Under the pieces are notes generated by a model. The model saw only the letters and a program-made list of their open reading frames with translations. It was not told the origin of the DNA and searched no databases. Of a stretch of DNA of 64,000 nucleotides, positions 1 to 64,000 are shown in pieces (the first letter of the stretch is position 1; each line of letters begins with the position of its first letter). A program made the position numbers and the translations under genes. Location: contig JAGBIC010000006.1 of NCBI GenBank assembly GCA_017935185.1, positions 62,001 through 126,000 on the forward strand, given 5' to 3'. Origin of the DNA: Alistipes sp. (GTDB lineage: Bacteria > Bacteroidota > Bacteroidia > Bacteroidales > Rikenellaceae).

Positions 1-1549
1 CTTTAGCTGATACCGAGTTGGTGAGTTTTCCAGAATAGCTCATTGAAATCTTCTCATACCAGCGATCTTTACCCAACTTTACTTTACGTTTGAAGGGGAA
101 GAACTTCGATACGTTGAATGATACGTTGGGCAGGGTAATCGACATGTCCTGACTCTGCGAGTTCTGAGATACCGCCATATTCATCGAAAGCGAAAATGGT
201 GTGCCTGCCCAATTCTTTGAGTATGAAATCGTAGAGTTGGTCTGCGTTGCAAGCATGTCGTTGAGTGAGGTTGCCGAATATTTGCTATAACCGCTCGACG
301 ACAGATTTACCGATGCCGAGAATGTAGATCCGGGGTTGGCTTTCGCATCTTGCGAATGGGTCCATTGCAGACGATAAGTGTTTTGCTTGACAAAGTCGGG
401 GTCGTTCTTGTCACCCGAACGAATGCTCGAGAAATCGAAGTTGAAGTTGCCGGAGTATTTGTAACGCTTGACATAGCGCGATACGGCTTGCACCTCCCAA
501 GAGCCGAGGGTGTAGAATCCTCCGGTTAGCGCCAGATCCATGTATTGGCTCAATGTGAAGTAGTATCCAAGTCCTCTCACGAAGAATCCTCGACGAGCCT
601 CCTCTCCATATGTAGGCATCAATATACCCGACTTCGGGCCTGAACTTAATGGGAAGAATCCCTCGGGAAGACCGAGGAAAGGGATGCTCACATCTTCGAT
701 AACGATGTGGCCGGGACCCATAATCACCTTGCCCTTGTCGCCGGTGATGACTTTGGCCTTCGACATGTAGTAGTAGAAGTGTGGGTGGTCGGTCTGCTCA
801 CAAGTGGTATACATACCATCTGCAATGTTGATAGAGTTGTCCTCCATCTTTTTTACATTGTGGCCGATAAGCCATCCGTCGCCCTGTTGTGTACGAATAC
901 CCTTGACCTTTGCACGTTGTGATTTGATGTTGTAGGTGATGGTATCCATATTCATCGTGCTTTCGCCTTGGGTGAATGAGGGTGTGATAACTTCGACTGT
1001 GCCATCTTGTAATGTGTCGGTACGACCGTAGGCGTAGATGTTCTTTGAGTCGAGATTTATATTCATGAAATCTGCTTTCAGATTCATATTGTCGTATGTG
1101 ACATCGCCTTCGGTATAGATATATACCATCTTGTTGCGCATATCGTAATAGAGAGAGTCGGCTGCGCTACCCGTAATGATATTGTCCAGCGTTGCTCCTG
1201 CCTTCTTTGTGGTGTCGGTGGCGATGCTGTCGGCCACTATGGCTTGTAGTGAGGCTTGTGCTGCAATGGTGTCGGTGCTGTCGGGTCTTATTGCGTTATT
1301 GGCACGTCGCGCGCGGCGATTATTGCGTCGTGTGGTGTCCTGCTCTTGTGCTGTGGTAAAGTACGACTCGGCCGACAAACGCATTGCAGGCGCAATTCCG
1401 AACGCGAATTGAACCATAAGTAACACAACTGTTACCGAAAGGAGATATTTAACCTTAATTTTACCCAAAATCTCAATATTTTTTCGTAACTTTGCCGACA
1501 AGTCGGCAAACCCGCCCGAAAAGCCCCTTGCATGGGCGTGCGGGCGCAT
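1..1549 (-). CDS. lptD: LptD-like LPS-assembly outer-membrane protein, N-terminal part (runs off the window)
   Basis: The protein would place lipopolysaccharide in the outer leaflet of the outer membrane. Translation of the minus strand is open from the window edge to an ATG at 1549. It begins with a basic stretch, a hydrophobic segment (YLLSVTVVLLMVQFAFG), and a linker rich in Asp/Thr/Ala. An OstA/LptA-like beta region follows (YDMRNKMVYIYTEGDVTYDN, then GRTDTLQDGTVEV), and then repeated beta strands typical of the barrel. The start is uncertain: ATG 1549 puts about 34 residues before the hydrophobic core, TTG 1468 gives a classical signal peptide, and ATG 1417 lies inside the core. A minus-strand TATATTTG at 1561-1568 would start the transcript only a few bases before 1549. 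The C-terminal barrel is outside the window. The family call rests on the fold pattern and is fairly safe; the start is not. Confidence 0.75.
   Translation of the reverse strand, partial: MRPHAHARGFSGGFADLSAKLRKNIEILGKIKVKYLLSVTVVLLMVQFAFGIAPAMRLSAESYFTTAQEQDTTRRNNRRARRANNAIRPDSTDTIAAQASLQAIVADSIATDTTKKAGATLDNIITGSAADSLYYDMRNKMVYIYTEGDVTYDNMNLKADFMNINLDSKNIYAYGRTDTLQDGTVEVITPSFTQGESTMNMDTITYNIKSQRAKVKGIRTQQGDGWLIGHNVKKMEDNSINIADGMYTTCEQTDHPHFYYYMSKAKVITGDKGKVIMGPGHIVIEDVSIPFLGLPEGFFPLSSGPKSGILMPTYGEEARRGFFVRGLGYYFTLSQYMDLALTGGFYTLGSWEVQAVSRYVKRYKYSGNFNFDFSSIRSGDKNDPDFVKQNTYRLQWTHSQDAKANPGSTFSASVNLSSSGYSKYSATSLNDMLATQTNSTISYSKNWAGTPFSLSMNMAVSQNSQSQDMSITLPNVSFNVSKFFPFKRKVKLGKDRWYEKISMSYSGKLTNSVSAK
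1487..1494 (+). promoter_or_regulatory. -7 box for the amidase operon
   Basis: TAACTTTG matches TAnnTTTG exactly, but there is no clear TTG at -33. Its transcript would begin near 1501 and run toward the amidase start at 1611. It points toward the lptD promoter on the other strand, so the two leaders would overlap by some tens of bases. It also overlaps the first arm of the palindrome that starts at its TTTG. Confidence 0.4.
1491..1546. repeat. Palindrome plus nested hairpin between lptD and the amidase gene
   Basis: TTTGCCGACAAGTCGGCAAA (1491-1510) is an inverted repeat with perfect 9-bp arms around a central AA. Directly after it, CGCCCG (1513-1518) pairs with CGGGCG (1541-1546), enclosing a second stem GCCC/GGGC (1523-1526 with 1534-1537). 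Neither is followed by a T-tract on the plus strand, so an intrinsic terminator is unlikely. The first palindrome covers a -7 box, which is where an operator would sit. The role is unknown. Confidence 0.5.
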
Positions 1550-1560
1550 ATTTTAACCGA

Positions 1561-1568
1561 CAAATATA
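1561..1568 (-). promoter_or_regulatory. -7 box for the lptD-like gene
   Basis: Read on the minus strand this is TATATTTG, an exact match to the Bacteroidota -7 element TAnnTTTG. A TTG sits 22 bp upstream of it, slightly longer than the usual 19-21 bp spacer. The expected start point is close to 1555, about six bases before the first ATG of the lptD-like frame. Confidence 0.45.
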
Positions 1569-1610
1569 GCGTTTTTTTATTGATTACCACCAATAAATCG
1601 CCTGTTTTTT

Positions 1611-2795
1611 ATGATTCGTTTAGTCTGTTGCATAATGATGATGGTTATCTCCTCTATCTGGGGGAGCGTTTTGCTTGCTCAAAATAACGAGGCAGGTGTC
1701 AAAGTTATTGTCATTGATGCGGGCCACGGCGGTGCTTCGTTCCCCGGGGCTGTTTATGGTGGGGTCAAAGAGAAAGATATCAATCTCAAGGTTGCATTGA
1801 AGCTCGGGGCTTTAATCGAGAAGGAGTTGCCTGGTGTTAAAGTTGTCTATACACGTACTACCGACAAGGCATTGGGAAAGACCCTGAATGATGATTTGAC
1901 GGCACGTGCCAATATTGCCAACAAGGCAGGTGGCGATTTCTTCATCTCGATACACGCCAATGCAGCACGATCTACATCAGTGCGTGGCGCCGAGACCATC
2001 ATTATGGGAGAGAGCGAGAAGGAGACACAGTATAACGAAAGCGTCTTGTATAACAACAATAAGGACGAACTTATCGATATGTCGGACGAGAATACTGCTG
2101 CGATGGTACGCGCCTATATTCAAAATCTTCAATTTACATATGGCGAATACAGTGAAATGATGGCGCGAATAATGCAATCGCATTATGAAAAAGGCGGTAG
2201 GGTGAATCGTAGAGTGCATAGGCAATTGCTGAAGGTGCTTTATGCTACCGATATGCCGAGCGTGCTTACCGAGTTAGGCTTTATGACCAACAAACAGGAG
2301 TTGGCATTTATGAACTCCGAGAAGGGGCAGAATCATTATGCCCGTATTTTGTGCGATGCTGTAAAAGAGTATGCCGGGCATATAAATAAACTTTCGGGTG
2401 TTGTGTCGGATGAGATTGTTCCTGCACCGGCGCTATCGGTTGATGTTGCAGAAAAAAGTACTCCTGCCGAGCTGAAGCCGACTGAAGTCGAACGCGATCT
2501 CAAAGATAAAACCCCAAATATTGTGGCGCAACCCGCTGTGGCTGATGAAACTTCGTCTGAAGGGTATGCCATTCAATTGCTTGCATCAGATAAGCGTGTG
2601 AATATCAATGACTCGCAATTTAAAAGTTATCGTGGCAAGGTTCGTTGCTTTGAAGGGGCGGGTGTGCTGAAATATAAATATTGTTATGGTGCTTATGCCA
2701 CTCGTGCCGAGGCTCAAAAACATCTCTCGGAGGTGCGGCGGACATTCAAAGGTGCATTTGTTGTGCATTATGATGGAGGTCGAGTGGTACAATAA
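1611..2795 (+). CDS. N-acetylmuramoyl-L-alanine amidase with C-terminal SPOR-like domain
   Basis: A periplasmic enzyme that cleaves the bond between muramic acid and the stem peptide, normally during cell separation. It has a signal peptide (about residues 1-24, ending LLAQ) and an Amidase_3 catalytic domain (about 30-260). The zinc-site motifs are visible: VIDAGHGG, then YTRTTD, SIHANAA and the late ELGFMT. A proline- and glutamate-rich linker (about 265-315) leads to a terminal domain of about 75 residues (YAIQLLASD to the end), which looks like a SPOR-type peptidoglycan-binding domain. The MCE gene starts 24 bp downstream, a pairing often seen in Bacteroidales. Length and domain order are normal for AmiC-like enzymes of this phylum. 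Confidence 0.9.
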   Translation: MIRLVCCIMMMVISSIWGSVLLAQNNEAGVKVIVIDAGHGGASFPGAVYGGVKEKDINLKVALKLGALIEKELPGVKVVYTRTTDKALGKTLNDDLTARANIANKAGGDFFISIHANAARSTSVRGAETIIMGESEKETQYNESVLYNNNKDELIDMSDENTAAMVRAYIQNLQFTYGEYSEMMARIMQSHYEKGGRVNRRVHRQLLKVLYATDMPSVLTELGFMTNKQELAFMNSEKGQNHYARILCDAVKEYAGHINKLSGVVSDEIVPAPALSVDVAEKSTPAELKPTEVERDLKDKTPNIVAQPAVADETSSEGYAIQLLASDKRVNINDSQFKSYRGKVRCFEGAGVLKYKYCYGAYATRAEAQKHLSEVRRTFKGAFVVHYDGGRVVQ

Positions 2796-2819
2796 TTTGG
2801 TAGAAATAAGATAGATGAT

Positions 2820-3878
2820 ATGAAAAGAGAGATTAAAGTCGGAATTTTTGCCGTAGCCGTATTGCTTGTCGGCTGGGGCGTGGTTCGATACCTAAAAGGG
2901 TCGGATATTTTTGGTAATAGTAATGTTTATTATGCCTATTATCAGCAGGTTGGAGGTCTCCAGACAGCATCGCATGTTTTGATTAACGGTGTGAAGGTGG
3001 GTTCGGTGACAGCCGTTACTCTTAATGAGGATCCTGCAAAAGGTGTAGAGCTTGAGATATCAGTCGATAAACAGTTCCGCATACCCGTTAATTCTGTTGC
3101 CAAGATTTTTAATGACGGCATCATGGGTGGCAAGGCTGTTGAAATCGTGTATGGCAATGCTGCGGAGTATCTGCCTAATAAGGGTACTATAAATTCAGCT
3201 ATGGGAGTTGATTTGTTCTCTATGGCCGGCGATGAACTTGGCGGAATGATGGAAAAGGTTGGGCTTGTTATCGACAACCTCACTCAAACTCTGAATGGCA
3301 TAAATAGCCTTATGGCAGAGAATACTGCCCATATCAGTGGTATTGTGTCGAATGTTGATGGTATTACCGGCAATGTAAACAATATGCTTATTAAGGAGCG
3401 TGCGCATTTAGAGCAGGCTTTGGCGTCGCTTACCGATTTTTCGAAGAGTTTGGGAGATAATGCCGATCAGGTTGGGCAGATTATTGGCAATATGAACGAT
3501 TTTTCTTCTGAACTTGCCGAGGCAAATATTGTAAATACAATTGAGCAGACCGTTGGCGAGCTTAATAAAATGCTTCTAGCCGTTAATGACCATACGGGAA
3601 GTGTTGGAAAACTTCTTGATGATCCGCAACTGTATGATAATCTTGCGGCTGCAAGTGATAACCTTTCGTCGTTGTTGGCTGATTTGAAGGAGAATCCCCA
3701 TCGTTATATAAACATTTCGGTGTTTGGCTCTAATCCTACCAAGAAAGCAGAAAAGGCCAAGGCTAAGGCCGAGAAAAAAGCCATCAAACGTGCCGATGAG
3801 GCTGCCGAGCGACAGGCTGAGTTGGAGGCCGCAGAGGCAAAGTCAAAACTACGCGCTATTGAATCCAATAATCAATAA
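2820..3878 (+). CDS. MlaD/MCE-domain lipid-trafficking protein
   Basis: A membrane-anchored substrate-binding protein of an MCE transport system, which moves phospholipids across the periplasm. There is one N-terminal transmembrane helix (about residues 6-24, VGIFAVAVLLVGWGVVRYL). The MCE/MlaD fold follows (about 38-115), with LQTASHVLINGVKVGSV and the basic-acidic strand pattern typical of the family. A long helical region follows (about 120-300), then a highly charged Ala/Lys/Glu tail (about 305-352) that should form a coiled coil. No ATPase or permease gene is adjacent, so the rest of the transporter must lie elsewhere. Only 6 bp separate it from mutS2. Confidence 0.85.
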   Translation: MKREIKVGIFAVAVLLVGWGVVRYLKGSDIFGNSNVYYAYYQQVGGLQTASHVLINGVKVGSVTAVTLNEDPAKGVELEISVDKQFRIPVNSVAKIFNDGIMGGKAVEIVYGNAAEYLPNKGTINSAMGVDLFSMAGDELGGMMEKVGLVIDNLTQTLNGINSLMAENTAHISGIVSNVDGITGNVNNMLIKERAHLEQALASLTDFSKSLGDNADQVGQIIGNMNDFSSELAEANIVNTIEQTVGELNKMLLAVNDHTGSVGKLLDDPQLYDNLAAASDNLSSLLADLKENPHRYINISVFGSNPTKKAEKAKAKAEKKAIKRADEAAERQAELEAAEAKSKLRAIESNNQ

Positions 3879-3884
3879 TAGCAG

Positions 3885-6383
3885 ATGATTTACCCCGCCA
3901 ATTTCGAGCAAAAGATAGGTTTTGACCGCCTGCGTGAGCAGGTCGTGGCGTTGTGCAGTATGCAGGCCTCACGTCAGATTATCGAGCAGGAGAAATTCTC
4001 AAATTCTCGTGCCGAGATTGAGTGGCGTCAGGATATTGCCGACGAGATGCGTGTTTTACTTATGCTCGATCCCGATGCTCCGCGTGATGAATATCCCGAT
4101 ATGGAGGTCGTTATGGCAAAAATTGGGATTCAGGGTGCTTTCCTCACTACAGAGGAGGTGGCCACACTTCGGCAGGCTCTTACTGCGGTAGGGAATATGG
4201 TCGGATATGTTACAAGTAAGTCCGATGAACAATATCCTCGATTGCGGCAGCGTAGTGAGAATGTGTGTGTCTTTCCGGATATTATCCGTAGAATAAATCA
4301 GCTCATTGATGATGACGGCAATATTCGTGATGGTGCATCCCCCGAACTTATTTCGATTCGCCGTGCCATTCGTGACCACGAGGGTCAGGTTGCCAAACGT
4401 CTGCAACAGGTGCTGGCGAATGCCAAGCGTGCGGGAATTGTCGAGGCTGATGCAATGATATCAATTCGAGAGGGTAGACCTGTAATTCCCGTTACGGCGG
4501 CAAATAAGCGTAAGCTGGGTGGTTTTATTCATGATGAGTCGGCCACAGGGCGTACATTTTATGTGGAGCCTATCGAGGTTGTTGAGTTGAATAATGCTCT
4601 CAAGGAGCTGGAATATGCCGAGCGTCGAGAGGTTGTGCGATTGCTTACGGAATTCACCGAGGAGATTCGTCCCGATGCCGAACCTATCGCTTATGCGGGA
4701 GAGTATCTTGCCGATATTGATGCTGTGCGCGCCAAAGCACGATGGGCTATCGAAAATGGAGCAGGTAAGCCTGTGGTGTCGCTTGATGATAGATTGGTAT
4801 TACACAATGCTTTTCATCCGTTGCTGGCGCAAACGCTGCGTAGGGAGAAAAAAGAGCTTGTGCCACTTGATATGCAGTTGGATAAGGAGCGACATATATT
4901 GGTTATATCAGGCCCGAATGCCGGTGGAAAATCGGTATGTCTGAAGACCACAGGTATGGTGCAATATATGTTTCAGTGTGGTTTCCCCGTTACCGCGGGG
5001 CAGATGAGCGAGTTGCCTATTTTTGACAATATATGCATTGATATAGGCGATGAGCAGTCGATGGATAACGATCTGTCGACCTACTCTTCGCATCTGGTCA
5101 ACATGAAGAATATGTTGCAGGCGGCATCTCCGCGTACTTTGGTGCTTATCGATGAGTTTGGCTCGGGTACAGAGCCTGTCATCGGAGGCTCTATTGCCGA
5201 GGCAATATTGGATAGATTGTTGGAGCGTGGATGTTATGGTGTTATTACCACCCACTACTCAAATATAAAATATTACGCAACGGGAACTGAAGGTGTTGCC
5301 AATGGCGCAATGATGTTCGATGTGCAGAATATTCGTCCTTTGTTTAAGTTGGAGCAGGGTAAGCCGGGTAGCTCTTTTGCTATCGAAATTGCCCGAAAAA
5401 TAGGATTGCCTGAGGATATAATCCGTGTGGCAAGCGATAAGGCGGGTAGTGACCATATCAACCTTGAACGACAATTGCGTGAAATTGCGCGAGATCGCCG
5501 TTATTGGTCGCAAAAGCGTGATCGTATCCGTCAAACCGACCGCAAGGTTGAGGAGCTGGAATCAAACTATGCCTCGCAACTTGAGCAAATCCGAGAGGAG
5601 CGCAAAGAGATAATCAGCAAGGCCAAGGCTGAGGCTCAAAAACTGATTGCCGATGCCAATCGCCAAATTGAAAATACCATCCGCATAATTAAGGAGGCGC
5701 AGGCCGAGAAGGAACTTACCCGTTTGGCTCGTCGTGAGTTAGACGATTTCCGTAGCGAAGTAGACAAGAGCGATAATTCATCGTTTGATTCGGAACATGT
5801 TGAGCGCGAGATGGAGCGCCTGATGCGTCGCAAAGCACGCCGTGAGGAGAATAAACGTCGTCGTGGCGAGACCGAGGAGGTGAAAAAAGAGGAGGTCGCT
5901 CCTGCTCCAAAACCATTGGAGGTGGGAAGTAAGGTGCGAATAAACGGCCAGCAGGTTCTCGGTGTGGTGCAGAGTGTCAAGGGTCGAAAGGTGCAGGTTG
6001 CCTTTGGGCAAATCCTTACAACTGTCGATAAAGATATGTTGCAGATTGTGTCAAATGCCGAGTATAAAAAATCTGTGCGACCCACCACACCCCGAACCGT
6101 TTTGTCGGTAGATATATCGTCGCGCAAACTTAATTTTAAAGATAGTGTCGATGTCCGAGGTATGAGAGCGGTAGAGGCTCTCGAGGTTGTGCAGGATTTG
6201 GTGGATGATGCCCTTATGGTAGGTGTAGGGGGTGTTACCATTCTGCATGGTAAGGGTACGGGTGCCCTTAAAGAGGAGATTCGTCGTTATCTCCGCTCAA
6301 TAAAGGAGGTTGCGACGGTGGCTGATGAACATGCCGATCGTGGCGGAGCAGGTATTACCGTTGTGAGATTCCGTAACGATTAA
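3885..6383 (+). CDS. mutS2: Endonuclease MutS2 with Smr domain
   Basis: A cytoplasmic MutS-family ATPase. Relatives suppress recombination or rescue collided ribosomes; which applies here cannot be read from sequence. Visible parts are the MutS core and clamp region (about residues 1-330), Walker A GPNAGGKS (about 343-350), the STYSSHL segment, Walker B LVLIDEFGSGTEP, TTHY, and a long coiled coil (about 520-640). A basic linker and a KOW-like beta patch follow, then a C-terminal Smr nuclease domain (about 755-832) with LHGKGTGAL. The 832-residue length is usual for Bacteroidota members. It lies in the same tightly spaced plus-strand run as the amidase and MCE genes. Confidence 0.95.
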   Translation: MIYPANFEQKIGFDRLREQVVALCSMQASRQIIEQEKFSNSRAEIEWRQDIADEMRVLLMLDPDAPRDEYPDMEVVMAKIGIQGAFLTTEEVATLRQALTAVGNMVGYVTSKSDEQYPRLRQRSENVCVFPDIIRRINQLIDDDGNIRDGASPELISIRRAIRDHEGQVAKRLQQVLANAKRAGIVEADAMISIREGRPVIPVTAANKRKLGGFIHDESATGRTFYVEPIEVVELNNALKELEYAERREVVRLLTEFTEEIRPDAEPIAYAGEYLADIDAVRAKARWAIENGAGKPVVSLDDRLVLHNAFHPLLAQTLRREKKELVPLDMQLDKERHILVISGPNAGGKSVCLKTTGMVQYMFQCGFPVTAGQMSELPIFDNICIDIGDEQSMDNDLSTYSSHLVNMKNMLQAASPRTLVLIDEFGSGTEPVIGGSIAEAILDRLLERGCYGVITTHYSNIKYYATGTEGVANGAMMFDVQNIRPLFKLEQGKPGSSFAIEIARKIGLPEDIIRVASDKAGSDHINLERQLREIARDRRYWSQKRDRIRQTDRKVEELESNYASQLEQIREERKEIISKAKAEAQKLIADANRQIENTIRIIKEAQAEKELTRLARRELDDFRSEVDKSDNSSFDSEHVEREMERLMRRKARREENKRRRGETEEVKKEEVAPAPKPLEVGSKVRINGQQVLGVVQSVKGRKVQVAFGQILTTVDKDMLQIVSNAEYKKSVRPTTPRTVLSVDISSRKLNFKDSVDVRGMRAVEALEVVQDLVDDALMVGVGGVTILHGKGTGALKEEIRRYLRSIKEVATVADEHADRGGAGITVVRFRND

Positions 6384-6424
6384 GGGATAGAGATTAGTTA
6401 GATAACTGAAAACTTAAAGCAGTG

Positions 6425-8782
6425 ATGAGATACCGTTTATCGGAGATAGCGCAAATATGCCATGGAGAATTGTCGGGCAAGGATGTGGAGATTACATCTG
6501 TTGTTACCGATTCTCGTGCTTGTGCCATTTGTGACGGAGCCATGTTTGTTGCCATGAAGGGTGCAAACTATGATTCCCATAACTTTATTGCCGATATGTA
6601 TGGGCGTGGAGTCAGGGCTTTCATGGTGGAGCGCGGTTGCGATATAGAGTGTGAGGATGCAGGATATATCGTTGTCGAGAACGCTATTGCGGCTTTGCAG
6701 CAGTTGGCGTTGGTATATAGAAATGCTTTCAAAGGAGTTGTTGTCGGCATAACCGGCTCGAATGGCAAAACTGTTGTCAAGGAGTGGGTTGCGCGGGCTT
6801 TACCGTCGTCGGTAAAACTGTTTGTCTCGCCGATGAGCTATAATTCACAGTTGGGTGTGGCTTTGTCACTTCTGATGATGCAGGGTGATGAGGATATTGC
6901 ACTTATCGAGGCAGGAATCTCTGAAGTTGGTGAGATGGAGCGTTTGGAGCGTATGATCAGTCCCGATATTGTTGTTGTGACATCTATTGGCGATGCTCAC
7001 CAGAGCAATTTTGAATCGTTATCTCAGAAAATCGCCGAGAAATTACGCCTTGCCACCAGTGCCAAAACCTTGATATACCACTCGGCCTACTCGGAGCTCG
7101 CAGCCAATATAGAGGCTTGCCCCATATCTTACCAGAGGGTGGATGCAGCCGATTGCCATGTCGATAATATCCCCCATGAAGGATATATTACTTCCAATGC
7201 CCAAATAGTAAAGACGCTTTGTCGTGTGTTGGGCTTTGATGAAGTCTCTCTGCCGCCTGCCAATGTGGCTATGAGATTGGAGGTTAAGGAGGGTGTTTGC
7301 GGTTCAACTATTATCAACGACTCATATAATACCGATATCAACTCTTTGGCTATAGCCCTTGATACTTTGCGGGGTATGGCCTTGGGTGGCCCGACCGTAG
7401 CCATTATTTCCGATATTCTACAGAGTGGTATGTCTGATGGAGAATTGTATTCACGTGTGGCGCAGCTTGTCGAAAATGTGGGCGTTGATATGGTATATGG
7501 TATAGGCCCACGAATTATGGCCCATGCCGATAAATTTGCATCGACGGCGCAATTTTATGAGCATACCGAAGATCTTTTGCGCAAGCTGAAAGATGAAGAC
7601 ATTGCAGGACGAACGGTCTTGTTGAAGGGCAATCGCCGCTCGCATTTTGAACGTTTGTGCCATGCCATGGAGCGCAAGAGTCATACAACCGTTTTGGAGG
7701 TCAACCTGGATGCCATGACCCACAATATAAGTTATTTTAGGCGATTCCTGCCCATCAATCATCGCCTGGTGGCAATGGTTAAGGCAAGCAGCTATGGCGC
7801 GGGAGATGTAGAGGTTGCTCAACTCCTGCAACGCCTTGGTGTAGCTTATCTTGCAGTTGCGTTTGCTGATGAAGGTATCACTTTGCGTGAAAAGGGTATA
7901 ACAATGCCCATCGTGGTGCTTAATGCCGATGCGGGTAGTTATGATAAGATGATAACCTACTCCCTTGAGCCTGAAATTTACAGTTTTCATTCGTTGCGCG
8001 ATTTCACAAATTGCGTAGAACGATATGGCGCTTACGCATATCCTATCCATGTCAAATTTGACACAGGAATGCATCGCCTTGGATTCCTTGAAGAGGAGGT
8101 GGAGCAGCTATTGTGTGAGTTGAAGGAAAACCGTAGTGTAAAAGTTGCTACCGTTTTTGCCCATCTATCATGTGCCGACGACCCTTCGCAGGATGACTTT
8201 ACTCGTTCGCAGATAGCGTTATTCGATAAGATAAGCAGCAGATTTGCCTCGGCATTGCCATATGAAATTCTTCGCCATACGGCCAATTCTGCCGCAATAG
8301 AACGGTTCCCCGAGGCTGCGTTCGATATGTGCCGCCTGGGCCTTGGCTTATATGGCTATGGATATTGCGAGAATGATGAATTACAGCCGGTTACCACGCT
8401 TAAAACACGTATAGTGCAGTTGCGTAATCGCAAGGCGGGAGAGGCAATCGGGTATGGCCGTTCGCAGGTTTTGGAGCGAGATAGCGTAATAGCCACAATT
8501 CCGATAGGTTATGCCGATGGATTGGATCGTCATCTGGGCGAAGGCCGCTGGTCGATGCTTGTGGCTGGTTGCGCGGCCCCGACGGTAGGGCGAATATGTA
8601 TGGATAGTTGTATGATAGATGTGACCGATGTGGGTGGTGTCTCCGAGGGAGATGAGGTTGTTATCTTCTCGGCAGCGGCAGGAAATAATCTTAATGATAT
8701 GGCTCGTGTGTTGGGTACTATCTCATATGAGATTATGACCTCGGTGTCGGCGCGTGTGAAACGAATTTATGTTAGGGAGTGA
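6425..8782 (+). CDS. murF-alr: Bifunctional MurF ligase / alanine racemase
   Basis: One polypeptide makes D-alanine and joins D-Ala-D-Ala to the UDP-MurNAc tripeptide, two steps of peptidoglycan precursor synthesis in the cytoplasm. The MurF half spans about residues 1-425, with the ATP loop GITGSNGKT (about 108-116) and the NDSYNTD motif. The alanine racemase half spans about 430-785, with the PLP-lysine segment MVKASSYGAG, HTANSAA, GLGLYGYG and IPIGYADG. The racemase lysine motif has SSYGAG where many enzymes have AYGHG. This fusion is established in Bacteroidota. A GTG lies directly before the chosen ATG; either gives essentially the same protein. Its stop shares one base with the next start (TGATG), which suggests coupled translation. 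Confidence 0.93.
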   Translation: MRYRLSEIAQICHGELSGKDVEITSVVTDSRACAICDGAMFVAMKGANYDSHNFIADMYGRGVRAFMVERGCDIECEDAGYIVVENAIAALQQLALVYRNAFKGVVVGITGSNGKTVVKEWVARALPSSVKLFVSPMSYNSQLGVALSLLMMQGDEDIALIEAGISEVGEMERLERMISPDIVVVTSIGDAHQSNFESLSQKIAEKLRLATSAKTLIYHSAYSELAANIEACPISYQRVDAADCHVDNIPHEGYITSNAQIVKTLCRVLGFDEVSLPPANVAMRLEVKEGVCGSTIINDSYNTDINSLAIALDTLRGMALGGPTVAIISDILQSGMSDGELYSRVAQLVENVGVDMVYGIGPRIMAHADKFASTAQFYEHTEDLLRKLKDEDIAGRTVLLKGNRRSHFERLCHAMERKSHTTVLEVNLDAMTHNISYFRRFLPINHRLVAMVKASSYGAGDVEVAQLLQRLGVAYLAVAFADEGITLREKGITMPIVVLNADAGSYDKMITYSLEPEIYSFHSLRDFTNCVERYGAYAYPIHVKFDTGMHRLGFLEEEVEQLLCELKENRSVKVATVFAHLSCADDPSQDDFTRSQIALFDKISSRFASALPYEILRHTANSAAIERFPEAAFDMCRLGLGLYGYGYCENDELQPVTTLKTRIVQLRNRKAGEAIGYGRSQVLERDSVIATIPIGYADGLDRHLGEGRWSMLVAGCAAPTVGRICMDSCMIDVTDVGGVSEGDEVVIFSAAAGNNLNDMARVLGTISYEIMTSVSARVKRIYVRE

Positions 8783-9498
8783 TGGCCGATAAAGGAGTAC
8801 TATATATGATTCCGTGTCCCATTTCGGATTCTACCGAGGTGTATGATGTGGTGCCGCAAGCCAATGCACAGATATTGGATTCGCTTGATTATTTCATTGT
8901 TGAGAATATTCGTTCGGCTCGTCGTTTTTTGTCGAAAGCTAAGATTTCGAGGCGTATTGACGATTTGGAATTTGTCGAACTTAACGAACATACCGTGGCT
9001 GGTGCTGCTATCGAGAGTATGGTAAAACCCATTCTTGCGGGACGCTCGGCAGGCGTTATCTCCGAGGCGGGTGTACCGGGAGTAGCCGACCCCGGAGCAT
9101 TGGTAGTCGAGGCTTGTCATCGCAAGGGTGTCAGAGTCATACCATTGGTAGGGCCTTCATCTATTCTGCTGGCAATGATGGCCTCGGGTTTAAATGGCCA
9201 ATCGTTTGCCTTTAACGGCTATCTGCCCATAAAGCCTCCCGAAAGGGCAAAGGCACTCAAAATGTTGGAGCGTCGTGCTCATGCGGAGCATCAGTCGCAA
9301 ATATTCATTGAGGCTCCATATCGCAACGTGAAACTCATGGAGCAGATATTGCAGACCTGTGCCAAAGAGAGCAAACTCACTGTTGCGTGCGATATCACGT
9401 CGCCCGATGAACTGATTGTAACTCGCAGCGTTGGCGAGTGGCAACGGATGGGAATTCCTGAAATTGCCAAGCGCCCTACCATATTTATAATAGGCTGA
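8782..9498 (+). CDS. RsmI-like SAM-dependent methyltransferase (tetrapyrrole-methylase fold)
   Basis: A protein of the SAM-binding tetrapyrrole methylase family that includes RsmI, which 2'-O-methylates C1402 of 16S rRNA. The glycine-rich SAM region is visible as GVISEAGVPGVADPGALVV followed by LVGPSSILLAMMASG, and the late FIEAPYRN segment matches RsmI. It lacks the usual N-terminal TPIGN sequence (here MIPCPISDS), so it may be the divergent paralogue common in Bacteroidetes. The rRNA target is therefore an inference. The start overlaps the murF-alr stop codon. Confidence 0.8.
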   Translation: MADKGVLYMIPCPISDSTEVYDVVPQANAQILDSLDYFIVENIRSARRFLSKAKISRRIDDLEFVELNEHTVAGAAIESMVKPILAGRSAGVISEAGVPGVADPGALVVEACHRKGVRVIPLVGPSSILLAMMASGLNGQSFAFNGYLPIKPPERAKALKMLERRAHAEHQSQIFIEAPYRNVKLMEQILQTCAKESKLTVACDITSPDELIVTRSVGEWQRMGIPEIAKRPTIFIIG

Positions 9499-9551
9499 TT
9501 GGGCATATTATTTGCGCTATATAATTAGAAGAATAAGATAAAATATTTGAT

Positions 9552-10190
9552 ATGACTGAAGAAAAGATTAAGAATCAGGATGTTGCAGAGCAGCAAGGGT
9601 TTCAGGATGGCGATGGTTATCCTTCGTGCGAAGGGACTCCGTGCGACAATATGGCAGGTCAGGAGCAGGATGCTGCTGACACAATGTCAGATGATGACAA
9701 AATTGAAGAGCCGCAGGCTGAAGAGAATAGTGCTGATGAAAATTTTGTAGAACCTTCGGCGGAGGAGGTTATTGCCGTGTGGCGAGATAAATATATGCGC
9801 CTTCAGGCCGAATTTGATAATTATCGTAAGCGTACCTTGCGCGAGAAGATGGATTTGGTCGCAAGTGGTGGAGCCGATGTTATCAAGTCGATGCTTTCGG
9901 TTTTGGATGATATGTATCGTGCCGTGGCGGCATCCGAGAAGAGCGATGATATAGCCTCGTTGCGCGAGGGAGAGAAGCTGGTGTTGCACAAGTTCGAGGA
10001 GGCTCTGCGTCAAAAGAATGTTGTTGAAATTGAAGCAATGGAGCAGGAGTTCAACCCCGATTTCCATGAGGCTGTGGCCCGATTTGCGGCAGGCGATGAC
10101 AAGAAAGGTAAAATCATAGATGTTGTGCAGCGTGGCTACATGTTGGGTGATAAGGTCTTGCGTTACGCCAAGGTGGTTGTGGGCGAGTAG
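9552..10190 (+). CDS. grpE: GrpE nucleotide exchange factor
   Basis: The co-chaperone that releases ADP from DnaK in the cytoplasm. A long acidic N-terminal extension (about residues 1-75, very Glu/Asp rich) precedes the coiled-coil dimer region (about 78-135, with RDKYMRLQAEFDNYRKRT, a hallmark of GrpE). The C-terminal beta domain contains FNPDFHEAV and the closing VQRGYMLGDKVLRYAKVVV. The 212-residue length is normal with this acidic tail. dnaJ follows after 24 bp; dnaK is not in the window. No CIRCE-like inverted repeat is evident in the short upstream gap. Confidence 0.96.
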   Translation: MTEEKIKNQDVAEQQGFQDGDGYPSCEGTPCDNMAGQEQDAADTMSDDDKIEEPQAEENSADENFVEPSAEEVIAVWRDKYMRLQAEFDNYRKRTLREKMDLVASGGADVIKSMLSVLDDMYRAVAASEKSDDIASLREGEKLVLHKFEEALRQKNVVEIEAMEQEFNPDFHEAVARFAAGDDKKGKIIDVVQRGYMLGDKVLRYAKVVVGE

Positions 10191-10214
10191 TTGTCAGAAT
10201 AAAAGTAAGTTGCA

Positions 10215-11375
10215 ATGTCAGAAAAACGAGATTATTACGAGGTGTTAGGCGTTCAGCGCAACGCCAACGCTGATGAGATAAAAAAGGCCTATCGTAAGGC
10301 TGCCATCAAGTATCATCCCGATAAAAATCCGGGTGACAAGGAGGCTGAGGAGAAATTCAAGGAGGCTGCGGAGGCTTATGACGTGTTGTCGAATCCCGAC
10401 AAGCGCGCTCGCTATGATCAGTTCGGTCATGCAGGTATGAGCGGTGCTGCCGGTGGCGGCTTTGGTGGCTTTAGCGGTGGCGGATTCTCTATGGAGGACA
10501 TTTTCTCGCAGTTTGGCGACATCTTTGGTGGCCGTTTTGGTGGAGGCTTTGGCGGCTTCGGCGGTGGCGGCAGCCGTCGTGTGAACCGAGGATCGGATAT
10601 TCGAGTGAAGGTAAAACTTACTCTATCGGAGATAGCCAACGGTACAACCAAGAAACTTAAGATCAGTAAAACGATTGCATGTGACAAGTGCGGTGGTAGC
10701 GGTGCAAAGGATTCCAACTCGTATTCAACTTGTTCAACCTGTAACGGCTCGGGCTATGTAACACGAGTTGAGAACTCATTCTTTGGCCGAGTACAAACAC
10801 AGAGCGTATGTCCTACTTGTGGCGGAACAGGTAAGGTTATCACCGATAAGTGCGATAAGTGCTCTGGTGAGGGCGTTATGCGTGGTGATGAGGTTGTCGA
10901 GATTAAGATTCCTGCCGGTGTTGGCGAGGGTATGGCTGTTACTGTTTCAGGTAAGGGAAATGCTGCACGCCATGGTGGAATAAATGGCGATTTGCTGGTT
11001 ATGATCGAGGAGGAGCATAATCCTGAATTGGTTAGAGATGGCAATGATTTGATCCATAATCTTAATTTGCCTCTTACTACCTGTATTTTGGGTGGTGAGG
11101 TTGAGGTGCCTACCATTGATGGGCGTGCCAAGATTAAGATTGCGGCGGGAACCCATGCCGGTAAGGTGCTACGCTTACGCGGAAAGGGTCTGCCCGATGT
11201 GAATGGTTATGGCCGCGGCGATATAATGATTGTGGTTGATATCACAATCCCCGATAGCTTGAATAAGGAGGAGCGTGAGTTGGTTGAAAAACTCTCAACT
11301 ATGCCCCATTTCAAAAAGGCCGAGAGCGTTGAGCGCCAGAATATCTTTGAGCGCATGAAGAGTTTCTTTAGATAA
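10215..11375 (+). CDS. dnaJ: Chaperone DnaJ (Hsp40, type A)
   Basis: It delivers unfolded clients to DnaK and stimulates its ATPase. The domains in order are a J domain (about residues 1-70, with the HPD motif in [10 protein letters not shown]), a Gly/Phe region (about 75-120), and a zinc-binding region (about 145-225). The zinc region has all four CxxCxGxG repeats: [24 protein letters not shown] and CDKCSGEG. Two substrate-binding beta domains follow, with [10 protein letters not shown] and LRLRGKGLP. Length (386) and domain order are typical. It is co-directional with and close behind grpE, so the two are very likely co-transcribed. Confidence 0.97.
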
Positions 11376-11391
11376 TTTAAAAGCTAAAATT

Positions 11392-11841
11392 ATGGGATGG
11401 TTTACACCTTATAAACGTCGAGCCAACGAATTTAACTACACTCCACGTTATTACGACCCTGCAAAGGAGGCGCGTGAACAACGTCGTGCCGAGTTGCGTG
11501 GTGAACGATTGGACGATAACAGTGAATACACCCCCGGAAAATATATCCGAGCGCAGCGTGATGCCCGAAATGCAAAAACTTTGCAGCGCAACAAAAATAA
11601 TGGCGGTGGTAAGATGAAAATGTGGACTATGTGTGTGGCTATTATGTTGTTGGCAGTGTTTGTCTATATGCTCGTACCTCGCATTGCAGCAATTTTTGAT
11701 ATGGCGCATAACGATAGTTCTGCAAGTCGCCAACACCAACAGCAGTTGGAGGAGTATGAGGAGTTTAATCCATATGCTCCGCTGATTATAGTGCCCAACG
11801 ATTACGAGGAGGGCGATGAAATTGAGATTATTGAAGAGTAG
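11392..11841 (+). CDS. Small single-pass membrane protein, function unknown
   Basis: I do not recognise a family with a known role. The 149-residue protein has a basic, Arg/Tyr-rich N-terminal half (YKRRANEFNYTPRYYDP and several RR pairs) and one hydrophobic helix (about residues 78-100, MWTMCVAIMLLAVFVYMLV). The C-terminal tail is strongly acidic and ends in a run of Glu and Ile. By the positive-inside rule the basic half faces the cytoplasm. It sits 16 bp after dnaJ and 29 bp before mutL in the same run, so it is expressed with housekeeping genes. Confidence 0.75.
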   Translation: MGWFTPYKRRANEFNYTPRYYDPAKEAREQRRAELRGERLDDNSEYTPGKYIRAQRDARNAKTLQRNKNNGGGKMKMWTMCVAIMLLAVFVYMLVPRIAAIFDMAHNDSSASRQHQQQLEEYEEFNPYAPLIIVPNDYEEGDEIEIIEE

Positions 11842-11870
11842 TTTCTGCCATCAGGCCCACTAAATTGACA

Positions 11871-13847
11871 ATGGAGAATAAAATACGGCTTTTGCCCGAA
11901 ATTGTAGCGAATCAGATTGCCGCCGGCGAGGTGGTTGATAACCCATCATCTGTAGTTAAAGAGATGATGGAGAATGCTATTGATGCGGGTGCAAAGTCGG
12001 TCACTGTCAATTTCCGCAATGCCGGTCTTGATTTGATTCAGATCATCGATGATGGTTGCGGTATGTCACCCATGGATGCCCGTATGGCTTTCGATAGGCA
12101 TGCCACAAGCAAAATTCGGGATTTTGACGATGTGTATCGTCTTCAAACCTTCGGATTCAGAGGCGAGGCTCTGGCCTCTATAGCAGCCGTTGCGCAGGTG
12201 GAGCTGCGTACTCGCCGACCGGAGGACGAGGTTGGTACGGTGACTATTGTAAATGGTGGAGAGTTTATCTCTCAATCTCCGACGATGTGCCCAGCCGGAT
12301 CGCAGTTTCTTGTGCGTAATCTCTTCTATACCGCTCCGGCACGCCGTAAATTCAACGGCGATCGCAATAAGATGGTGCTGGCTATCAAAAAGGCCTTCCG
12401 TTGCGTGGCCATGTGTAATCCGCAGGTACGTTGCGAACTTATGTCGAGCGATATGCCGATTATTACTTTGCCTGCCGGCTCACTCATGGAGCGAATTATA
12501 GGAGTTGTAGGACGACATGTTAAGAGCAATCTTTTAGAGGTTAATGTCGATACTTCTATTGTCAAAATAAAAGGATATGTGGGGCGTCCGGCTGCAGCCA
12601 AGCAAAAGAATACTGAGCAGTATCTCTTTGTTAATGGCCGCTATTTCCGTTCTCCACAGATTTATCGTTCGATAATGAGTGCCTATAATAAGCTTATTGC
12701 CGATAACGAGTCGCCATCATATTTCCTCTATCTCACCGTAGACCCCGATCGTGTTGATGTAAATGTGTCACCGCATAAGACCGAGGTGCGATTTGCCGAT
12801 CACGATGATGTGAATCAGATTATTCAGGCGGCGGTGCGAAGCACTCTTGCAAAGAGTGGCAGCGTGGCGATGATGGATTTTGAAAATAGTGTTGCTGTCG
12901 AGATACCTGTTCTGGGTGAACCACATACAATCTATGCCGAGCCCAAGAGCGCCAGCAACGATGATTACAACCCCTTCAGAGAGGATTATATCGACAGTTC
13001 AATATCGTTACAGTCGCAAGGCCAAAGCTTTTTTGCCGATATTTCCTTACCGCAGGAGCCATCTCATAGCTCACCCCGTGCCGTAAAACACGATGACGGA
13101 TTCCGAGATGTATTGTGGGGTGCCGATACGGGTTTCTCGTTGGATGCAGGGGCTGATGTCGTTGCCGATAGTGGATTCCGTGAGATTGCTTCAAATGCTT
13201 TTGGTGGGCAGGGAGCCGAGGAGAAGGAGTTGTCAGATAGTAGTTTGGTGTTTATTCCCTCGGCAGTTCAACAGAGCCTTGTGGGGCATGAGATGTGTTT
13301 TTCTGATGTGATGCTCATCAGCGGTGATTGCGCTATGGCCATCAATGCCGGCAGAGTAATGATTGTAGACTTACGCCGAGCCAAAGAGCGAGTCTTGTAT
13401 GATTCATATATGGCAACCATCGGTCATTCGGCTGCTACCCAAAAGCTCCTATTCCCCGAGAGGTTGACCCTTTCGGTTGATGATTATTCGTTGCTTGCCG
13501 AGCACGAAGTGGAGTTTGCAGCGTTGGGCTTTGAGTTGAGGCTTGCCGGTGAGAATAATGTCGAACTTTTGGGTGTGCCACCATCGCTCGCGGGTGTCGA
13601 TATCGATACCATTTTATACGATTTGTTACGCATCGTCGAGGTGAAAGGCTCACTGGAAGAGCATCTTCGAGAGAGTATGGTCAAGGCTCTCGCAATCAGA
13701 GGAAGTAGGGTGGAGGTGTTCGACAATGACCTTGCCAAAGAGTTGTTGCAGCGCTTGTGTGAATGTGAAAACTTTAGCTTTAGCCCATCCGGTCGGGCGA
13801 TTATGATTGAGATACCTATTGCAGAATTGAAAGCCTATTTGGGATAA
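11871..13847 (+). CDS. mutL: DNA mismatch repair protein MutL
   Basis: The mismatch-repair mediator that links MutS recognition to strand removal. The GHKL ATPase N-terminus is clear: IAAGEVV, ENAIDAGAK, DDGCGM, RHATSKI and GFRGEALASI. The transducer domain follows (about residues 210-330, with LFVNGRYFRSP and VDVNVSPHKTEVRF), then a variable linker (about 345-470) and a C-terminal dimerisation domain. I do not see a clear DQHAxxER motif in the C-terminal domain (the corresponding stretch reads DLRRAKERVLYD), so endonuclease activity is doubtful from motif reading. ATG 11871 is preferred over an upstream TTG because the conserved N-terminus begins there. Confidence 0.95.
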   Translation: MENKIRLLPEIVANQIAAGEVVDNPSSVVKEMMENAIDAGAKSVTVNFRNAGLDLIQIIDDGCGMSPMDARMAFDRHATSKIRDFDDVYRLQTFGFRGEALASIAAVAQVELRTRRPEDEVGTVTIVNGGEFISQSPTMCPAGSQFLVRNLFYTAPARRKFNGDRNKMVLAIKKAFRCVAMCNPQVRCELMSSDMPIITLPAGSLMERIIGVVGRHVKSNLLEVNVDTSIVKIKGYVGRPAAAKQKNTEQYLFVNGRYFRSPQIYRSIMSAYNKLIADNESPSYFLYLTVDPDRVDVNVSPHKTEVRFADHDDVNQIIQAAVRSTLAKSGSVAMMDFENSVAVEIPVLGEPHTIYAEPKSASNDDYNPFREDYIDSSISLQSQGQSFFADISLPQEPSHSSPRAVKHDDGFRDVLWGADTGFSLDAGADVVADSGFREIASNAFGGQGAEEKELSDSSLVFIPSAVQQSLVGHEMCFSDVMLISGDCAMAINAGRVMIVDLRRAKERVLYDSYMATIGHSAATQKLLFPERLTLSVDDYSLLAEHEVEFAALGFELRLAGENNVELLGVPPSLAGVDIDTILYDLLRIVEVKGSLEEHLRESMVKALAIRGSRVEVFDNDLAKELLQRLCECENFSFSPSGRAIMIEIPIAELKAYLG

Positions 13848-13865
13848 CTTATTTACGAGAATATA

Positions 13866-14525
13866 ATGTACGCATCATATCAACAAAGAATGACCCCTCC
13901 TGTGGTCAAGAATCTTATAATTGCCAACTGTGTTGCATTGTTGGCTACTGAGTTGTTGCCTTTTGGCAATGAGATAATAAGCCGTTTTGCACTGTTTAAT
14001 ATCGAGAGTCCGCTTTTCCATAGCTATCAGATTTTTACATATATGTTTCTGCATGGCGGCATTTCGCACCTCTTCTTCAATATGTTTGCTTTATGGATGT
14101 TTGGCCGACAGTTGGAGATAGAGCTCGGTTCGCAGAGGTTTTTCATATATTATATGGTCTGCGGAGTCGGAGCTGCGCTGTTGCAGTTAGGCGTGGGTTA
14201 TGCCGAGTATGCGCATGCAATAGGTGCTGTGGGTGAGTATGGCGCAATACCATTGTTGAGAGTGCCTACTGTCGGCGCTTCGGGTGCTGTTTATGGATTG
14301 TTGCTCGCTTTCGGAGTGCTGCATCCCAATAATACAATTATGCTGCTATTCCCTCCCATTGCCATGAAAGCCAAGTGGTTTGTAGTGGCGTATGGACTTC
14401 TTGAGTTGTTCTTCGGTATATCAGGCTATCAGGCAGGAGTTGCCCATTTTGCCCATTTGGGAGGTATGTTGTGGGGTCTAGCTCTGCTCTATTGGTGGCG
14501 CAAGCAACGAAAAATTTTCTTTTAA
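13866..14525 (+). CDS. Rhomboid-family intramembrane serine protease
   Basis: A multi-pass inner-membrane protease that cuts transmembrane helices. It has about six hydrophobic segments. The family signatures are HGGISHLFFNMFALWMFG in the first half, the catalytic serine motif GASGAVYG (about residues 139-146), and the histidine in the last helix (VAHFAHLGGMLWG). All catalytic elements are present and the length of 219 is normal. It lies 18 bp after mutL and 13 bp before the EEP gene. The substrate is unknown. Confidence 0.92.
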   Translation: MYASYQQRMTPPVVKNLIIANCVALLATELLPFGNEIISRFALFNIESPLFHSYQIFTYMFLHGGISHLFFNMFALWMFGRQLEIELGSQRFFIYYMVCGVGAALLQLGVGYAEYAHAIGAVGEYGAIPLLRVPTVGASGAVYGLLLAFGVLHPNNTIMLLFPPIAMKAKWFVVAYGLLELFFGISGYQAGVAHFAHLGGMLWGLALLYWWRKQRKIFF

Positions 14526-14538
14526 TCGGCATTAGGCT

Positions 14539-15798
14539 ATGGCAAGCGAATATTATCGTACAACATATGGATCCACTCGTGGCCAGCACCGTTCGGCGCT
14601 GGGCATACTATTCGATGTGGTCATGGCCTTTGTGAGCATAATTGTAGCTGCCACATTTTTTCTGATACTTCTTTTACCGACTCTTGATCCGCGTTCGTGC
14701 AACGAGTTGTCGGTTTTGGGGCTGGTTGCGCCCTTCGTGTATATTGCACAGGCTGCTGTAACTATCTATTGGATAATCCGTTGGCGGCCGTGGGTGGCAA
14801 CTCCTATGATACTACTCTCGTTGGCGGGGCTGTTTCAGCTTTCGCTATTTTACAAGATCGAATTTCGGCGAGTATACACCGAGCCAAATTTGCGGCCACG
14901 ATACGATAAGTCGGCATTAAAGGTCATGTCGTACAATGTGCGCAGTTTTATTGATGATAACGGCAATCGTTGTATCGATTCTGTTGTTGAAATTATTCGT
15001 GCCTTGAACCCCGATATCGTATGTTTGCAGGAGATGGGTTTCAGCGATAATGTCGATTCGTTGCTTGAGCCCCTGAAGCTAAAACCTATGCCCGGGTCGG
15101 TGTCGCGTCATGAGTTGAGCCCCGCAATATACAGCCGTTTTCCGATTATCAAGGCCGAGCGAATCGATAGTATGAAGAATTTCGTGTGGGCCGATCTGCT
15201 TGTTCGAGAAGATACAATCAGAGTCTATAACGTGCATCTCCACTCCACAGCCATCCGTCGTGACGATAGCAATTATATCGAGAATCACGAATATCTTGAG
15301 TCGGATAGCGTGGGCAAGATTCTCAGTATGGTAAACCGTCTTACGGTGAACAATCAGTTGCGAGCCGAGCAGGCCGACACGCTTGCTTTCCTTATGAGAA
15401 TGTCGGATTATCCCACCATAATATGTGGCGATTTTAACGACACTCCCGTATCCTATACCTACCGTACTATTGGTAAAAACATGCACGATGCATTTCGCCG
15501 TGTTGGGCGAGGCTATTCGCATACCTATCGCGGATTTTTTGATATGTTGCGCATAGATTATGTGATGAGCTCCAAGGAGTTCGAGCCTTTGTCATATGAG
15601 GTTGTCGATTCATGGGGATTGGAGGAACAGATTGTCGGGCGTGGTCAGAACCGCGATACTGTCATGGTTCGCGTATTTGGCAATCGGCATGCTGTGCCGA
15701 CGCCGGAGTTAAAAGATAGTGTAATAGATAACAGGTTGCTATATTCCGACCACTATCCGTTGTATGTAAGACTGAGATATAATGGTAAAACCAATTAA
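14539..15798 (+). CDS. Membrane-anchored endonuclease/exonuclease/phosphatase-family protein
   Basis: There are three N-terminal hydrophobic segments (about residues 24-48, 54-76 and 81-103). The EEP catalytic fold follows (about 125-415). The Mg-site motifs are visible: MSYNVRSF (Asn), VCLQEMGF (Glu), YNVHLHS, CGDFNDTPVSYTY (Asp and Asn) and YSDHYPLYVRL (Asp-His). These folds hydrolyse phosphodiesters in nucleic acids, phospholipids or inositol phosphates. The substrate cannot be read from sequence, and orientation relative to the membrane is not certain. It belongs to the same run as mutL and rhomboid. Confidence 0.85.
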   Translation: MASEYYRTTYGSTRGQHRSALGILFDVVMAFVSIIVAATFFLILLLPTLDPRSCNELSVLGLVAPFVYIAQAAVTIYWIIRWRPWVATPMILLSLAGLFQLSLFYKIEFRRVYTEPNLRPRYDKSALKVMSYNVRSFIDDNGNRCIDSVVEIIRALNPDIVCLQEMGFSDNVDSLLEPLKLKPMPGSVSRHELSPAIYSRFPIIKAERIDSMKNFVWADLLVREDTIRVYNVHLHSTAIRRDDSNYIENHEYLESDSVGKILSMVNRLTVNNQLRAEQADTLAFLMRMSDYPTIICGDFNDTPVSYTYRTIGKNMHDAFRRVGRGYSHTYRGFFDMLRIDYVMSSKEFEPLSYEVVDSWGLEEQIVGRGQNRDTVMVRVFGNRHAVPTPELKDSVIDNRLLYSDHYPLYVRLRYNGKTN

Positions 15799-15809
15799 CC
15801 CAAATAACT

Positions 15810-16259
15810 ATGATACTTGATTCTTTAAAAAACAAGGAGCAGTACGCTGCCCTGCACCCCCGTTTCCAGAAGGTGTTTGACTTCATCGAGAGCCACGATG
15901 TGGCCGCTTTGGAGTGTGGTCGTCACGATATTGATGGCGATGATATTTTTGTAAATGTTCAGGAGGTTGATTTGCGTGAGCGTAGCAAGGCCCGTATAGA
16001 GCTGCATCGCAAGTATATCGATATCCAGCTTTTGCTCGATGGCCCCGACGAGACTTTCGGTTGGAGTCCCAAATCGGCATGCAACAATGCCGAGGCCGAT
16101 TTTAATGTCGAGAAGGATGTGCAGTTCTTTACCGACACTCCCCAATGCTTCTATACCGTTGCAAAAGGCCAGTTCACTATCCTCTATCCCGAGGATGGTC
16201 ATGCCCCTATGCTGGGCGAGGGCCATGTTAAGAAGTGCATCTTTAAAATCGCCTTATAA
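15810..16259 (+). CDS. YhcH/YjgK/YiaL-family protein
   Basis: A small soluble beta-rich protein of the DUF386 family. Members occur in sugar-acid and sialic-acid catabolic operons and are proposed to act on sugars, possibly as anomerases. Typical stretches are HRKYIDIQLLLDGPDETFGW and FTILYPEDGHAPML, with the conserved histidines of the metal site, and the C-terminal KKCIFKIAL. The length of 149 fits the family. No sugar-catabolism gene is adjacent here. It is the last gene of the run that starts with the amidase, and a strong terminator follows. Confidence 0.85.
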   Translation: MILDSLKNKEQYAALHPRFQKVFDFIESHDVAALECGRHDIDGDDIFVNVQEVDLRERSKARIELHRKYIDIQLLLDGPDETFGWSPKSACNNAEADFNVEKDVQFFTDTPQCFYTVAKGQFTILYPEDGHAPMLGEGHVKKCIFKIAL

Positions 16260-16279
16260 TTAAGATTATAACCGCTTGT

Positions 16280-16315
16280 GTGGGGTCGCCGAGTTGTCGG
16301 CGACCCCACTTTTTT
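16280..16315 (+). terminator. Strong intrinsic terminator after the YhcH-like gene
   Basis: GTGGGGTCGCCGA pairs perfectly (13 bp) with TCGGCGACCCCAC around a GTTG loop and is followed by six T residues. It separates the housekeeping run from the surface-protein operon. Confidence 0.93.
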
Positions 16316-16422
16316 ATTGAAAATTGGCGCGGATGCCTTGTTGTTCGTTGATAAAAATCGGCTGTTTATGATTAAAATGCCCTGCTTTGTTGAATTTATT
16401 TTCCATGGGCTGCGGAAATCCC

Positions 16423-16430
16423 TATTTTTG
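16423..16430 (+). promoter_or_regulatory. -7 box for the surface-protein operon
   Basis: TATTTTTG is an exact TAnnTTTG match. No good TTG is found at the expected -33 position, so the promoter may be weak or depend on an activator. The start point would be near 16437, about 38 bases before the first gene. Confidence 0.55.
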
Positions 16431-16474
16431 CGCGTAATATATAAAGGTGAAAGAATGCCTAATCGGAATCAAGT

Positions 16475-18325
16475 ATGAAATTTTATCTAAAAATATTATT
16501 CCCTCTTATCGCCATCGTCGGAGCGATTTCGTGTGTCGAGGATCGTTCCGAGGATGCCGTCACTCCTTCAGATTCAGTTGAGGCTGTGGCAGGTGAGGTC
16601 CGCTTGGTATTGTCAGAGCAGGGCTCTCGTGCAGCGTTGGCAGCCGATGGAGTGAATCATCTTTGGCAGGTGGGCGACCGTTTTACTTTGATAGCCCGCA
16701 ATGCTGATGGCAGCGATGCTTTTAAGCCATGCAACTTTACCTATTGGGTCTCTACCACCACTGCGGGTCGCAGCTTCTTCCGTGGTATTCCCAATCAGAC
16801 TATGGCCGATGGCAATTACACCTATTACGCTGTCTATCCCCATACCGCTTCGGTTAGTGGCAATACCATATCATACACCCTTCCCGCTGTGCAGGATGGC
16901 AAATATGGCAGTTGCGACTTTATGGTGGCCAAATCCACTGCGGCCAATAGCGCTGCTGCAAGCGGCAATGCCCTTAAAACCTGCGACAACAGCTATGAAA
17001 CGCCCGAGCCGCTTAACGATGTGGGCATAACTTTTTCCCATAAGCTGCATGCGTTGCGTATTACAATCCCCGAGGGCCGAAATTTGATGAATGTACCTAT
17101 CAAAAAGGTCTATATCAACATGAGTTCAAATGTGGCTATGGTGGGCGATATCACTGTCGATATGTCGACCATGGCTTTGACATATACCAACACCGCCAAT
17201 GCGGTTGCGGTCGAGTTCCCTACTGCCAAAAATGTTGGTGATGAGTTTTGGGTTATGACTCTGCCCATGAATGTAGGCAATGCCAGAGTCGATTTGCGTT
17301 TCGAGGATGAGCAGGGTAATATTTCAAGTCCTATCTCCACAACCGCTTTTGCTGCATGCGAGGCGGGGCATATCACCCCAATGACGGTCACCGTTCCGCA
17401 AAGTGCGGGCAAAATGACATATTTCGATTTTACGGTAGACCACACCAAACTCGGTGAGCCTGTCACACATCTGCATATCACACCCCCTTCGGGCTGTTAT
17501 TATGTGCATGGTATAGGTAGCGTAACTCCTGATGCAAACGGTAAATTCTCGTTCGGAGTATTCCCCGACCAGCTGCCATCGTTTAAGGGCTATTCGACCT
17601 CTGCTATCAAATATGAGTCGGCACATGCTATTGTTCCCGAAAAGGTTAGCCGTACATTCTCTTCGTCTGCCACACAAGGCAATCATGTTGCACATGCTGT
17701 TGCAACCCCATATTTGTTTGAGGAGGATTTTAGTACAATTAAAGATTATAGCCGAGACGATAAAACAGGTGCACAGGGTACAACTGTTACTGCCTATGAT
17801 CTGAGCGCTGCAACTTATGGTTTGTCTTCAGGGTGGTCTGGAGCAAGAACGGGAGGTGGTGCAGGTGCTTCTATTCGTGTAGGTTCGCGTGTGGATAGAG
17901 TATGGGGATACACTCATACTTATGGACGATTAGATTCACCAAAATTATCAAACTTAAAAAATGGTGCAAGCGTAAAGGTCCAAGTGTCATTTAATTATAG
18001 TGGCGGACGTGATGGAGATTCAGGATACTCTCCTCGTGCCGTTTGTGGTTATACGCAAATTGATGGTTTGATAAAAGGAAAAACGGGGTCTTTCTCGTCA
18101 GATGAAGATGCGTGGGAAAATATTGAGGTTAGTTCGTATATCCCATCGATATCAACCGATGGCTCCTATACTTCTGTCACACAAAGCACTTCATATGAAA
18201 TAAATAATTGTCAAAACACCTATCGTCTGTCGTGGATGATTCGAGGAACTGGAGAAGGTGGATTTATATCAAATGGTAATCAATGGATGTTTATCGACAA
18301 TATCAAAGTTTCAATTGTACAATAA
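16475..18325 (+). CDS. Fimbrillin-like surface lipoprotein
   Basis: A predicted lipoprotein: basic start, hydrophobic core, and lipobox AISC followed by acidic residues (VEDRSED), a pattern linked to surface export in this phylum. The N-terminal half resembles fimbrillin/Mfa-type proteins: SRAALAADGVNHLWQVGDRF, then GIPNQTMADGNYTYYAVYP and a TLPAVQDG segment. The C-terminal third (about residues 415-616) starts LFEEDFSTIKDY and looks like a separate jelly-roll domain ending MFIDNIKVSIVQ. The DNA of that part is visibly more A/T-rich than the start of the gene. It is the first gene of a seven-gene operon. Fimbrillin-like is a structural label; pilus formation is not shown. Confidence 0.7.
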   Translation: MKFYLKILFPLIAIVGAISCVEDRSEDAVTPSDSVEAVAGEVRLVLSEQGSRAALAADGVNHLWQVGDRFTLIARNADGSDAFKPCNFTYWVSTTTAGRSFFRGIPNQTMADGNYTYYAVYPHTASVSGNTISYTLPAVQDGKYGSCDFMVAKSTAANSAAASGNALKTCDNSYETPEPLNDVGITFSHKLHALRITIPEGRNLMNVPIKKVYINMSSNVAMVGDITVDMSTMALTYTNTANAVAVEFPTAKNVGDEFWVMTLPMNVGNARVDLRFEDEQGNISSPISTTAFAACEAGHITPMTVTVPQSAGKMTYFDFTVDHTKLGEPVTHLHITPPSGCYYVHGIGSVTPDANGKFSFGVFPDQLPSFKGYSTSAIKYESAHAIVPEKVSRTFSSSATQGNHVAHAVATPYLFEEDFSTIKDYSRDDKTGAQGTTVTAYDLSAATYGLSSGWSGARTGGGAGASIRVGSRVDRVWGYTHTYGRLDSPKLSNLKNGASVKVQVSFNYSGGRDGDSGYSPRAVCGYTQIDGLIKGKTGSFSSDEDAWENIEVSSYIPSISTDGSYTSVTQSTSYEINNCQNTYRLSWMIRGTGEGGFISNGNQWMFIDNIKVSIVQ

Positions 18326-18347
18326 AATTCAAAAAACCTATAAAAAA

Positions 18348-19208
18348 ATGAAAAAGATTTACTGCTTATTGATGGTTGCGGGGTTGGTAACAGCCTGTGC
18401 CAAGGATGACGGCGCCGGCGATATGCCGCAGGGCAAGGGCGTTGTAGCATTCGATGCTACTCATCAGCTCACCGTTGAGACCCGCGCCGACAACAAAATC
18501 GAATTGGGTTCATTGGGAATTACGCTTCCCGAAAGTGCTGATGACTTGACTTTGGTTATCGAGTCGCAGGATCCTGCTCACACCGAGCCTTTCCAGTATT
18601 CGGGTACGGTTGGGGCTTATAACAAGGATTCACGCCGCACCTACCTTGCCGAGGGTGGTCCTTATGCGGCCGAGGTTATGTGGGGCAATGCCACCACCGA
18701 GGGTGTGGATGCCGCGTATTTCCATGGTCAGACAGGTTTTAACGTAATAGCTCGCAGCTATCAGGCTGTTCCCATTACCGCTGTTATGGCAAAGGCTATG
18801 GTTCGCATAGATTTCACCGATAGCTTCAAGGGTTATTTCGAGAATGGTGCCGAGATGAAGCTCACCACCGCCGCAGGTGCAACTTTTGATGTAAACTACA
18901 CCAATGGCAATGCCGGCAAGCCTTTCTTTGTATTGGCCGGCGATGGCAAGAGCTTTACTATCACCGGTAAGGCAAAGAAGCAGAAACCCACTGCCAATAT
19001 CGCAGCTCCCGAAGTGGAGTTTGCTGCTGTTGGCCGTGACGGCTCGGCGGGCAACGAGGTGGCCCAGCAGACAATCTACACCTATATGTTTGATGTCGAT
19101 GCTGCCGACAATGTTTCAGTAGAGATTACCATCACCAACGAGCCTATTCAGGTTATCAATGTAGCTACCAAGGAGCTCAACGATGATGCTGTAATGGGCA
19201 ATAATTAG
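18348..19208 (+). CDS. DUF4493-like lipoprotein (short form)
   Basis: A 286-residue predicted lipoprotein with lipobox VTAC followed by AKDDG, close to the K-(D/E)2 surface-export signal described in Bacteroidota. The body follows the DUF4493 pattern: an early strand (ELGSLGITLPE), a segment YAAEVMWGN, then AAYFHGQTGFNVIARS and a VRIDFTDSFKGYF strand. It lacks the extra C-terminal modules of its two larger neighbours. ATG 18348 is chosen because it begins a proper lipoprotein signal; an in-frame start 90 bp upstream overlaps the previous gene and would bury the signal. The function is unknown. Confidence 0.75.
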   Translation: MKKIYCLLMVAGLVTACAKDDGAGDMPQGKGVVAFDATHQLTVETRADNKIELGSLGITLPESADDLTLVIESQDPAHTEPFQYSGTVGAYNKDSRRTYLAEGGPYAAEVMWGNATTEGVDAAYFHGQTGFNVIARSYQAVPITAVMAKAMVRIDFTDSFKGYFENGAEMKLTTAAGATFDVNYTNGNAGKPFFVLAGDGKSFTITGKAKKQKPTANIAAPEVEFAAVGRDGSAGNEVAQQTIYTYMFDVDAADNVSVEITITNEPIQVINVATKELNDDAVMGNN

Positions 19209-19233
19209 TGCGTAAATAATAAAATACTATAAT

Positions 19234-21099
19234 ATGAAGAAGTTATTTTTGGTTGCGGCTGCGATGTTGTCGTTTACCGCATGTGTCGATGAGTCAATCG
19301 ACTGGGGCCAAGGAGGGCAGGAGGCCGAGCAGATGGGTTATATCTCATTTGGCGGCAATGCCATTACCGTGGCCGTAGATAGCGAGGTTGGCGAGGGCGA
19401 AGTAGAGCCGCAGGGCGCTCGTTCGGCTACCCGTGCTGCCGATACGGCAATTGAGGATTATACCGTGCAGATTATCAATGCGGCCGGTGATGTTGTAAAG
19501 TCGTTTAAGTATGGCGAGTGGACTCAGGACGATGATTATGTTGCTAATCATAAGATTGATGATAATCATACCGTAACAGGTATCGAGCTGCCCGTCGGAA
19601 CTTACACCGTAAAGGCCTTCTCGGGTGAAACACAGAATGTATCTGACACTCCCGAATATGAGGGCTATACAACTGTGACTCTGGCAAAAGGTACTGCAAC
19701 CGAGGCAAAGGTTGAGTGTAAGTTGTCAAGTATCAAGGTAACAGTAACCTTCGATGCAGTTTTGGCCGAGGTTATCGATGCGGCCAGCACATCGGTGCTT
19801 GTTCGTTTGGATGAGGAGGGTATCGAGGAGGCTAATCGTAGCCAGCATACCTATGGTGGTTATGCCGACAAGACAGCGCTTACCAAGGGTCACGATGCTG
19901 TTGCGCCCACCTACCTCAAGCCGCAGGCTTCTAATGACGGTGTGCCTTTGAACCTCTACCTCACCACGATTTATGGTGGTGCTCCGGGTGTGGGAAGCCA
20001 GATTTCGGCTCAGAAATTGCCCGTGGTGTCAAACGCAAAGATTGGCGAGTGGCGCAAGGTGAGCATTAAGTTAGATCACGGTACCGAGGGTACAGTATAT
20101 TTCGTTGTTACTGTTGAAACATGGGTATATAACGAGCAGATTGATGTTACACAGAGCACTTATGCAATCGCTTTGAGCGAGATGGAGATTCCCGATATCT
20201 CTGACGCTCCCGTTATCGAGTGGGCCGACAAGGATCTCGCACAGCCTATTGTTTTGTCGGATGGCATGTTCGACAGCAATGGCAGTATGGTTGGCGGCGC
20301 GCCGTTTACAATCTCGACCAAGCAGCCCATGGCAGCGATATATGTTGCAGCTTCATCTAACAATAGCGAGCTTGCGAGTCTTATTTCATCGATGGGCATG
20401 GATGCCGCTGTGTCGGTTGCAAACGATACCAATTATGCAGGATTGAATATTTTGGGTGAGTTGCAGACCTTACAGAAGACTATTCTTAAGACATGGGGAT
20501 TCCCCGAGGGCAGTGCGCTGGGCCAGACCGAGGTGGCATTCGACCTTGCGGGTTTGATGGAGCAGTTGCAGGCTGATTACAACGGCAAGCATACCTTTAC
20601 TATCACCGTTGTCGACGAGAAGAAGAATAACACTACCGTAACTCTCGATATCACATCGGGTGGCGTTATTGATCCCAATATCGTTTGGGAGGGTAAGGAC
20701 ATCACCAAGCGTTATGTGGTAACCGACGACCTTAAGATTAAGATCAATATGACAGCGGAAAAGGGCGTGAAGAACCTTGTTGTAACTGTCAGTGGTCGTT
20801 TGGGCCAGTCTGATGGTATGAATGCTATCGGTATGCCGAATAGTTTTGACCTTGTAGATCCGGGATATAAGATTGATCCTAGTACCCTTGAGCCAACAGA
20901 GGAGGAGCTTGGCCCTTCATTGGCAGGTATGGGCTTCCCCGTAGGCGAGGATGTTAAGGATCAAACCGAATTGAGTTTTGATATTACAAGATTTATGGGC
21001 ATGATGGGCTCATTCAAAGGCGATACCGATTTTAAGGTTACTTTGACCGATAACGAGGGTAATGTAGCCGAGCAGACAGTAAAGATTACCATTGAGTAG
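19234..21099 (+). CDS. DUF4493-domain lipoprotein with two or three extra C-terminal modules
   Basis: A 621-residue predicted lipoprotein with lipobox FTAC followed by VDESID. A DUF4493-like domain covers about residues 60-300, with LPVGTYTVKAFSGE, YEGYTTVTL and KLSSIKVTVTFDAVL. The rest consists of beta-rich segments that each begin with a similar phrase: VIEWADKDLAQPIVLSDG (about 328) and IVWEGKDITKRYVVTDD (about 487). The latter looks like an Ig-like repeat unit, and each unit ends in a VTVVD.. or KVTLTDNEGN strand. Gaps of 25 and 12 bp place it within the operon. Its role is unknown; the architecture suggests a cell-surface structural or binding protein. Confidence 0.78.
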   Translation: MKKLFLVAAAMLSFTACVDESIDWGQGGQEAEQMGYISFGGNAITVAVDSEVGEGEVEPQGARSATRAADTAIEDYTVQIINAAGDVVKSFKYGEWTQDDDYVANHKIDDNHTVTGIELPVGTYTVKAFSGETQNVSDTPEYEGYTTVTLAKGTATEAKVECKLSSIKVTVTFDAVLAEVIDAASTSVLVRLDEEGIEEANRSQHTYGGYADKTALTKGHDAVAPTYLKPQASNDGVPLNLYLTTIYGGAPGVGSQISAQKLPVVSNAKIGEWRKVSIKLDHGTEGTVYFVVTVETWVYNEQIDVTQSTYAIALSEMEIPDISDAPVIEWADKDLAQPIVLSDGMFDSNGSMVGGAPFTISTKQPMAAIYVAASSNNSELASLISSMGMDAAVSVANDTNYAGLNILGELQTLQKTILKTWGFPEGSALGQTEVAFDLAGLMEQLQADYNGKHTFTITVVDEKKNNTTVTLDITSGGVIDPNIVWEGKDITKRYVVTDDLKIKINMTAEKGVKNLVVTVSGRLGQSDGMNAIGMPNSFDLVDPGYKIDPSTLEPTEEELGPSLAGMGFPVGEDVKDQTELSFDITRFMGMMGSFKGDTDFKVTLTDNEGNVAEQTVKITIE

Positions 21100-21111
21100 T
21101 AAAAAGTAGTG

Positions 21112-23319
21112 ATGATGAAAAAGATATTATATATTATAGCATGTGTGGCATTGTGTTTTGCCACGTCTTGCAGCAAGGAATCTGTTTCTCACGAAGGCGA
21201 GGGTGCTGTTTCGTTTGCTCTAAATAACGGCACTGTTCGTAGCGGTAGTGCTACCGATCTCTTTGCAGCGGTTTACGATAAGCTCACATTCCGTATTTTT
21301 CAGGTGAGCAATAAGGATACTGCAACCGAGACCAAAAAGTTGGTGCGCCTCTATACTTATGACGAGATTATCGGTGACAGCCAGAATCCCATGAAAATCT
21401 GGTTGTTGGCGGGTGACTACCGTGTCGAGGTCAGCGGCGGCGATCAAAGCGAGGCCTCTTTCACCGAAATCTATTACAAGGGTAGTGCCGACTTTACTGT
21501 TGCCGAGAATATGTCGGATAAGACTATTGAGGTAACATGCCGTCCCAGCAACTCAATGATTAAGGTTGTTTTTGATCAGAGCGTTGCAGATAATATGGAG
21601 GATGCCAAGGTGGTGGTAGCCATTGATGATAGCTATGATCCCATTGCTGTGACATCGAAGAGTGTTCCCTCTTTGACCTATACCGAGACAAAGATTGGTT
21701 ACTTTACTCCCGAGGAGGGTGCGACCTCTTTTGCATGGCATTTCTCTGGAACTGTTCCTGCAAAGAATCATCAGGAGGTTGTAAAGGAGGCTGTGCAAAC
21801 TCTGTCGGAGGGCTTCAAGGCGGGTTATATGTACACAATTACCGTCAAGTACTCTCCCGATTTGGGCGGTTATATGACCTTCGATATTACGGTTGACAAG
21901 AATCCTACTGAGTATAACAATGTTGCCACCTTTAAGCCCGAGCCTCAATTCTCGGATGTTGATGGTGCGCAGGTAGTCAACAAAACTGCATACCTTAACT
22001 CTACAAGCGAGGTTGCATATAATGTTAAGGCCATCAACGCCATCACTGAGGTGTCGGTTAAGAATGGCTCAACGATTACCACCTACACCTCTGATCAGGT
22101 GAATGGCGTCTCTTCGGCCTCTGTACGCAGCACTGCCACCTTTACCGATGCCGAGAATGGTGTCGCTATCGATGTGGTAAGCGACAAGGAGTGGGTGATT
22201 AAGTTGTTGCCTAAATTTATGGAGAAACTCTCTGCCGGTGAGAATGAGTATATTGTCTCTGTTACCGATGATGCGGGTGCCATTGCAGAGTATGTTCAAG
22301 ATTATCTCGGTGAGGGCGTAAATAGCGGAGTGCTGAAGTTGTGGGAGGGCCATGCATACCTCTCGGCTTATGTAACCAACAGCGCCGCACAGAATATCAA
22401 GGTTGTCTATCGTAAGGATGGCGGCGATTGGCAGGAGATTGCGGCTGCGGCATCATCTTCGAACGATGCTTTGTGGGAGGTTAAACTTCCGGTTGATGGT
22501 CAGGCCGAATTTGAATACTATTGGCGTTATGACGGCAAGGATAATATTGCTGCAACCAACTCTACATTCTCAACTCCCGCAGCTCCCCAGATTCCCAACG
22601 GAGGTTTGGAAGAGTGGGCTGGTGACTCACCGTTGTTGCCTTATACTACCACACAGTGGTGGGATACCGGAAACCACGGTTCGGCTACGCTTAATACGAA
22701 TGTAACTACAAACTCTACCGATGTGCGCCCGGGTTCAACGGGTCAATACTCTGCATATCTTAAGTCGCAGTATGTTGCCTTCATGGGAATTGGTAAATTT
22801 GCAGCGGGTAACATCTTCTTTGGAAAATATCTTGAGACAGTCGGTACTAACGGAATTATCGGTTTTGGCCAGCCTTATGAGTTTGTCTACAAGCCCAAGA
22901 AACTTGTGGTTTGGTACAAGGGTCAGGTTGGTACTTGCGATTATGCAGGTGGCGATGTAAAGAAGGGCGATAGCGATAAGAACCAAATATATGTTTGGTT
23001 GTGTAATTGGACAGGTCGCCATGCGGTTGATACTAGCGATACAACTACTTTCGTTAACCCCACCGAAACCGCAAATACAGCCGAGGGTAATGTGATTGCT
23101 TATGGTGAGTGGCACCGTGTAATCACTGCCGAGGATAGTGGTGCGGATAATGGCTGGCAGAAACTCGAGATTCCCATCACCTATCGCGAGGGCGCAGGAT
23201 TCTCGGATGTAGTTCCCAATTATCTGGTAATTTCGTGCGCTGCATCAGGCTATGGTGACTACTTCGCAGGTAGTACCAGCAGCTATATGTACGTAGACGA
23301 TATCGAATTTGTATATTAA
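21112..23319 (+). CDS. DUF4493-PCMD two-domain surface lipoprotein
   Basis: A 735-residue predicted lipoprotein with lipobox ATSC followed by SKES. It has an N-terminal DUF4493 domain (about residues 25-285; WLLAGDYRVEVSGG, YYKGSADFTV, SNSMIKVVFDQSV) and a middle Ig-like segment resembling the repeat in the preceding protein. A short beta module follows (about 405-490), then a C-terminal PCMD (putative carbohydrate metabolism) domain (about 495-735). The PCMD begins NGGLEEWA and contains GIGKFAAGNIFFGKY and TVGTNGIIGFG. The same PCMD core recurs in the last gene of the operon. Carbohydrate binding is suggested by the family name only. ATG 21115 is an equally possible start. Confidence 0.82.
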   Translation: MMKKILYIIACVALCFATSCSKESVSHEGEGAVSFALNNGTVRSGSATDLFAAVYDKLTFRIFQVSNKDTATETKKLVRLYTYDEIIGDSQNPMKIWLLAGDYRVEVSGGDQSEASFTEIYYKGSADFTVAENMSDKTIEVTCRPSNSMIKVVFDQSVADNMEDAKVVVAIDDSYDPIAVTSKSVPSLTYTETKIGYFTPEEGATSFAWHFSGTVPAKNHQEVVKEAVQTLSEGFKAGYMYTITVKYSPDLGGYMTFDITVDKNPTEYNNVATFKPEPQFSDVDGAQVVNKTAYLNSTSEVAYNVKAINAITEVSVKNGSTITTYTSDQVNGVSSASVRSTATFTDAENGVAIDVVSDKEWVIKLLPKFMEKLSAGENEYIVSVTDDAGAIAEYVQDYLGEGVNSGVLKLWEGHAYLSAYVTNSAAQNIKVVYRKDGGDWQEIAAAASSSNDALWEVKLPVDGQAEFEYYWRYDGKDNIAATNSTFSTPAAPQIPNGGLEEWAGDSPLLPYTTTQWWDTGNHGSATLNTNVTTNSTDVRPGSTGQYSAYLKSQYVAFMGIGKFAAGNIFFGKYLETVGTNGIIGFGQPYEFVYKPKKLVVWYKGQVGTCDYAGGDVKKGDSDKNQIYVWLCNWTGRHAVDTSDTTTFVNPTETANTAEGNVIAYGEWHRVITAEDSGADNGWQKLEIPITYREGAGFSDVVPNYLVISCAASGYGDYFAGSTSSYMYVDDIEFVY

Positions 23320-23346
23320 ATTTCAGGCACGGTTTGTGCCGAAATT
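23319..23346 (+). repeat. Hairpin between the DUF4493-PCMD gene and the first barrel gene
   Basis: AATTTC and GGCAC pair with GTGCC and GAAATT around a GGTTT loop, with a single bulged A. No T-tract follows, so it is more likely an mRNA processing or stability element within the operon than a full terminator. It could set different expression of the lipoprotein half and the barrel half. Confidence 0.6.
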
Positions 23347-23360
23347 AAACGCTTTACTTG

Positions 23361-24158
23361 ATGCGTATAAAACATATCATAATATTATGCTTTGCTCTCT
23401 GTGCTACGCTTTCGGCTGTGGCACAGAGGCGAAGTGTTGATAGAGAACTTCCCGACTCTGTCCTGACACAGATTGAGCAACGACGCTCAAATCGTGGATT
23501 GGTGGAGCGTAACAATGTCTTTGTTCCGAAGGGACAATGGATTTTTGGCGGTACGGCATCATATTCAGTCCACCATAATAACGACTATAAGGCGTTGATT
23601 GTGGAGGATATAAACTCCGAAGGCTATACTGTTAAGGCAAGTCCGTTGTTGGCTTATGCGATTACTGATAACATGGCGTTGGGTCTGCGTTTTAACTATG
23701 GCAGAACATTTATGCGCCTCGATAGCGCCAGTATATCGCTTGGCGACAGCGAAACGGGAACAAATCTCACCACCGATTTTTACTATGCCCTTAAGCACTC
23801 ATATTCTTTGGGCGCTATTTGGCGACAGTATATACCTTTGGGAAAAAATAAGCGATTTGCAATCTTTAACGAGGTGCAATTGGCTATGGGAGCATCGCAA
23901 TCGAAATTCGCACAGGATAATCCCGTTAATGGTACGTTCTCGGAGTCGTTTGAGGCGGGTTTGAGCGTGAGTCCCGGAATTATAGCGTTTGCATCGAATA
24001 CTATGGCTGTCGAGGTTAGTGTCGGTGTTATGGGCGTTCAGTTTAATAGTACCAAGCAGGTGCATAATCAGGTTGAGGAGGGTAAGACCACATCGAGCTT
24101 TATGAACTTCTCGATCAATTTGTTGAGTGTCGGCTTGGGTGTTTCATTCTATTTATAA
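23361..24158 (+). CDS. Predicted outer-membrane beta-barrel protein, first copy
   Basis: A 266-residue protein with a signal peptide ending in SAVAQ. A 50-residue linker with two RR pairs and FVPKGQWIFGGTASY follows, then alternating amphipathic strands typical of a small outer-membrane barrel. It ends VGLGVSFYL, with a terminal aromatic-X pattern. It resembles the next gene product in layout: KG.. start of the barrel, an SY strand, an (I)N..G(F/Y) segment near residue 80, and ITDN or VANN followed by a G-L/I-R strand. The two are probably paralogues. The function is unknown; an anchor or export pore for the neighbouring lipoproteins is a guess. ATG 23361 follows an in-frame TTG. Confidence 0.7.
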   Translation: MRIKHIIILCFALCATLSAVAQRRSVDRELPDSVLTQIEQRRSNRGLVERNNVFVPKGQWIFGGTASYSVHHNNDYKALIVEDINSEGYTVKASPLLAYAITDNMALGLRFNYGRTFMRLDSASISLGDSETGTNLTTDFYYALKHSYSLGAIWRQYIPLGKNKRFAIFNEVQLAMGASQSKFAQDNPVNGTFSESFEAGLSVSPGIIAFASNTMAVEVSVGVMGVQFNSTKQVHNQVEEGKTTSSFMNFSINLLSVGLGVSFYL

Positions 24159-24168
24159 TGCGGCGGAT

Positions 24169-25020
24169 ATGAAGAGATTATTTTTATTGACAATAATGCT
24201 TGGTCTTGTCACTTCAGCCGTGGCTCAAGGTGATATGGTTAGTCTTCAGCAGCCTGACAAAGCGTCGGACGTGATGCAGACCAAAAAGCGTTTTATGCCA
24301 ACCGGCAAACGTATCGACCGCGAGATAAACAAGAATGTGTTCGCTTACAAAGGCGAGTTGGCGCTGGGCCTTACCGCATCGTATGGTACTTTGACGAGCG
24401 ATAATAGCGATATTTTCGCCATTTTGGAGCAGATCAATGCATCGGGTTTTGTTACTACGGTATCGCCTTTTGTCAGCTATTTTGTTGCCAATAATACAAG
24501 TATAGGTCTGCGCTTGGGATATACCCATATGGGCGGTAAGTTGGACAACATGGATATAAATCTCGGCGAGCAGAATGATGTTTCTATCTCTATTCCATGG
24601 GTGAATCTTGCAAATAATACCGTTCGCATGAGTGCCTTCCTGCGTAATTATGCCTCTATCGATGAGGCAGGCCGCTTTGGAGTATTCAGCGAGATAGAAG
24701 CCTCGTATGCTTTCGGCTCAAACGAGTTTTCGTTCCGTTCGGGCGATGAGGAGCAGCCAACCTATACCGATTCAAAGAATATGACCATCAAATTGTGGTT
24801 CAATCCCGGATTGGCCGTATATATGTTCCCCAACGTATGTGCGACCATCTCATTCGGTATGGGAGGATTCAAATACAGTTCTGTCAAACAGTATGATGAG
24901 AATGGCAATCTGACCGGTACTCGTGATACCTCGAAATTGCGTTTCCGCTTGAACCTTGCCGATATCAATTTTGGTTTGAATATCCATTTGTGGAATAAAA
25001 ACAAGAAGTCGAAGCGATGA
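24169..25020 (+). CDS. Predicted outer-membrane beta-barrel protein, second copy
   Basis: A 283-residue protein with a signal peptide ending SAVAQ and a linker (TGKRIDREINKNVF). Barrel-like strands follow, beginning YKGELALGLTASYG and including YFVANNTSIGLRLGYTH and an acidic loop. The C-terminus is Lys-rich after the last strand (FGLNIHLW), so the final strand is not quite terminal. It is related to the preceding gene product by layout. ATG 24169 is chosen because it opens the signal peptide; an upstream in-frame start overlaps the previous gene. The ATGA overlap with the next gene suggests translational coupling. Confidence 0.72.
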   Translation: MKRLFLLTIMLGLVTSAVAQGDMVSLQQPDKASDVMQTKKRFMPTGKRIDREINKNVFAYKGELALGLTASYGTLTSDNSDIFAILEQINASGFVTTVSPFVSYFVANNTSIGLRLGYTHMGGKLDNMDINLGEQNDVSISIPWVNLANNTVRMSAFLRNYASIDEAGRFGVFSEIEASYAFGSNEFSFRSGDEEQPTYTDSKNMTIKLWFNPGLAVYMFPNVCATISFGMGGFKYSSVKQYDENGNLTGTRDTSKLRFRLNLADINFGLNIHLWNKNKKSKR

Positions 25021-26639
25021 AGAGATTAAACATATATATCCTTACATTCTTTATGACGATGCTTGTCGGATTGGGAGGGTGTATCAAGAACGATTTGCCA
25101 TACCCCGTTGTGCCTCTTTATATCACATCGTTGGAGGCCGATGGCTTGGTTGGCGAACCGGTTATTGATGAAGTTCGTAAGCGTGTGACCCTGAATCTTG
25201 CCGAGACTACCGATATCCAGAATGTAAATATTCGTTCAGTAGGCTATACCGACAAAACAACAGCTTCGGTTGACGTTGTGGGAACTCATGATTTGCGAAC
25301 ACCTATCGAGGTGGTTTTGTCTCTTTACCAAGATTATATATGGCATATCGAGGCCAAGCAGACTATTGAACGCCGTTTTACGGTTGAAGGTCAGATTGGC
25401 GATACCGAGTGGGATCTCGATAAGCGTATTGCCACAGCATATGTGGGATTCGAGAATCGCTCTAATGTTAAAGTTACATCACTGAAACTTGCGGCTGACG
25501 GTATCTCAACATACGAGTGGGCTGATGGCATCGATAGTGGCAATTTCAATACCGTTCGATATGTTTATGTCACCTGCCATGGACGAACCGAGCGTTGGAG
25601 TCTGTATGTAAAAACTACCGATGTTGTGGTTGATATTACCAAGGCTGACGGATGGGGCCGATTGATTTGGCTTTATGGTCAAGGTGTGAGTGATACTAAT
25701 CTGGGCTTCCGTTATAGAAAGAGTGGTGATACAGAGTGGCGTGAAGTGCCGAATGTCGAGGTCGATGGCGGTTCATTTAAGGCCAAGGTTACGGGGCTGG
25801 ATGTCCTCACAGAGTATGAGGTAATAGCCTACTCTGACGACAATACATCGCCCGTATATCGAGTAAAAACCGAGGATATTTTGCAGTTGCAGAATGGCGG
25901 TTTCGAGGAGTGGGCGACCATCCGCAAAATTGTATGTCCCTATCTGTCGGAGGATGCGGCTTATTGGGGTACCGGAAATCCCGGAGCAGCCACTGTGGGT
26001 GCAACCGTTACCGATAAGAGTACCGATATCCGTCCCGGCTCGTCGGGTAAGTATTCCGCCCGTTTGGAATCTATTTTTGCTAATGTAGCGGGTATTGGTA
26101 AGTTCGCTGCCGGAAACCTGTTCCTTGGTAAATATGTGGGAACTGTCGGTACAAATGGTATCGTTGGCTTCGGTCGTCAGTTTAATGCTCGTCCTACTGC
26201 ATTGCGTTTATGGATGAAGTATAATTGTGGCAATGTAGACCGTATCGGCTCACTGCCATCAGGAAGCACACTTAAGATTGGTGATCCCGATACGGGTTCA
26301 ATTTATATTGCTTTGGGTACATGGAGCGCTGCCGAGTATGGTGTCGATGCCGATGGCGTTGTGCAGGGTACAGTCGATAGTCCGGTGATTATCGATACCC
26401 GTGATAGAGCAACATTCTTTGACTCTTCTTCTCCGGCTGTCGTAGCCTATGGTGAGCTAATGCTGAATGAGAGTGTGAGTGAGTGGACTCAAATAACAAT
26501 TCCACTGAACTATACAACCACTTCGGTTGTCCCGACAAATATCATTATCGTCTGTTCGGCCTCGCGCTTGGGCGACTACTTTACGGGAAGTACCGAGAGC
26601 GTGATGTTGCTTGATGATATGGAGTTGTTATATGAATAA
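25017..26639 (+). CDS. PCMD-domain lipoprotein
   Basis: A 540-residue predicted lipoprotein with lipobox GLGGC followed by IKNDLPY. The N-terminal part (about residues 30-190) is beta-rich and includes VVGTHDLRTPIEVVLSLYQDY and a HIEAKQTIERRFTVEGQIG stretch, resembling extended Ig-like modules seen before PCMD domains. An FN3-like module follows (about 205-285, GVSDTNLGFRYRKSGDTEW, then LTEYEVIAY). A PCMD domain follows (about 293-540) with NGGFEEWA, GIGKFAAGNLFLGKY, TVGTNGIVGFG and a closing DDMEL strand. The core is nearly the same as in the DUF4493-PCMD protein. It is the last gene of the operon, four bases overlapped with the barrel gene. Confidence 0.82.
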   Translation: MKRLNIYILTFFMTMLVGLGGCIKNDLPYPVVPLYITSLEADGLVGEPVIDEVRKRVTLNLAETTDIQNVNIRSVGYTDKTTASVDVVGTHDLRTPIEVVLSLYQDYIWHIEAKQTIERRFTVEGQIGDTEWDLDKRIATAYVGFENRSNVKVTSLKLAADGISTYEWADGIDSGNFNTVRYVYVTCHGRTERWSLYVKTTDVVVDITKADGWGRLIWLYGQGVSDTNLGFRYRKSGDTEWREVPNVEVDGGSFKAKVTGLDVLTEYEVIAYSDDNTSPVYRVKTEDILQLQNGGFEEWATIRKIVCPYLSEDAAYWGTGNPGAATVGATVTDKSTDIRPGSSGKYSARLESIFANVAGIGKFAAGNLFLGKYVGTVGTNGIVGFGRQFNARPTALRLWMKYNCGNVDRIGSLPSGSTLKIGDPDTGSIYIALGTWSAAEYGVDADGVVQGTVDSPVIIDTRDRATFFDSSSPAVVAYGELMLNESVSEWTQITIPLNYTTTSVVPTNIIIVCSASRLGDYFTGSTESVMLLDDMELLYE

Positions 26640-26651
26640 TGATATTGGGCA

Positions 26652-26698
26652 ACAATAAAAAAAACTGCGATTTAATCAAATCGCAGTTTTTTATTGTA
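26652..26698. terminator. Bidirectional terminator between the surface operon and the ilv-leu operon
   Basis: AAAACTGCGATTT pairs perfectly with AAATCGCAGTTTT around AATC, and the stem extends outward through A/T pairs (ACAATAAAA with TTTTATTGT). T-runs lie on both sides, so it can end plus-strand transcription from the PCMD gene and minus-strand transcription from yccF. Confidence 0.93.
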
Positions 26699-26709
26699 AG
26701 GCTCGCCAA

Positions 26710-27084
26710 TTAGTCTCTCACAACCTCTCTGCCGAAAGGTACAAGAGCATACATCATCAATTTGAAGTGCTGTAAGCCAAATGGTATGCCGATAATGGTT
26801 ATACAGAATATAACTCCCAATGTGAGGTGTGATAGTGCAACCTCAATGCCTCCGAAGACTATCCACAATACATTCATTAAGATAGTCAGACACCCGCCGG
26901 CATTATCTTTCTCGACAACCTTGCCGCCGAATGGCCATAGGGCAAATAGTCCCAGACGCATAATCTGTACTCCGAAGGGTATGCCAATAATAGTAAGACA
27001 TAGCAATAATCCCCCAATAAGGTAGACAAGCGATAACAGAAGTCCGCCAAAAACTACCCAAATCAAATTGCCTATAAAATTCAT
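26710..27084 (-). CDS. YccF-domain inner-membrane protein
   Basis: A 124-residue protein with two copies of the YccF motif. Each has a hydrophobic helix followed by IIGIPFG (LCLTIIGIPFGVQIMRLGLFALWPFG and ITIIGIPFGLQHFKLMMYALVPFG). The start MNFIGNLIWVVFGG is typical. The function of YccF proteins is not established. It lies 18 bp after ilvA at the end of the operon and shares its terminator, so it may be co-transcribed, but no metabolic link is evident. Confidence 0.88.
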   Translation of the reverse strand: MNFIGNLIWVVFGGLLLSLVYLIGGLLLCLTIIGIPFGVQIMRLGLFALWPFGGKVVEKDNAGGCLTILMNVLWIVFGGIEVALSHLTLGVIFCITIIGIPFGLQHFKLMMYALVPFGREVVRD

Positions 27085-27102
27085 AGTTGTAGTATTTAGT
27101 TG

Positions 27103-28368
27103 TTAACCAATTAAAAATTCGAACAGGTTGGGGTTGTCGTTAAGATATTCATAGTCAATGCAGTTCTCGGCCATTCGTTCGGTAAGACCTTTGAAGTCGG
27201 CGGGATTCTGCAACTCAATACCAATCAAAACGGGACCTTTCTCGCGATTTGTCTTCTTTTTATACTCAAAATATGTGATATCATCGTGGGGGCCCAGAAC
27301 ATTTGTTACAAAATTTTGCAGGGCTCCGGCGCGTTGCGGGAAGCGTACTACAAAATAGTGCTTCAAACCCTCGTATAGCAGAGAACGCTCCTTGATATCC
27401 TCCATGCGCACGATGTCATTGTTGCTTCCACTCACCACGCATACCACATTTTTACCTTTGATCTGCTCTCGGTAATAATCCAATGCGCTGATGGCCAATG
27501 CACCGGCGGGCTCAACTACAATCGCATCAAAATTATATAGATTCAGAATCGTTGTACATACCTTTCCTTCGGGAACGACTACGATATCGTCCAACACTTG
27601 ACGGCATACATCATAAGTGATATCGCCCACGCGTTGTACTGCAGCGCCATCGACAAACTTCTCGATGTGGTCTAATGCTGTAACCTTGCCACGCTCGAAT
27701 GATAGTTTCATTCCGGCTGCTCCGGCGGGTTCAACACCAATGATTTTGCTGCTGGGTGACATTTGCTTATATACAGCTCCTATGCCCGAGGCCAGGCCAC
27801 CTCCGCCGATAGGCACAAACACATAGTCGATTGCTGTGCGGCTTTGTTGCAGAATCTCAAGGCCTACCGTACCTTGCCCCTCGATTACCTTTGGGTCGTT
27901 GAATGGCGGAATAAATGTCTTGCCCTCCTCAACGCAAGCTCTCTCGGCAGCGGCATTGGCATGGTCGAATGTGTCCCCTGCAAGCACCACCTCAATGGCA
28001 TCACCGCCAAACATCTTCACTTGGTTGATTTTCTGCTTGGGTGTGGTAACAGGCATAAAAATCTTACCTTTTATACCCAACTTATTACACGACAGGGCAA
28101 CGCCTTGTGCATGATTTCCTGCACTCGCACAGACAATACCGCTCTCAATCTGCTCAGGAGATAGAGAACGTATCTTGTTGTAAGCACCTCGAATCTTGTA
28201 TGAACGTACCATCTGCAAATCCTCGCGCTTGAGCATAACCTCGGCTCCGAATTTCTCCGACAGATTGCGGTTGTGCATCAGAGGGGTGGGTGATAAAATT
28301 TCACCCAACGTATGTTCTGCCGACATAATGTCGTTCAACGCAGGAAAATATCTCTCTTGACTATTCAT
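27103..28368 (-). CDS. ilvA: Threonine ammonia-lyase (threonine deaminase)
   Basis: A PLP enzyme that converts threonine to 2-oxobutanoate, the entry to isoleucine synthesis. The PLP lysine motif SYKIRGAYNKI is near residue 56, GGGGLASG binds the cofactor phosphate, and SGSNNDI is near the end of the catalytic domain. The C-terminal region (about residues 335-420) holds one ACT-like domain (FVVRFPQRAGALQNFV) that would carry feedback control. At 421 residues it is the shorter single-ACT form. It sits 11 bp after leuB, so all enzymes for Ile, Leu and Val are in one operon. Confidence 0.94.
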   Translation of the reverse strand: MNSQERYFPALNDIMSAEHTLGEILSPTPLMHNRNLSEKFGAEVMLKREDLQMVRSYKIRGAYNKIRSLSPEQIESGIVCASAGNHAQGVALSCNKLGIKGKIFMPVTTPKQKINQVKMFGGDAIEVVLAGDTFDHANAAAERACVEEGKTFIPPFNDPKVIEGQGTVGLEILQQSRTAIDYVFVPIGGGGLASGIGAVYKQMSPSSKIIGVEPAGAAGMKLSFERGKVTALDHIEKFVDGAAVQRVGDITYDVCRQVLDDIVVVPEGKVCTTILNLYNFDAIVVEPAGALAISALDYYREQIKGKNVVCVVSGSNNDIVRMEDIKERSLLYEGLKHYFVVRFPQRAGALQNFVTNVLGPHDDITYFEYKKKTNREKGPVLIGIELQNPADFKGLTERMAENCIDYEYLNDNPNLFEFLIG

Positions 28369-28379
28369 TTTTCGCTAAA

Positions 28380-29447
28380 TTAAATGTTGGCAGCAATAAA
28401 ATCACCCACCTCTGTGGTCGAACTGGGCTTGATGCCTTCGGGAGCAATATCTTCGGTGACAATATTCTGCTCAATTGACAGGTCTACTGCTCGACGTATC
28501 GCTGCACCTGCCTCCATGTCGTTGAAGGCATATTCAAACATCATGGCAGCCGAAAGTATGGTTGCAATGGGATTGGCGATGTTTTTGCCTGCGGCCTGGG
28601 GGTACGAGCCGTGTATAGGTTCAAAAAGCGATGTGCCTGTACCGATTGAAGCTGAGGGGAGAAGTCCGAGTGAACCTGTGATTACGCTGGCTTCATCTGT
28701 TAGAATGTCGCCAAACATATTCTCGGTTACAATCACGTCGAAGTGTTTGGGCTGCTGGATAATCTTCATGGCAGCATTGTCTACAAACATATACTCAACC
28801 TCCACCGAAGGATACTCTTTTTCCATAGCTTTGGCCGTTTCACGCCATAATCTTGATGTGGCCAATACATTCGCCTTATCTACCACGGTAAGCTTGCCAC
28901 GGCGTGCGGCTGCATACTCAAAGCCGAGCTTACATATACGCTCAATCTCACCGCGAGTATATACACATGTGTCGTAAGCAGTGTTCCCATCCTCTGAACG
29001 GCCCTGCGGACGGCCGAAATATAGTCCTCCTGTAAGTTCTCTTACGCAGAGGAAATCTGCACCATCAATTAGCTCGTGGCGCAGCGGAGAACGATGTAAA
29101 AGACTTTCGAATGTGTTTACGGGGCGCAGGTTTGCATACAAACCCAACTTCTTGCGCATGGCCAGCAGACCTTGCTCGGGGCGAACTTTCGCCTCGGGAT
29201 TATTATCATAACGGGGGTCGCCAATTGCTCCAAAAAGAACAGCATCGGCAGCCATACAGGCCTGATGTGTCTGCTCGGGATATGGGTCACCCACTTCGTC
29301 AATAGCCGCAGCACCCACTTTTGCATGAGTGTATTCCACTTTATAGCTGAACTTCTCTGCAACCTTATCGACAGCCTTTATTGCTTGTGCGATAATCTCG
29401 GGGCCAATGCCGTCGCCCGGGAGAACGGCAATCTTTATCTCTTTCAT
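28380..29447 (-). CDS. leuB: 3-isopropylmalate dehydrogenase
   Basis: It oxidises and decarboxylates 3-isopropylmalate to 2-oxoisocaproate with NAD. The start [13 protein letters not shown] and [12 protein letters not shown] are family signatures. VDKANVL and [12 protein letters not shown] carry the metal and cofactor residues, and the glycine-rich [19 protein letters not shown] binds NAD. The length of 355 is normal. It lies 12 bp after leuD on the minus strand. Confidence 0.97.
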
Positions 29448-29459
29448 TTTGGTGATTAT

Positions 29460-30059
29460 TTATCGTTGTTCAAAATGTTCAATCTCGTTGCGTATGCTAA
29501 CCAAAAAATCCACATCGTCATAGCCATTCATCAGACATTGTTTCTTGTAGGGTGCAATGTCGAACGACTCCTTGCTTGAGGTGCCGACAATCTCTATGGT
29601 TTGCGCCTCGAGGTCGATTTTAAGCTCTGTGGCGGGGTCTGCCTCTGCCGCTTTGAATATCTCGGCCAGCATGGTTTCGCTTACCGTTACGGGTAGCAAG
29701 CCATTGTTCAAGGCATTGTTGCGGAAGATGTCGGCGAAGAAACTCGATACCACGGCGCGAAAACCCGCACCATCTATAGCCCATGCCGCATGTTCTCGGC
29801 TTGAACCACATCCGAAATTCTTTCCTGCAACAAGAATCTGACCTTTGTATATAGGTGAGTTCATGACAAAATCAGCCTTAGGCTCGCCCTGCTTGTCATA
29901 GCGCCAATCACGAAAAAGATTCTCGCCAAAGCCTTCGCGGGTTGTGGCCTTAAGAAAGCGGGCGGGTATAATCTGATCAGTATCTATGTTTTCGATGGGT
30001 AGCGGTACTACTGTCGAAGATAATGTTGTGAACTTGTTTCTCATAACTTTTGCTATCAA
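29460..30059 (-). CDS. leuD: 3-isopropylmalate dehydratase small subunit
   Basis: The swivelling small subunit of isopropylmalate isomerase, acting with Leu[21 protein letters not shown] and the active-site loop [15 protein letters not shown] are diagnostic. The length of 199 is normal. It starts 5 bp after the leuC stop, consistent with coupled production of the two subunits. Confidence 0.97.
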
Positions 30060-30064
30060 ACAAT

Positions 30065-31459
30065 TTATAAAAGCTCTCTCGGGTCGGTAACCACTCCGGT
30101 TACGGCAGCGGCAGCAGCCACGAGTGGTCCGGCCAGCATAGTGCGTGAGTCGGGGCCCTGACGACCTTCGAAATTACGATTTGATGTCGCTACGCAATAT
30201 TTACCTGCAGGAATCTTATCTTCGTTCATAGCCAGACATGCCGAGCAGCCCGGCTGGCGAAGTTCAAAGCCTGCCTCGTGTAGTATCTCTTGCAAACCCT
30301 CTTCGATAGCCATTTTCTCGACCTCCTTGCTGCCGGGTACAATCCATGCTGTAACAGAATCGGCCTTTTTCTTTCCCTTTACAAAGTGGGCAAAAGCACG
30401 CAAGTCCTCGATGCGGCCGTTTGTGCAGCTACCGACAAAAACATAATCCACCTTTTTGCCAAGCATCGGCTCGCCCTCCTTGAATCCCATGTACGACAAA
30501 GCTTTGTCGAATGTAACCTTCTCGGCTTCGTCCATCTTCTCGGTAGTAGGGATAGTGTTGCTTATGGCTGTGCCCATGCCGGGGTTGGTACCATATGTAA
30601 TCATTGGCTCGATGTCGGCAGCGTCGAATGTAACCTCCTTGTCAAATACAGCATCGTCATCAGAACGTAGCTTGCTCCAACGCTCTACCGCTGCATCCCA
30701 ATCTTTGCCTTTGGGCGCGAACTCTCGGCCTTTAAGGTAATCGAATGTTGTTTGGTCGGGGGCAATCATTCCTCCGCGGGCACCCATCTCGATACTCATG
30801 TTGCAGATTGTCATACGAGCCTCCATCGATAATGAGCGAATTGCCGAGCCGGCAAACTCCACAAAGTGGCCTGTGCCGCCACCTGTGCCCAACTTTGAGA
30901 TTATGTAGAGGATGATATCCTTTGAGCAAACACCTTTGCCAAGCTCGCCTTCGATGTTTATACGCATGCTTTTGGGCTTGCTTTGCAGAATGCATTGTGA
31001 TGCCAAAGCCATCTCTACCTCGCTTGTGCCAATGCCGAAGGCTACACAACCGAGCGCTCCATGTGTTGAGGTATGGCTGTCGCCACAAACGATGGTCATG
31101 CCTGGTTGTGTAAGTCCTGTTTGAGGGCCTATGACATGGATAATGCCGTTGCGCTCAGAGCCGATAGGAAAAATTGTGATTCCATGCTCGGTACAATTGC
31201 GCTCGAGTGTGGCAACCTGCTCGGCCGATTGTGGCTCACTAATGGGCAAGTGCTGATTCTGCGTGGGAATATTATGGTCGGGGCTGGCCGTCACCTGAGA
31301 GGGACGAAAAACCTCGATGCCACGCTGTCGCAGGCCTGCAAAAGCCTGTGGACTTGTTACCTCGTGTATATATTGTCGGTCGATATATAGAACACATGAA
31401 CCACCGTCCAGTGTGCGAACGGTGTGAGAGTCCCATATCTTGTCGAATAGCGTATTCAT
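30065..31459 (-). CDS. leuC: 3-isopropylmalate dehydratase large subunit
   Basis: The Fe-S subunit of isopropylmalate isomerase. The cluster cysteines are visible in [14 protein letters not shown] and GCSACLAMN. Other family stretches are KIWDSHTV at the start, [13 protein letters not shown] and the [10 protein letters not shown] segment. The length of 464 matches the family. It lies four bases after leuA. As an aconitase-like enzyme it needs a 4Fe-4S cluster. Confidence 0.97.
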
Positions 31460-31463
31460 TGTG

Positions 31464-32960
31464 TTAAGCTATTTTTGAAATTGCATCGATGAACGACTCT
31501 ACCGATGCTGTTACAATGTCGGTATTTGCTCCAAAGCCGTGGTACATCTTTCCCTTGTGCGATATTTGAATGTGTACCTTACCCAGGTCGTCGCTGCCGC
31601 GTGTGATGGCCTGAACCAAGTACTCCTCAATGTGAACACGACGTTTGGTGATATTCTTAACGGCTGTTATGGCCGCATCAACAGGGCCGTTTCCGCATGC
31701 TGTCTCGGTGAAAGTGTCGCCATCGAAACTGATTTGCACGGTTGCGGTAGGTATGCTCGACTTGCCACAGACTACCTGAAGACCTGTCAGCTGAATACTC
31801 ATGCGGCGGCGAGATGCGGCTGTACCGATAAGCACCTCCAAATCGCGCGTGGTGACCATCTTTTTCTTGTCGGCCAACTCCAGAAAACGCTGATATATTT
31901 CATCGAGTTCCTCATTTTCAGGATTAAACCCAATCTCCGAAAGGTGGTGCTTAAGTGCTGCACGACCACTGCGGGCTGTGAGAACTATGCTCGACTGATC
32001 TACTCCAACATCTTCGGGGTCAATAATCTCATAAGTCTCGCGACTCTTCAGTACGCCATCTTGATGAATTCCCGATGAGTGTGCAAACGCGTTGCGGCCC
32101 ACGATAGCTTTATTGGCTTGTACGGGCATACGCATCAGATTCGATACAAGTTTGCTGGTGTTGATAATCTGCTTTGAGTCGATGCCGACTTCAAAATCAA
32201 GATTGTTATGGCACTTGATGGCCATCACCACCTCCTCCAAAGCAGTGTTGCCTGCGCGCTCTCCCAAACCGTTGATGGTAACCTCCACCTGACGAGCGCC
32301 GTTCTGTACGCCTGCCAATGTGTTGGCAGTGGCCATTCCGAGGTCGTTGTGGCAGTGTGTAGAGATGATGGCCTTGTCGATATTGGGGACGTTGTTTTTG
32401 AGATATGCGATTTTCTCACCGTACTCGCTTGGCAGACAGTAGCCTGTTGTATCAGGAATATTTACCACGGTGGCTCCTGCGGCAATGACGGCCTCTACTA
32501 CGCGAGCCAGAAACTCGTTGTCGGTGCGGCCTGCATCCTCGGCATAGAACTCTACATCATCTACGAATCGGCGGGCATATTTCACCGCTTCGACAGCCTG
32601 CTCCATAACGGTCTCGGGTGTCATGCGCAACTTCTCGTAGATGTGATATGTCGATGTGCCTATTCCGGTGTGTATGCGGCCATGCTTTGCAAACTCCAGC
32701 GATTGTGCTGCCACATCGATATCTTTCTTTACGGCACGTGTCAGGGCGCAAATCGTGGGGTTGGTTACAGCCTTCGAAATCTCTACCACCGAATTGAAGT
32801 CGCCCGGGCTTGAGATGGGGAATCCCGCCTCAATGATATCTACACCGAGTTTCTCGAGCTGGCGCGCAACCTCAATTTTCTCGATAGTGTTAAGCTGACA
32901 ACCCGGCACCTGCTCGGCATCACGGAGAGTGGTGTCAAAAATATATACTTTTTCGCTCAT
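31464..32960 (-). CDS. leuA: 2-isopropylmalate synthase
   Basis: The committed step of leucine synthesis, joining acetyl-CoA and 2-oxoisovalerate. The TIM-barrel part (about residues 1-270) shows [24 protein letters not shown] and [14 protein letters not shown]. The linker and C-terminal LeuA regulatory domain (about 385-498) are present ([18 protein letters not shown] and [11 protein letters not shown]), so leucine feedback inhibition is expected. The usual DGEQ motif reads DAEQ here. A perfect 12-bp inverted repeat lies between it and ilvC. It opens the leu half of the operon. Confidence 0.96.
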
Positions 32961-32982
32961 ACTCTTTTGTTATAGGGTATAA

Positions 32983-33014
32983 ATCCGACATGAACCTATC
33001 GATTCATGTCGGAT
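32983..33014 (-). repeat. Perfect 12-bp inverted repeat between ilvC and leuA
   Basis: ATCCGACATGAA and TTCATGTCGGAT are exact reverse complements around an 8-base loop. On the minus strand the hairpin is followed by TTATACCC rather than a U-run, so it is a poor terminator. It marks the join of the ilv and leu halves of the operon and could be a processing or stability element. Confidence 0.75.
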
Positions 33015-33032
33015 ATTTGGGTGAAAAATCTT

Positions 33033-34079
33033 TTAGTTGTTCTCGGGACGGAGTTTGCGTACGACGGCACCAGCCTGCCACATCTCGGTCTCGCGCATCT
33101 CGCGGAGTTCCTCCTCCAACTTTGAACGGTAGTCGGGTTGTGAGTTGGTGTCGATACTGCGCTGTGCCTCGTTGCCGCATGCAACCTCGCTGTAAAGCTC
33201 CTCAAATACGGGACGGGTAGCGTCACGGAACTTCTTCCACCAATCCACTGCACCACGCTGTGCTGTGGTAGAGCAGTTGGCGTACATCCAGTCCATTCCG
33301 TTCTCGGCAATCAGCGGCATAAGGCTCTGTGAAAGCTCCTCAACGGTCTCGTTGAAGGCCTCTGAGGGTGTGTGGCCATTTGCACGCAATACATCGTATT
33401 GTGCTGCAAAAATACCCTGAATAGCACCCATCAATGTTCCGCGCTCGCCGGTAAGGTCAGAGTAAACCTCACGCTTGAAGGTTGTCTCGAACAGGTAGCC
33501 TGAACCTACGCCGATACCGAGAGCTATTACGCGATCCCATGCCTTGCCTGTGGCATCCTGGAAGATAGCGTAGCTTGAGTTAAGGCCACGGCCCTGCAAG
33601 AACATGCGGCGGAGTGATGTGCCTGAACCCTTGGGCGCTACCAAGATAACATCAACATCAGCGGGAGGAACGATGCCTGTGCGCTCCTTATATGTGATAC
33701 CAAAGCCGTGTGAGAAATAGAGGGCCTTGCCTGCTGTGAGGTGCTTCTTAACGGTCGGCCAAACAGAAATCTGACCAGCATCAGAGAGTAGATACTCGAT
33801 GATTGTAGCCTTCTGGCAAGCCTCTTCAATGTCGAAGAGGTTCTCTCCGGGAACCCAGCCGTCAGCAATGGCCTTATCCCAGCTCTTTGAATCTTTACGC
33901 TGACCAACAATTACGTTAAAGCCATTGTCACGCAAGTTGAGTGACTGGCCGGGGCCCTGAACACCATAACCGATTACTGCAATTGTCTCATCCTTCAAGG
34001 TCTCTAATGCTTTTGCCAAAGGATACTCCTCACGTGTTACGACGTTCTCTTCAACGCCACCAAAATTCATCTTTGCCAT
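33033..34079 (-). CDS. ilvC: Ketol-acid reductoisomerase
   Basis: It converts acetolactate and acetohydroxybutyrate to dihydroxy acids with NAD(P)H and Mg. The Rossmann motif VIGYGVQGPGQSLNLRDNG lies near residue 35. The metal-site helices contain DLTGERGTLMGAIQG and EAFNETVEEL. The length of 348 indicates a class I enzyme with a short C-terminal extension. The stretch just after the Rossmann loop (VIVGQRKDSKSW) bears the cofactor-choice residues. It sits 34 bp after ilvN. Confidence 0.96.
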   Translation of the reverse strand: MAKMNFGGVEENVVTREEYPLAKALETLKDETIAVIGYGVQGPGQSLNLRDNGFNVIVGQRKDSKSWDKAIADGWVPGENLFDIEEACQKATIIEYLLSDAGQISVWPTVKKHLTAGKALYFSHGFGITYKERTGIVPPADVDVILVAPKGSGTSLRRMFLQGRGLNSSYAIFQDATGKAWDRVIALGIGVGSGYLFETTFKREVYSDLTGERGTLMGAIQGIFAAQYDVLRANGHTPSEAFNETVEELSQSLMPLIAENGMDWMYANCSTTAQRGAVDWWKKFRDATRPVFEELYSEVACGNEAQRSIDTNSQPDYRSKLEEELREMRETEMWQAGAVVRKLRPENN

Positions 34080-34113
34080 AGTTGTAAATTTTTATAATTG
34101 TTATACTTTTAAC

Positions 34114-34647
34114 TTATTCGTTTAATATTTTTTTCTTTAATTCATTCACTTGTGAAAGATACTCGTCGAGTAACTCGCGGCGAGATTTGATGATTGCCAC
34201 CTGTCCCGAACAAACCAGCTGATAAACGCCATAAGGCTCGAGCATGTGATACAATTCGCGGATCTCCTCTTTATGCCCTGTCTTTTCAAGAACGATGTAG
34301 TCGTCGTGAATATCCAATATTCTCACATTATGTTTGCGAACCAAATCCTCGACATTGCGGCTGCGCTGCACCTTGTAGAGTGCCAGCTCCTGCAAAACCA
34401 CCTCATTTGGAGTGTAGCAGAACACCTTTAATACATCGATTTTCTTTTCGATCTGTTTTACCAAATTGGCAACTTTCTCGGGGTCGTTCTTTACGATGAT
34501 GGTATGCTTGAATATGCCGTCTATGGCAGACTCCGATGCGGTTAGTGATTCGATATTAACATTACGATGAGTAAATACGGTGGTGATTTGACTCAACAAA
34601 CCAACTCTGTTCTCTGAAAATATGGTAATAATAAACTCCTTATCCAT
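34114..34647 (-). CDS. ilvN: Acetolactate synthase regulatory subunit
   Basis: The small subunit that activates the large subunit and confers valine feedback. An N-terminal ACT domain (about residues 4-75, TIFSENRVGLLSQITTVF and NIESLTAS) is followed by a C-terminal domain of the ilvN/ilvH type. The length of 177 is normal for this phylum. It begins 15 bp after ilvB. The family name could equally be ilvH. Confidence 0.94.
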   Translation of the reverse strand: MDKEFIITIFSENRVGLLSQITTVFTHRNVNIESLTASESAIDGIFKHTIIVKNDPEKVANLVKQIEKKIDVLKVFCYTPNEVVLQELALYKVQRSRNVEDLVRKHNVRILDIHDDYIVLEKTGHKEEIRELYHMLEPYGVYQLVCSGQVAIIKSRRELLDEYLSQVNELKKKILNE

Positions 34648-34662
34648 CTTTACGTAGTTTTT

Positions 34663-36402
34663 CTATTCCAAACGAATATCATGTACCGGTTGTCCTGCGG
34701 GGACCATGGGGAAAACATTCTCCTCACGCTCAAGACGTACTTCAAGCAGGAATGCCCCTTCAGTGGCGTGCATCTGCGCAATAGCCTCGTCAAGTTCGTC
34801 ATGACGCTCTATGCAACGGTAGCTGATCTGATTGGCTTTTGCGATAAGTTCGAAATTGGGGTTAGTCAGTTCGGTGAACGAGTAACGGCGGTCGTAAAAA
34901 AGTTCCTGCCATTGGCGCACCATGCCCAAATACCCATTGTTCATCAATATTATCTTTACGCCTACCTGCGATTGGAAAATTGTACCCAACTCCTGCAGAG
35001 TCATTTGAAGACCTCCGTCACCCACAAAGAGGCAAACCTCTCGATGTGGAGCGCCAATCTTTGCGCCGATAGCCGCAGGCAATCCAAATCCCATTGTGCC
35101 AAGGCCTCCCGATGTGATAATGCTTCGGGTCTGCTTAAAGCGGAAATAGCGTGATGCAAACATCTGCTGTTGTCCAACGTCGGTCACCAAAATAGCATCA
35201 TCAAATTGACTTGCCACAGCATCTACCACCTCGCCCATGCGCAGATGTGCGCCACGTCGCTCGATGGCCGGCTCGATGATATCCTCTCGTTCGATATTGT
35301 AGCAGGCGTGGAACTCCTCGAGCCATGCAGTATGATCGCTCTTCGAGATTTTTTCGGTGATGAGCGGCAAACTCTTTTTAACATCGCCCAATACCGCCAC
35401 ATCGGCATATACTACCTTATTTACTTCGGCAGGATCTATCTCAAAATGTATAATCTTGGCGTTTATTCCAAAATTTGACGGGTCGCCCGTAACTCGGTCG
35501 TCAAAACGCATGCCTATTGCCACAATCAGGTCGCAATCTCTGTTCTTGATGTTGGGCGCATAATTTCCGTGCATGCCCAGCATGCCGACATATTGCGGGT
35601 GGTCTGAAGGCAGGGCCGATAATCCGAGTAGGGTAGAGGCGGCAGGTATTCCGCTCTTTTCCAAAAACTCCTTTAACTCCTGCTCTGCTCCACCGAGAAT
35701 CACACCTTGACCTATGAGAGCCATAGGCTTGCGAGAGAGATTTATCAGGCGTGCAGCCTCGTTAATCTGGTCAATGTCAATCTCCTTGTATGGAAGATAA
35801 CTGCGGATAAAGCGCGTGGGTTTATATTCAAAATCGAGCATTCCTCCCTGCGCATCTTTTGTAATATCCACCACAACGGGACCCGGTCGGCCGGTTGATG
35901 CGATGTAGAATGCTTTGGCTATTGCTTCGGGAATATCTTCTGCTCGTTTAACCTGACAATTCCACTTTGTTACAGAGTGGGTGATTTCCAGAAAGTTTAT
36001 CTCTTGAAAAGCATCTGTGCCAAGCAGTTTTGAGCCAACCTGTCCGCTAATAAGTACAACGGGCGTAGAGTCAAGCAATGCATCGGCCAACCCCGTAACG
36101 GTGTTGGTTGCTCCTGGCCCTGAGGTTACAATACACACACCTGTCTTTCCCGTGGCGCGGGCATAACCTTGTGCAGCATGTAGAGCGCACTGCTCGTGAC
36201 GAACAAGTATGTGGTTGAGCTTGTCACGATAGTCATACAACGCATCATATACAGGGATGATAGCTCCTCCCGGGTAACCAAATATTGTGTCTACCCCTTC
36301 GGCTATGAACGAGCGTATTACAGCCTCGGAACCTGATATGCGTGGAAGCTCTTTTTTAAGTGTCGCTTGTGTCTCTATATCTGAAAAACCTGATATTGCC
36401 AT
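34663..36402 (-). CDS. ilvB: Acetolactate synthase catalytic subunit
   Basis: A ThDP- and FAD-dependent enzyme that condenses two pyruvates, or pyruvate with 2-oxobutanoate. FGYPGGAIIPVYDAL and the catalytic glutamate in VRHEQCALHAAQGYARATG are near residues 40-75. The ThDP pyrophosphate motif starts GDGGLQMTLQELGT and ends IILMNNGYLGM. ATG 36402 is chosen because the usual N-terminus (MAISGFSD, then ISGSEAVIRSFIAEGVD) starts there. A longer frame open to 36546 overlaps the end of ilvD and would add 48 unrelated residues. The length of 579 is normal. Confidence 0.96.
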   Translation of the reverse strand: MAISGFSDIETQATLKKELPRISGSEAVIRSFIAEGVDTIFGYPGGAIIPVYDALYDYRDKLNHILVRHEQCALHAAQGYARATGKTGVCIVTSGPGATNTVTGLADALLDSTPVVLISGQVGSKLLGTDAFQEINFLEITHSVTKWNCQVKRAEDIPEAIAKAFYIASTGRPGPVVVDITKDAQGGMLDFEYKPTRFIRSYLPYKEIDIDQINEAARLINLSRKPMALIGQGVILGGAEQELKEFLEKSGIPAASTLLGLSALPSDHPQYVGMLGMHGNYAPNIKNRDCDLIVAIGMRFDDRVTGDPSNFGINAKIIHFEIDPAEVNKVVYADVAVLGDVKKSLPLITEKISKSDHTAWLEEFHACYNIEREDIIEPAIERRGAHLRMGEVVDAVASQFDDAILVTDVGQQQMFASRYFRFKQTRSIITSGGLGTMGFGLPAAIGAKIGAPHREVCLFVGDGGLQMTLQELGTIFQSQVGVKIILMNNGYLGMVRQWQELFYDRRYSFTELTNPNFELIAKANQISYRCIERHDELDEAIAQMHATEGAFLLEVRLEREENVFPMVPAGQPVHDIRLE

Positions 36403-36428
36403 ATAAAGTTTGGTTGTAGTTGTTAAAA

Positions 36429-38249
36429 TTACTCTTCGGGCAAAATTCTTACAGCTCCTTGATCGGCTGATGATACCAACAAAGAATAAGCCTTGAGTGA
36501 TTGAGGAATCTGACGATCGCGGTTGGCCGGTTTGTGCTCTTTCCATGCAGCCATGCGCTCGGCAAGCTCTTGCTCGGAAATTCTTAAGTTGATACTACGC
36601 TCGGTGATGTTGATGTCAATTATGTCACCATTGCGAATGATACCGATCTCGCCACCTGATGCGGCCTCCGGCGATACATGGCCAATTGACAATCCCGATG
36701 TTCCTCCCGAGAATCGTCCATCTGTAATCAGGGCGCATGCCTTGTCGAGGTGTTTTGATTTGAGATATGAGGTGGGGTAGAGCATCTCCTGCATGCCCGG
36801 ACCACCCTTTGGCCCCTCATAGCGGATGACTACCACATCACCGGCCTCAACTTCGTTGCCTAGAATACCATTCATGGCCTGCTCTTGAGATTCAAAAACT
36901 TTAGCCTTGCCGCTAAATTGCATAAGATTCTGGTCTACACCTGCGGTCTTTACAATACATCCTTTGCGAGCAATGTTACCTACAAGAACAGCCAATCCGC
37001 CATCACGGAAGTATGCATGCTCCATGTCACGAATACAACCTTCGGCATGGTCTTCATCCATCTGCTTATAGTATGTGGCTTGAGAGGCCATCTCGCGGCT
37101 GTAACGATTTGCGGGTGCGCTCAAATATATTTTGCGTGCCTCGTCGCTGAAATTGTCCGAACCGAAATAGTATTTGTCAAGAACATCTTTTAGTGATTTT
37201 GCATCAACACGCCCTGCCGAGGTGTCGATAAGGCCATGTTTTGCCAATTCACCCAAGATGCCCATAATACCACCAGCTCGGTTCACATCCTGAATGTGGT
37301 AGTGGCAGGTGGGTGCAACTTTGCAAAGTACGGGAATGTTGCGTGACAAACGGTCGATGTCGGCCATGGTAAACTCTACCCCCGCCTCATGTACTACGGC
37401 CAAAAGGTGGAGCACGGTGTTGGTCGAGCCTCCCATAGCAATGTCGAGCGACATGGCATTCTCGAATGCCGTTTTGGTTGCTATTGAGCGTGGAAGAACC
37501 GATTCGTCTCCCTCAAAGTAGTAACGTTTAGCATTCTCTACAATCAGTTTCGCAGCTTTTGCAAATAGCGCTTTACGATTTTCGTGTGTAGCTACGATAG
37601 TGCCGTTTCCTGGGAGCGCAAGACCTATGGCCTCGTTGAGGCAGTTCATAGAGTTTGCGGTAAACATTCCCGAACATGAACCACATCCCGGGCAGGCGCA
37701 GGCTTCGATTTCATCGGCCTCCTCGTCGGTGCATTTGTCATCTGCGCTGAGTACCATTGCATCAATAAGGTCAGCACCTCTGCCACGGAAATTTCCTGCC
37801 TCCATCGGGCCTCCCGAAACGAAGACGGTCGGGATGTTGAGACGCATTGATGCCATCAACATTCCCGGGGTGATTTTATCGCAGTTGCTTATGCAGACCA
37901 GCGCATCCACTTTGTGGGCATTTGCCATGTATTCCACGCTGTCGGCAATAATATCTCGTGAGGGGAGCGAGTAGAGCATGCCATCATGTCCCATTGCAAT
38001 ACCATCGTCTATGGCGATTGTGTTGAACTCGGCGGCAAAACAACCCTGCTCTTCGATGAGCTGTTTTACATATTGTCCAATCTCATGCAGATGAACATGA
38101 CCCGGAACCATCTGGGTAAATGAATTTGCAATACCAATCACCGGCATTCCCATCTGCTCGGGTTTCATTCCGTTGGCTCGCCACAAACTTCTGGCTCCGG
38201 CCATACGGCGACCTTCGGTCGTTACGGAACTTCTCAATTTATGTTTCAT
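36429..38249 (-). CDS. ilvD: Dihydroxy-acid dehydratase
   Basis: An Fe-S enzyme that dehydrates dihydroxy acids to the 2-oxo acids of Val and Ile. Cysteine motifs [15 protein letters not shown] (about residue 119) and [19 protein letters not shown] (about 188-206), together with the late [20 protein letters not shown], are diagnostic. The length of 606 is normal. It is the first structural gene of the operon, 45 bases downstream of the attenuator terminator, so it and every gene after it would be subject to the attenuator. Confidence 0.97.
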
Positions 38250-38293
38250 AAAAAACGATAATTGTCGTTAGACAAACATTTTATAACCTAACA

Positions 38294-38366
38294 AAAAAGC
38301 CTCTCTCCTATTAGGGAGAAAGGCTTTATATTATTATAGCAGTAATATATATACAACCTTTCTCCC
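38294..38366 (-). promoter_or_regulatory. Transcription attenuator of the ilv-leu operon (antiterminator / terminator)
   Basis: On the minus strand the RNA contains GGGAGAAAGG (38366-38357), beginning two bases after the leader-peptide stop. It is an exact 10-base complement of CCTTTCTCCC (38323-38314). That second segment is also the 5' arm of a terminator: AAAGCCTTTCTCC pairs with GGAGAGAGGCTTT around CTAATA, with one G-U pair, followed by a T-run (38327-38294). The two structures cannot form together. A ribosome stalled in the Ile/Leu/Val run would leave the first segment free, favouring read-through. A ribosome reaching the stop would cover it, favouring termination. The arms are seen directly; the mechanism is inferred from the known logic of his/ilv/leu attenuators. 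Confidence 0.9.
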
Positions 38367-38367
38367 G

Positions 38368-38424
38368 TTATCTGCGCAAGACCACGAGGATTAGGTTAAT
38401 AATGATGAACAAACCGCTATACAT
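38368..38424 (-). CDS. Leader peptide of the branched-chain amino acid operon (18 residues)
   Basis: The frame reads MYSGLFIIINLILVVLRR and stops with TAA. Ten of its 18 residues are Ile, Leu or Val, in an almost unbroken run from residue 7 to 16, the exact amino acids made by the operon. It begins about 25 bases after the predicted transcript start and ends two bases before the antiterminator arm. The peptide should act only by ribosome stalling when charged tRNA-Ile, -Leu or -Val is scarce. It is too short for routine gene callers. Confidence 0.9.
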   Translation of the reverse strand: MYSGLFIIINLILVVLRR

Positions 38425-38455
38425 AAAATTCGCAATTAGCTTTATTAGTTAGGTG

Positions 38456-38486
38456 CAAATGTAATAGTAAAAATTATTAAAAACAA
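38456..38486 (-). promoter_or_regulatory. Promoter of the ilv-leu operon
   Basis: On the minus strand TTG (38486-38484), a 20-bp A/T-rich spacer and TACATTTG (38463-38456) match the Bacteroidota -33/-7 pattern exactly. The transcript should start near 38449, ahead of the leader peptide. Confidence 0.85.
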
Positions 38487-38545
38487 GAAAAATCTTTAAA
38501 TTATTGCATATGTATTCTGACTAATATTCGTTAACTTACGTTAAG

Positions 38546-38587
38546 TAGCTGAAAATAAAAAGAATACCCATTTTGAATATTGGGTAT
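38546..38587 (-). terminator. Second terminator candidate downstream of the GH76 gene
   Basis: ATACCCA and TGGGTAT pair around a 10-base A/T loop. On the minus strand the stem is followed by TCTTTTTATTTTC. With the hairpin nearer the GH76 gene it forms a tandem stop just before the ilv-leu promoter. Between this and the promoter (38487-38545) I see only A/T-rich DNA. Confidence 0.6.
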
Positions 38588-38644
38588 ATATTCCTAACAA
38601 AATGTAAGTAACCGCAAATTTATTTGAAGGTTTTATATAAAGCA

Positions 38645-38690
38645 AGCCTCGCTACGTCATCGTTTTGGCTCTTCGACGTGTAGCGAGGCT
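38645..38690 (-). terminator. Terminator-like hairpin after the GH76 gene
   Basis: AGCCTCGCTAC and GTAGCGAGGCT are perfect 11-bp arms, with GTC and GAC able to add inner pairs. The U-run after it on the minus strand is weak (TTGCTTTATATAAAA), so it may work with the second hairpin downstream. Confidence 0.65.
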
Positions 38691-38707
38691 ATAAATTTTA
38701 ATCTGAA

Positions 38708-39952
38708 TTATTTTTTCAGAGGCTTCAATACGCACATAGCCTCCATAAGCATGCAGCCTGAAAGGTGAGGTGTCAGCTGCACATTCTCATCATCGGCAGG
38801 GGCTTTCCACCAATTTCCACCATACAGCATTGTGTTGTGATTTATGCCGTTGTCTGCCATGATTGTGGCGAGGTTGGTCAAATAGTCATGGTACTTCTTG
38901 CGGGTGTCGAAATCGAGGGTGGGTTCGTTGATGAGTTTTACAAAGTAGCGGAAGAATATACCGTGGAACAGGCCTCCGTCACCATCTGTGGCATTATCAA
39001 GCGCACCCCTATTTTTCGACATCTGCTCAATTACATAATTGGCGGCCTTTTTTGCATCCTCAAGATATTGCTTGTCGCCTGTAATATTATAAAGCTCATG
39101 TGCTGCGCCAAGGAATGTTCCCTGATTGTATGTGAATATCCAATTCTTCTGGATTTTACCACTCTTCGACATGTTGTCATAAACTGCACCTGTCTCGGCG
39201 TTGAACAGATTTGCTTTTAGCCATGCGAAAATTTTCTTTGCTTCAGTAAGGTACTCCTCTTTGGCCTTGCCTCCGCTAACGCCAGACTTGTCAAAGAATC
39301 TGTATAGGCGGGCTGCTATAAGCGCCGCAGGGCCATTAGAACAGGCATTTTTTGACTTTTCAACATCGGTTTTCCATGTGATACCACCATACCATGGCGC
39401 TTCATCTTCAGGGCCCCATGTCGGCCATATCCATTGGTCATACATTTGGCGGGCCTTCTTGAAATATTCGATATTGCCGGTGCTGTCAAACATGCGGATC
39501 TGTGCCAATACCATCCACTCCATATCGTCTACAAATACATTCCACCATGGATCTTCGTCACGCCCCGAGAAGTTGTAACGGGGTGCGCCATCCCACCATA
39601 ATGAATACATATCGAGATATTGTTTTTTGTTGCTGCGCAGGTACGCATCCACCATAACATCCATGGCATGGGCTTGTGGCCAATAGTGGTTGGTCGTCAT
39701 GTTTGAGAGGTTGCTGCCATAGTTGAAATAATAGCGGTCGGCGTAACCTTCAAAGTTGGCTCCCCAGAACTTATCAATAAGGGCTTGTGACATCCCTTCC
39801 GCCATCAGATTCCAGTATTTTTTATTCTTTTTGGCCGGTAATTTTACCTTTTTCACGCTTTGTGCGTTTGAGATACTCGGTGTGGCGGCCATAAGCTGAC
39901 AAGAATTGATTGCCAAACCGATGGTTAATAGAGTGATGAGGATTTTTTTCAT
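38708..39952 (-). CDS. Glycoside hydrolase family 76 enzyme (alpha-1,6-mannanase type)
   Basis: A secreted hydrolase whose family attacks alpha-1,6-mannan backbones, such as those of yeast cell walls. It has an N-terminal signal peptide (core LITLLTIGLAINSC; the Cys could be a lipobox but fits poorly) and an (alpha/alpha)6 catalytic domain (about residues 40-412). The paired catalytic aspartates are in FVDDMEWM (about residue 140), and SKNACSNGPAALIAARLY is typical of the family. The metallophosphoesterase gene is two bases upstream. No SusC/SusD pair is adjacent, so this is not a standard polysaccharide-utilisation locus. Confidence 0.85.
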   Translation of the reverse strand: MKKILITLLTIGLAINSCQLMAATPSISNAQSVKKVKLPAKKNKKYWNLMAEGMSQALIDKFWGANFEGYADRYYFNYGSNLSNMTTNHYWPQAHAMDVMVDAYLRSNKKQYLDMYSLWWDGAPRYNFSGRDEDPWWNVFVDDMEWMVLAQIRMFDSTGNIEYFKKARQMYDQWIWPTWGPEDEAPWYGGITWKTDVEKSKNACSNGPAALIAARLYRFFDKSGVSGGKAKEEYLTEAKKIFAWLKANLFNAETGAVYDNMSKSGKIQKNWIFTYNQGTFLGAAHELYNITGDKQYLEDAKKAANYVIEQMSKNRGALDNATDGDGGLFHGIFFRYFVKLINEPTLDFDTRKKYHDYLTNLATIMADNGINHNTMLYGGNWWKAPADDENVQLTPHLSGCMLMEAMCVLKPLKK

Positions 39953-39954
39953 AA

Positions 39955-41079
39955 TTATTCGATTACTATATTAAATTGGTCGTATGATTCTGTACGCCAT
40001 GCCAAATGCTGTGTCAGACGCGATTGAGCAAATAGTGCCGAGAAGGTCCTGACTCCGATGGTCTTGCCGTCGGGCTTGAACTCGAGGATGCGCAACCATC
40101 CATCGCCACCGTTGCCGTTCCAATTGCCGTCACCCTGTTGTGAGTTGAACATCATCTGGTGTATATCCCTGCCATCGGCAGCCTTGTCGGTGCGGAAAGA
40201 ACTTGTGGGCTTAAAGTCTACCTTGTTGTTATCATTGTATTTGGGTACGCTGCCTGTGTGTCCACATAGCACAAGGCAGATGTTTTTCGAATTGTATACC
40301 AACTTCTGCCATACATCTTCGGGCCAATTGCATGGGCGCAGAGTATATCCCTCTTTGGTGATGCGGTCGCCGCCTGTGTGGAGCCATGAGTGGGTTAAGA
40401 TGATGACCTTATGACTCTTGAATCGCTCCGATTCAATCAGCTCTTTAGCCCAAGTCAGCACCTCGTCGCGGGGAGCAAACTCAAAAGTCAGAATCAGAAT
40501 ATTACCCCATGCCTTGTCTTTAAACTCGTAAGCAGAATTTTCCATTGTGTGTACTCCCTGCCAATTGGGGCAGGTGGCAACCAAAGTCTTCTCAAATTTA
40601 ATGTTGCGCTCGGGGTGGATATACTCGGGAGCAATGGTGTGGCGGTCTGTGGCCGTGATATGGCCTATGTCGTGATTACCCTGTGCTACGACATAGGGAA
40701 TTCGATTGTCAAGGCGGCTCAATGCTCGTGATACTGCTTCCCACTGTTGACGACCCGTCTGATCCCCATTATAGTCGTTGGGGAGAGGGCCTGATATTAC
40801 TTTGCCATTTTGCTCGACCATGTCGCCTGTAAATAGAGCTGCTTTAATATTCAGACGCTCTATGTTTTGAGCAATCCACGCCGTTTGTAACTCGAAAAGA
40901 GGCTGGTTGGCTGCAAACTTAACATAGCTCTGCGGGTCGGGGACCATTATCATGCTGAATGAGTTTTCGTCCTCCAGTGCAGGATATACAGGAATTTGCG
41001 GTTCACCTTTTTGTGCAACAACATTGGTAAAGGTTGCTATGGTGAGTAGGGTGAGTAATACTTTCTTCATTATATTCAT
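39955..41079 (-). CDS. Secreted calcineurin-like metallophosphoesterase
   Basis: A two-metal phosphoesterase with a signal peptide ending FTNVVAQ. The metal ligands are visible in order: PDPQSYV (here without the usual DxH), FTGDMVEQNG, QGNHDIGH, LTHSWLHTGG and CGHTGSVP. The first motif normally supplies Asp-X-His, so DPQ is an unusual variant shared by some bacterial members. The substrate is unknown. It lies between ruvB and the GH76 gene with gaps of 21 and 2 bp. MKKVLL at 41070 is a possible alternative start. Confidence 0.85.
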   Translation of the reverse strand: MNIMKKVLLTLLTIATFTNVVAQKGEPQIPVYPALEDENSFSMIMVPDPQSYVKFAANQPLFELQTAWIAQNIERLNIKAALFTGDMVEQNGKVISGPLPNDYNGDQTGRQQWEAVSRALSRLDNRIPYVVAQGNHDIGHITATDRHTIAPEYIHPERNIKFEKTLVATCPNWQGVHTMENSAYEFKDKAWGNILILTFEFAPRDEVLTWAKELIESERFKSHKVIILTHSWLHTGGDRITKEGYTLRPCNWPEDVWQKLVYNSKNICLVLCGHTGSVPKYNDNNKVDFKPTSSFRTDKAADGRDIHQMMFNSQQGDGNWNGNGGDGWLRILEFKPDGKTIGVRTFSALFAQSRLTQHLAWRTESYDQFNIVIE

Positions 41080-41100
41080 CTTTAATTTTTATGTTTATGG

Positions 41101-42114
41101 TTAAAATAGTGAGCCATCTTCGATTTTTGGTGTGAACCCAAGATGATTAAAGGCCAAATCGGTAGCTTCGCGACCGCGGGGTGTTCGCTTGATAAAGCCC
41201 TCCTTTATAAGGAAAGGCTCGTATACATCCTCGATTGTTCCCGCCTCTTCGCCAACTGCGGTGGCTATTGTGTTGAGACCAACGGGCCCGCCCTTAAATT
41301 TCTCGATAATTGTACTCAATATCTTATTGTCCATCTGATCGAGGCCGCGCGAATCGATATTCAGTGCCTGAAGGGCTATGCGTGTAATCTCTAAATCGAT
41401 ATGTCCCTCGCCCTTTACCATGGCGAAGTCACGCACTCGACGCAATAGGGCATTGGCAATACGTGGTGTGCCACGTGAACGGAGTGCAACCTCATGTGCC
41501 GCATCATCGTCAATAGATATGTCGATAATCTTTGCCGAACGTTTTATGATGCCGGCAAGCACAGGGGTGTCGTAGTATTCCAGATGACAGGTGATGCCGA
41601 AACGCGCTCGCAGAGGTGAAGTCAGCAGACCGCTGCGTGTTGTTGCTCCCACCAGGGTGAATGGGGCAAGCTCAATCTGGATTGAGCGAGCCGAAGGGCC
41701 TTTGTCGAGTACTATATCTATCTTGTAATCCTCCATTGCCGAGTAGAGATACTCCTCCACGATGGGGCTCAAGCGGTGAATCTCATCAATGAAAAGCACA
41801 TCGCCGGCATCGAGGTTTGTGAGCAATCCGGCCAAATCGCCCGGCTTGTCCAAAACGGGGCCTGATGTTACCTTCAGTTGCGCTCCCATTTCGTGGGCGA
41901 TGATATTAGCAAGTGTCGTTTTTCCAAGTCCCGGAGGGCCGTGGAGTAGAACGTGGTCGAGTGAATCACCACGCATCAAGGCCGCTTTGATAAAGATTTT
42001 AAGATTGTCGACAATCTTGTCTTGACCCGAAAATGTCGAAAGATCTTGTGGTCTTATGCGGTTTTCAAATTCGAGATCGCTCTCGATATTTCTCATGTTT
42101 CTCTCTATTGCCAT
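41101..42114 (-). CDS. ruvB: Holliday junction branch-migration helicase RuvB
   Basis: The AAA+ motor that with RuvA drives branch migration during recombination. [11 protein letters not shown] is Walker A, DEIHRL is Walker [19 protein letters not shown] is sensor 1 and the arginine region, and a C-terminal winged-helix domain contains [16 protein letters not shown]. The frame is open to 42135, but a -7 box at 42133-42140 overlaps that codon. I therefore chose ATG 42114 (MAIERNMRN). The length becomes 337, as usual. Confidence 0.96.
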
Positions 42115-42132
42115 ATAAAATTTATTGTCATA

Positions 42133-42140
42133 CAAATATA
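42133..42140 (-). promoter_or_regulatory. -7 box for ruvB
   Basis: On the minus strand it reads TATATTTG, an exact TAnnTTTG. A TTG lies 23 bp upstream, a little far. Transcription would start near 42127, which decides the ruvB start in favour of the ATG at 42114. Confidence 0.55.
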
Positions 42141-42185
42141 CGACATAAAATGATATTTGGATGCAATGTGTGTAGATTATTTTGA

Positions 42186-43166
42186 TTACTTGATTTTGTC
42201 ACCAATCATTAGCGCATCGATTTCGGCTGCTAATTTTTCGGCATCGCTTTCATTTCTAAGGCGTATGTAGCCATGCTTGCGGTCTCTCTTCTTGCCTGTA
42301 ATCCATCGGTTTTCGCCGATTTCATTTACCTCGCAGTAGCCATCGCCGACTTTTTCGATGAAATTGGCAGATTCTTTCCGGAGTAGATATTCTGTAAGCT
42401 GGTCCCAACTGGGGCGTGATGCGAAGTTGTTGTAATGTAGATACGCTTGATATACAGGATGTTCTTTGGGTAGAGTCTCTTTTATTCGCAATCCGCCCGT
42501 CAGTACTTTATTGCCGATTTCCCATCCGCAAAAAAGGATTGGCTTATACCAATTTTGCAGGCAGAAAAGTGTGGAAGTCGGGTCGGGACGATAGAAGTTT
42601 GCCTCTTTGCCGGAAGGGTATTTCCCGCCCATGCAGTACCAATTTTTCACCCTCTTTTTTGCGAGTTTTAAGCCTGAAAAACGTGAGTGTTTATCGGGCG
42701 AAGATTGTAACAGTTGCATGAGGGATGTCAAGTGACCTACGGTGATTATCGTTACCGAGCTGTTTTCGCTTTCGGCAAGAATCCGTCGATAGAGATTTGT
42801 TCCATCTTCAGCCTTTTCGTGGCTGTCAAGTGTGGGGGAAAATGCCTCGCTTATTTGTCGCGTGTAACGAGAGTGGTTTTTGAGCGTCTTTTGCCCTTTG
42901 AGGAATCCTATGGGAATATCGGGTTGTCCGTAAAAATTGCATATCGCACTAACGCATAGCGGTGCGTAGGGGTCGTCGCTTGTGACGATAATTGCAGCCA
43001 GCTCTATCTCGTTGTTGTTGTGCATGTTGAGCAACATGGCCAAAGCTCCGACATCGTCTACGTCTGAATCTATGTCGGTGTCGAATATAACTCGTGGTTG
43101 GGCAAATACTAACCATGGCAGCATGAGTAGAATAGGGAGTAATAATCTGTGGGGAATAATTTTCAT
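42186..43166 (-). CDS. Secreted nucleoside hydrolase-like protein
   Basis: It resembles inosine-uridine preferring nucleoside hydrolases, which split ribonucleosides into base and ribose. There is a signal peptide (core [16 protein letters not shown]) and the N-terminal calcium-site motif [23 protein letters not shown] follows where the family has the conserved T-N-V type segment. The 326-residue length fits. The export signal is unusual compared with cytoplasmic family members but common for Bacteroidota relatives; the substrate may not be a nucleoside. It has its own promoter. Confidence 0.82.
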
Positions 43167-43186
43167 AATTTGTCAACTCTATTGCA

Positions 43187-43194
43187 CAAATATA
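43187..43194 (-). promoter_or_regulatory. -7 box for the nucleoside hydrolase-like gene
   Basis: TATATTTG on the minus strand, an exact TAnnTTTG match, 20 bases upstream of the ATG at 43166. No clear TTG lies at -33. Confidence 0.5.
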
Positions 43195-43307
43195 ATGAAA
43201 AATGTCTTTTGTGTAGCTTGTGGCGTCGAAATGGGTGTAAATTGCCCGCGAGAGTCCGAGTTGAATGTGAAATTCACCGAAAATAGTATTATAAATGTCT
43301 AAATCGA

Positions 43308-43343
43308 TTGTATTTTGAAATAAAAACACTATCTTTGATAGTG
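43308..43343 (+). promoter_or_regulatory. Promoter with overlapping palindrome, reading toward the S24-like regulator
   Basis: TTG (43308-43310), a 19-bp spacer and TATCTTTG (43330-43337) match the Bacteroidota promoter. The -7 box lies inside the palindrome CACTATC-TTT-GATAGTG (43327-43343). The transcript would start near 43344 and pass through the complement of tRNA-Arg before the regulator ATG at 43483. A palindrome over the -7 box upstream of a repressor-type gene suggests autoregulation. Confidence 0.6.
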
Positions 43344-43359
43344 CGAAAGAGTATGTATG

Positions 43360-43381
43360 AAAAACGGGGCCTTCGCCCCGC
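43360..43381 (-). terminator. Terminator of tRNA-Arg
   Basis: On the minus strand CGGGGC pairs with GCCCCG around GAAG, followed by TTTTT. It begins about five bases after the tRNA 3' end. On the plus strand it could also form, but without a T-run. Confidence 0.9.
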
Positions 43382-43385
43382 ATTG

Positions 43386-43457
43386 TGACCTCGAAAGGAT
43401 TCGAACCTTCATCGTAAGAACCGGAATCTTATATTCTATCCATTGAACTACGAGGCC
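43386..43457 (-). tRNA. tRNA-Arg, anticodon CCG
   Basis: The cloverleaf was folded by hand. Acceptor GGCCTCG pairs with CGAGGTC (one G-U). The D-arm is GTTC..GAAT, the anticodon stem TAAGA/TCTTA has the loop TTCCGGT, and the T-arm GAAGG/CCTTT has the loop TTCGAAT. The anticodon CCG reads the arginine codon CGG. The discriminator is A, and CCA is not encoded in the DNA (CAATG follows). The length is 72. Confidence 0.95.
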
Positions 43458-43482
43458 GTCGATGCAAAGATTGTAAAAAAAA

Positions 43483-44118
43483 ATGGATATGACAAATGTA
43501 AACTCAAATTGGGATAGATTGGCGAGCGTAATTCGTTGGGCGAATATGTCAGTCAACTATTTTGGGCGTCATATCGGTTTGGCTAGGTCGGAGACTCTTT
43601 ATCAGATAAAGGCGGGACACAATGGTATTTCACAAAATCTCGCTCGTCGCATTGTGGAAAAATTCCCCGAGATAAGCCTTGGATGGCTGCTTTCGGGCGA
43701 GGGGGAGATGTTTGCCGGCGGAAAAGGCGGTAAAATCCCATTTTACGATTGCGATGTGTGCGGGCAGTTGCTTCGGCAATTGTCGCAGGCAGAGGCTCGT
43801 TGCAGATTGAATATTCCGCTTTTGGAGGAGTGCGATTTGGCAGCGCGGAGCTATGATGTCGCCATGAGTGGCGAAATAATGGCAGGATCAATAGTATTTT
43901 TGAAACATACGGTCACGGATGCCATAATTCCTGGTGGAATTTATGTCGTCGTATGCGAAAATTATGTACTTTTGCGTAAGGTGTACCCGATAAAATCCGA
44001 GGTTGGCGGAGCTGAGCTGACGCTGGAGTCGGCAGATGGTAATCATAATGTGATAAAACTCTCTGTCAATGAGGTTCGGGATTTGTATCGTGTAGTTGGA
44101 AATTTGAAATTAGGATAA
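43483..44118 (+). CDS. HTH transcriptional regulator with LexA/S24-like C-terminal domain
   Basis: A 211-residue probable DNA-binding protein. The N-terminal part (about residues 1-70) resembles a CI/XRE-type helix-turn-helix (SVNYFGRHIGLARSETLYQI, then LARRIVEKFPEISLGWLLSGEG). The C-terminal half (about 110-211) follows the S24 fold pattern: VAMSGEIMAGSIVFL where catalytic members have a G-D-S-M motif, then PGGIYVVVCENYVLLRKVY where they have the lysine. The serine of the Ser-Lys pair seems to be missing, so self-cleavage is doubtful. It lies 58 bp before the histidine kinase. No phage genes are near, so a prophage repressor is unlikely. Confidence 0.75.
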   Translation: MDMTNVNSNWDRLASVIRWANMSVNYFGRHIGLARSETLYQIKAGHNGISQNLARRIVEKFPEISLGWLLSGEGEMFAGGKGGKIPFYDCDVCGQLLRQLSQAEARCRLNIPLLEECDLAARSYDVAMSGEIMAGSIVFLKHTVTDAIIPGGIYVVVCENYVLLRKVYPIKSEVGGAELTLESADGNHNVIKLSVNEVRDLYRVVGNLKLG

Positions 44119-44175
44119 AATATTTTATAGTATAAATAACCTTTGCCGGAGCGGGGTGAAAAGATAATAGGAACT

Positions 44176-45219
44176 ATGATTATCAAAACAAAAGAAAATG
44201 CGTCTTTGTTGATGGCCGGAGTTGCGGCTGTTATTGTTAGTGTGGTTATGCTGCTATGTGGGGTTGTATGGTGGCAGATTGCGTGCGTTGCGCTGGCTGT
44301 ATTTGCCGTGATGGCAATCTTTTCGCTATATATGATGAAATCGTATGTGGCATATAAGCTGAAGCCTATCTATTCGATGGTTTTGTCACGTCATGTAAAG
44401 GCCGCCGAGATTGTGGATGAGATGAAGGATAAACATGTCGAGAATATCTCTGAGGAACTTACGGCGTGGGCCGATGATAACGATAAGGAGATTGCTCGCC
44501 TGAAGCAGAATGAAACCTTCCGCAAGCAATATCTTGGTAATGTCGCACATGAGTTGAAAACCCCCATTTTCAATATTCAGGGCTACATCTCAACACTCTT
44601 GGATGGAGGTTTGGAGGATGAACTTATCAATCGCAAATATCTGGAGCGTGCCGAGAAGAGTATCGATCGTCTGATTAACATCGTTAATGATTTGGATACC
44701 ATATCAAAGCTCGAGAATGATATGAACCGTCTGAAGAACGATAATTTCGATATCGTGGCGTTGGCTAAAGAGATTGCCGAGCAGCTTGAGATTGAGGCGG
44801 CAAAGAAGAATATCAAACTTACGGTACGCGGTGCGGATTCCCTACCTTCGATGTTCAATGTTTCGGCCGATAAGCATTTTGTTGGTCAGGTGCTTGTAAA
44901 TTTGATTATCAATTCTATCCACTATGGTAAGGAGGGCGGTTCTACTCGCATCAAGTTCCGCGATATGATGGATAAGGTACTTGTAGAGGTGGTAGATACA
45001 GGTGTGGGTATCAGCAAGCAGGATATGCCTCGTATCTTCGAGCGTTTCTATCGAGTAGACAAGAGTCGTTCGCGTGAGCAGGGTGGTACAGGCCTTGGTC
45101 TTGCTATTGTGAAGCATATTGTTGAGGCTCATGGTGAGCGAATAACCGTTAGCAGTGAGTTGGGAGTCGGTACGACCTTCGCCTTTACTCTTAAGAAAGC
45201 CTCTGCGGGCAATAAATAA
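44176..45219 (+). CDS. Membrane sensor histidine kinase, small-sensor type
   Basis: A 347-residue PhoR/SenX3-like kinase. Two transmembrane helices (about residues 10-30 and 35-58) are joined by only a few residues, so there is almost no periplasmic sensor. A helical linker (about 60-115) leads to the HisKA box NVAHELKTPIFN with phospho-His near residue 125. The HATPase domain has NLIINSIHYG (N box), VDTGVGI (G1), FERFYRVDKSRS (F) and GGTGLGLAIVKHI (G2). ATG 44176 is used; an upstream TTG frame adds unrelated residues. No response regulator gene is adjacent. PorY-like pairing with PorX, encoded about 15 kb away, is possible but unproven. Confidence 0.9.
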   Translation: MIIKTKENASLLMAGVAAVIVSVVMLLCGVVWWQIACVALAVFAVMAIFSLYMMKSYVAYKLKPIYSMVLSRHVKAAEIVDEMKDKHVENISEELTAWADDNDKEIARLKQNETFRKQYLGNVAHELKTPIFNIQGYISTLLDGGLEDELINRKYLERAEKSIDRLINIVNDLDTISKLENDMNRLKNDNFDIVALAKEIAEQLEIEAAKKNIKLTVRGADSLPSMFNVSADKHFVGQVLVNLIINSIHYGKEGGSTRIKFRDMMDKVLVEVVDTGVGISKQDMPRIFERFYRVDKSRSREQGGTGLGLAIVKHIVEAHGERITVSSELGVGTTFAFTLKKASAGNK

Positions 45220-45237
45220 ATGATAAACTAACCTATC

Positions 45238-45269
45238 CGGTATACTTCGTATGGGGTATGCCGTTTTTT
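45238..45269 (+). terminator. Terminator after the histidine kinase
   Basis: CGGTATAC pairs with GTATGCCG (one G-U pair) and is followed by six T residues. It separates the regulator-kinase unit from lgt. Confidence 0.82.
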
Positions 45270-45281
45270 GTATAAGATAGC

Positions 45282-46205
45282 ATGCTTAACGATTTTCTGT
45301 ATATTGTTTGGGATGTTGACCCTGCAATTTTTACCATAGGCAATTTTGAGTTGCGATATTATGGCTTGATGTGGGCCGTCACATTCATCCTCGGAGAACG
45401 ATTCTTCACATCATTCATACGCCGTGAGGGCTTTCGCCAGCAGGTTGTCGAGACAGGCTTCGTGTGGATTGTTCTAGGAGCTGTTTTGGGAGCGCGCATA
45501 GGCCATTGTATGTTTTACGAATTCTCGTATTACATCACAAAACCTTGGGCTATAATTACCGAGTTTCGTAATGGCGGTATGGCCAGCCACGGGTCGGCAT
45601 TGGGTATGCTTTTGGGTATGTGGATAACTTGCCGTAAACATAAAATGCCTTATGTCTGGTGGCTTGACCGTATCATGATTCCTGTGGCGATTGGCGGAGC
45701 ATTGGTGCGTATCGGCAATTTGATGAATTCCGAAATTGTAGGTAATATCACCACAGTGCCGTGGGGCTTTCAGTTCGTTCGCAACTATAATCTTCCCGTT
45801 GCGGAGGTGCCGGTGCAACACCCAGCACAATTGTATGAGGCGCTTTGTTATGTTATAACATTTGTGATATTGTTGTATTGTTACTATAAGAAAGATGAGG
45901 GGCGCCGTCATCCGGGCGTGATGTTCAGTATCGGTCTGTTCGGCATATTCCTCACTCGCATATTTGTCGAAATGGTAAAGGTTGACCAGAGCGATTTCGA
46001 GGCCGGCATGTTGCTTAATATGGGGCAGTTGTTGAGCGTGCCGTTCGTGCTGCTTGCTATTTGGATGTTGTGGCAGGCTAAAAAAGGTCGTTTCCCTGTT
46101 GGATTGCCCAATAAAGATAATGCCGACAAGGATGCTGCTTGCCACGTGCAGGAGATAGAGAAACCCAAAGTGAAAAATAAAAACAAACCTCATAAGAAAT
46201 GGTAG
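45282..46205 (+). CDS. lgt: Prolipoprotein diacylglyceryl transferase
   Basis: The inner-membrane enzyme that attaches diacylglycerol to the lipobox cysteine, the first step of lipoprotein maturation. It has about seven transmembrane helices. The conserved motifs are LRYYGLMWA, GGMASHGSALGM and ALVRIGNLMNSEIVG, the Lgt signature with the essential Arg and Asn. AEVPVQHPAQLYEA follows. A Lys-rich C-terminal tail ends the 307-residue protein. It would process the many lipoproteins encoded in this window. The next gene overlaps its end by seven bases. Confidence 0.96.
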   Translation: MLNDFLYIVWDVDPAIFTIGNFELRYYGLMWAVTFILGERFFTSFIRREGFRQQVVETGFVWIVLGAVLGARIGHCMFYEFSYYITKPWAIITEFRNGGMASHGSALGMLLGMWITCRKHKMPYVWWLDRIMIPVAIGGALVRIGNLMNSEIVGNITTVPWGFQFVRNYNLPVAEVPVQHPAQLYEALCYVITFVILLYCYYKKDEGRRHPGVMFSIGLFGIFLTRIFVEMVKVDQSDFEAGMLLNMGQLLSVPFVLLAIWMLWQAKKGRFPVGLPNKDNADKDAACHVQEIEKPKVKNKNKPHKKW

Positions 46206-47029
46206 GAGAAGTTAACAAGATTATCTACAATATGCTCATCAGTGGCAAAGGAGTCTTTATGCCGGAGGTGGGTACGCTTTATATTGAACGTCAAGGGGCC
46301 CGTAAAATATCATCAAGTAAAATGCTCGGTCCCCGAAATGTGGTGCGCTTCTCAAAGCGTGAGCAGGCCCCGTCTTTGGTGTCGGAGATTGTTAATATTG
46401 CAGGATGTGATCAGGCGCAAGCGCAGGATATATACGACAGATGGCTCTCGAAGGTTAGTGAGGGCGGTAAGGTCGTAATTGGTGACATCGGTGCTATCAA
46501 CGGAGAAAATTTCGCCGTTGATCAGGGATTTGCATCGGCGATAAATCCCAAGGGCGTGAAGACCCTTGTTATACGCCGTAGTTCCAATAAATGGCTATAT
46601 GCAATATGTGCTGTTTGTGTAGTGGCGGCATTGGGCATTTGTGCATATCTGATGTGGGGCGATTCGCTTGTCGGTGCTTCTAAAACCGCAGATGCTCCTA
46701 TTCAGCAACCTATTGCTGCTGTTGCCGAGCCTAGCGATTCACTTGCTGCCGAATCAGCCGAGCCTGCGCAAGAGGCTGTGGTTGAACCGGTTGCCAAGTC
46801 CTATCCATATTATGTGGTTATGGGAGTGTTTTCTACACCAGAAAATGCCGAGCGCGCAGTTGCACAGGTGCAAAAAGCAATAAAAGATGCCGATTGCAAG
46901 GTGTTGCCTTTCAAGGGAAAGCATATGGTCACCATCTTTGGTAGTGAGAATGTTGGCGACTGCAATGCTTTTGCACGTTCTTATAAAGATATTTATCCCG
47001 ATTTGTGGGTGACAAAGTACGCAGAATGA
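46199..47029 (+). CDS. HU-like / SPOR-domain membrane protein
   Basis: A 276-residue protein of a Bacteroidetes type. It has an N-terminal HU/IHF-like domain (about residues 1-120; NKIIYNMLISGKGVFMPEVGTL, then KVVIGDIGAI), one transmembrane helix (about 135-156, LYAICAVCVVAALGICAYLMW) and an acidic, Ala/Pro-rich stretch (about 165-200). A C-terminal SPOR domain follows (about 203-276, YYVVMGVFSTPENAERAVAQV). The SPOR domain would bind denuded glycan at the division site outside, and the HU-like part lies inside. It overlaps lgt, and its stop overlaps the GtrA-like start (ATGA). Confidence 0.85.
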   Translation: MVGEVNKIIYNMLISGKGVFMPEVGTLYIERQGARKISSSKMLGPRNVVRFSKREQAPSLVSEIVNIAGCDQAQAQDIYDRWLSKVSEGGKVVIGDIGAINGENFAVDQGFASAINPKGVKTLVIRRSSNKWLYAICAVCVVAALGICAYLMWGDSLVGASKTADAPIQQPIAAVAEPSDSLAAESAEPAQEAVVEPVAKSYPYYVVMGVFSTPENAERAVAQVQKAIKDADCKVLPFKGKHMVTIFGSENVGDCNAFARSYKDIYPDLWVTKYAE

Positions 47030-47502
47030 GTTTTGCCGATAAGATAGGTCGCTGTATCGATTTTTTTTATGTTTGGCCGTTGTCGAGAATCTTTTCCCGA
47101 ACAATGTTCCGATATGCAGCATGCGGTGGAGGCAATATGTTGCTTGATTTGGTATGGTACTTTATTATCTACCACTATATTGTAGCTGAACGATACGTTG
47201 ATCTGGGCTTTGTGGTCATCTCTCCACATGTGGCATCGCTTATTGTGGTTTTCCCGATAACTTTTTTTACGGGGTTCTGGCTTAACCGCAATGTGGCCTT
47301 CTGTGCGACAGAGCTGGGCTCGGGGCGACAACTTATGCGATACGCGCTTACGGTCGTTGGGTCGTTGTTGCTAAATTATCTATGCATTAAACTCTTTGTC
47401 GAGGTGTGTGCTATATGGCCTACGCCGGCGAAGGCTCTCACTACGGCGGTGAGTGTTGTGTATAGCTATTTGGCAGGCAGATATTTTACATTTTCAAAAT
47501 AA
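47026..47502 (+). CDS. GtrA-family membrane protein
   Basis: A 158-residue protein with four hydrophobic helices and the GtrA-like pattern RYAACGGGNMLLDLVWYF, FPITFFTGFWLNRNVAFC and SYLAGRYFTFSK. GtrA proteins are thought to flip or bind polyprenyl-linked sugars for cell-surface glycan modification. ATG 47026 is preferred: it overlaps the preceding stop and gives the normal N-terminus. The GH43 gene starts 18 bp later. Confidence 0.85.
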   Translation: MSFADKIGRCIDFFYVWPLSRIFSRTMFRYAACGGGNMLLDLVWYFIIYHYIVAERYVDLGFVVISPHVASLIVVFPITFFTGFWLNRNVAFCATELGSGRQLMRYALTVVGSLLLNYLCIKLFVEVCAIWPTPAKALTTAVSVVYSYLAGRYFTFSK

Positions 47503-47520
47503 TCTATAAAACTTTAACCT

Positions 47521-48663
47521 ATGAAGAAACTTCTGCAATTCACACTGATGGCATTGCTCGTTGGCCTGTTCTCATGCGCCAAAGAGCCTCTAAAGCCTAT
47601 CCTCTCGGGCGAGATTTGGCCCGACAATGAGGGTGTTCATGTAAATGCTCATGGTGGTGGAGTAATCTATCACGATGGTACATATTATTGGTTTGGTGAA
47701 CATAAAAGCCCCAATACCAGCAGCGCGTTGGTGGGTGTGATGTGCTATTCGTCAAAGAATCTCACTGATTGGACAAATATGGGTGTCGCTTTGGCTGTCG
47801 AGGAGGACGAATCGAGTGATATCGTGCGCGGCTCAATCATTGAGCGCCCCAAAGTTATTTATAACGAAAAGACCAAGAAGTTCGTTATGTGGTTCCATCT
47901 TGAGCTTAAGGGTAAGGGCTACTCTGCAGCTCGTGCCGGTGTGGCTGTGAGCGATAAGCCGGAAGGCCCATATAAGTTTATTCGTTCGGGACGTGTAAAT
48001 CCCGGTATTGCTCCTTACGATATGGATGAGCAGGCGCAGGCCGAGATGGCAGCTTTGGATGCCAAGAAATATGAGAAGTGGTGGACTCCCGAGTGGTATG
48101 AGGCTATCGATAAGGGTCTGTTGCTGAAGCGAGATATGCCAGGCGGTCAGATGTCACGCGATATGACACTCTATGTTGACGATGACGGTAAAGCATACCA
48201 CATCTTCTCATCAGAGGAGAATCTTACACTTCACATTGCCGAGTTGAGCGACGACTACCTATCTCACACAGGCAAATATGCCCGTATGGCTCCTGCGGGC
48301 CACAATGAAGCTCCCGCGATTTTTAAGAAGGATGGCACTTATTGGATGATTACATCAGGTTGCACAGGATGGGATCCCAATGAGGCACGCATGCACTCGG
48401 CTCCCAGCATTATGGGCCCGTGGACCAAGCATCCCAATCCTTGCGTGGGCCCCAAGGCAGAGATTACATTCGGTGGCCAGAGTACCTATATATTAAAGGT
48501 GCCCGGCAAAAAGGATGCATTTATCTTCATGGCTGACATCTGGCGTCCCAAGCATCCTATTGATGCACGATATATCTGGTTGCCTATACAATTTAAGGAG
48601 GATGGAACACCCGTTGTAGAGTGGATGGATAGCTGGACTTTGGATTGGTTTGACCAGAAATAA
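47521..48663 (+). CDS. Glycoside hydrolase family 43 lipoprotein
   Basis: A predicted lipoprotein (lipobox LFSC then AKEP) with a five-bladed propeller catalytic domain. The family's early motif VNAHGGGVIYHDGTYYWFGEHK is visible in parts, an internal acid is in RDMTLYVDDDGKAYHIFSSEEN, and HNEAPAIFKKDGTYWMITSG carries the later acid residue. GH43 enzymes remove arabinose, xylose or galactose from plant polysaccharides; this sequence resembles the galactanase-like group, but the substrate is not certain. It is not next to SusC/D genes. The length is 380. Confidence 0.85.
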   Translation: MKKLLQFTLMALLVGLFSCAKEPLKPILSGEIWPDNEGVHVNAHGGGVIYHDGTYYWFGEHKSPNTSSALVGVMCYSSKNLTDWTNMGVALAVEEDESSDIVRGSIIERPKVIYNEKTKKFVMWFHLELKGKGYSAARAGVAVSDKPEGPYKFIRSGRVNPGIAPYDMDEQAQAEMAALDAKKYEKWWTPEWYEAIDKGLLLKRDMPGGQMSRDMTLYVDDDGKAYHIFSSEENLTLHIAELSDDYLSHTGKYARMAPAGHNEAPAIFKKDGTYWMITSGCTGWDPNEARMHSAPSIMGPWTKHPNPCVGPKAEITFGGQSTYILKVPGKKDAFIFMADIWRPKHPIDARYIWLPIQFKEDGTPVVEWMDSWTLDWFDQK

Positions 48664-48680
48664 ATAGATAAATGATATGG

Positions 48681-48719
48681 AAAGAGGTTGTAACCCTGTG
48701 GGGCTGCAACCTCTTTTTG
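48681..48719. terminator. Bidirectional terminator between GH43 and uvrB
   Basis: AAAGAGGTTG pairs with CAACCTCTTT, followed by T-runs in both directions. The genes on either side converge on it. Confidence 0.87.
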
Positions 48720-50768
48720 TTATTGATTTACCTCCTCTTTGAGTTTCTGCAATTCGTACATCCTGTCACGATATTTGGCCGCCGCAAGGAAATCGAGAGC
48801 TTTGGCTGAGCGTTCCATATCTTCGCGTGCCTTTGTTATCAGAGCATCAAGATTCTTTGAGTCTATCTTATTGCTTGTTGCGTAGCTGCTGTTTACATCC
48901 GCCGCTACCGGATAATCCTGCTCCTCGATGGCGTAAAGATTGACGTTGGGCTTGTCCTCGCTGCCTTGCTGAGATAGCAGAAGACTTTGTCCTGTTCCAC
49001 TCTTTTGTGCCTGACGGGGGAGCAGACCGTTATCGATGTTGTATTGAATCTGCTTCTCTCTACGACGATTACTCTGCTCAATAGCCACTCTCATCGAATC
49101 GGTGCATTGCTCGGCATATAGTATTACATGGCCGTTTGAGTGGCGAGCAGCACGACCAGCAATCTGTGTTATTGAACGCACATTGCGCAGGAAACCCTCT
49201 TTGTCGGCATCGAGTATTGCGACCAACCCGACCTCCGGCAGGTCAAGACCCTCTCGCAAAAGATTTACGCCTATCAATACATCAAACAGACCTGCTCGCA
49301 AATCTTCCAATATCTGTACTCTCTCCAGAGTGTCAACATCGGAGTGGATATAACGGTTTCGTATGCCCACTCGGTCGAAATACTTTGATAACTCCTCGGC
49401 CATACGTTTTGTGATGGTGGTAATCAACACTTTGTCGTCCACCTTCACCCTTTTGTCAATCTCCTCAATCAGATTGTCAATCTGATTTATTGTGACTCTC
49501 ACCTCCAATGGCGGGTCAACCAACCCTGTGGGGCGGATGAGTTGCTCGGCTACCAGACCTTCGCTCTTTGTCAATTCGTAATCGGCAGGTGTGGCACTCA
49601 CATAAATGGATGTCCCCATCATACTTTCAAACTCCTCAAATCGCAGTGGTCTGTTGTCTTTCGCTGCGGGAAGTCGGAATCCATACTCCACCAGATTCTC
49701 TTTTCTGGCACGGTCACCCCCATACATGGCATGTACCTGCGGTATGGTAACATGACTTTCGTCAATAACCATCAGGTAATCTTTCGGGAAGTAGTCCAGC
49801 AGGCAGAATGGACGAGTACCCTCGGCGCGGCCGTCGAAGTAGCGTGAGTAGTTCTCAATGCCCGGACAGTAACCAAGCTCTTTGATCATCTCAAGGTCGT
49901 ACTCCACACGCTGCTTTATTCGTTTGGCCTCCAACTCGCGTCCCTCCTTTTCGAAGAAGGAAATTCGTTTCCCGAGATCGAGGTATATCTGCTGCACGGC
50001 GGTGTTTATTCGCTCCTTTGTCGTAACAAACATATTGGCGGGGTATATGGTAACCTCGTTCAATGAGTCGAAGCGTTGCCCGCTTGCAGGGTCGATTATC
50101 TGAATCGACTCAATCTCGTTGTCAAAGAATGTGATTCGATAGCAATTGTCGCCAAATGCTGCCATAATGTCTATGGTGTCACCCTTGACTCTGAATGTGG
50201 CAGGGGTCATTTCCACCTCAGTACGGGTGTATAGAGCCTCCACAAGCCTGTAAAGAAAATGCTTGTAGCTTACAACGTCACCCACCTTTATCTTAATTGA
50301 TGTGGCATGAAAGTCGGCAGGGTTGCCGATGCCGTATAGGCACGATACGCTGGAAACCACAATCACATCCCGTCGGCCGGATAACAGGGCTGAGGTTGTA
50401 CGTAGACGCATCTTCTCTATCTCGTCATTTATTGCGAGGTCTTTCTCGATGTAGGTGTCTGTCGTGGGAAGGTAGGCTTCGGGCTGATAGTAATCGTAAT
50501 AAGATACAAAATACTCTACCGCATTGTCCGGAAAGAAGTTCTTGAACTCGCCATATAGCTGCGCTGCTAGAGTCTTGTTGTGGCTCAATACGAGCGTGGG
50601 GCGCTGAAGGTGGTTTATTACATTGGCGATGGTGAAAGTCTTACCCGAGCCGGTCACACCCAATAGGGTGCTGTGCTTTGCACCGCCCTCTATCGAGTCT
50701 ATAAGTTGGGCGATGGCTTCGGGCTGGTCGCCCGTGGGAGCATATTCCGACACAAGTTTGAAATCCAT
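48720..50768 (-). CDS. uvrB: UvrABC system protein B
   Basis: The damage-verification helicase of nucleotide excision repair. Walker A LLGVTGSGKTFTIANVI is near residue 40. YYDYYQPEAYLP is the beta-hairpin region, MVIDESHVTIPQ is the DExH-like motif, and NLLREGLDLPEVGLVAILDADKEG is motif V. A C-terminal UVR motif (KALDFLAAAKYRDRMYELQKL) recruits UvrC. The frame is open to 50795, but ATG 50768 (MDFKLVSEYAPTGDQP) gives the family N-terminus and lies just after the promoter. The length of 682 is typical. Confidence 0.97.
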   Translation of the reverse strand: MDFKLVSEYAPTGDQPEAIAQLIDSIEGGAKHSTLLGVTGSGKTFTIANVINHLQRPTLVLSHNKTLAAQLYGEFKNFFPDNAVEYFVSYYDYYQPEAYLPTTDTYIEKDLAINDEIEKMRLRTTSALLSGRRDVIVVSSVSCLYGIGNPADFHATSIKIKVGDVVSYKHFLYRLVEALYTRTEVEMTPATFRVKGDTIDIMAAFGDNCYRITFFDNEIESIQIIDPASGQRFDSLNEVTIYPANMFVTTKERINTAVQQIYLDLGKRISFFEKEGRELEAKRIKQRVEYDLEMIKELGYCPGIENYSRYFDGRAEGTRPFCLLDYFPKDYLMVIDESHVTIPQVHAMYGGDRARKENLVEYGFRLPAAKDNRPLRFEEFESMMGTSIYVSATPADYELTKSEGLVAEQLIRPTGLVDPPLEVRVTINQIDNLIEEIDKRVKVDDKVLITTITKRMAEELSKYFDRVGIRNRYIHSDVDTLERVQILEDLRAGLFDVLIGVNLLREGLDLPEVGLVAILDADKEGFLRNVRSITQIAGRAARHSNGHVILYAEQCTDSMRVAIEQSNRRREKQIQYNIDNGLLPRQAQKSGTGQSLLLSQQGSEDKPNVNLYAIEEQDYPVAADVNSSYATSNKIDSKNLDALITKAREDMERSAKALDFLAAAKYRDRMYELQKLKEEVNQ

Positions 50769-50772
50769 AGCG

Positions 50773-50780
50773 CAAAAATA
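50773..50780 (-). promoter_or_regulatory. -7 box for uvrB, nearly leaderless
   Basis: TATTTTTG on the minus strand, an exact TAnnTTTG, with only four bases between it and the uvrB ATG. Transcription would begin at or next to the start codon. No clear TTG is seen at -33. Confidence 0.5.
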
Positions 50781-50841
50781 GTAAAAATATCGCACTATCT
50801 ATTTTATGGCCTTTTGATACTACAAAAATACTTATTTTTTA

Positions 50842-50849
50842 TACCTTTG
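50842..50849 (+). promoter_or_regulatory. -7 box for the tricorn-like protease gene
   Basis: TACCTTTG matches TAnnTTTG exactly. The nearest TTG is 25 bp upstream, too far to be ideal. Transcription would start near 50856, about 97 bases before the ATG. Confidence 0.45.
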
Positions 50850-50952
50850 CAAATAGACCGTTTGTGCGAAATTGAAAGTTCTATCGCACGGTTGTAGATT
50901 AGGTTTATCGTTAGGAGATAATATTAGATTTAATAACCCAATATTTACGATT

Positions 50953-53900
50953 ATGAGTAAAAAATTGCTTTTAACCCTCTTGTTTGTGGGGGTGCTCTCT
51001 GCGGTTCAGGCCGATGAGGCACGTTTGCTACGTTTCCCTTCTACCAATGGTCAGGAGGTCGTATTTACTTATGCAGGCGATTTGTATAAAGCTCCGCTTG
51101 CAGGTGGTCAGGCACAACGTTTGACCTCTCATGTTGGTGTAGAGATGTTTGCCCGCTACTCTCCCGATGGCTCTACTATCGCTTTTACGGGACAGTATGA
51201 TGGTAATACCGAGATTTTTCTGATGAGTGGTCAGGGAGGTGAGCCTAAACGTATTACATACACCGCCACCAACAGTCGCGATGATTTGGGCGATAGAATG
51301 GGCCCGAATAATATTGCCATGACATGGAGTCGCGATGGCGAGAATATAATCTATCGTAACCGTATTGGGGACGGATTCAGCGGTAAGTTGTGGCAGGTAT
51401 CGAAGGATGGCGGCATGCCTAAGGTGTTGCCTCTGCCCGAGGGCGGCTTTTGCAGTTACTCGCCCGATGGCAAGCGTCTGGCGTACAATCGTGTGATGCG
51501 CGAGTTCCGTACATGGAAGTATTATAAGGGCGGTATGGCCGATGATATCTGGATTTACGATCCGGCAGCCAATAAGGTAGAGAATGTTACCAATAACGTG
51601 TCGCAGGATATTTTCCCGATGTGGATCGGTGATGAGATTTTCTTTATCAGTGACCGAGATATGGTGATGAACCTCTTTGTCTATAATACTGCAACAAAAA
51701 AGACCGAAAAGGTGACTAACTTTACCGATTTCGATATCAAGTTTCCCAGTACGGATGGTAGTGTAATTGTCTTTGAGAAGGGTGGATTCATCTATAAATT
51801 TGATCCCAAAACCCGACAGGCTGCAAAGATTACCATCTCGCTCGGCGGCGAGAATCCCTATGCTCGTGTTGAAGTTAAGAATGTCGCAGATCGAATTACG
51901 GCAGCAAGCCTCTCTCCCGATGGCAGCCGCCTTGCCGTTACTGCTCGTGGTGAAGTTTTTAATGTGCCCGCCACCAAGGGCGTTACACGCAATATTACCC
52001 GTACGTCGGGAGCTAATGAGCGTGGCGCAAAATGGAGTCCCGATGGTAAGTATATAGCCTATATCAGTGACCGTACAGGCGAGACCGAGGTGTGGTTGCA
52101 GGGTGAAAATGGTGAGCCTATCCAATTAACAAAGGGTAGCGATACTTATATCCGTCAGTTGTATTGGAGCCCCGATAGCAAAAAAATCTTCTATTCCGAC
52201 CGTAAGAATCGCCTTGTGGCAGTTGATGTGGCATCAAAGAGCAAGAATACTGTTATGCAGAATGCTAATGGAGAGTTCTCGTCAATCAGTTTCTCGCCCG
52301 ACAGCCGTTGGATAACCTATACAAAGAGTGCTGATAATGAGATGAGCGTGGTATACGTTTATGATCTGGAGGCAAAGAAAGAGTATCCCGTAACAGAGCG
52401 TTGGTACAGCTCTTCTGCTCCCGTATTCAGTACCGATGGTAAATATATAATCTTTACCTCTGCGCGCGATTTTAATCCTACTTATAGCCAAACCGAGTGG
52501 AATCACAGCTATTCGCGTATGAGTGCTGTATATATGGCAATGCTTGCTGCCGATACTCCATCGCCTCTGCTTCCCACCGATGGTGTGGTAGCCCAGAAAA
52601 AGGCCGAGGAGGGCCCTGTTACAGTGAAAATTGATGCCGATGGTTTACCTCAGCGTCTTATAAAACTACCTCTTGCGGCCGGCTCTTACCGTGGATTCTA
52701 CTCTGATGGTAAAAAGTTGTGGTATTCGGGTGCAGGAGGCGTAAAGGTGTTTGACTTTAAGACTCAGAAAGAGGAGAATGTTGCAGACGGAGCATCGTTC
52801 TCAATCCAGTACGGAAGCAAAAAGGCACTCTTTACCAAAGGTCGTCAAATGTTTGTTTGTGACTTTCCGACAGCCAAAGCCAATATGAGCAATGCGATAA
52901 ACATGGGCGATATGGTGGCACATGTCGATTATTCACAGGAGTGGGCACAGATTTATGACGAGGTATGGCGTGCTTTCCGCGATGGATTTTACCTTGAGAA
53001 TATGCATGGCCTTGATTGGAAAGCCATCAAGAAGAAGTATGAGGTTCTGTTGCCCTATGTCAAGACGCGACTTGATTTGAATTATGTCATCGGCGAGATG
53101 ATTAGTGAGGTGGGCTGCGGTCATGCCTACGTTAATCCCGGCGAGATGCCCCAGCCTAAACGTATCCCGATGGGATTGCTCGGCGCAGAAATTAGCGACG
53201 ATAAGAGTGGTTATTTCCGCATCGATAAGATTCTCCCCGGAGCTGTTTATAGCACATCGTTACGCTCTCCGCTTGCCGAGCCCGGAATAGATGTGAAGGA
53301 GGGTGATTACATCGTGGCCATCGATGGTGTTGCGACCTCAAGTGTCAAGAATATCTATGAGCTGCTTGTTGGTAAGGCCAATGTTTTGACCGAGCTTACG
53401 GTGAATAGTTCACCCTCAATGGATGGCGCACGTAAGGTGGTTGTGAATCCTATCGGCAACGAGTATCCTTTGTATCACTATAATTGGGTGCAGGAGAATA
53501 TTCGCAAGGTTGAGGAGGCTACAAATGGCCGTGTAGGTTATATCTATATCCCCGATATGAGTGCTGAGGGTCTGAATGAGTTCTCTCGTTATTTCTACCC
53601 GCAGCTTGACAAAGAGGCGCTTATAATTGATGACCGTGCCAATGGTGGCGGTAATGTGTCGCCAATGATTATCGAGCGTCTGTTACGTCAGGCATATCGT
53701 ATGACAATGTATCGTGGTCAGGAGCGTAATGGTACAATCCCCGATGCAACCCACCATGGCCCGAAAGTGTTGTTGATAGACAAATATTCAGCTTCGGATG
53801 GCGATCTCTTCCCATGGAGCTTCAAGGCAAATAATATCGGAACGGTTATCGGCACTCGTACATGGGGCGGAATTGTGGGAATCAGCGGCTCTCTGCCCTA

Positions 53901-54144
53901 TATCGATGGAACAGATGTTCGTGTGCCGTTCTTTACGAATTTTGATGCAAAGACAGGTGAATGGATTGTTGAGAATCATGGAGTGGACCCCGATATCCTG
54001 ATCGATAATGATCCTATCAAGCAGCAGATGGGTGAGGATGAGCAACTTAATAAGGCTATAGAGGTTGCCCTCGAGCAGCTCAAGTCGCGCAAGCCGCTGC
54101 CCAAGACTCCTGCTCCCCAAACAATGAAAGATTTGGGTTGGTAG
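50953..54144 (+). CDS. Tricorn-like S41 peptidase, exported
   Basis: A large 1063-residue protease. It has a signal peptide (core LLLTLLFVGVLSAVQA) and two WD40-like beta-propellers (about residues 25-330 and 335-640). TolB/PD40-type repeats such as YSPDGSTIAF and WSPDGKYIAYISD occur in the propellers. A PDZ domain is near 770-850 (VKEGDYIVAIDGVATSSV). An S41 catalytic domain follows (to about 1035) with DDRANGGGNVSP, the serine-bearing SASDGDLFPWSF and GGIVGISGSLPYIDG. An upstream histidine motif EVGCGHAYV is near 717. Such proteases trim peptides released by other proteases. The start is chosen at the signal peptide. A terminator follows. Confidence 0.92.
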   Translation: MSKKLLLTLLFVGVLSAVQADEARLLRFPSTNGQEVVFTYAGDLYKAPLAGGQAQRLTSHVGVEMFARYSPDGSTIAFTGQYDGNTEIFLMSGQGGEPKRITYTATNSRDDLGDRMGPNNIAMTWSRDGENIIYRNRIGDGFSGKLWQVSKDGGMPKVLPLPEGGFCSYSPDGKRLAYNRVMREFRTWKYYKGGMADDIWIYDPAANKVENVTNNVSQDIFPMWIGDEIFFISDRDMVMNLFVYNTATKKTEKVTNFTDFDIKFPSTDGSVIVFEKGGFIYKFDPKTRQAAKITISLGGENPYARVEVKNVADRITAASLSPDGSRLAVTARGEVFNVPATKGVTRNITRTSGANERGAKWSPDGKYIAYISDRTGETEVWLQGENGEPIQLTKGSDTYIRQLYWSPDSKKIFYSDRKNRLVAVDVASKSKNTVMQNANGEFSSISFSPDSRWITYTKSADNEMSVVYVYDLEAKKEYPVTERWYSSSAPVFSTDGKYIIFTSARDFNPTYSQTEWNHSYSRMSAVYMAMLAADTPSPLLPTDGVVAQKKAEEGPVTVKIDADGLPQRLIKLPLAAGSYRGFYSDGKKLWYSGAGGVKVFDFKTQKEENVADGASFSIQYGSKKALFTKGRQMFVCDFPTAKANMSNAINMGDMVAHVDYSQEWAQIYDEVWRAFRDGFYLENMHGLDWKAIKKKYEVLLPYVKTRLDLNYVIGEMISEVGCGHAYVNPGEMPQPKRIPMGLLGAEISDDKSGYFRIDKILPGAVYSTSLRSPLAEPGIDVKEGDYIVAIDGVATSSVKNIYELLVGKANVLTELTVNSSPSMDGARKVVVNPIGNEYPLYHYNWVQENIRKVEEATNGRVGYIYIPDMSAEGLNEFSRYFYPQLDKEALIIDDRANGGGNVSPMIIERLLRQAYRMTMYRGQERNGTIPDATHHGPKVLLIDKYSASDGDLFPWSFKANNIGTVIGTRTWGGIVGISGSLPYIDGTDVRVPFFTNFDAKTGEWIVENHGVDPDILIDNDPIKQQMGEDEQLNKAIEVALEQLKSRKPLPKTPAPQTMKDLGW

Positions 54145-54160
54145 AATATAAGAATTCAAC

Positions 54161-54190
54161 AAAAACGCTCCTTGGAAAGGGAGCGTTTTT
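54161..54190. terminator. Bidirectional terminator between the tricorn-like gene and glnA
   Basis: AAAAACGCTCC pairs with GGAGCGTTTTT around a short loop, with T-runs on both sides. Confidence 0.9.
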
Positions 54191-54220
54191 GCTGTTTTTA
54201 TAGTTGTAAAATAATTGGTT

Positions 54221-55723
54221 CTATCCGCAGTGGAAATAGCGCTGTACCAGATTCAGCATGGCCTCTTGATTGCCTTCAATCTCTTGTCGGAGATTCTTGT
54301 CGCCATAAGAGCGCAGACGTTTAATAATGCCGTCAATCATTGCAGGGCTGAATACGTTGTGCTGCTCAAAAATGGCGCGTTGGTTCTCGAGGCAGTCGGC
54401 CGAGGCTTCGCAACTGTCGGGGAGTTGCGCCAGATCCTTAAGCTTCGACTCATTCTCCTTTTTATGAATATTTACATTTACATATGTCTTCTCGGCGATG
54501 TCCAATGCGTTGTCGATTTCAAATCCATGTCGGCATGCCACGGCCAGGCCTGCTATTAGCTGATATACATCGGCCGAGCCATCGGGTGAACGCATCTCGA
54601 CAGTCTGTTTTTGGGTGGTGTCGTAGTTGCTCTCATCTTCAAGGGGGTTGGCAATCTTACACATGTCGCTTTTGGCTGCCCATCCCAGTGGTACGCGCAC
54701 CAATACCGAGCGATTTCTGTCACCCCAACAGATGTTGGTGGGGGCCTCCTGATGTGGCACTAATCGGAAATAAGATGTTGGATTGGTATTGCCAAATGCT
54801 GTGATTGAGGGGGCAAGCTCCATCATGCCGGCGATGGCGCGGCGGGCAGTGGCAGAGAGCGTGCCACCATCCAGCATCTGATTAACTCCATCCTTTACGA
54901 TGCGCATGTGTATGTGCAGTCCTGAACCGGCCTTGCCTGTGGTGATTTTGGGCGCAAATGTAATGTCGTATCCGTGCTTGTAGGCCAGATTACGAATAAT
55001 CCATTTTGCTATCATAAGCTGATCGGCAGCATCTTCGGCTTTGACGGGTAGGAACTCTATCTCGTTTTGCTCATAAATAAGCCCGTTAATAGTGAAATTA
55101 CCCACCTCCGAGTGGCCATATTTAATTTGACCTCCGGCTTGGGCGATGTATGACATACATTGTGTGCGGAATTCATTGAATTTGGCGTATGGGGCTGATT
55201 CGTGGTAACCCTTCTGGTCGGTGGCTGCAAACATGCCTGTGTCGGGAGCTATCACGTAATACTCCAATTCGCCCATCGCCTGAAACTCCATGCCTGTGGT
55301 TTTGTTAAATGCCTGACAAGCTTTGCGAAGTGTATTTTCGGGAGAGCTCTCCAAAGGCTCGCCATCCTTGTTGAAGTAAGAACATAGCATCGAGATGGTG
55401 GGCAACTCGGCAAATGGGTCGATGAATGCAGTGGAAAATCGCGGAAGAACATATAGGTCGCTGCTGCCTGCCTCGATAAACGGGAACAGACTCGAACCGT
55501 CGACACGCTCTCCGCAGGTGAGAATTGCATCCAGATATGCGGCATTATTGATGACAAAATTTAGTGTTTTGAGTCGTCCGTCGCCGGCAGGATACATGAA
55601 ATTAACCATGCGGATTCCGTTCTCCTGAATATATCGAACGATGTCGGCCTTGGTGAACTCCTTGTTCGATTTGCCCAGATATGCGACAAGCAGGTTGGGG
55701 CTTAATGCCAATTCTTTGTTCAT
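54221..55723 (-). CDS. glnA: Glutamine synthetase
   Basis: It makes glutamine from glutamate, ammonia and ATP in the cytoplasm. The long 500-residue form shows RYIQENGIRMVNFMYP and DGSSLFPFIEAGSSDLYVLP. The active-site strand GSGLHIHM and NPTSYFRLVPH, with the ammonium- and ATP-site region, are also present. Typical glnA adenylylation and phosphate-site residues appear in the RSVLVRVPLGW and RSPDGSADVYQ stretches. It lies 26 bp after msrA on the minus strand, so both may come from the msrA promoter. No PII gene is adjacent. Confidence 0.93.
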   Translation of the reverse strand: MNKELALSPNLLVAYLGKSNKEFTKADIVRYIQENGIRMVNFMYPAGDGRLKTLNFVINNAAYLDAILTCGERVDGSSLFPFIEAGSSDLYVLPRFSTAFIDPFAELPTISMLCSYFNKDGEPLESSPENTLRKACQAFNKTTGMEFQAMGELEYYVIAPDTGMFAATDQKGYHESAPYAKFNEFRTQCMSYIAQAGGQIKYGHSEVGNFTINGLIYEQNEIEFLPVKAEDAADQLMIAKWIIRNLAYKHGYDITFAPKITTGKAGSGLHIHMRIVKDGVNQMLDGGTLSATARRAIAGMMELAPSITAFGNTNPTSYFRLVPHQEAPTNICWGDRNRSVLVRVPLGWAAKSDMCKIANPLEDESNYDTTQKQTVEMRSPDGSADVYQLIAGLAVACRHGFEIDNALDIAEKTYVNVNIHKKENESKLKDLAQLPDSCEASADCLENQRAIFEQHNVFSPAMIDGIIKRLRSYGDKNLRQEIEGNQEAMLNLVQRYFHCG

Positions 55724-55749
55724 GATGTTATTGTTTTATAGATTTAAAT

Positions 55750-56262
55750 TTACTTATCTTCTTTGTTGGCCCTGCGGGCCATCTCCATCAATTCTAATGG
55801 GATATGACAATATCCTTCGGGGTTTTTGTCCAAATAATCCTGATGATACTCCTCTGCCGAATAGAAATACTCCAACGGGCCAACCTCAACGGCCAAGGGC
55901 TCGTTGTGCATGGCAGCCACTCGGTCGAAAACCTTCTTGATTATGGGATAATCCTCGTCGGCAGTGTAGTAGATTCCCGTGCGGTATCGTGTGCCCGCAT
56001 CTTCGCCCTGCTTGTTGAGCGAGGTGGGGTCTATGGAGCGGAAATATAGTTCTGCTAACGTTTCGAGGCTGATGATAGCTGGATCGTATTCGACAAGTAC
56101 ACACTCGGCGTGCCCTGTAAGATCTGTATATACCTGTTCGTATGTGGGTTTTGATGTGTGGCCGTTGGCGTAGCCTACCTCGGTATTCACTACTCCGTTA
56201 ATCTGTTTTAGGTAGTGCTGGGTCCCCCAAAAGCATCCTCCTGCAAAGAAAATTTCGCGCAT
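55750..56262 (-). CDS. msrA: Peptide methionine sulfoxide reductase MsrA
   Basis: It repairs methionine-S-sulfoxide. The catalytic cysteine motif FAGGCFWGTQHYLKQI is at residues 6-21. GYANGHTSKPTYEQVYT and GHAECVLVEYDP follow. The 170-residue protein ends AEEYHQDYLDKNPEGYCHI, which carries a C-terminal recycling Cys. ATG 56262 (MREIFFAGG) is chosen over 56280, because a -7 box overlaps that upstream codon. No MsrB domain is fused. Confidence 0.95.
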   Translation of the reverse strand: MREIFFAGGCFWGTQHYLKQINGVVNTEVGYANGHTSKPTYEQVYTDLTGHAECVLVEYDPAIISLETLAELYFRSIDPTSLNKQGEDAGTRYRTGIYYTADEDYPIIKKVFDRVAAMHNEPLAVEVGPLEYFYSAEEYHQDYLDKNPEGYCHIPLELMEMARRANKEDK

Positions 56263-56279
56263 AATTGTCAAGTTTATCA

Positions 56280-56310
56280 CAAAAGTATCTCTTTTTTAAG
56301 ACATTTTCAA
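56280..56310 (-). promoter_or_regulatory. Promoter of msrA
   Basis: On the minus strand TTG (56310-56308), exactly 20 bp, and TACTTTTG (56287-56280) match the Bacteroidota promoter well. The start point would be near 56274, some 12 bases before the ATG. Confidence 0.8.
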
Positions 56311-56328
56311 TACCAAGCCTATGCGATT

Positions 56329-56361
56329 TTTGAATAATATTGGAATAATTATATATATTTG
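56329..56361 (+). promoter_or_regulatory. Promoter of the C1B peptidase gene
   Basis: TTTG (56329-56332), a 21-bp spacer and TATATTTG (56354-56361) match the consensus. It is divergent from the msrA promoter; the two are separated by fewer than 20 bases. Confidence 0.75.
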
Positions 56362-56417
56362 TGCATAAAAGTGGCTTTTTGCCTGCGAGGTTGATTGTTA
56401 ATTTAATATCATAAACC

Positions 56418-57551
56418 ATGAAAAAACTCTATTCTACATTATTATTAGCTGTGGCCATGTGCGCTGTTGCTGTTGCACAAGAGGCTGCCGAATCGGTTGC
56501 CGAGCCCTATGTTTATGAATTCACTGATGTGAAGGTTAATGCTGCTACTCCCGTTAAAAATCAGGCAAGCACAGGAACATGCTGGTGCTTTGCCACCAAC
56601 TCTTTCATTGAGTCGGAGTTGATTCGCATGGGCAAGGGGGAGTACGATCTCTCGGAGATGTTTATTGTGCGACATAACTACATCCGCAGAGTTAAAGATA
56701 ATGTTATCCGCCGAGGTAAAGGTAATGTGGGACAGGGTAGTATCGCTCATATGTATACTTGGGTGATGAAAAATGTCGGTTTACTTCCCGAGGAGGTGTA
56801 CGACGGTATAAATTACGATTCGCCGACCCATAATCATGGCGATTTGGCGCGATGGATCAAGAGTGTGAGCGATACGGCTGTCGAGATGAAGAAGCCTATC
56901 CCCGATGAGATTATCGATGGTGTGTTGGATGCCTATTTGGGTGAAGTGCCTGCAACATTTACCTATAAGGGCAAAGAGTATACAGCCGAGAGCTTCTATA
57001 AGAGTCTGGGACTTAATGCTGATGATTATATTGAGGTGACAAGTTTTACCCATCATCCTTTCTACGAGCAGATTCCGGTTGAGGTGCCCGATAATTGGGA
57101 TCATGCCTTGATGTATAATCTGCCATTGGATGAGTTTATAGCAGTTATCAACAACGCCATAAATGAGGGTTACACAGTGGCATGGGATGGCGACGTGAGC
57201 GAGCCGGGCTATGCTTTCAAACATAATGTGGCTGTGCATACCAAAGAGAAGATTGGTGCCGAGAAGAGTCTTAAGGCTAAAGCCGAGGAGATGACTGTTA
57301 CACAGGAAAGCCGCCAGCAGGGTTTTGAGAATTTTACCACTACCGATGACCATCTGGAGCATATTGTCGGTATCGCAACCGACCAAGATGGCGTGAAGTA
57401 TTATAAGACCAAAAACTCGTGGGGTACAAAGAGTAATGGCACAGGTTACCACTACCTTTCAGAGGAGTATGTAAAAGCCAAGACAATTTCCATACTTGTG
57501 AATAAAAACTCTATTCCCAAGAGTATCAGAGCAAAGTTGGGTTTGAAGTAG
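56418..57551 (+). CDS. Exported C1B (bleomycin hydrolase/PepC-like) cysteine peptidase
   Basis: A 377-residue papain-fold aminopeptidase with a signal peptide ending VAVAQ. The catalytic cysteine is in KNQASTGTCWCFATNSFIESE (about residues 50-65). The histidine is in HLEHIVGIATD and the asparagine in YYKTKNSWGTKSNG, all intact. Cytoplasmic PepC is not exported, so this belongs to the secreted C1B form found in Bacteroidota. It has its own promoter and terminator, and lies between msrA and an S9 peptidase. Confidence 0.9.
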   Translation: MKKLYSTLLLAVAMCAVAVAQEAAESVAEPYVYEFTDVKVNAATPVKNQASTGTCWCFATNSFIESELIRMGKGEYDLSEMFIVRHNYIRRVKDNVIRRGKGNVGQGSIAHMYTWVMKNVGLLPEEVYDGINYDSPTHNHGDLARWIKSVSDTAVEMKKPIPDEIIDGVLDAYLGEVPATFTYKGKEYTAESFYKSLGLNADDYIEVTSFTHHPFYEQIPVEVPDNWDHALMYNLPLDEFIAVINNAINEGYTVAWDGDVSEPGYAFKHNVAVHTKEKIGAEKSLKAKAEEMTVTQESRQQGFENFTTTDDHLEHIVGIATDQDGVKYYKTKNSWGTKSNGTGYHYLSEEYVKAKTISILVNKNSIPKSIRAKLGLK

Positions 57552-57566
57552 TGTCGCTATTATAAT

Positions 57567-57618
57567 AAAAGAGCCGCTTGTCGATTGCAGGAATATGCAA
57601 AAGGCAAGCGGCTCTTTT
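57567..57618. terminator. Bidirectional terminator between the C1B and S9 peptidase genes
   Basis: AAAAGAGCCGCTTG pairs perfectly (14 bp) with CAAGCGGCTCTTTT, with A/T tracts on both sides serving both converging genes. Confidence 0.9.
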
Positions 57619-57634
57619 GAATGAGTGTTATCTC

Positions 57635-59755
57635 TTACTTTAGATATTTGTCAAGCCAGCCAAAGAACTCCCTGTTCCATACAATCGAATTTTGAGGCTT
57701 GAATACCTGATGAGCCTCGTTGCCGAACTCTACCAAACGGGCATCCACGCCCTTTAAACGTGCGGCTGTGAACGCCTGAAGCGATTGGGTGTAGGGGATG
57801 CGGAAGTCGTATTCACCTGTGATAATCAAAATCGGAGTATTCCACTTGTCTACGAACTTGTGGGGCGAATTGGCGTAAGAGCGCTGTGCGATAGCGTTTG
57901 ATTTATCCCAGTAGTTACCACCGTAGTCGTGGTTGATGAAGAACAACTCTTCGGTTTCGCCATACATCGACTCGAAGTTGAAAATGCCGCAGTGCGATAT
58001 AAACGCCTTGAAGCGATTGTCGTGGTTGCCGGCCAGATAGTAAACCGAGTAACCTCCGTAAGAGGCTCCTACGCAACCCAAATGGTCGGTGTCGCACCAC
58101 GGCTCTTTTGCTACTGTGTCAATAGCTGCAAGATAATCCTGAATATTTTGTCCTGCATAATCGCCCGAAATCTGCTCGCGCCATTCGCTGCCGAACGATG
58201 GGCATCCTCGGCGGTTGGGTGCAACAACCACATAACCCTGCGAGGCCATCAGCTGGAAATTCCAGCGATAGCTCCAGCCTTGCGAAACGACGCTCTGCGG
58301 GCCGCCCTCGCAATAGAGCAGGGTAGGATATTTCTTGTTGGGGTCGAAGTCGGGTGGCAGAATTACCCATGTGAGCATCTCTTTTCCGTCGGTGGTCTTT
58401 ATCCAACGCTTCTCCACTTTGCCCATCTTTACGTTGTCGTAGACATGTGCATTTATGTTTGATAGCTGTGAGAGTGAGCCGTTAGTAAGGTTTACAGCGT
58501 AAAGCTCTTTGTCGCGGCTGATGGTCATAATCGTGGCGAGGCACTTGTCGTCTGCTATGCTTATTGTGGCAATGTCGTGGTCCCCCTTTGTAATAACCTC
58601 CACCTTAGCGTCGGAAGTGTTGACTTTGCAGACTTGTTGTGTGCCCTCAATGGCCGAGAGAAAGTACAGTGTTGCATTATCCTTCCATATTACATTTGAT
58701 GCGCTGTGGTCGAAATTGGGAGTGATATCCTTCATCTCGTTGCTTTTGCAGTCATAGATATACAAACGATCTTTGTCGGACTCGTACCCGGGAGTCGCCA
58801 TCGAACAGAAAGCGATTTGAGAGTCGTCGGGCGACCATACGGGGTAGCGGTCATAGCCCACAAACTCCATGATACGCATGCCTGCGTTGGTCTTAATCTT
58901 GTTGATGTTGAGTGTCGAGCCGTCTTCGGTATTATAGATAAATATATCCGAGTCTGTTGATACGGCATACTCTGCACCCGTCAGAGGTTTGCATGTGTAA
59001 GCCAATTTCTTGCCATCGTTGCTCCATGCAATCTCTGCGGTGTCGAAATATGGAGCAAGGGGCGCATCCCATGCAGCATCCGCGCCAAGAATATCCTTGT
59101 CGTTCTTCGCTCCATCAGGTGTAAGGTCGGCAATGAAGATGTGGCTGTAGTCGCCCTCGTCCCAATAGTCCCAGTGACGAGCCATAAGGTCGTCGTAGAT
59201 GCGCGCCTGCGATTTGTCCATGTCTTTGTAGATGTCAGACGACTTCGTGTCGGCGGCATGCACCTTCTTTACGTAGAAGAGTTTGTCGGCCGTAGGAGCA
59301 ATGCCATAGCCCTCTATGCCGCCCTCTATGTTTGTGATTTGCGTTGCAGCCGAACCATCGGCGTTCATGCTCCACACCTGTGCTGAGCCGCTGCGGTTTG
59401 AGATGAAATAGATTTTCTCTCCATCTGCACTCCACTGGGGGTCGGAGTTTGATGAGGTGTTGTCGGTCAATACACTCTCTTTGCCCGAAACCATATCGCG
59501 GGTGTAGATTTGCGAAAGACCTTTGTTCTCTTTCATGTTGTAGCGTGTTACGCTATATACTGCGGAAGAGCCGTCGGGGGATAGAGATGCGCTGCCCAAT
59601 CGTCCCATTTTCCACATAACTTCAGGGGTGAAGCGCGCTGCGGCAATCTCCTCTTGAGTTAATTGATTGTCGATATCCAGTGTCACAGGTTGCTGTGAGG
59701 TGCATGAACCGAGTGCAAAAGCTGCCATGGCCATAATAAAACTTAATTTTTTCAT
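57635..59755 (-). CDS. S9-family peptidase (acylaminoacyl/dipeptidyl-peptidase type), lipoprotein
   Basis: A 706-residue exported serine peptidase. A lipoprotein signal ends LGSC followed by TSQQ. A beta-propeller (about residues 55-440) has repeats such as WSADGEKIYFISN and WSPDDSQIAF. An alpha/beta-hydrolase domain (about 455-705) holds the nucleophile GASYGGYSVYY, the aspartate region TGEYDFRIPYTQS and the histidine GNEAHQVFKPQN. These enzymes release di- or tripeptides or acylated residues from peptides. It converges with the C1B gene. Substrate preference cannot be read from the sequence. Confidence 0.92.
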   Translation of the reverse strand: MKKLSFIMAMAAFALGSCTSQQPVTLDIDNQLTQEEIAAARFTPEVMWKMGRLGSASLSPDGSSAVYSVTRYNMKENKGLSQIYTRDMVSGKESVLTDNTSSNSDPQWSADGEKIYFISNRSGSAQVWSMNADGSAATQITNIEGGIEGYGIAPTADKLFYVKKVHAADTKSSDIYKDMDKSQARIYDDLMARHWDYWDEGDYSHIFIADLTPDGAKNDKDILGADAAWDAPLAPYFDTAEIAWSNDGKKLAYTCKPLTGAEYAVSTDSDIFIYNTEDGSTLNINKIKTNAGMRIMEFVGYDRYPVWSPDDSQIAFCSMATPGYESDKDRLYIYDCKSNEMKDITPNFDHSASNVIWKDNATLYFLSAIEGTQQVCKVNTSDAKVEVITKGDHDIATISIADDKCLATIMTISRDKELYAVNLTNGSLSQLSNINAHVYDNVKMGKVEKRWIKTTDGKEMLTWVILPPDFDPNKKYPTLLYCEGGPQSVVSQGWSYRWNFQLMASQGYVVVAPNRRGCPSFGSEWREQISGDYAGQNIQDYLAAIDTVAKEPWCDTDHLGCVGASYGGYSVYYLAGNHDNRFKAFISHCGIFNFESMYGETEELFFINHDYGGNYWDKSNAIAQRSYANSPHKFVDKWNTPILIITGEYDFRIPYTQSLQAFTAARLKGVDARLVEFGNEAHQVFKPQNSIVWNREFFGWLDKYLK

Positions 59756-59785
59756 AGAATTTATCGAGGTTTAACTTCAAATTCT

Positions 59786-59793
59786 TATTTTTG
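59786..59793 (+). promoter_or_regulatory. -7 box for the NUDIX gene
   Basis: TATTTTTG is an exact TAnnTTTG match 20 bases before the NUDIX ATG. No convincing -33 element is seen, and the S9 gene on the other strand has none that I can identify. Confidence 0.4.
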
Positions 59794-59812
59794 CAAAAAC
59801 AAAACCCAAAAC

Positions 59813-60493
59813 ATGACATCACATTTGCAAAATACAACTCTTTTCGTGGGTAATCAATCAGCTGTCACCCGTCGAACTATGCTGCCCGTTGACCCTGATG
59901 GCTCAATTGTGGTGTCGTTTGGTTATCGTATTTTACTCTTTGGGCATCACGCCCCGCATGGTTGGTTTGCTGTGCGGCACGACCAAGAGATATTATCAAA
60001 AGCAAAGGTAGTAAATTTTGTTGATGAGTACAAACGTGTGGCAGTTTTGAGCGATAACCCTATGGCCTCGTTTTTGGAGTTTGCTTCGCAGATGGTTTGG
60101 GTGGAGGCTGCCGGCGGTGTTGTGGAGTGTGCTGATGGCGATATTGTTCTGATTCGTAGGGGCGAGAGATGGGATTTGCCGAAAGGCCATCGTGAGGAGG
60201 GCGAAGATTTTGCCGCTTGTGCCGCCCGCGAGGCAGAGGAGGAGACGGGAGTGAAGGTGCATAGCGTGGGAGAATTGCTTGCCACGACGCTCCATGCCTA
60301 TAATCTGTATGGCAAGTGGGAGTTGAAACTCACGACATGGTATCATATGTGTGCACAAGAAAAAACCGCGCTTGTACCTCAACGCGAGGAGGGTATAATC
60401 GGTGCCGAGTGGGTAGCGCCTGCCGATGTGAAAAGAAGGGTAAAAGACTCTTTCCCCACAATTAAAAAGGTGTTTTCCTCGTTTTTTAAGTAA
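59813..60493 (+). CDS. NUDIX hydrolase
   Basis: A 226-residue protein. The N-terminal part (about residues 1-100) has no family I recognise. The NUDIX fold covers about 100-225. The Nudix box is complete: GHREEGEDFAACAAREAEEETGV, with G, E and the REAEEETG core. It would hydrolyse a nucleoside diphosphate linked to another group; the substrate is unknown. It lies 11 bp before porX, and the pair is close enough to be co-transcribed. Confidence 0.9.
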   Translation: MTSHLQNTTLFVGNQSAVTRRTMLPVDPDGSIVVSFGYRILLFGHHAPHGWFAVRHDQEILSKAKVVNFVDEYKRVAVLSDNPMASFLEFASQMVWVEAAGGVVECADGDIVLIRRGERWDLPKGHREEGEDFAACAAREAEEETGVKVHSVGELLATTLHAYNLYGKWELKLTTWYHMCAQEKTALVPQREEGIIGAEWVAPADVKRRVKDSFPTIKKVFSSFFK

Positions 60494-60504
60494 AACAGCC
60501 AATT

Positions 60505-62064
60505 ATGGTAAAGATATTATGGGTTGACGATGAGGTGGAGTTGCTGAAACCTCATGTGTTGTTTCTTCGTGGCAAGGGCTATGATGTGGATACTTGCAAC
60601 AATGGTTACGATGCAATAGACATGGCTCGTGCTGTGGCTTATGACTTGATAATTCTCGACGAGATGATGCCCGGCATGACGGGTCTTGAGACTCTTCCTT
60701 TGATTAAGGATGTGCGTCCCACTACACCTATCATTATGGTCACCAAGAGCGAGGAGGAGAATATTATGGATAAGGCCATCGGCTCGAAAATCGCCGATTA
60801 TATTATAAAGCCTGTAAATCCCAATCAGGTACTGCTGTCGATTAAAAAGAATGTTCACTCTCAACAACTTGTGTCGGAACAGGCCACAGCAGACTACCGC
60901 GCGGAGTTTGGCCGTATTTCGTCGATGTGCCAGATGGCATCGTCGTTTGGCGCATGGTGTACTTTGTATCGTAAAATTACAGGCTGGGAGATTGAGTTAG
61001 CTTCGCTGGGCGATGATAGCATTAAAGAGGTCCTAACCTACCAGAAGAGTGAAGCAAATCAGGAGTTTGGCAAGTTTGTCCGCCGCAACTACTATAATTG
61101 GATCAACAAAAGGGTTGACGAGGAGCAGATTCCCGTTATGTCGCACACCCTGATGCGAAAAAAGATTATTCCCGAGGTCGATTCTCACCGGAAAACCACT
61201 CTTTTGCTTATCGATAATTTCCGTTACGATCAGTGGCGAGCCATCAGCTCGTTGTTGCATGGTTATTATGATGTTGAAACCGATGACTTCTATTGTGCTA
61301 TCCTTCCGACGGCTACCCAATATGCGCGAAATGCCATTTTTGCGGGACTGATGCCGTTGGCTATCGATAAGATGATGCCCGATAAGTGGCTCAACGATAA
61401 TGAGGAGGGCGGTAAAAATCAATATGAAGAGGAGTTTCTGCGTCGCCAGCTAAAGACCATGGGCAAGGATTACAGGTGGACCTTCGATAAACTTGTACGA
61501 CCCGGGGCGGGACGCAAACTCATAGATAATATAAACCGTATCTATGATGCCGATTTTTCGGTAATAGTCTATAATTTCCTCGATATCCTTTCGCATGCCC
61601 GCACCGAGACCGATATAATCCGTGAACTTACCGAGGATGAGGCTTCGTTCCGTTCACTGACCCGTTCTTGGTTTGAACACTCTGAACTTTTTGAGCTGTT
61701 GCGCATGCTTTCGGAGCGAGGTCATACGGTTATTGTCACCTCCGACCACGGTACTATCAGGGTCGACAATCCTGTCAAGGTTACAGGCGATAGAGAGACC
61801 TCGCCAAACCTGCGCTACAAAACAGGCCGTAGTTTGCAGTATAATGCTCGAGAGGTGTATGAGGTTACCCGTCCCGAGGATATTCAGTTGCCACGCATAA
61901 ATCTGTCGTCAAGTTATATATTTGCATACAATTCGGATTTTTTGGTATATAACAACGAAGCAAATAAATTTATACGTTACTATCGCAACACATTCCAACA
62001 TGGAGGAATTTCGATGGAGGAGATGATAGTGCCATACATAGTCTTGAAACCCAAAAAGAGATAA
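60505..62064 (+). CDS. porX: PorX-type response regulator with PglZ domain
   Basis: A 519-residue two-component regulator. The receiver domain (about residues 1-120) has WVDDE, the phosphoacceptor in IILDEMMPGM (Asp52), VTKS and KPVNP. A helical linker follows (about 125-215). A PglZ/alkaline-phosphatase-like domain (about 220-515) has TTLLLIDNFRYDQW, PTATQYARNAIFAGLMP (metal site Thr) and VTSDHGTIRV. In Porphyromonas gingivalis PorX works with PorY to regulate type IX secretion genes, and its PglZ domain has been reported to act as an oligonucleotide phosphodiesterase. Here its partner kinase and targets are unknown; no type IX secretion gene is in the window. Confidence 0.92.
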   Translation: MVKILWVDDEVELLKPHVLFLRGKGYDVDTCNNGYDAIDMARAVAYDLIILDEMMPGMTGLETLPLIKDVRPTTPIIMVTKSEEENIMDKAIGSKIADYIIKPVNPNQVLLSIKKNVHSQQLVSEQATADYRAEFGRISSMCQMASSFGAWCTLYRKITGWEIELASLGDDSIKEVLTYQKSEANQEFGKFVRRNYYNWINKRVDEEQIPVMSHTLMRKKIIPEVDSHRKTTLLLIDNFRYDQWRAISSLLHGYYDVETDDFYCAILPTATQYARNAIFAGLMPLAIDKMMPDKWLNDNEEGGKNQYEEEFLRRQLKTMGKDYRWTFDKLVRPGAGRKLIDNINRIYDADFSVIVYNFLDILSHARTETDIIRELTEDEASFRSLTRSWFEHSELFELLRMLSERGHTVIVTSDHGTIRVDNPVKVTGDRETSPNLRYKTGRSLQYNAREVYEVTRPEDIQLPRINLSSSYIFAYNSDFLVYNNEANKFIRYYRNTFQHGGISMEEMIVPYIVLKPKKR

Positions 62065-62065
62065 T

Positions 62066-62482
62066 ATGAAGAGAATAGAGATAGATTCCTTGTCGGAACT
62101 CCCTTCTGTGGCGCGTGCCGTTGTAGAATCGTTAGAAGGTCGCAACGTGGTGCTTTTGTGTGGAGGTATGGGGGCAGGAAAGACAACACTTGTGAGCCGC
62201 ATCGCAGCATATCTTGGCTCGGAGGATGGTGTTACAAGTCCCACCTTTGCATTGGTGAATCAATATATGGATAGAAACTCAAACCCCATTTATCATTTTG
62301 ATTTCTATCGTATAGATAATATTGAAGAGGTGTTTGATTTGGGTTACGAGGAGTATTTTTATTCCGGAGATTTGTGCTTGGTGGAGTGGCCCGAAAAGAT
62401 TGAGGCTCTGATTCCCGATGATGTGATGATTGTGCGTATTGAGTCGGGAGATGGTGAAAATCGCGTCTTTGAGATAGAATAA
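62066..62482 (+). CDS. tsaE: tRNA threonylcarbamoyladenosine biosynthesis ATPase TsaE
   Basis: The ATPase partner of TsaB/TsaD in t6A37 modification of tRNA. The Walker A GGMGAGKTTLVSRIA, SPTFALVNQY and YHFDFYRIDN motifs are diagnostic. The late LCLVEWPEKI segment is typical. The length of 138 is normal. It begins one base after the porX stop, so the two are co-transcribed in the usual Bacteroidota arrangement. Confidence 0.96.
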   Translation: MKRIEIDSLSELPSVARAVVESLEGRNVVLLCGGMGAGKTTLVSRIAAYLGSEDGVTSPTFALVNQYMDRNSNPIYHFDFYRIDNIEEVFDLGYEEYFYSGDLCLVEWPEKIEALIPDDVMIVRIESGDGENRVFEIE

Positions 62483-62530
62483 AATCATTTTTACACTTCA
62501 AAATTGCATTTATTGGAGATTATACGTTAT

Positions 62531-62566
62531 AAAGCAGGTTCTTGATTTGCAAGAATCTGCTTTTTA
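62531..62566 (+). terminator. Terminator after tsaE
   Basis: AAAGCAGGTTCTTG pairs with CAAGAATCTGCTTT (one G-U pair), followed by TTTT. The -33 element of the dsbD promoter lies in its loop. Confidence 0.85.
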
Positions 62567-62577
62567 CATTACTTTTG
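62547..62577 (+). promoter_or_regulatory. Promoter of dsbD embedded in the tsaE terminator
   Basis: TTG (62547-62549), exactly 20 bp, and TACTTTTG (62570-62577) match the consensus. The -33 box lies in the loop of the terminator hairpin and the -7 box just beyond its T-run. The start point is near 62584. Confidence 0.75.
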
Positions 62578-62631
62578 CAGATTGATTCGCAGTATATGCG
62601 TCACAGTATGAATGAGATAATAATAAATAGT

Positions 62632-64000
62632 ATGAGATTTTCAAAACATCTGTTTTTAACTTTTGTGGTGGCTCTGGTGTCGTTTGGTGCATGGGCACAG
62701 CCAATTGAGCCGGTGGCATGGAAAACATCTGTTACCGAATTGTCGGATGGGGAGTATCGAATTGATTTCAAGGCCTCTGTCGACAATGGTTGGCATATGT
62801 ATGATTTGGGCCCGTATGAAGGCGGCCCTATGGCTACAACATTTACATTCGAGCCCTCGGCCGATTATGAGTTGGTTGGCGGAGTTACGGCCGACAAGGA
62901 TTCTCATGTGGAGATGAACGAGCTTTTCGGTATGGAGATTGGTTCGTATGAAGGAAGTGTGACTTTTTCGCAGACGATAAAGAGTGCCAAGGGCGCTCAG
63001 ATTACTGTATTGGCCGAGTGGATGGCATGCAGCAACGAGAATTGCGTTACGGGTGAAAAAGATTTTTCAATCAAAGTTGGCTCAACAACCCCCGCATCTG
63101 AGCCGGCAAAGGTTGTCGATGCTGCTGCAAAAGCCTCGGGTGGTTCAATTTGGGGATATATATTGAGTGCAATAGGATGGGCATTGATAGCATTGCTTAC
63201 CCCTTGCGTGTTCCCCATGATTCCCATGACAGTGTCGTTCTTCTTGAAGGGGTCGGGTAGTGTTGCCCGTGGTCGTTTCCGCGCACTGATGTATGGATTG
63301 TTTATTGTGGTTCTTTATACAGTACCTATCGGCATAATCATCTTCCTTACATGGCTTATTGGTGGCGATGCTGTTACTGCCGACATATTCAACTGGCTGG
63401 CAACGCATTGGTTGCCGAATTTGATTTTCTTTGCTGTGTTTATGATTTTTGCAGCATCGTTCTTTGGCGCGTTTGAGATTGTTATGCCCGAGAAGCTGGT
63501 TAATGACAGCGATGCCAAGAGCGATAAGGGCGGCCTTGCAGGTATCTTCTTTATGGCTCTTACATTGGTGCTGGTATCATTTTCATGCACAGGCCCTATC
63601 GTGGGTTCGGTGTTGATTCAGTCTACATCGGGTGAGTTCTGGACTCCGATTATCACAATGTTTGCATTTTCGGTGGTCTTTGCATTGCCGTTTACCCTTT
63701 TTGCTCTGTTCCCAACATGGCTCAAGCAGTTGCCCAAGAGCGGTGGCTGGCTTAATTCAGTAAAGGTTGTGCTGGGATTTGTCGAGTTGGCTTTGGGTCT
63801 GAAGTTCTTGAGCGTTGCCGACCAGACCTACCATTGGGGCTTGCTTGATAGAGAGGTCTATCTTGCGTTGTGGATTGCAATCTTCAGCTTGTTGGGCCTT
63901 TATCTGTTGGGTAAACTCAAGTTTAAGCACGATAGCGATATGCCATATCTGTCGGTAACACGTTTGGTTATGGCAATTATTGTTTTCTCGTTTGTGGTAT
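62632..64000 (+). CDS. dsbD: DsbD-type thiol:disulfide interchange protein, N-terminal part (runs off the window)
   Basis: An inner-membrane electron carrier that moves reducing power from cytoplasmic thioredoxin to periplasmic proteins. A signal peptide (core LFLTFVVALVSFGAWA) leads into a periplasmic alpha domain (about residues 24-160) with the cysteine pair CSNENC. The transmembrane region then has ALLTPCVFPMIPMTVSFF and SFSCTGPIVGS, the two membrane cysteines of the DsbD/CcdA fold. The C-terminal thioredoxin domain, if present, is beyond 64000. ATG 62632 is the best start; in-frame ATGs at 62596 and 62608 would lengthen the N-terminus without signal-peptide logic. Confidence 0.9.
   Translation, partial: MRFSKHLFLTFVVALVSFGAWAQPIEPVAWKTSVTELSDGEYRIDFKASVDNGWHMYDLGPYEGGPMATTFTFEPSADYELVGGVTADKDSHVEMNELFGMEIGSYEGSVTFSQTIKSAKGAQITVLAEWMACSNENCVTGEKDFSIKVGSTTPASEPAKVVDAAAKASGGSIWGYILSAIGWALIALLTPCVFPMIPMTVSFFLKGSGSVARGRFRALMYGLFIVVLYTVPIGIIIFLTWLIGGDAVTADIFNWLATHWLPNLIFFAVFMIFAASFFGAFEIVMPEKLVNDSDAKSDKGGLAGIFFMALTLVLVSFSCTGPIVGSVLIQSTSGEFWTPIITMFAFSVVFALPFTLFALFPTWLKQLPKSGGWLNSVKVVLGFVELALGLKFLSVADQTYHWGLLDREVYLALWIAIFSLLGLYLLGKLKFKHDSDMPYLSVTRLVMAIIVFSFVV

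Follow-up and report, generated by a model that had tools for sequence, protein, structure and literature searches.

Attenuation by leader peptides has long been known in E. coli, where ilvL acts through alternative hairpins. Work by Lopatovskaya and coworkers from 2010 reportedly may cover Bacteroidetes.

Other systems are described in several reports. Naville and Gautheret (2010) noted that, before their own case in Firmicutes, none was known outside Proteobacteria and Actinobacteria. In Corynebacterium (ilvB-II), a uORF rich in branched-chain amino acids (BCAA) precedes ilvB together with a terminator, and a title cited in the same report refers to a C. glutamicum leader that lacks a ribosome binding site (PMC10272879). 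Clues of leader-peptide attenuation have been reported upstream of amino-acid operons in Flavobacterium psychrophilum, whose 5′ elements at pheA and hisG are conserved across Flavobacteriaceae (PMC9723704; no word beginning with ‘ilv’ occurs in its main text). The B. thetaiotaomicron transcriptome contains short ORFs in long 5′ UTRs that are reminiscent of leader peptides, and Weinberg et al. (2010; PMC2864571) list Bacteroid-trp (RF01692) among the probable cis-regulatory RNAs of Bacteroidetes.

The preliminary description of the locus studied here had named no well-described case from Bacteroidota. This stands for ilv, for which no description of an attenuator in the phylum was found in the literature searched, but it is too broad in view of the F. 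psychrophilum clues and of Bacteroid-trp, whose loci carry Trp leaders (see below). The ilv-leu leader, from a gut bacterium (Alistipes), appears to be a known type of attenuator, predicted in a major bacterial group where it has hardly been described. Its features are best explained by ribosome-mediated transcription attenuation of the ilv-leu operon, at a probability of about 0.88.

The ilv-leu leader and its alternative stems

The window (the whole 64 kb stretch of DNA that was analysed) derives from a 1.8 Mb assembly of 75% completeness, whose nearest named relatives, among the best 80 of 237 named loci, are Alistipes, Tidjanibacter and Rikenellaceae assemblies. Its minus strand carries an operon in the order ilvD-ilvB-ilvN-ilvC-leuA-leuC-leuD-leuB-ilvA; the ilv and leu genes and ilvA were identified, in agreement with the nine genes first described. 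The parts of the leader and the genes that follow it are:

38484..38486, minus strand: TTG, the -33 element of a Bacteroidota-type promoter
38456..38463, minus strand: TACATTTG, the -7 element (TAnnTTTG), 20 bases after the TTG
38368..38424, minus strand: leader peptide ORF MYSGLFIIINLILVVLRR, 18 codons, ATG at 38424, stop codon TAA
38379..38390, minus strand: region 1, UCCUCGUGGUCU, on leader codons 12-16; pairs in the fold with 38373-38363 (protector stem 1:2)
38357..38366, minus strand: arm 2, GGGAGAAAGG, 5′ arm of the antiterminator
38314..38323, minus strand: arm 3, CCTTTCTCCC, 3′ arm of the antiterminator and 5′ arm of the terminator, exact complement of arm 2
38296..38308, minus strand: arm 4, GGAGAGAGGCUUU / GGAGAGAGGCTTT, 3′ arm of the terminator, running into six T
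38293..38298, minus strand: U run of the intrinsic terminator, six T, the last at 38293
36429..38249, minus strand: ilvD, dihydroxy-acid dehydratase
34663..36546, minus strand: ilvB, acetolactate synthase large subunit (mechanical ORF; the real start may be further in)
34114..34647, minus strand: ilvN, acetolactate synthase small subunit
33033..34079, minus strand: ilvC, ketol-acid reductoisomerase
31464..32960, minus strand: leuA, 2-isopropylmalate synthase
30065..31459, minus strand: leuC
29460..30059, minus strand: leuD
28380..29447, minus strand: leuB
27103..28368, minus strand: ilvA, threonine ammonia-lyase

The preliminary description had placed a promoter, an 18-codon frame, an antiterminator arm and a terminator in this order ahead of ilvD, and all are present, with its coordinates and counts correct. 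On recounting, ten of the 18 residues of MYSGLFIIINLILVVLRR are Ile, Leu or Val (I/L/V), and the 5′ arm of the terminator (CCTTTCTCCC) is, as claimed, an exact 10-base complement of the antiterminator arm (GGGAGAAAGG). Neither arm sequence has a second copy on either strand of the window. Region 1, which lies inside the ORF, was absent from the earlier account and emerged when the whole leader was folded to minimum energy.

The 5′ neighbour of the leader on the minus strand is a GH76-like gene that ends at 38708, and ilvD starts at 38249. Just 3′ of the GH76-like gene lies a strong hairpin (38645-38690, minus strand) followed by a moderately T-rich stretch, which is perhaps the terminator of that gene. 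The leader hairpin sits between two genes on one strand and might simply terminate the GH76-like gene or some unrelated transcript. We regard this as extremely improbable, given that the GH76-like gene has its own hairpin at about 38690-38645, that a promoter lies between this hairpin and the leader, and that arm 2 and the I/L/V leader recur in relatives.

The stems of the proposed attenuator were examined by folding the whole leader of 161 bases and an 83-base segment that runs from the final sense codon to 38290, the latter also with its arms masked in turn. Unconstrained, the 83-base segment forms 2:3 (-28.5 kcal/mol, including a second small hairpin). Masking arm 2 yields the 3:4 terminator plus an AU hairpin (-21.2 kcal/mol), and masking the 3′ arm yields 2:3 (-24.5 kcal/mol); the exchange that the preliminary description had proposed to check in this way is thus borne out. 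The whole leader (-45.9 kcal/mol) folds into 3:4 and a stem of codons 12-16 (UCCUCGUGGUCU, 38390-38379) with AGAUAACGGGA (38373-38363). This stem 1:2 is lengthened by pairing of AACCU with AGGUU, and in the same fold the first leader codons pair over a long range with the spacer that separates arms 2 and 3. Since the whole RNA folds as 1:2 plus 3:4 and the RNA without the leader codons folds as 2:3, arm 2 can be taken either by region 1 or by arm 3. The leader is thus predicted to have the classical four-region layout 1:2 / 2:3 / 3:4.

Conservation of the leader and covariation of its stems

Searches for ilvD were positive for 72 of the 150 family genomes, 51 of the 119 order genomes and 147 of the 198 genomes sampled from the phylum. 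We took the DNA upstream of the gene from 52 family, 48 order and 49 phylum loci, along with the best 80 of 237 named loci. For each upstream region, the best ATG-started ORF of 10-40 codons was scored as -log10 of the binomial chance of its I/L/V count, with a background of 0.28. A score of at least 1.5 defined an I/L/V-rich leader, and counts were made over distinct sequences. On this scale the window leader scores 2.1 and E. coli ilvL 1.9; the threshold is strict, because evident homologues such as MIASNHSNNVVINVLLVVLEKITGER score 1.2.

Such leaders precede ilvD in 29 of 39 upstreams from the window and its near relatives and in 27 of 35 from other named Bacteroidales (the named loci being the best 80 of 237), as well as in 29 of 47 from the order-wide sample. 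Together these three Bacteroidales sets give 85 of 121. Relatives that had lost the I/L/V codons and the mutually exclusive pairing would have spoken against the preliminary description, and in these sets the comparison favours its reading. A clear exception is formed by the other genera of the window’s own family, which reach the threshold in only two of 34 upstreams, with 32 lacking such a leader. Three loci of one sister genus (L018-L020) do have leader-like frames, and two of these are counted in the named set as duplicates. The phylum sample gave 4/20, and a second phylum sample, in which I/L/V-rich short ORFs precede ilvD at 9 of 29 loci, is only suggestive because it was taken without a matched control. 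These nine loci of distant genomes are L113, L115, L116, L117, L122, L124, L131, L132 and L134, with MLDTLGIRIGISVSVLPVQVIISVL as an example.

None of 11 betaproteobacterial ilvD upstreams scored 1.5 or more. The same was true of all 156 control genes from the named loci L022-L089, among which six reach 1.0 and the maximum is 1.40. These controls have at least 150 nt upstream free of long ORFs, and remained after 16 of 172 were removed as ilvD with another start. Where named Bacteroidales loci offer enough sequence, the leader stands before ilvD-B-N-C alone or before ilvD-B-N-C plus leu genes, and ilvA is the last gene in many of these operons. No separate Leu leader was seen before unlinked leuA (L041) or leuC (L057) at the two loci inspected.

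Twelve loci from the family’s other genera share a short string like GGACATCATA / GAGCGTCATA, located 84-157 nt before ilvD (L205, L211, L214, L215, L218, L219, L220, L222, L223, L225, L226 and L232). Several of them also have a GTTAGTCRTAG-like string upstream. No consensus RNA fold was obtained from the 12 sequences, and an Rfam search of 20 loci of these genera returned nothing over cut-off and three matches far below. The string is different from the I/L/V leader, and is perhaps a DNA operator or a novel cis element.

Signals for transcription and translation were examined in 61 aligned leaders. The promoter pattern TTG-N17-22-TAnnTTTG occurs within 120 nt upstream in 53 of the 61, against 1.0 expected in shuffles. 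Bacteroidota are said to start translation mostly without Shine-Dalgarno sites. In the leader frame the I/L/V fraction is 0.572, compared with 0.239 and 0.083 in the other frames; this contrast supports translation indirectly and is biased, because the ORF was chosen for its I/L/V content. In 18 close leaders, variable columns number 11, 11 and 12 of 17 at codon positions 1, 2 and 3. Because these leaders show no third-position bias, and region 1 lies on the same codons and confounds the comparison, these counts are not used as support.

From 188 distinct upstream regions, 109 score at least 1.0; a strict scan finds a terminator in 93 of these and none in 16. An ungapped duplex between arms 2 and 3 reaches p ≤ 0.05 in 61 of the 93 leaders, where about five are expected (200 dinucleotide shuffles), and lies above p 0.05 in the other 32. 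The sets of arms 2/3/4 differ by lineage and change together, as in GGAGAAAGG/CCTTTCTCC/GGAGAAAGG, GAGAATGG/CCATTCTC/GAGAATGG, CCGGAAA/TTTCCGG/CCGGAAA and ATCGGTAT/ATGCCGAT/ATCGGTAT.

Stems 2:3 and 3:4 covary strongly, and 1:2 more weakly. In the alignment of 61 leaders, 93.4% of 2:3 cells are paired, a percentage flattered because the rows were chosen by their 2:3 duplex p-value. Double changes occur in 8 of 11 pairs of this stem, and its 61 double-change cells compare with 19.1 in shuffles (matched in 0/500) and stand far above slid partners. Stem 3:4, which RNAalifold recovered unprompted, is 94.9% paired with double changes in 9 of 10 pairs, and its 66 double-change cells (18.1 in shuffles; 0/500) are likewise far above slid partners. 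Stem 1:2 is 73.0% paired, a percentage reached in 0/500 shuffles. It has 61 double-change cells against 26.6 in shuffles, but 59 when slid by one column, and the number of its pairs with double changes is no higher than in shuffles (311/500). For each of the three stems, the paired percentage exceeds that of every slid version.

These data bear on the view that leader and terminator are real and that control is translational or by reinitiation, with a hairpin that is incidental or serves stability. For Bacteroidetes, short leader genes have been proposed as sites of reinitiation, with a peak where the gene starts 11-14 bp after the leader stop (PMC4833913). However, the leader stop in the window is 118 nt from ilvD, outside this range, and reinitiation leaves the U-run terminator and the mutually exclusive covarying arms unexplained. 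We consider this view very unlikely.

Predicted mechanism of attenuation

The ribosome-mediated attenuator, built on the parts, conservation and covariation described above, would operate as follows. RNA polymerase is predicted to start near 38450, with a ribosome behind it translating the leader ORF. A shortage of charged Leu, Val or Ile tRNA would probably make this ribosome stall on codons 11-16 (LILVVL). A ribosome stalled on region 1 would leave arm 2 free to capture arm 3, and the operon would be transcribed. When these amino acids are plentiful, the ribosome would reach the stop codon and lie over arm 2, so that the 3:4 terminator could form and transcription would end near 38293. A leader that goes untranslated would form 1:2 first and should also yield the terminator. 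From the sequence, we infer that the leader would regulate the operon in response to amino acids.

The edge of a ribosome footprint lies at +15, counted from the base that opens the P-site codon. While codons 12-16 occupy the A site, the leading edge would fall at 38379-38367, on region 1 and at least one base short of arm 2. A ribosome at the stop codon would have its leading edge at 38358 and cover arm 2 except for the last base. On this geometry, with edges on region 1 and off arm 2, codons 11-16 (Leu, Ile, Leu, Val, Val, Leu) should be the sensors, and Leu and Val are predicted to count for more than Ile. Close relatives provide 18 distinct leaders of 18 codons. All 18 have Leu at codons 11, 13 and 16 and Val at codon 14, whereas codon 15 is Val in 16 and codon 12 is Ile in 14. 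The run Ile-Ile-Ile at codons 7-9 is striking, yet its early position is predicted to leave it little influence: a ribosome with these codons in its A site would have its leading edge at 38394-38388 and hardly touch region 1.

Sister leaders and comparison with known systems

When 61 genomes of the genus were searched with a covariance model built from the 61 leaders, 17 gave matches (E ≤ 0.01). Of the 19 matches, 17 lie before ilvD, several of them by construction as rows of the model. The two weaker matches (E = 6.5e-4 and 0.0021), which gave no rows to the model, precede another gene, in the window’s own genome one for a TrpB-like PLP enzyme. This Trp leader is MTQNIHNLWWWRSLDR (L368; G000:C24:5178-5292, minus strand), with arms GAACAATGG / CCATTGTTC / GAACGATGG (p = 0.0025). 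No match to the TrpE family was found in this genome (75% complete), and together with the Trp leader this may point to Trp made from indole.

In all, the same genome holds three more leaders: His before hisG, Trp before the trpB-like gene and Phe/Tyr before pheA, each with a TAnnTTTG box ahead of it. The His-run leader MIIAINIHHHHHILRKIR (L250; G000:C13) has a terminator-like hairpin and an arm 2 that is not significant (p = 0.08), and the Phe/Tyr-run leader MNTNFFFYKRFYYYRLSGQDVVC (L325; G000:C38) has a terminator-like hairpin with p = 0.0015. Across the order, with 45 genomes per family, cognate-residue scores of at least 2 were found for 20 of 28 hisG, 14 of 29 trpE-family and 12 of 25 pheA upstreams, counts made without a matched gene control. 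Some of the trpE-family loci are weak domain matches that may be genes other than trpE, and in a few cases (for example L246 and L308) the frame that scores is not a residue run. None of 25 homoserine dehydrogenase or thrA upstreams reached the score, many flanks being too short for fused genes. The leader residues track the pathway encoded downstream (ILV, HHHHH, WWW, FFFF/YFYF). We lean slightly towards the view that a common attenuator toolkit, with at least two antiterminator geometries and four members in the window’s genome, controls a large part of amino-acid synthesis in Bacteroidales (BCAA, His, Trp and Phe/Tyr).

Since region 1 pairs within the ORF and the RNA is itself structured, a metabolite-binding riboswitch or a protein-binding attenuator might be considered, with the ILV frame as a by-product of T-rich sequence. 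However, the riboswitch, T-box and leader families of Rfam 15 gave nothing at gathering score on the leader, and a lax scan of 361 bases around it returned nothing credible (His_leader and Phe_leader fell far below their cut-offs). Leader residues that follow the downstream pathway also argue against such a sensor, as does ILV content that is specific to one frame, in an ORF chosen for this content. We judge this alternative to be highly improbable.

Bacteroid-trp is a described RNA that invites comparison. Its model matches in 7 of 61 family genomes, in four of them over cut-off, and has no match to the window, to the 361 bases around the leader at E up to 10, or to the trpE or trpB-like leaders scanned. 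At each of the six loci L102-L107, of which four score above the gathering cut-off and two below it, a Trp-rich leader ORF and a terminator-like hairpin precede trpB. In all six, the best pairing of the leader end (GTCGTRAG-like) is with the loop and 3′ side of the terminator. Like the window leader, Bacteroid-trp belongs to Bacteroidota and combines a leader ORF of cognate residues with a terminator-like hairpin. Unlike it, Bacteroid-trp would sense Trp rather than I/L/V; furthermore, in the window and in the trpB-like leader of the same genome, the leader end pairs with the 5′ arm of the terminator. Because the Trp-rich leader ORF is present at all six loci, Bacteroid-trp is very likely a leader-peptide attenuator too, with a different antiterminator, and a cousin of the window element. 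The Trp leaders would thereby suggest what this Rfam motif does.

Our findings offer an order-wide and concrete set of predicted attenuators for a phylum in which amino-acid regulation has received little attention. Each attenuator is a built-in test of whether the ribosome closely trails RNA polymerase in Bacteroidota, and the toolkit reading, if true, would imply close coupling of transcription and translation there. The strong comparative case, with no ilv case found for Bacteroidota in the literature searched, makes the window element a new addition to a known type of attenuator. The F. psychrophilum candidates come from the same phylum and a different order, and Corynebacterium ilvB-II is an actinobacterial element of an ilvBNC operon with another RNA motif. 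E. coli ilvL, the leader of ilvXGMEDA, differs from the window leader in gene order, in length (32 residues versus 18) and in lacking a Bacteroidota-type promoter; the two are compared by function. Both place a BCAA-rich leader before a BCAA operon with hairpins downstream, and the window leader is predicted to work as ilvL does.
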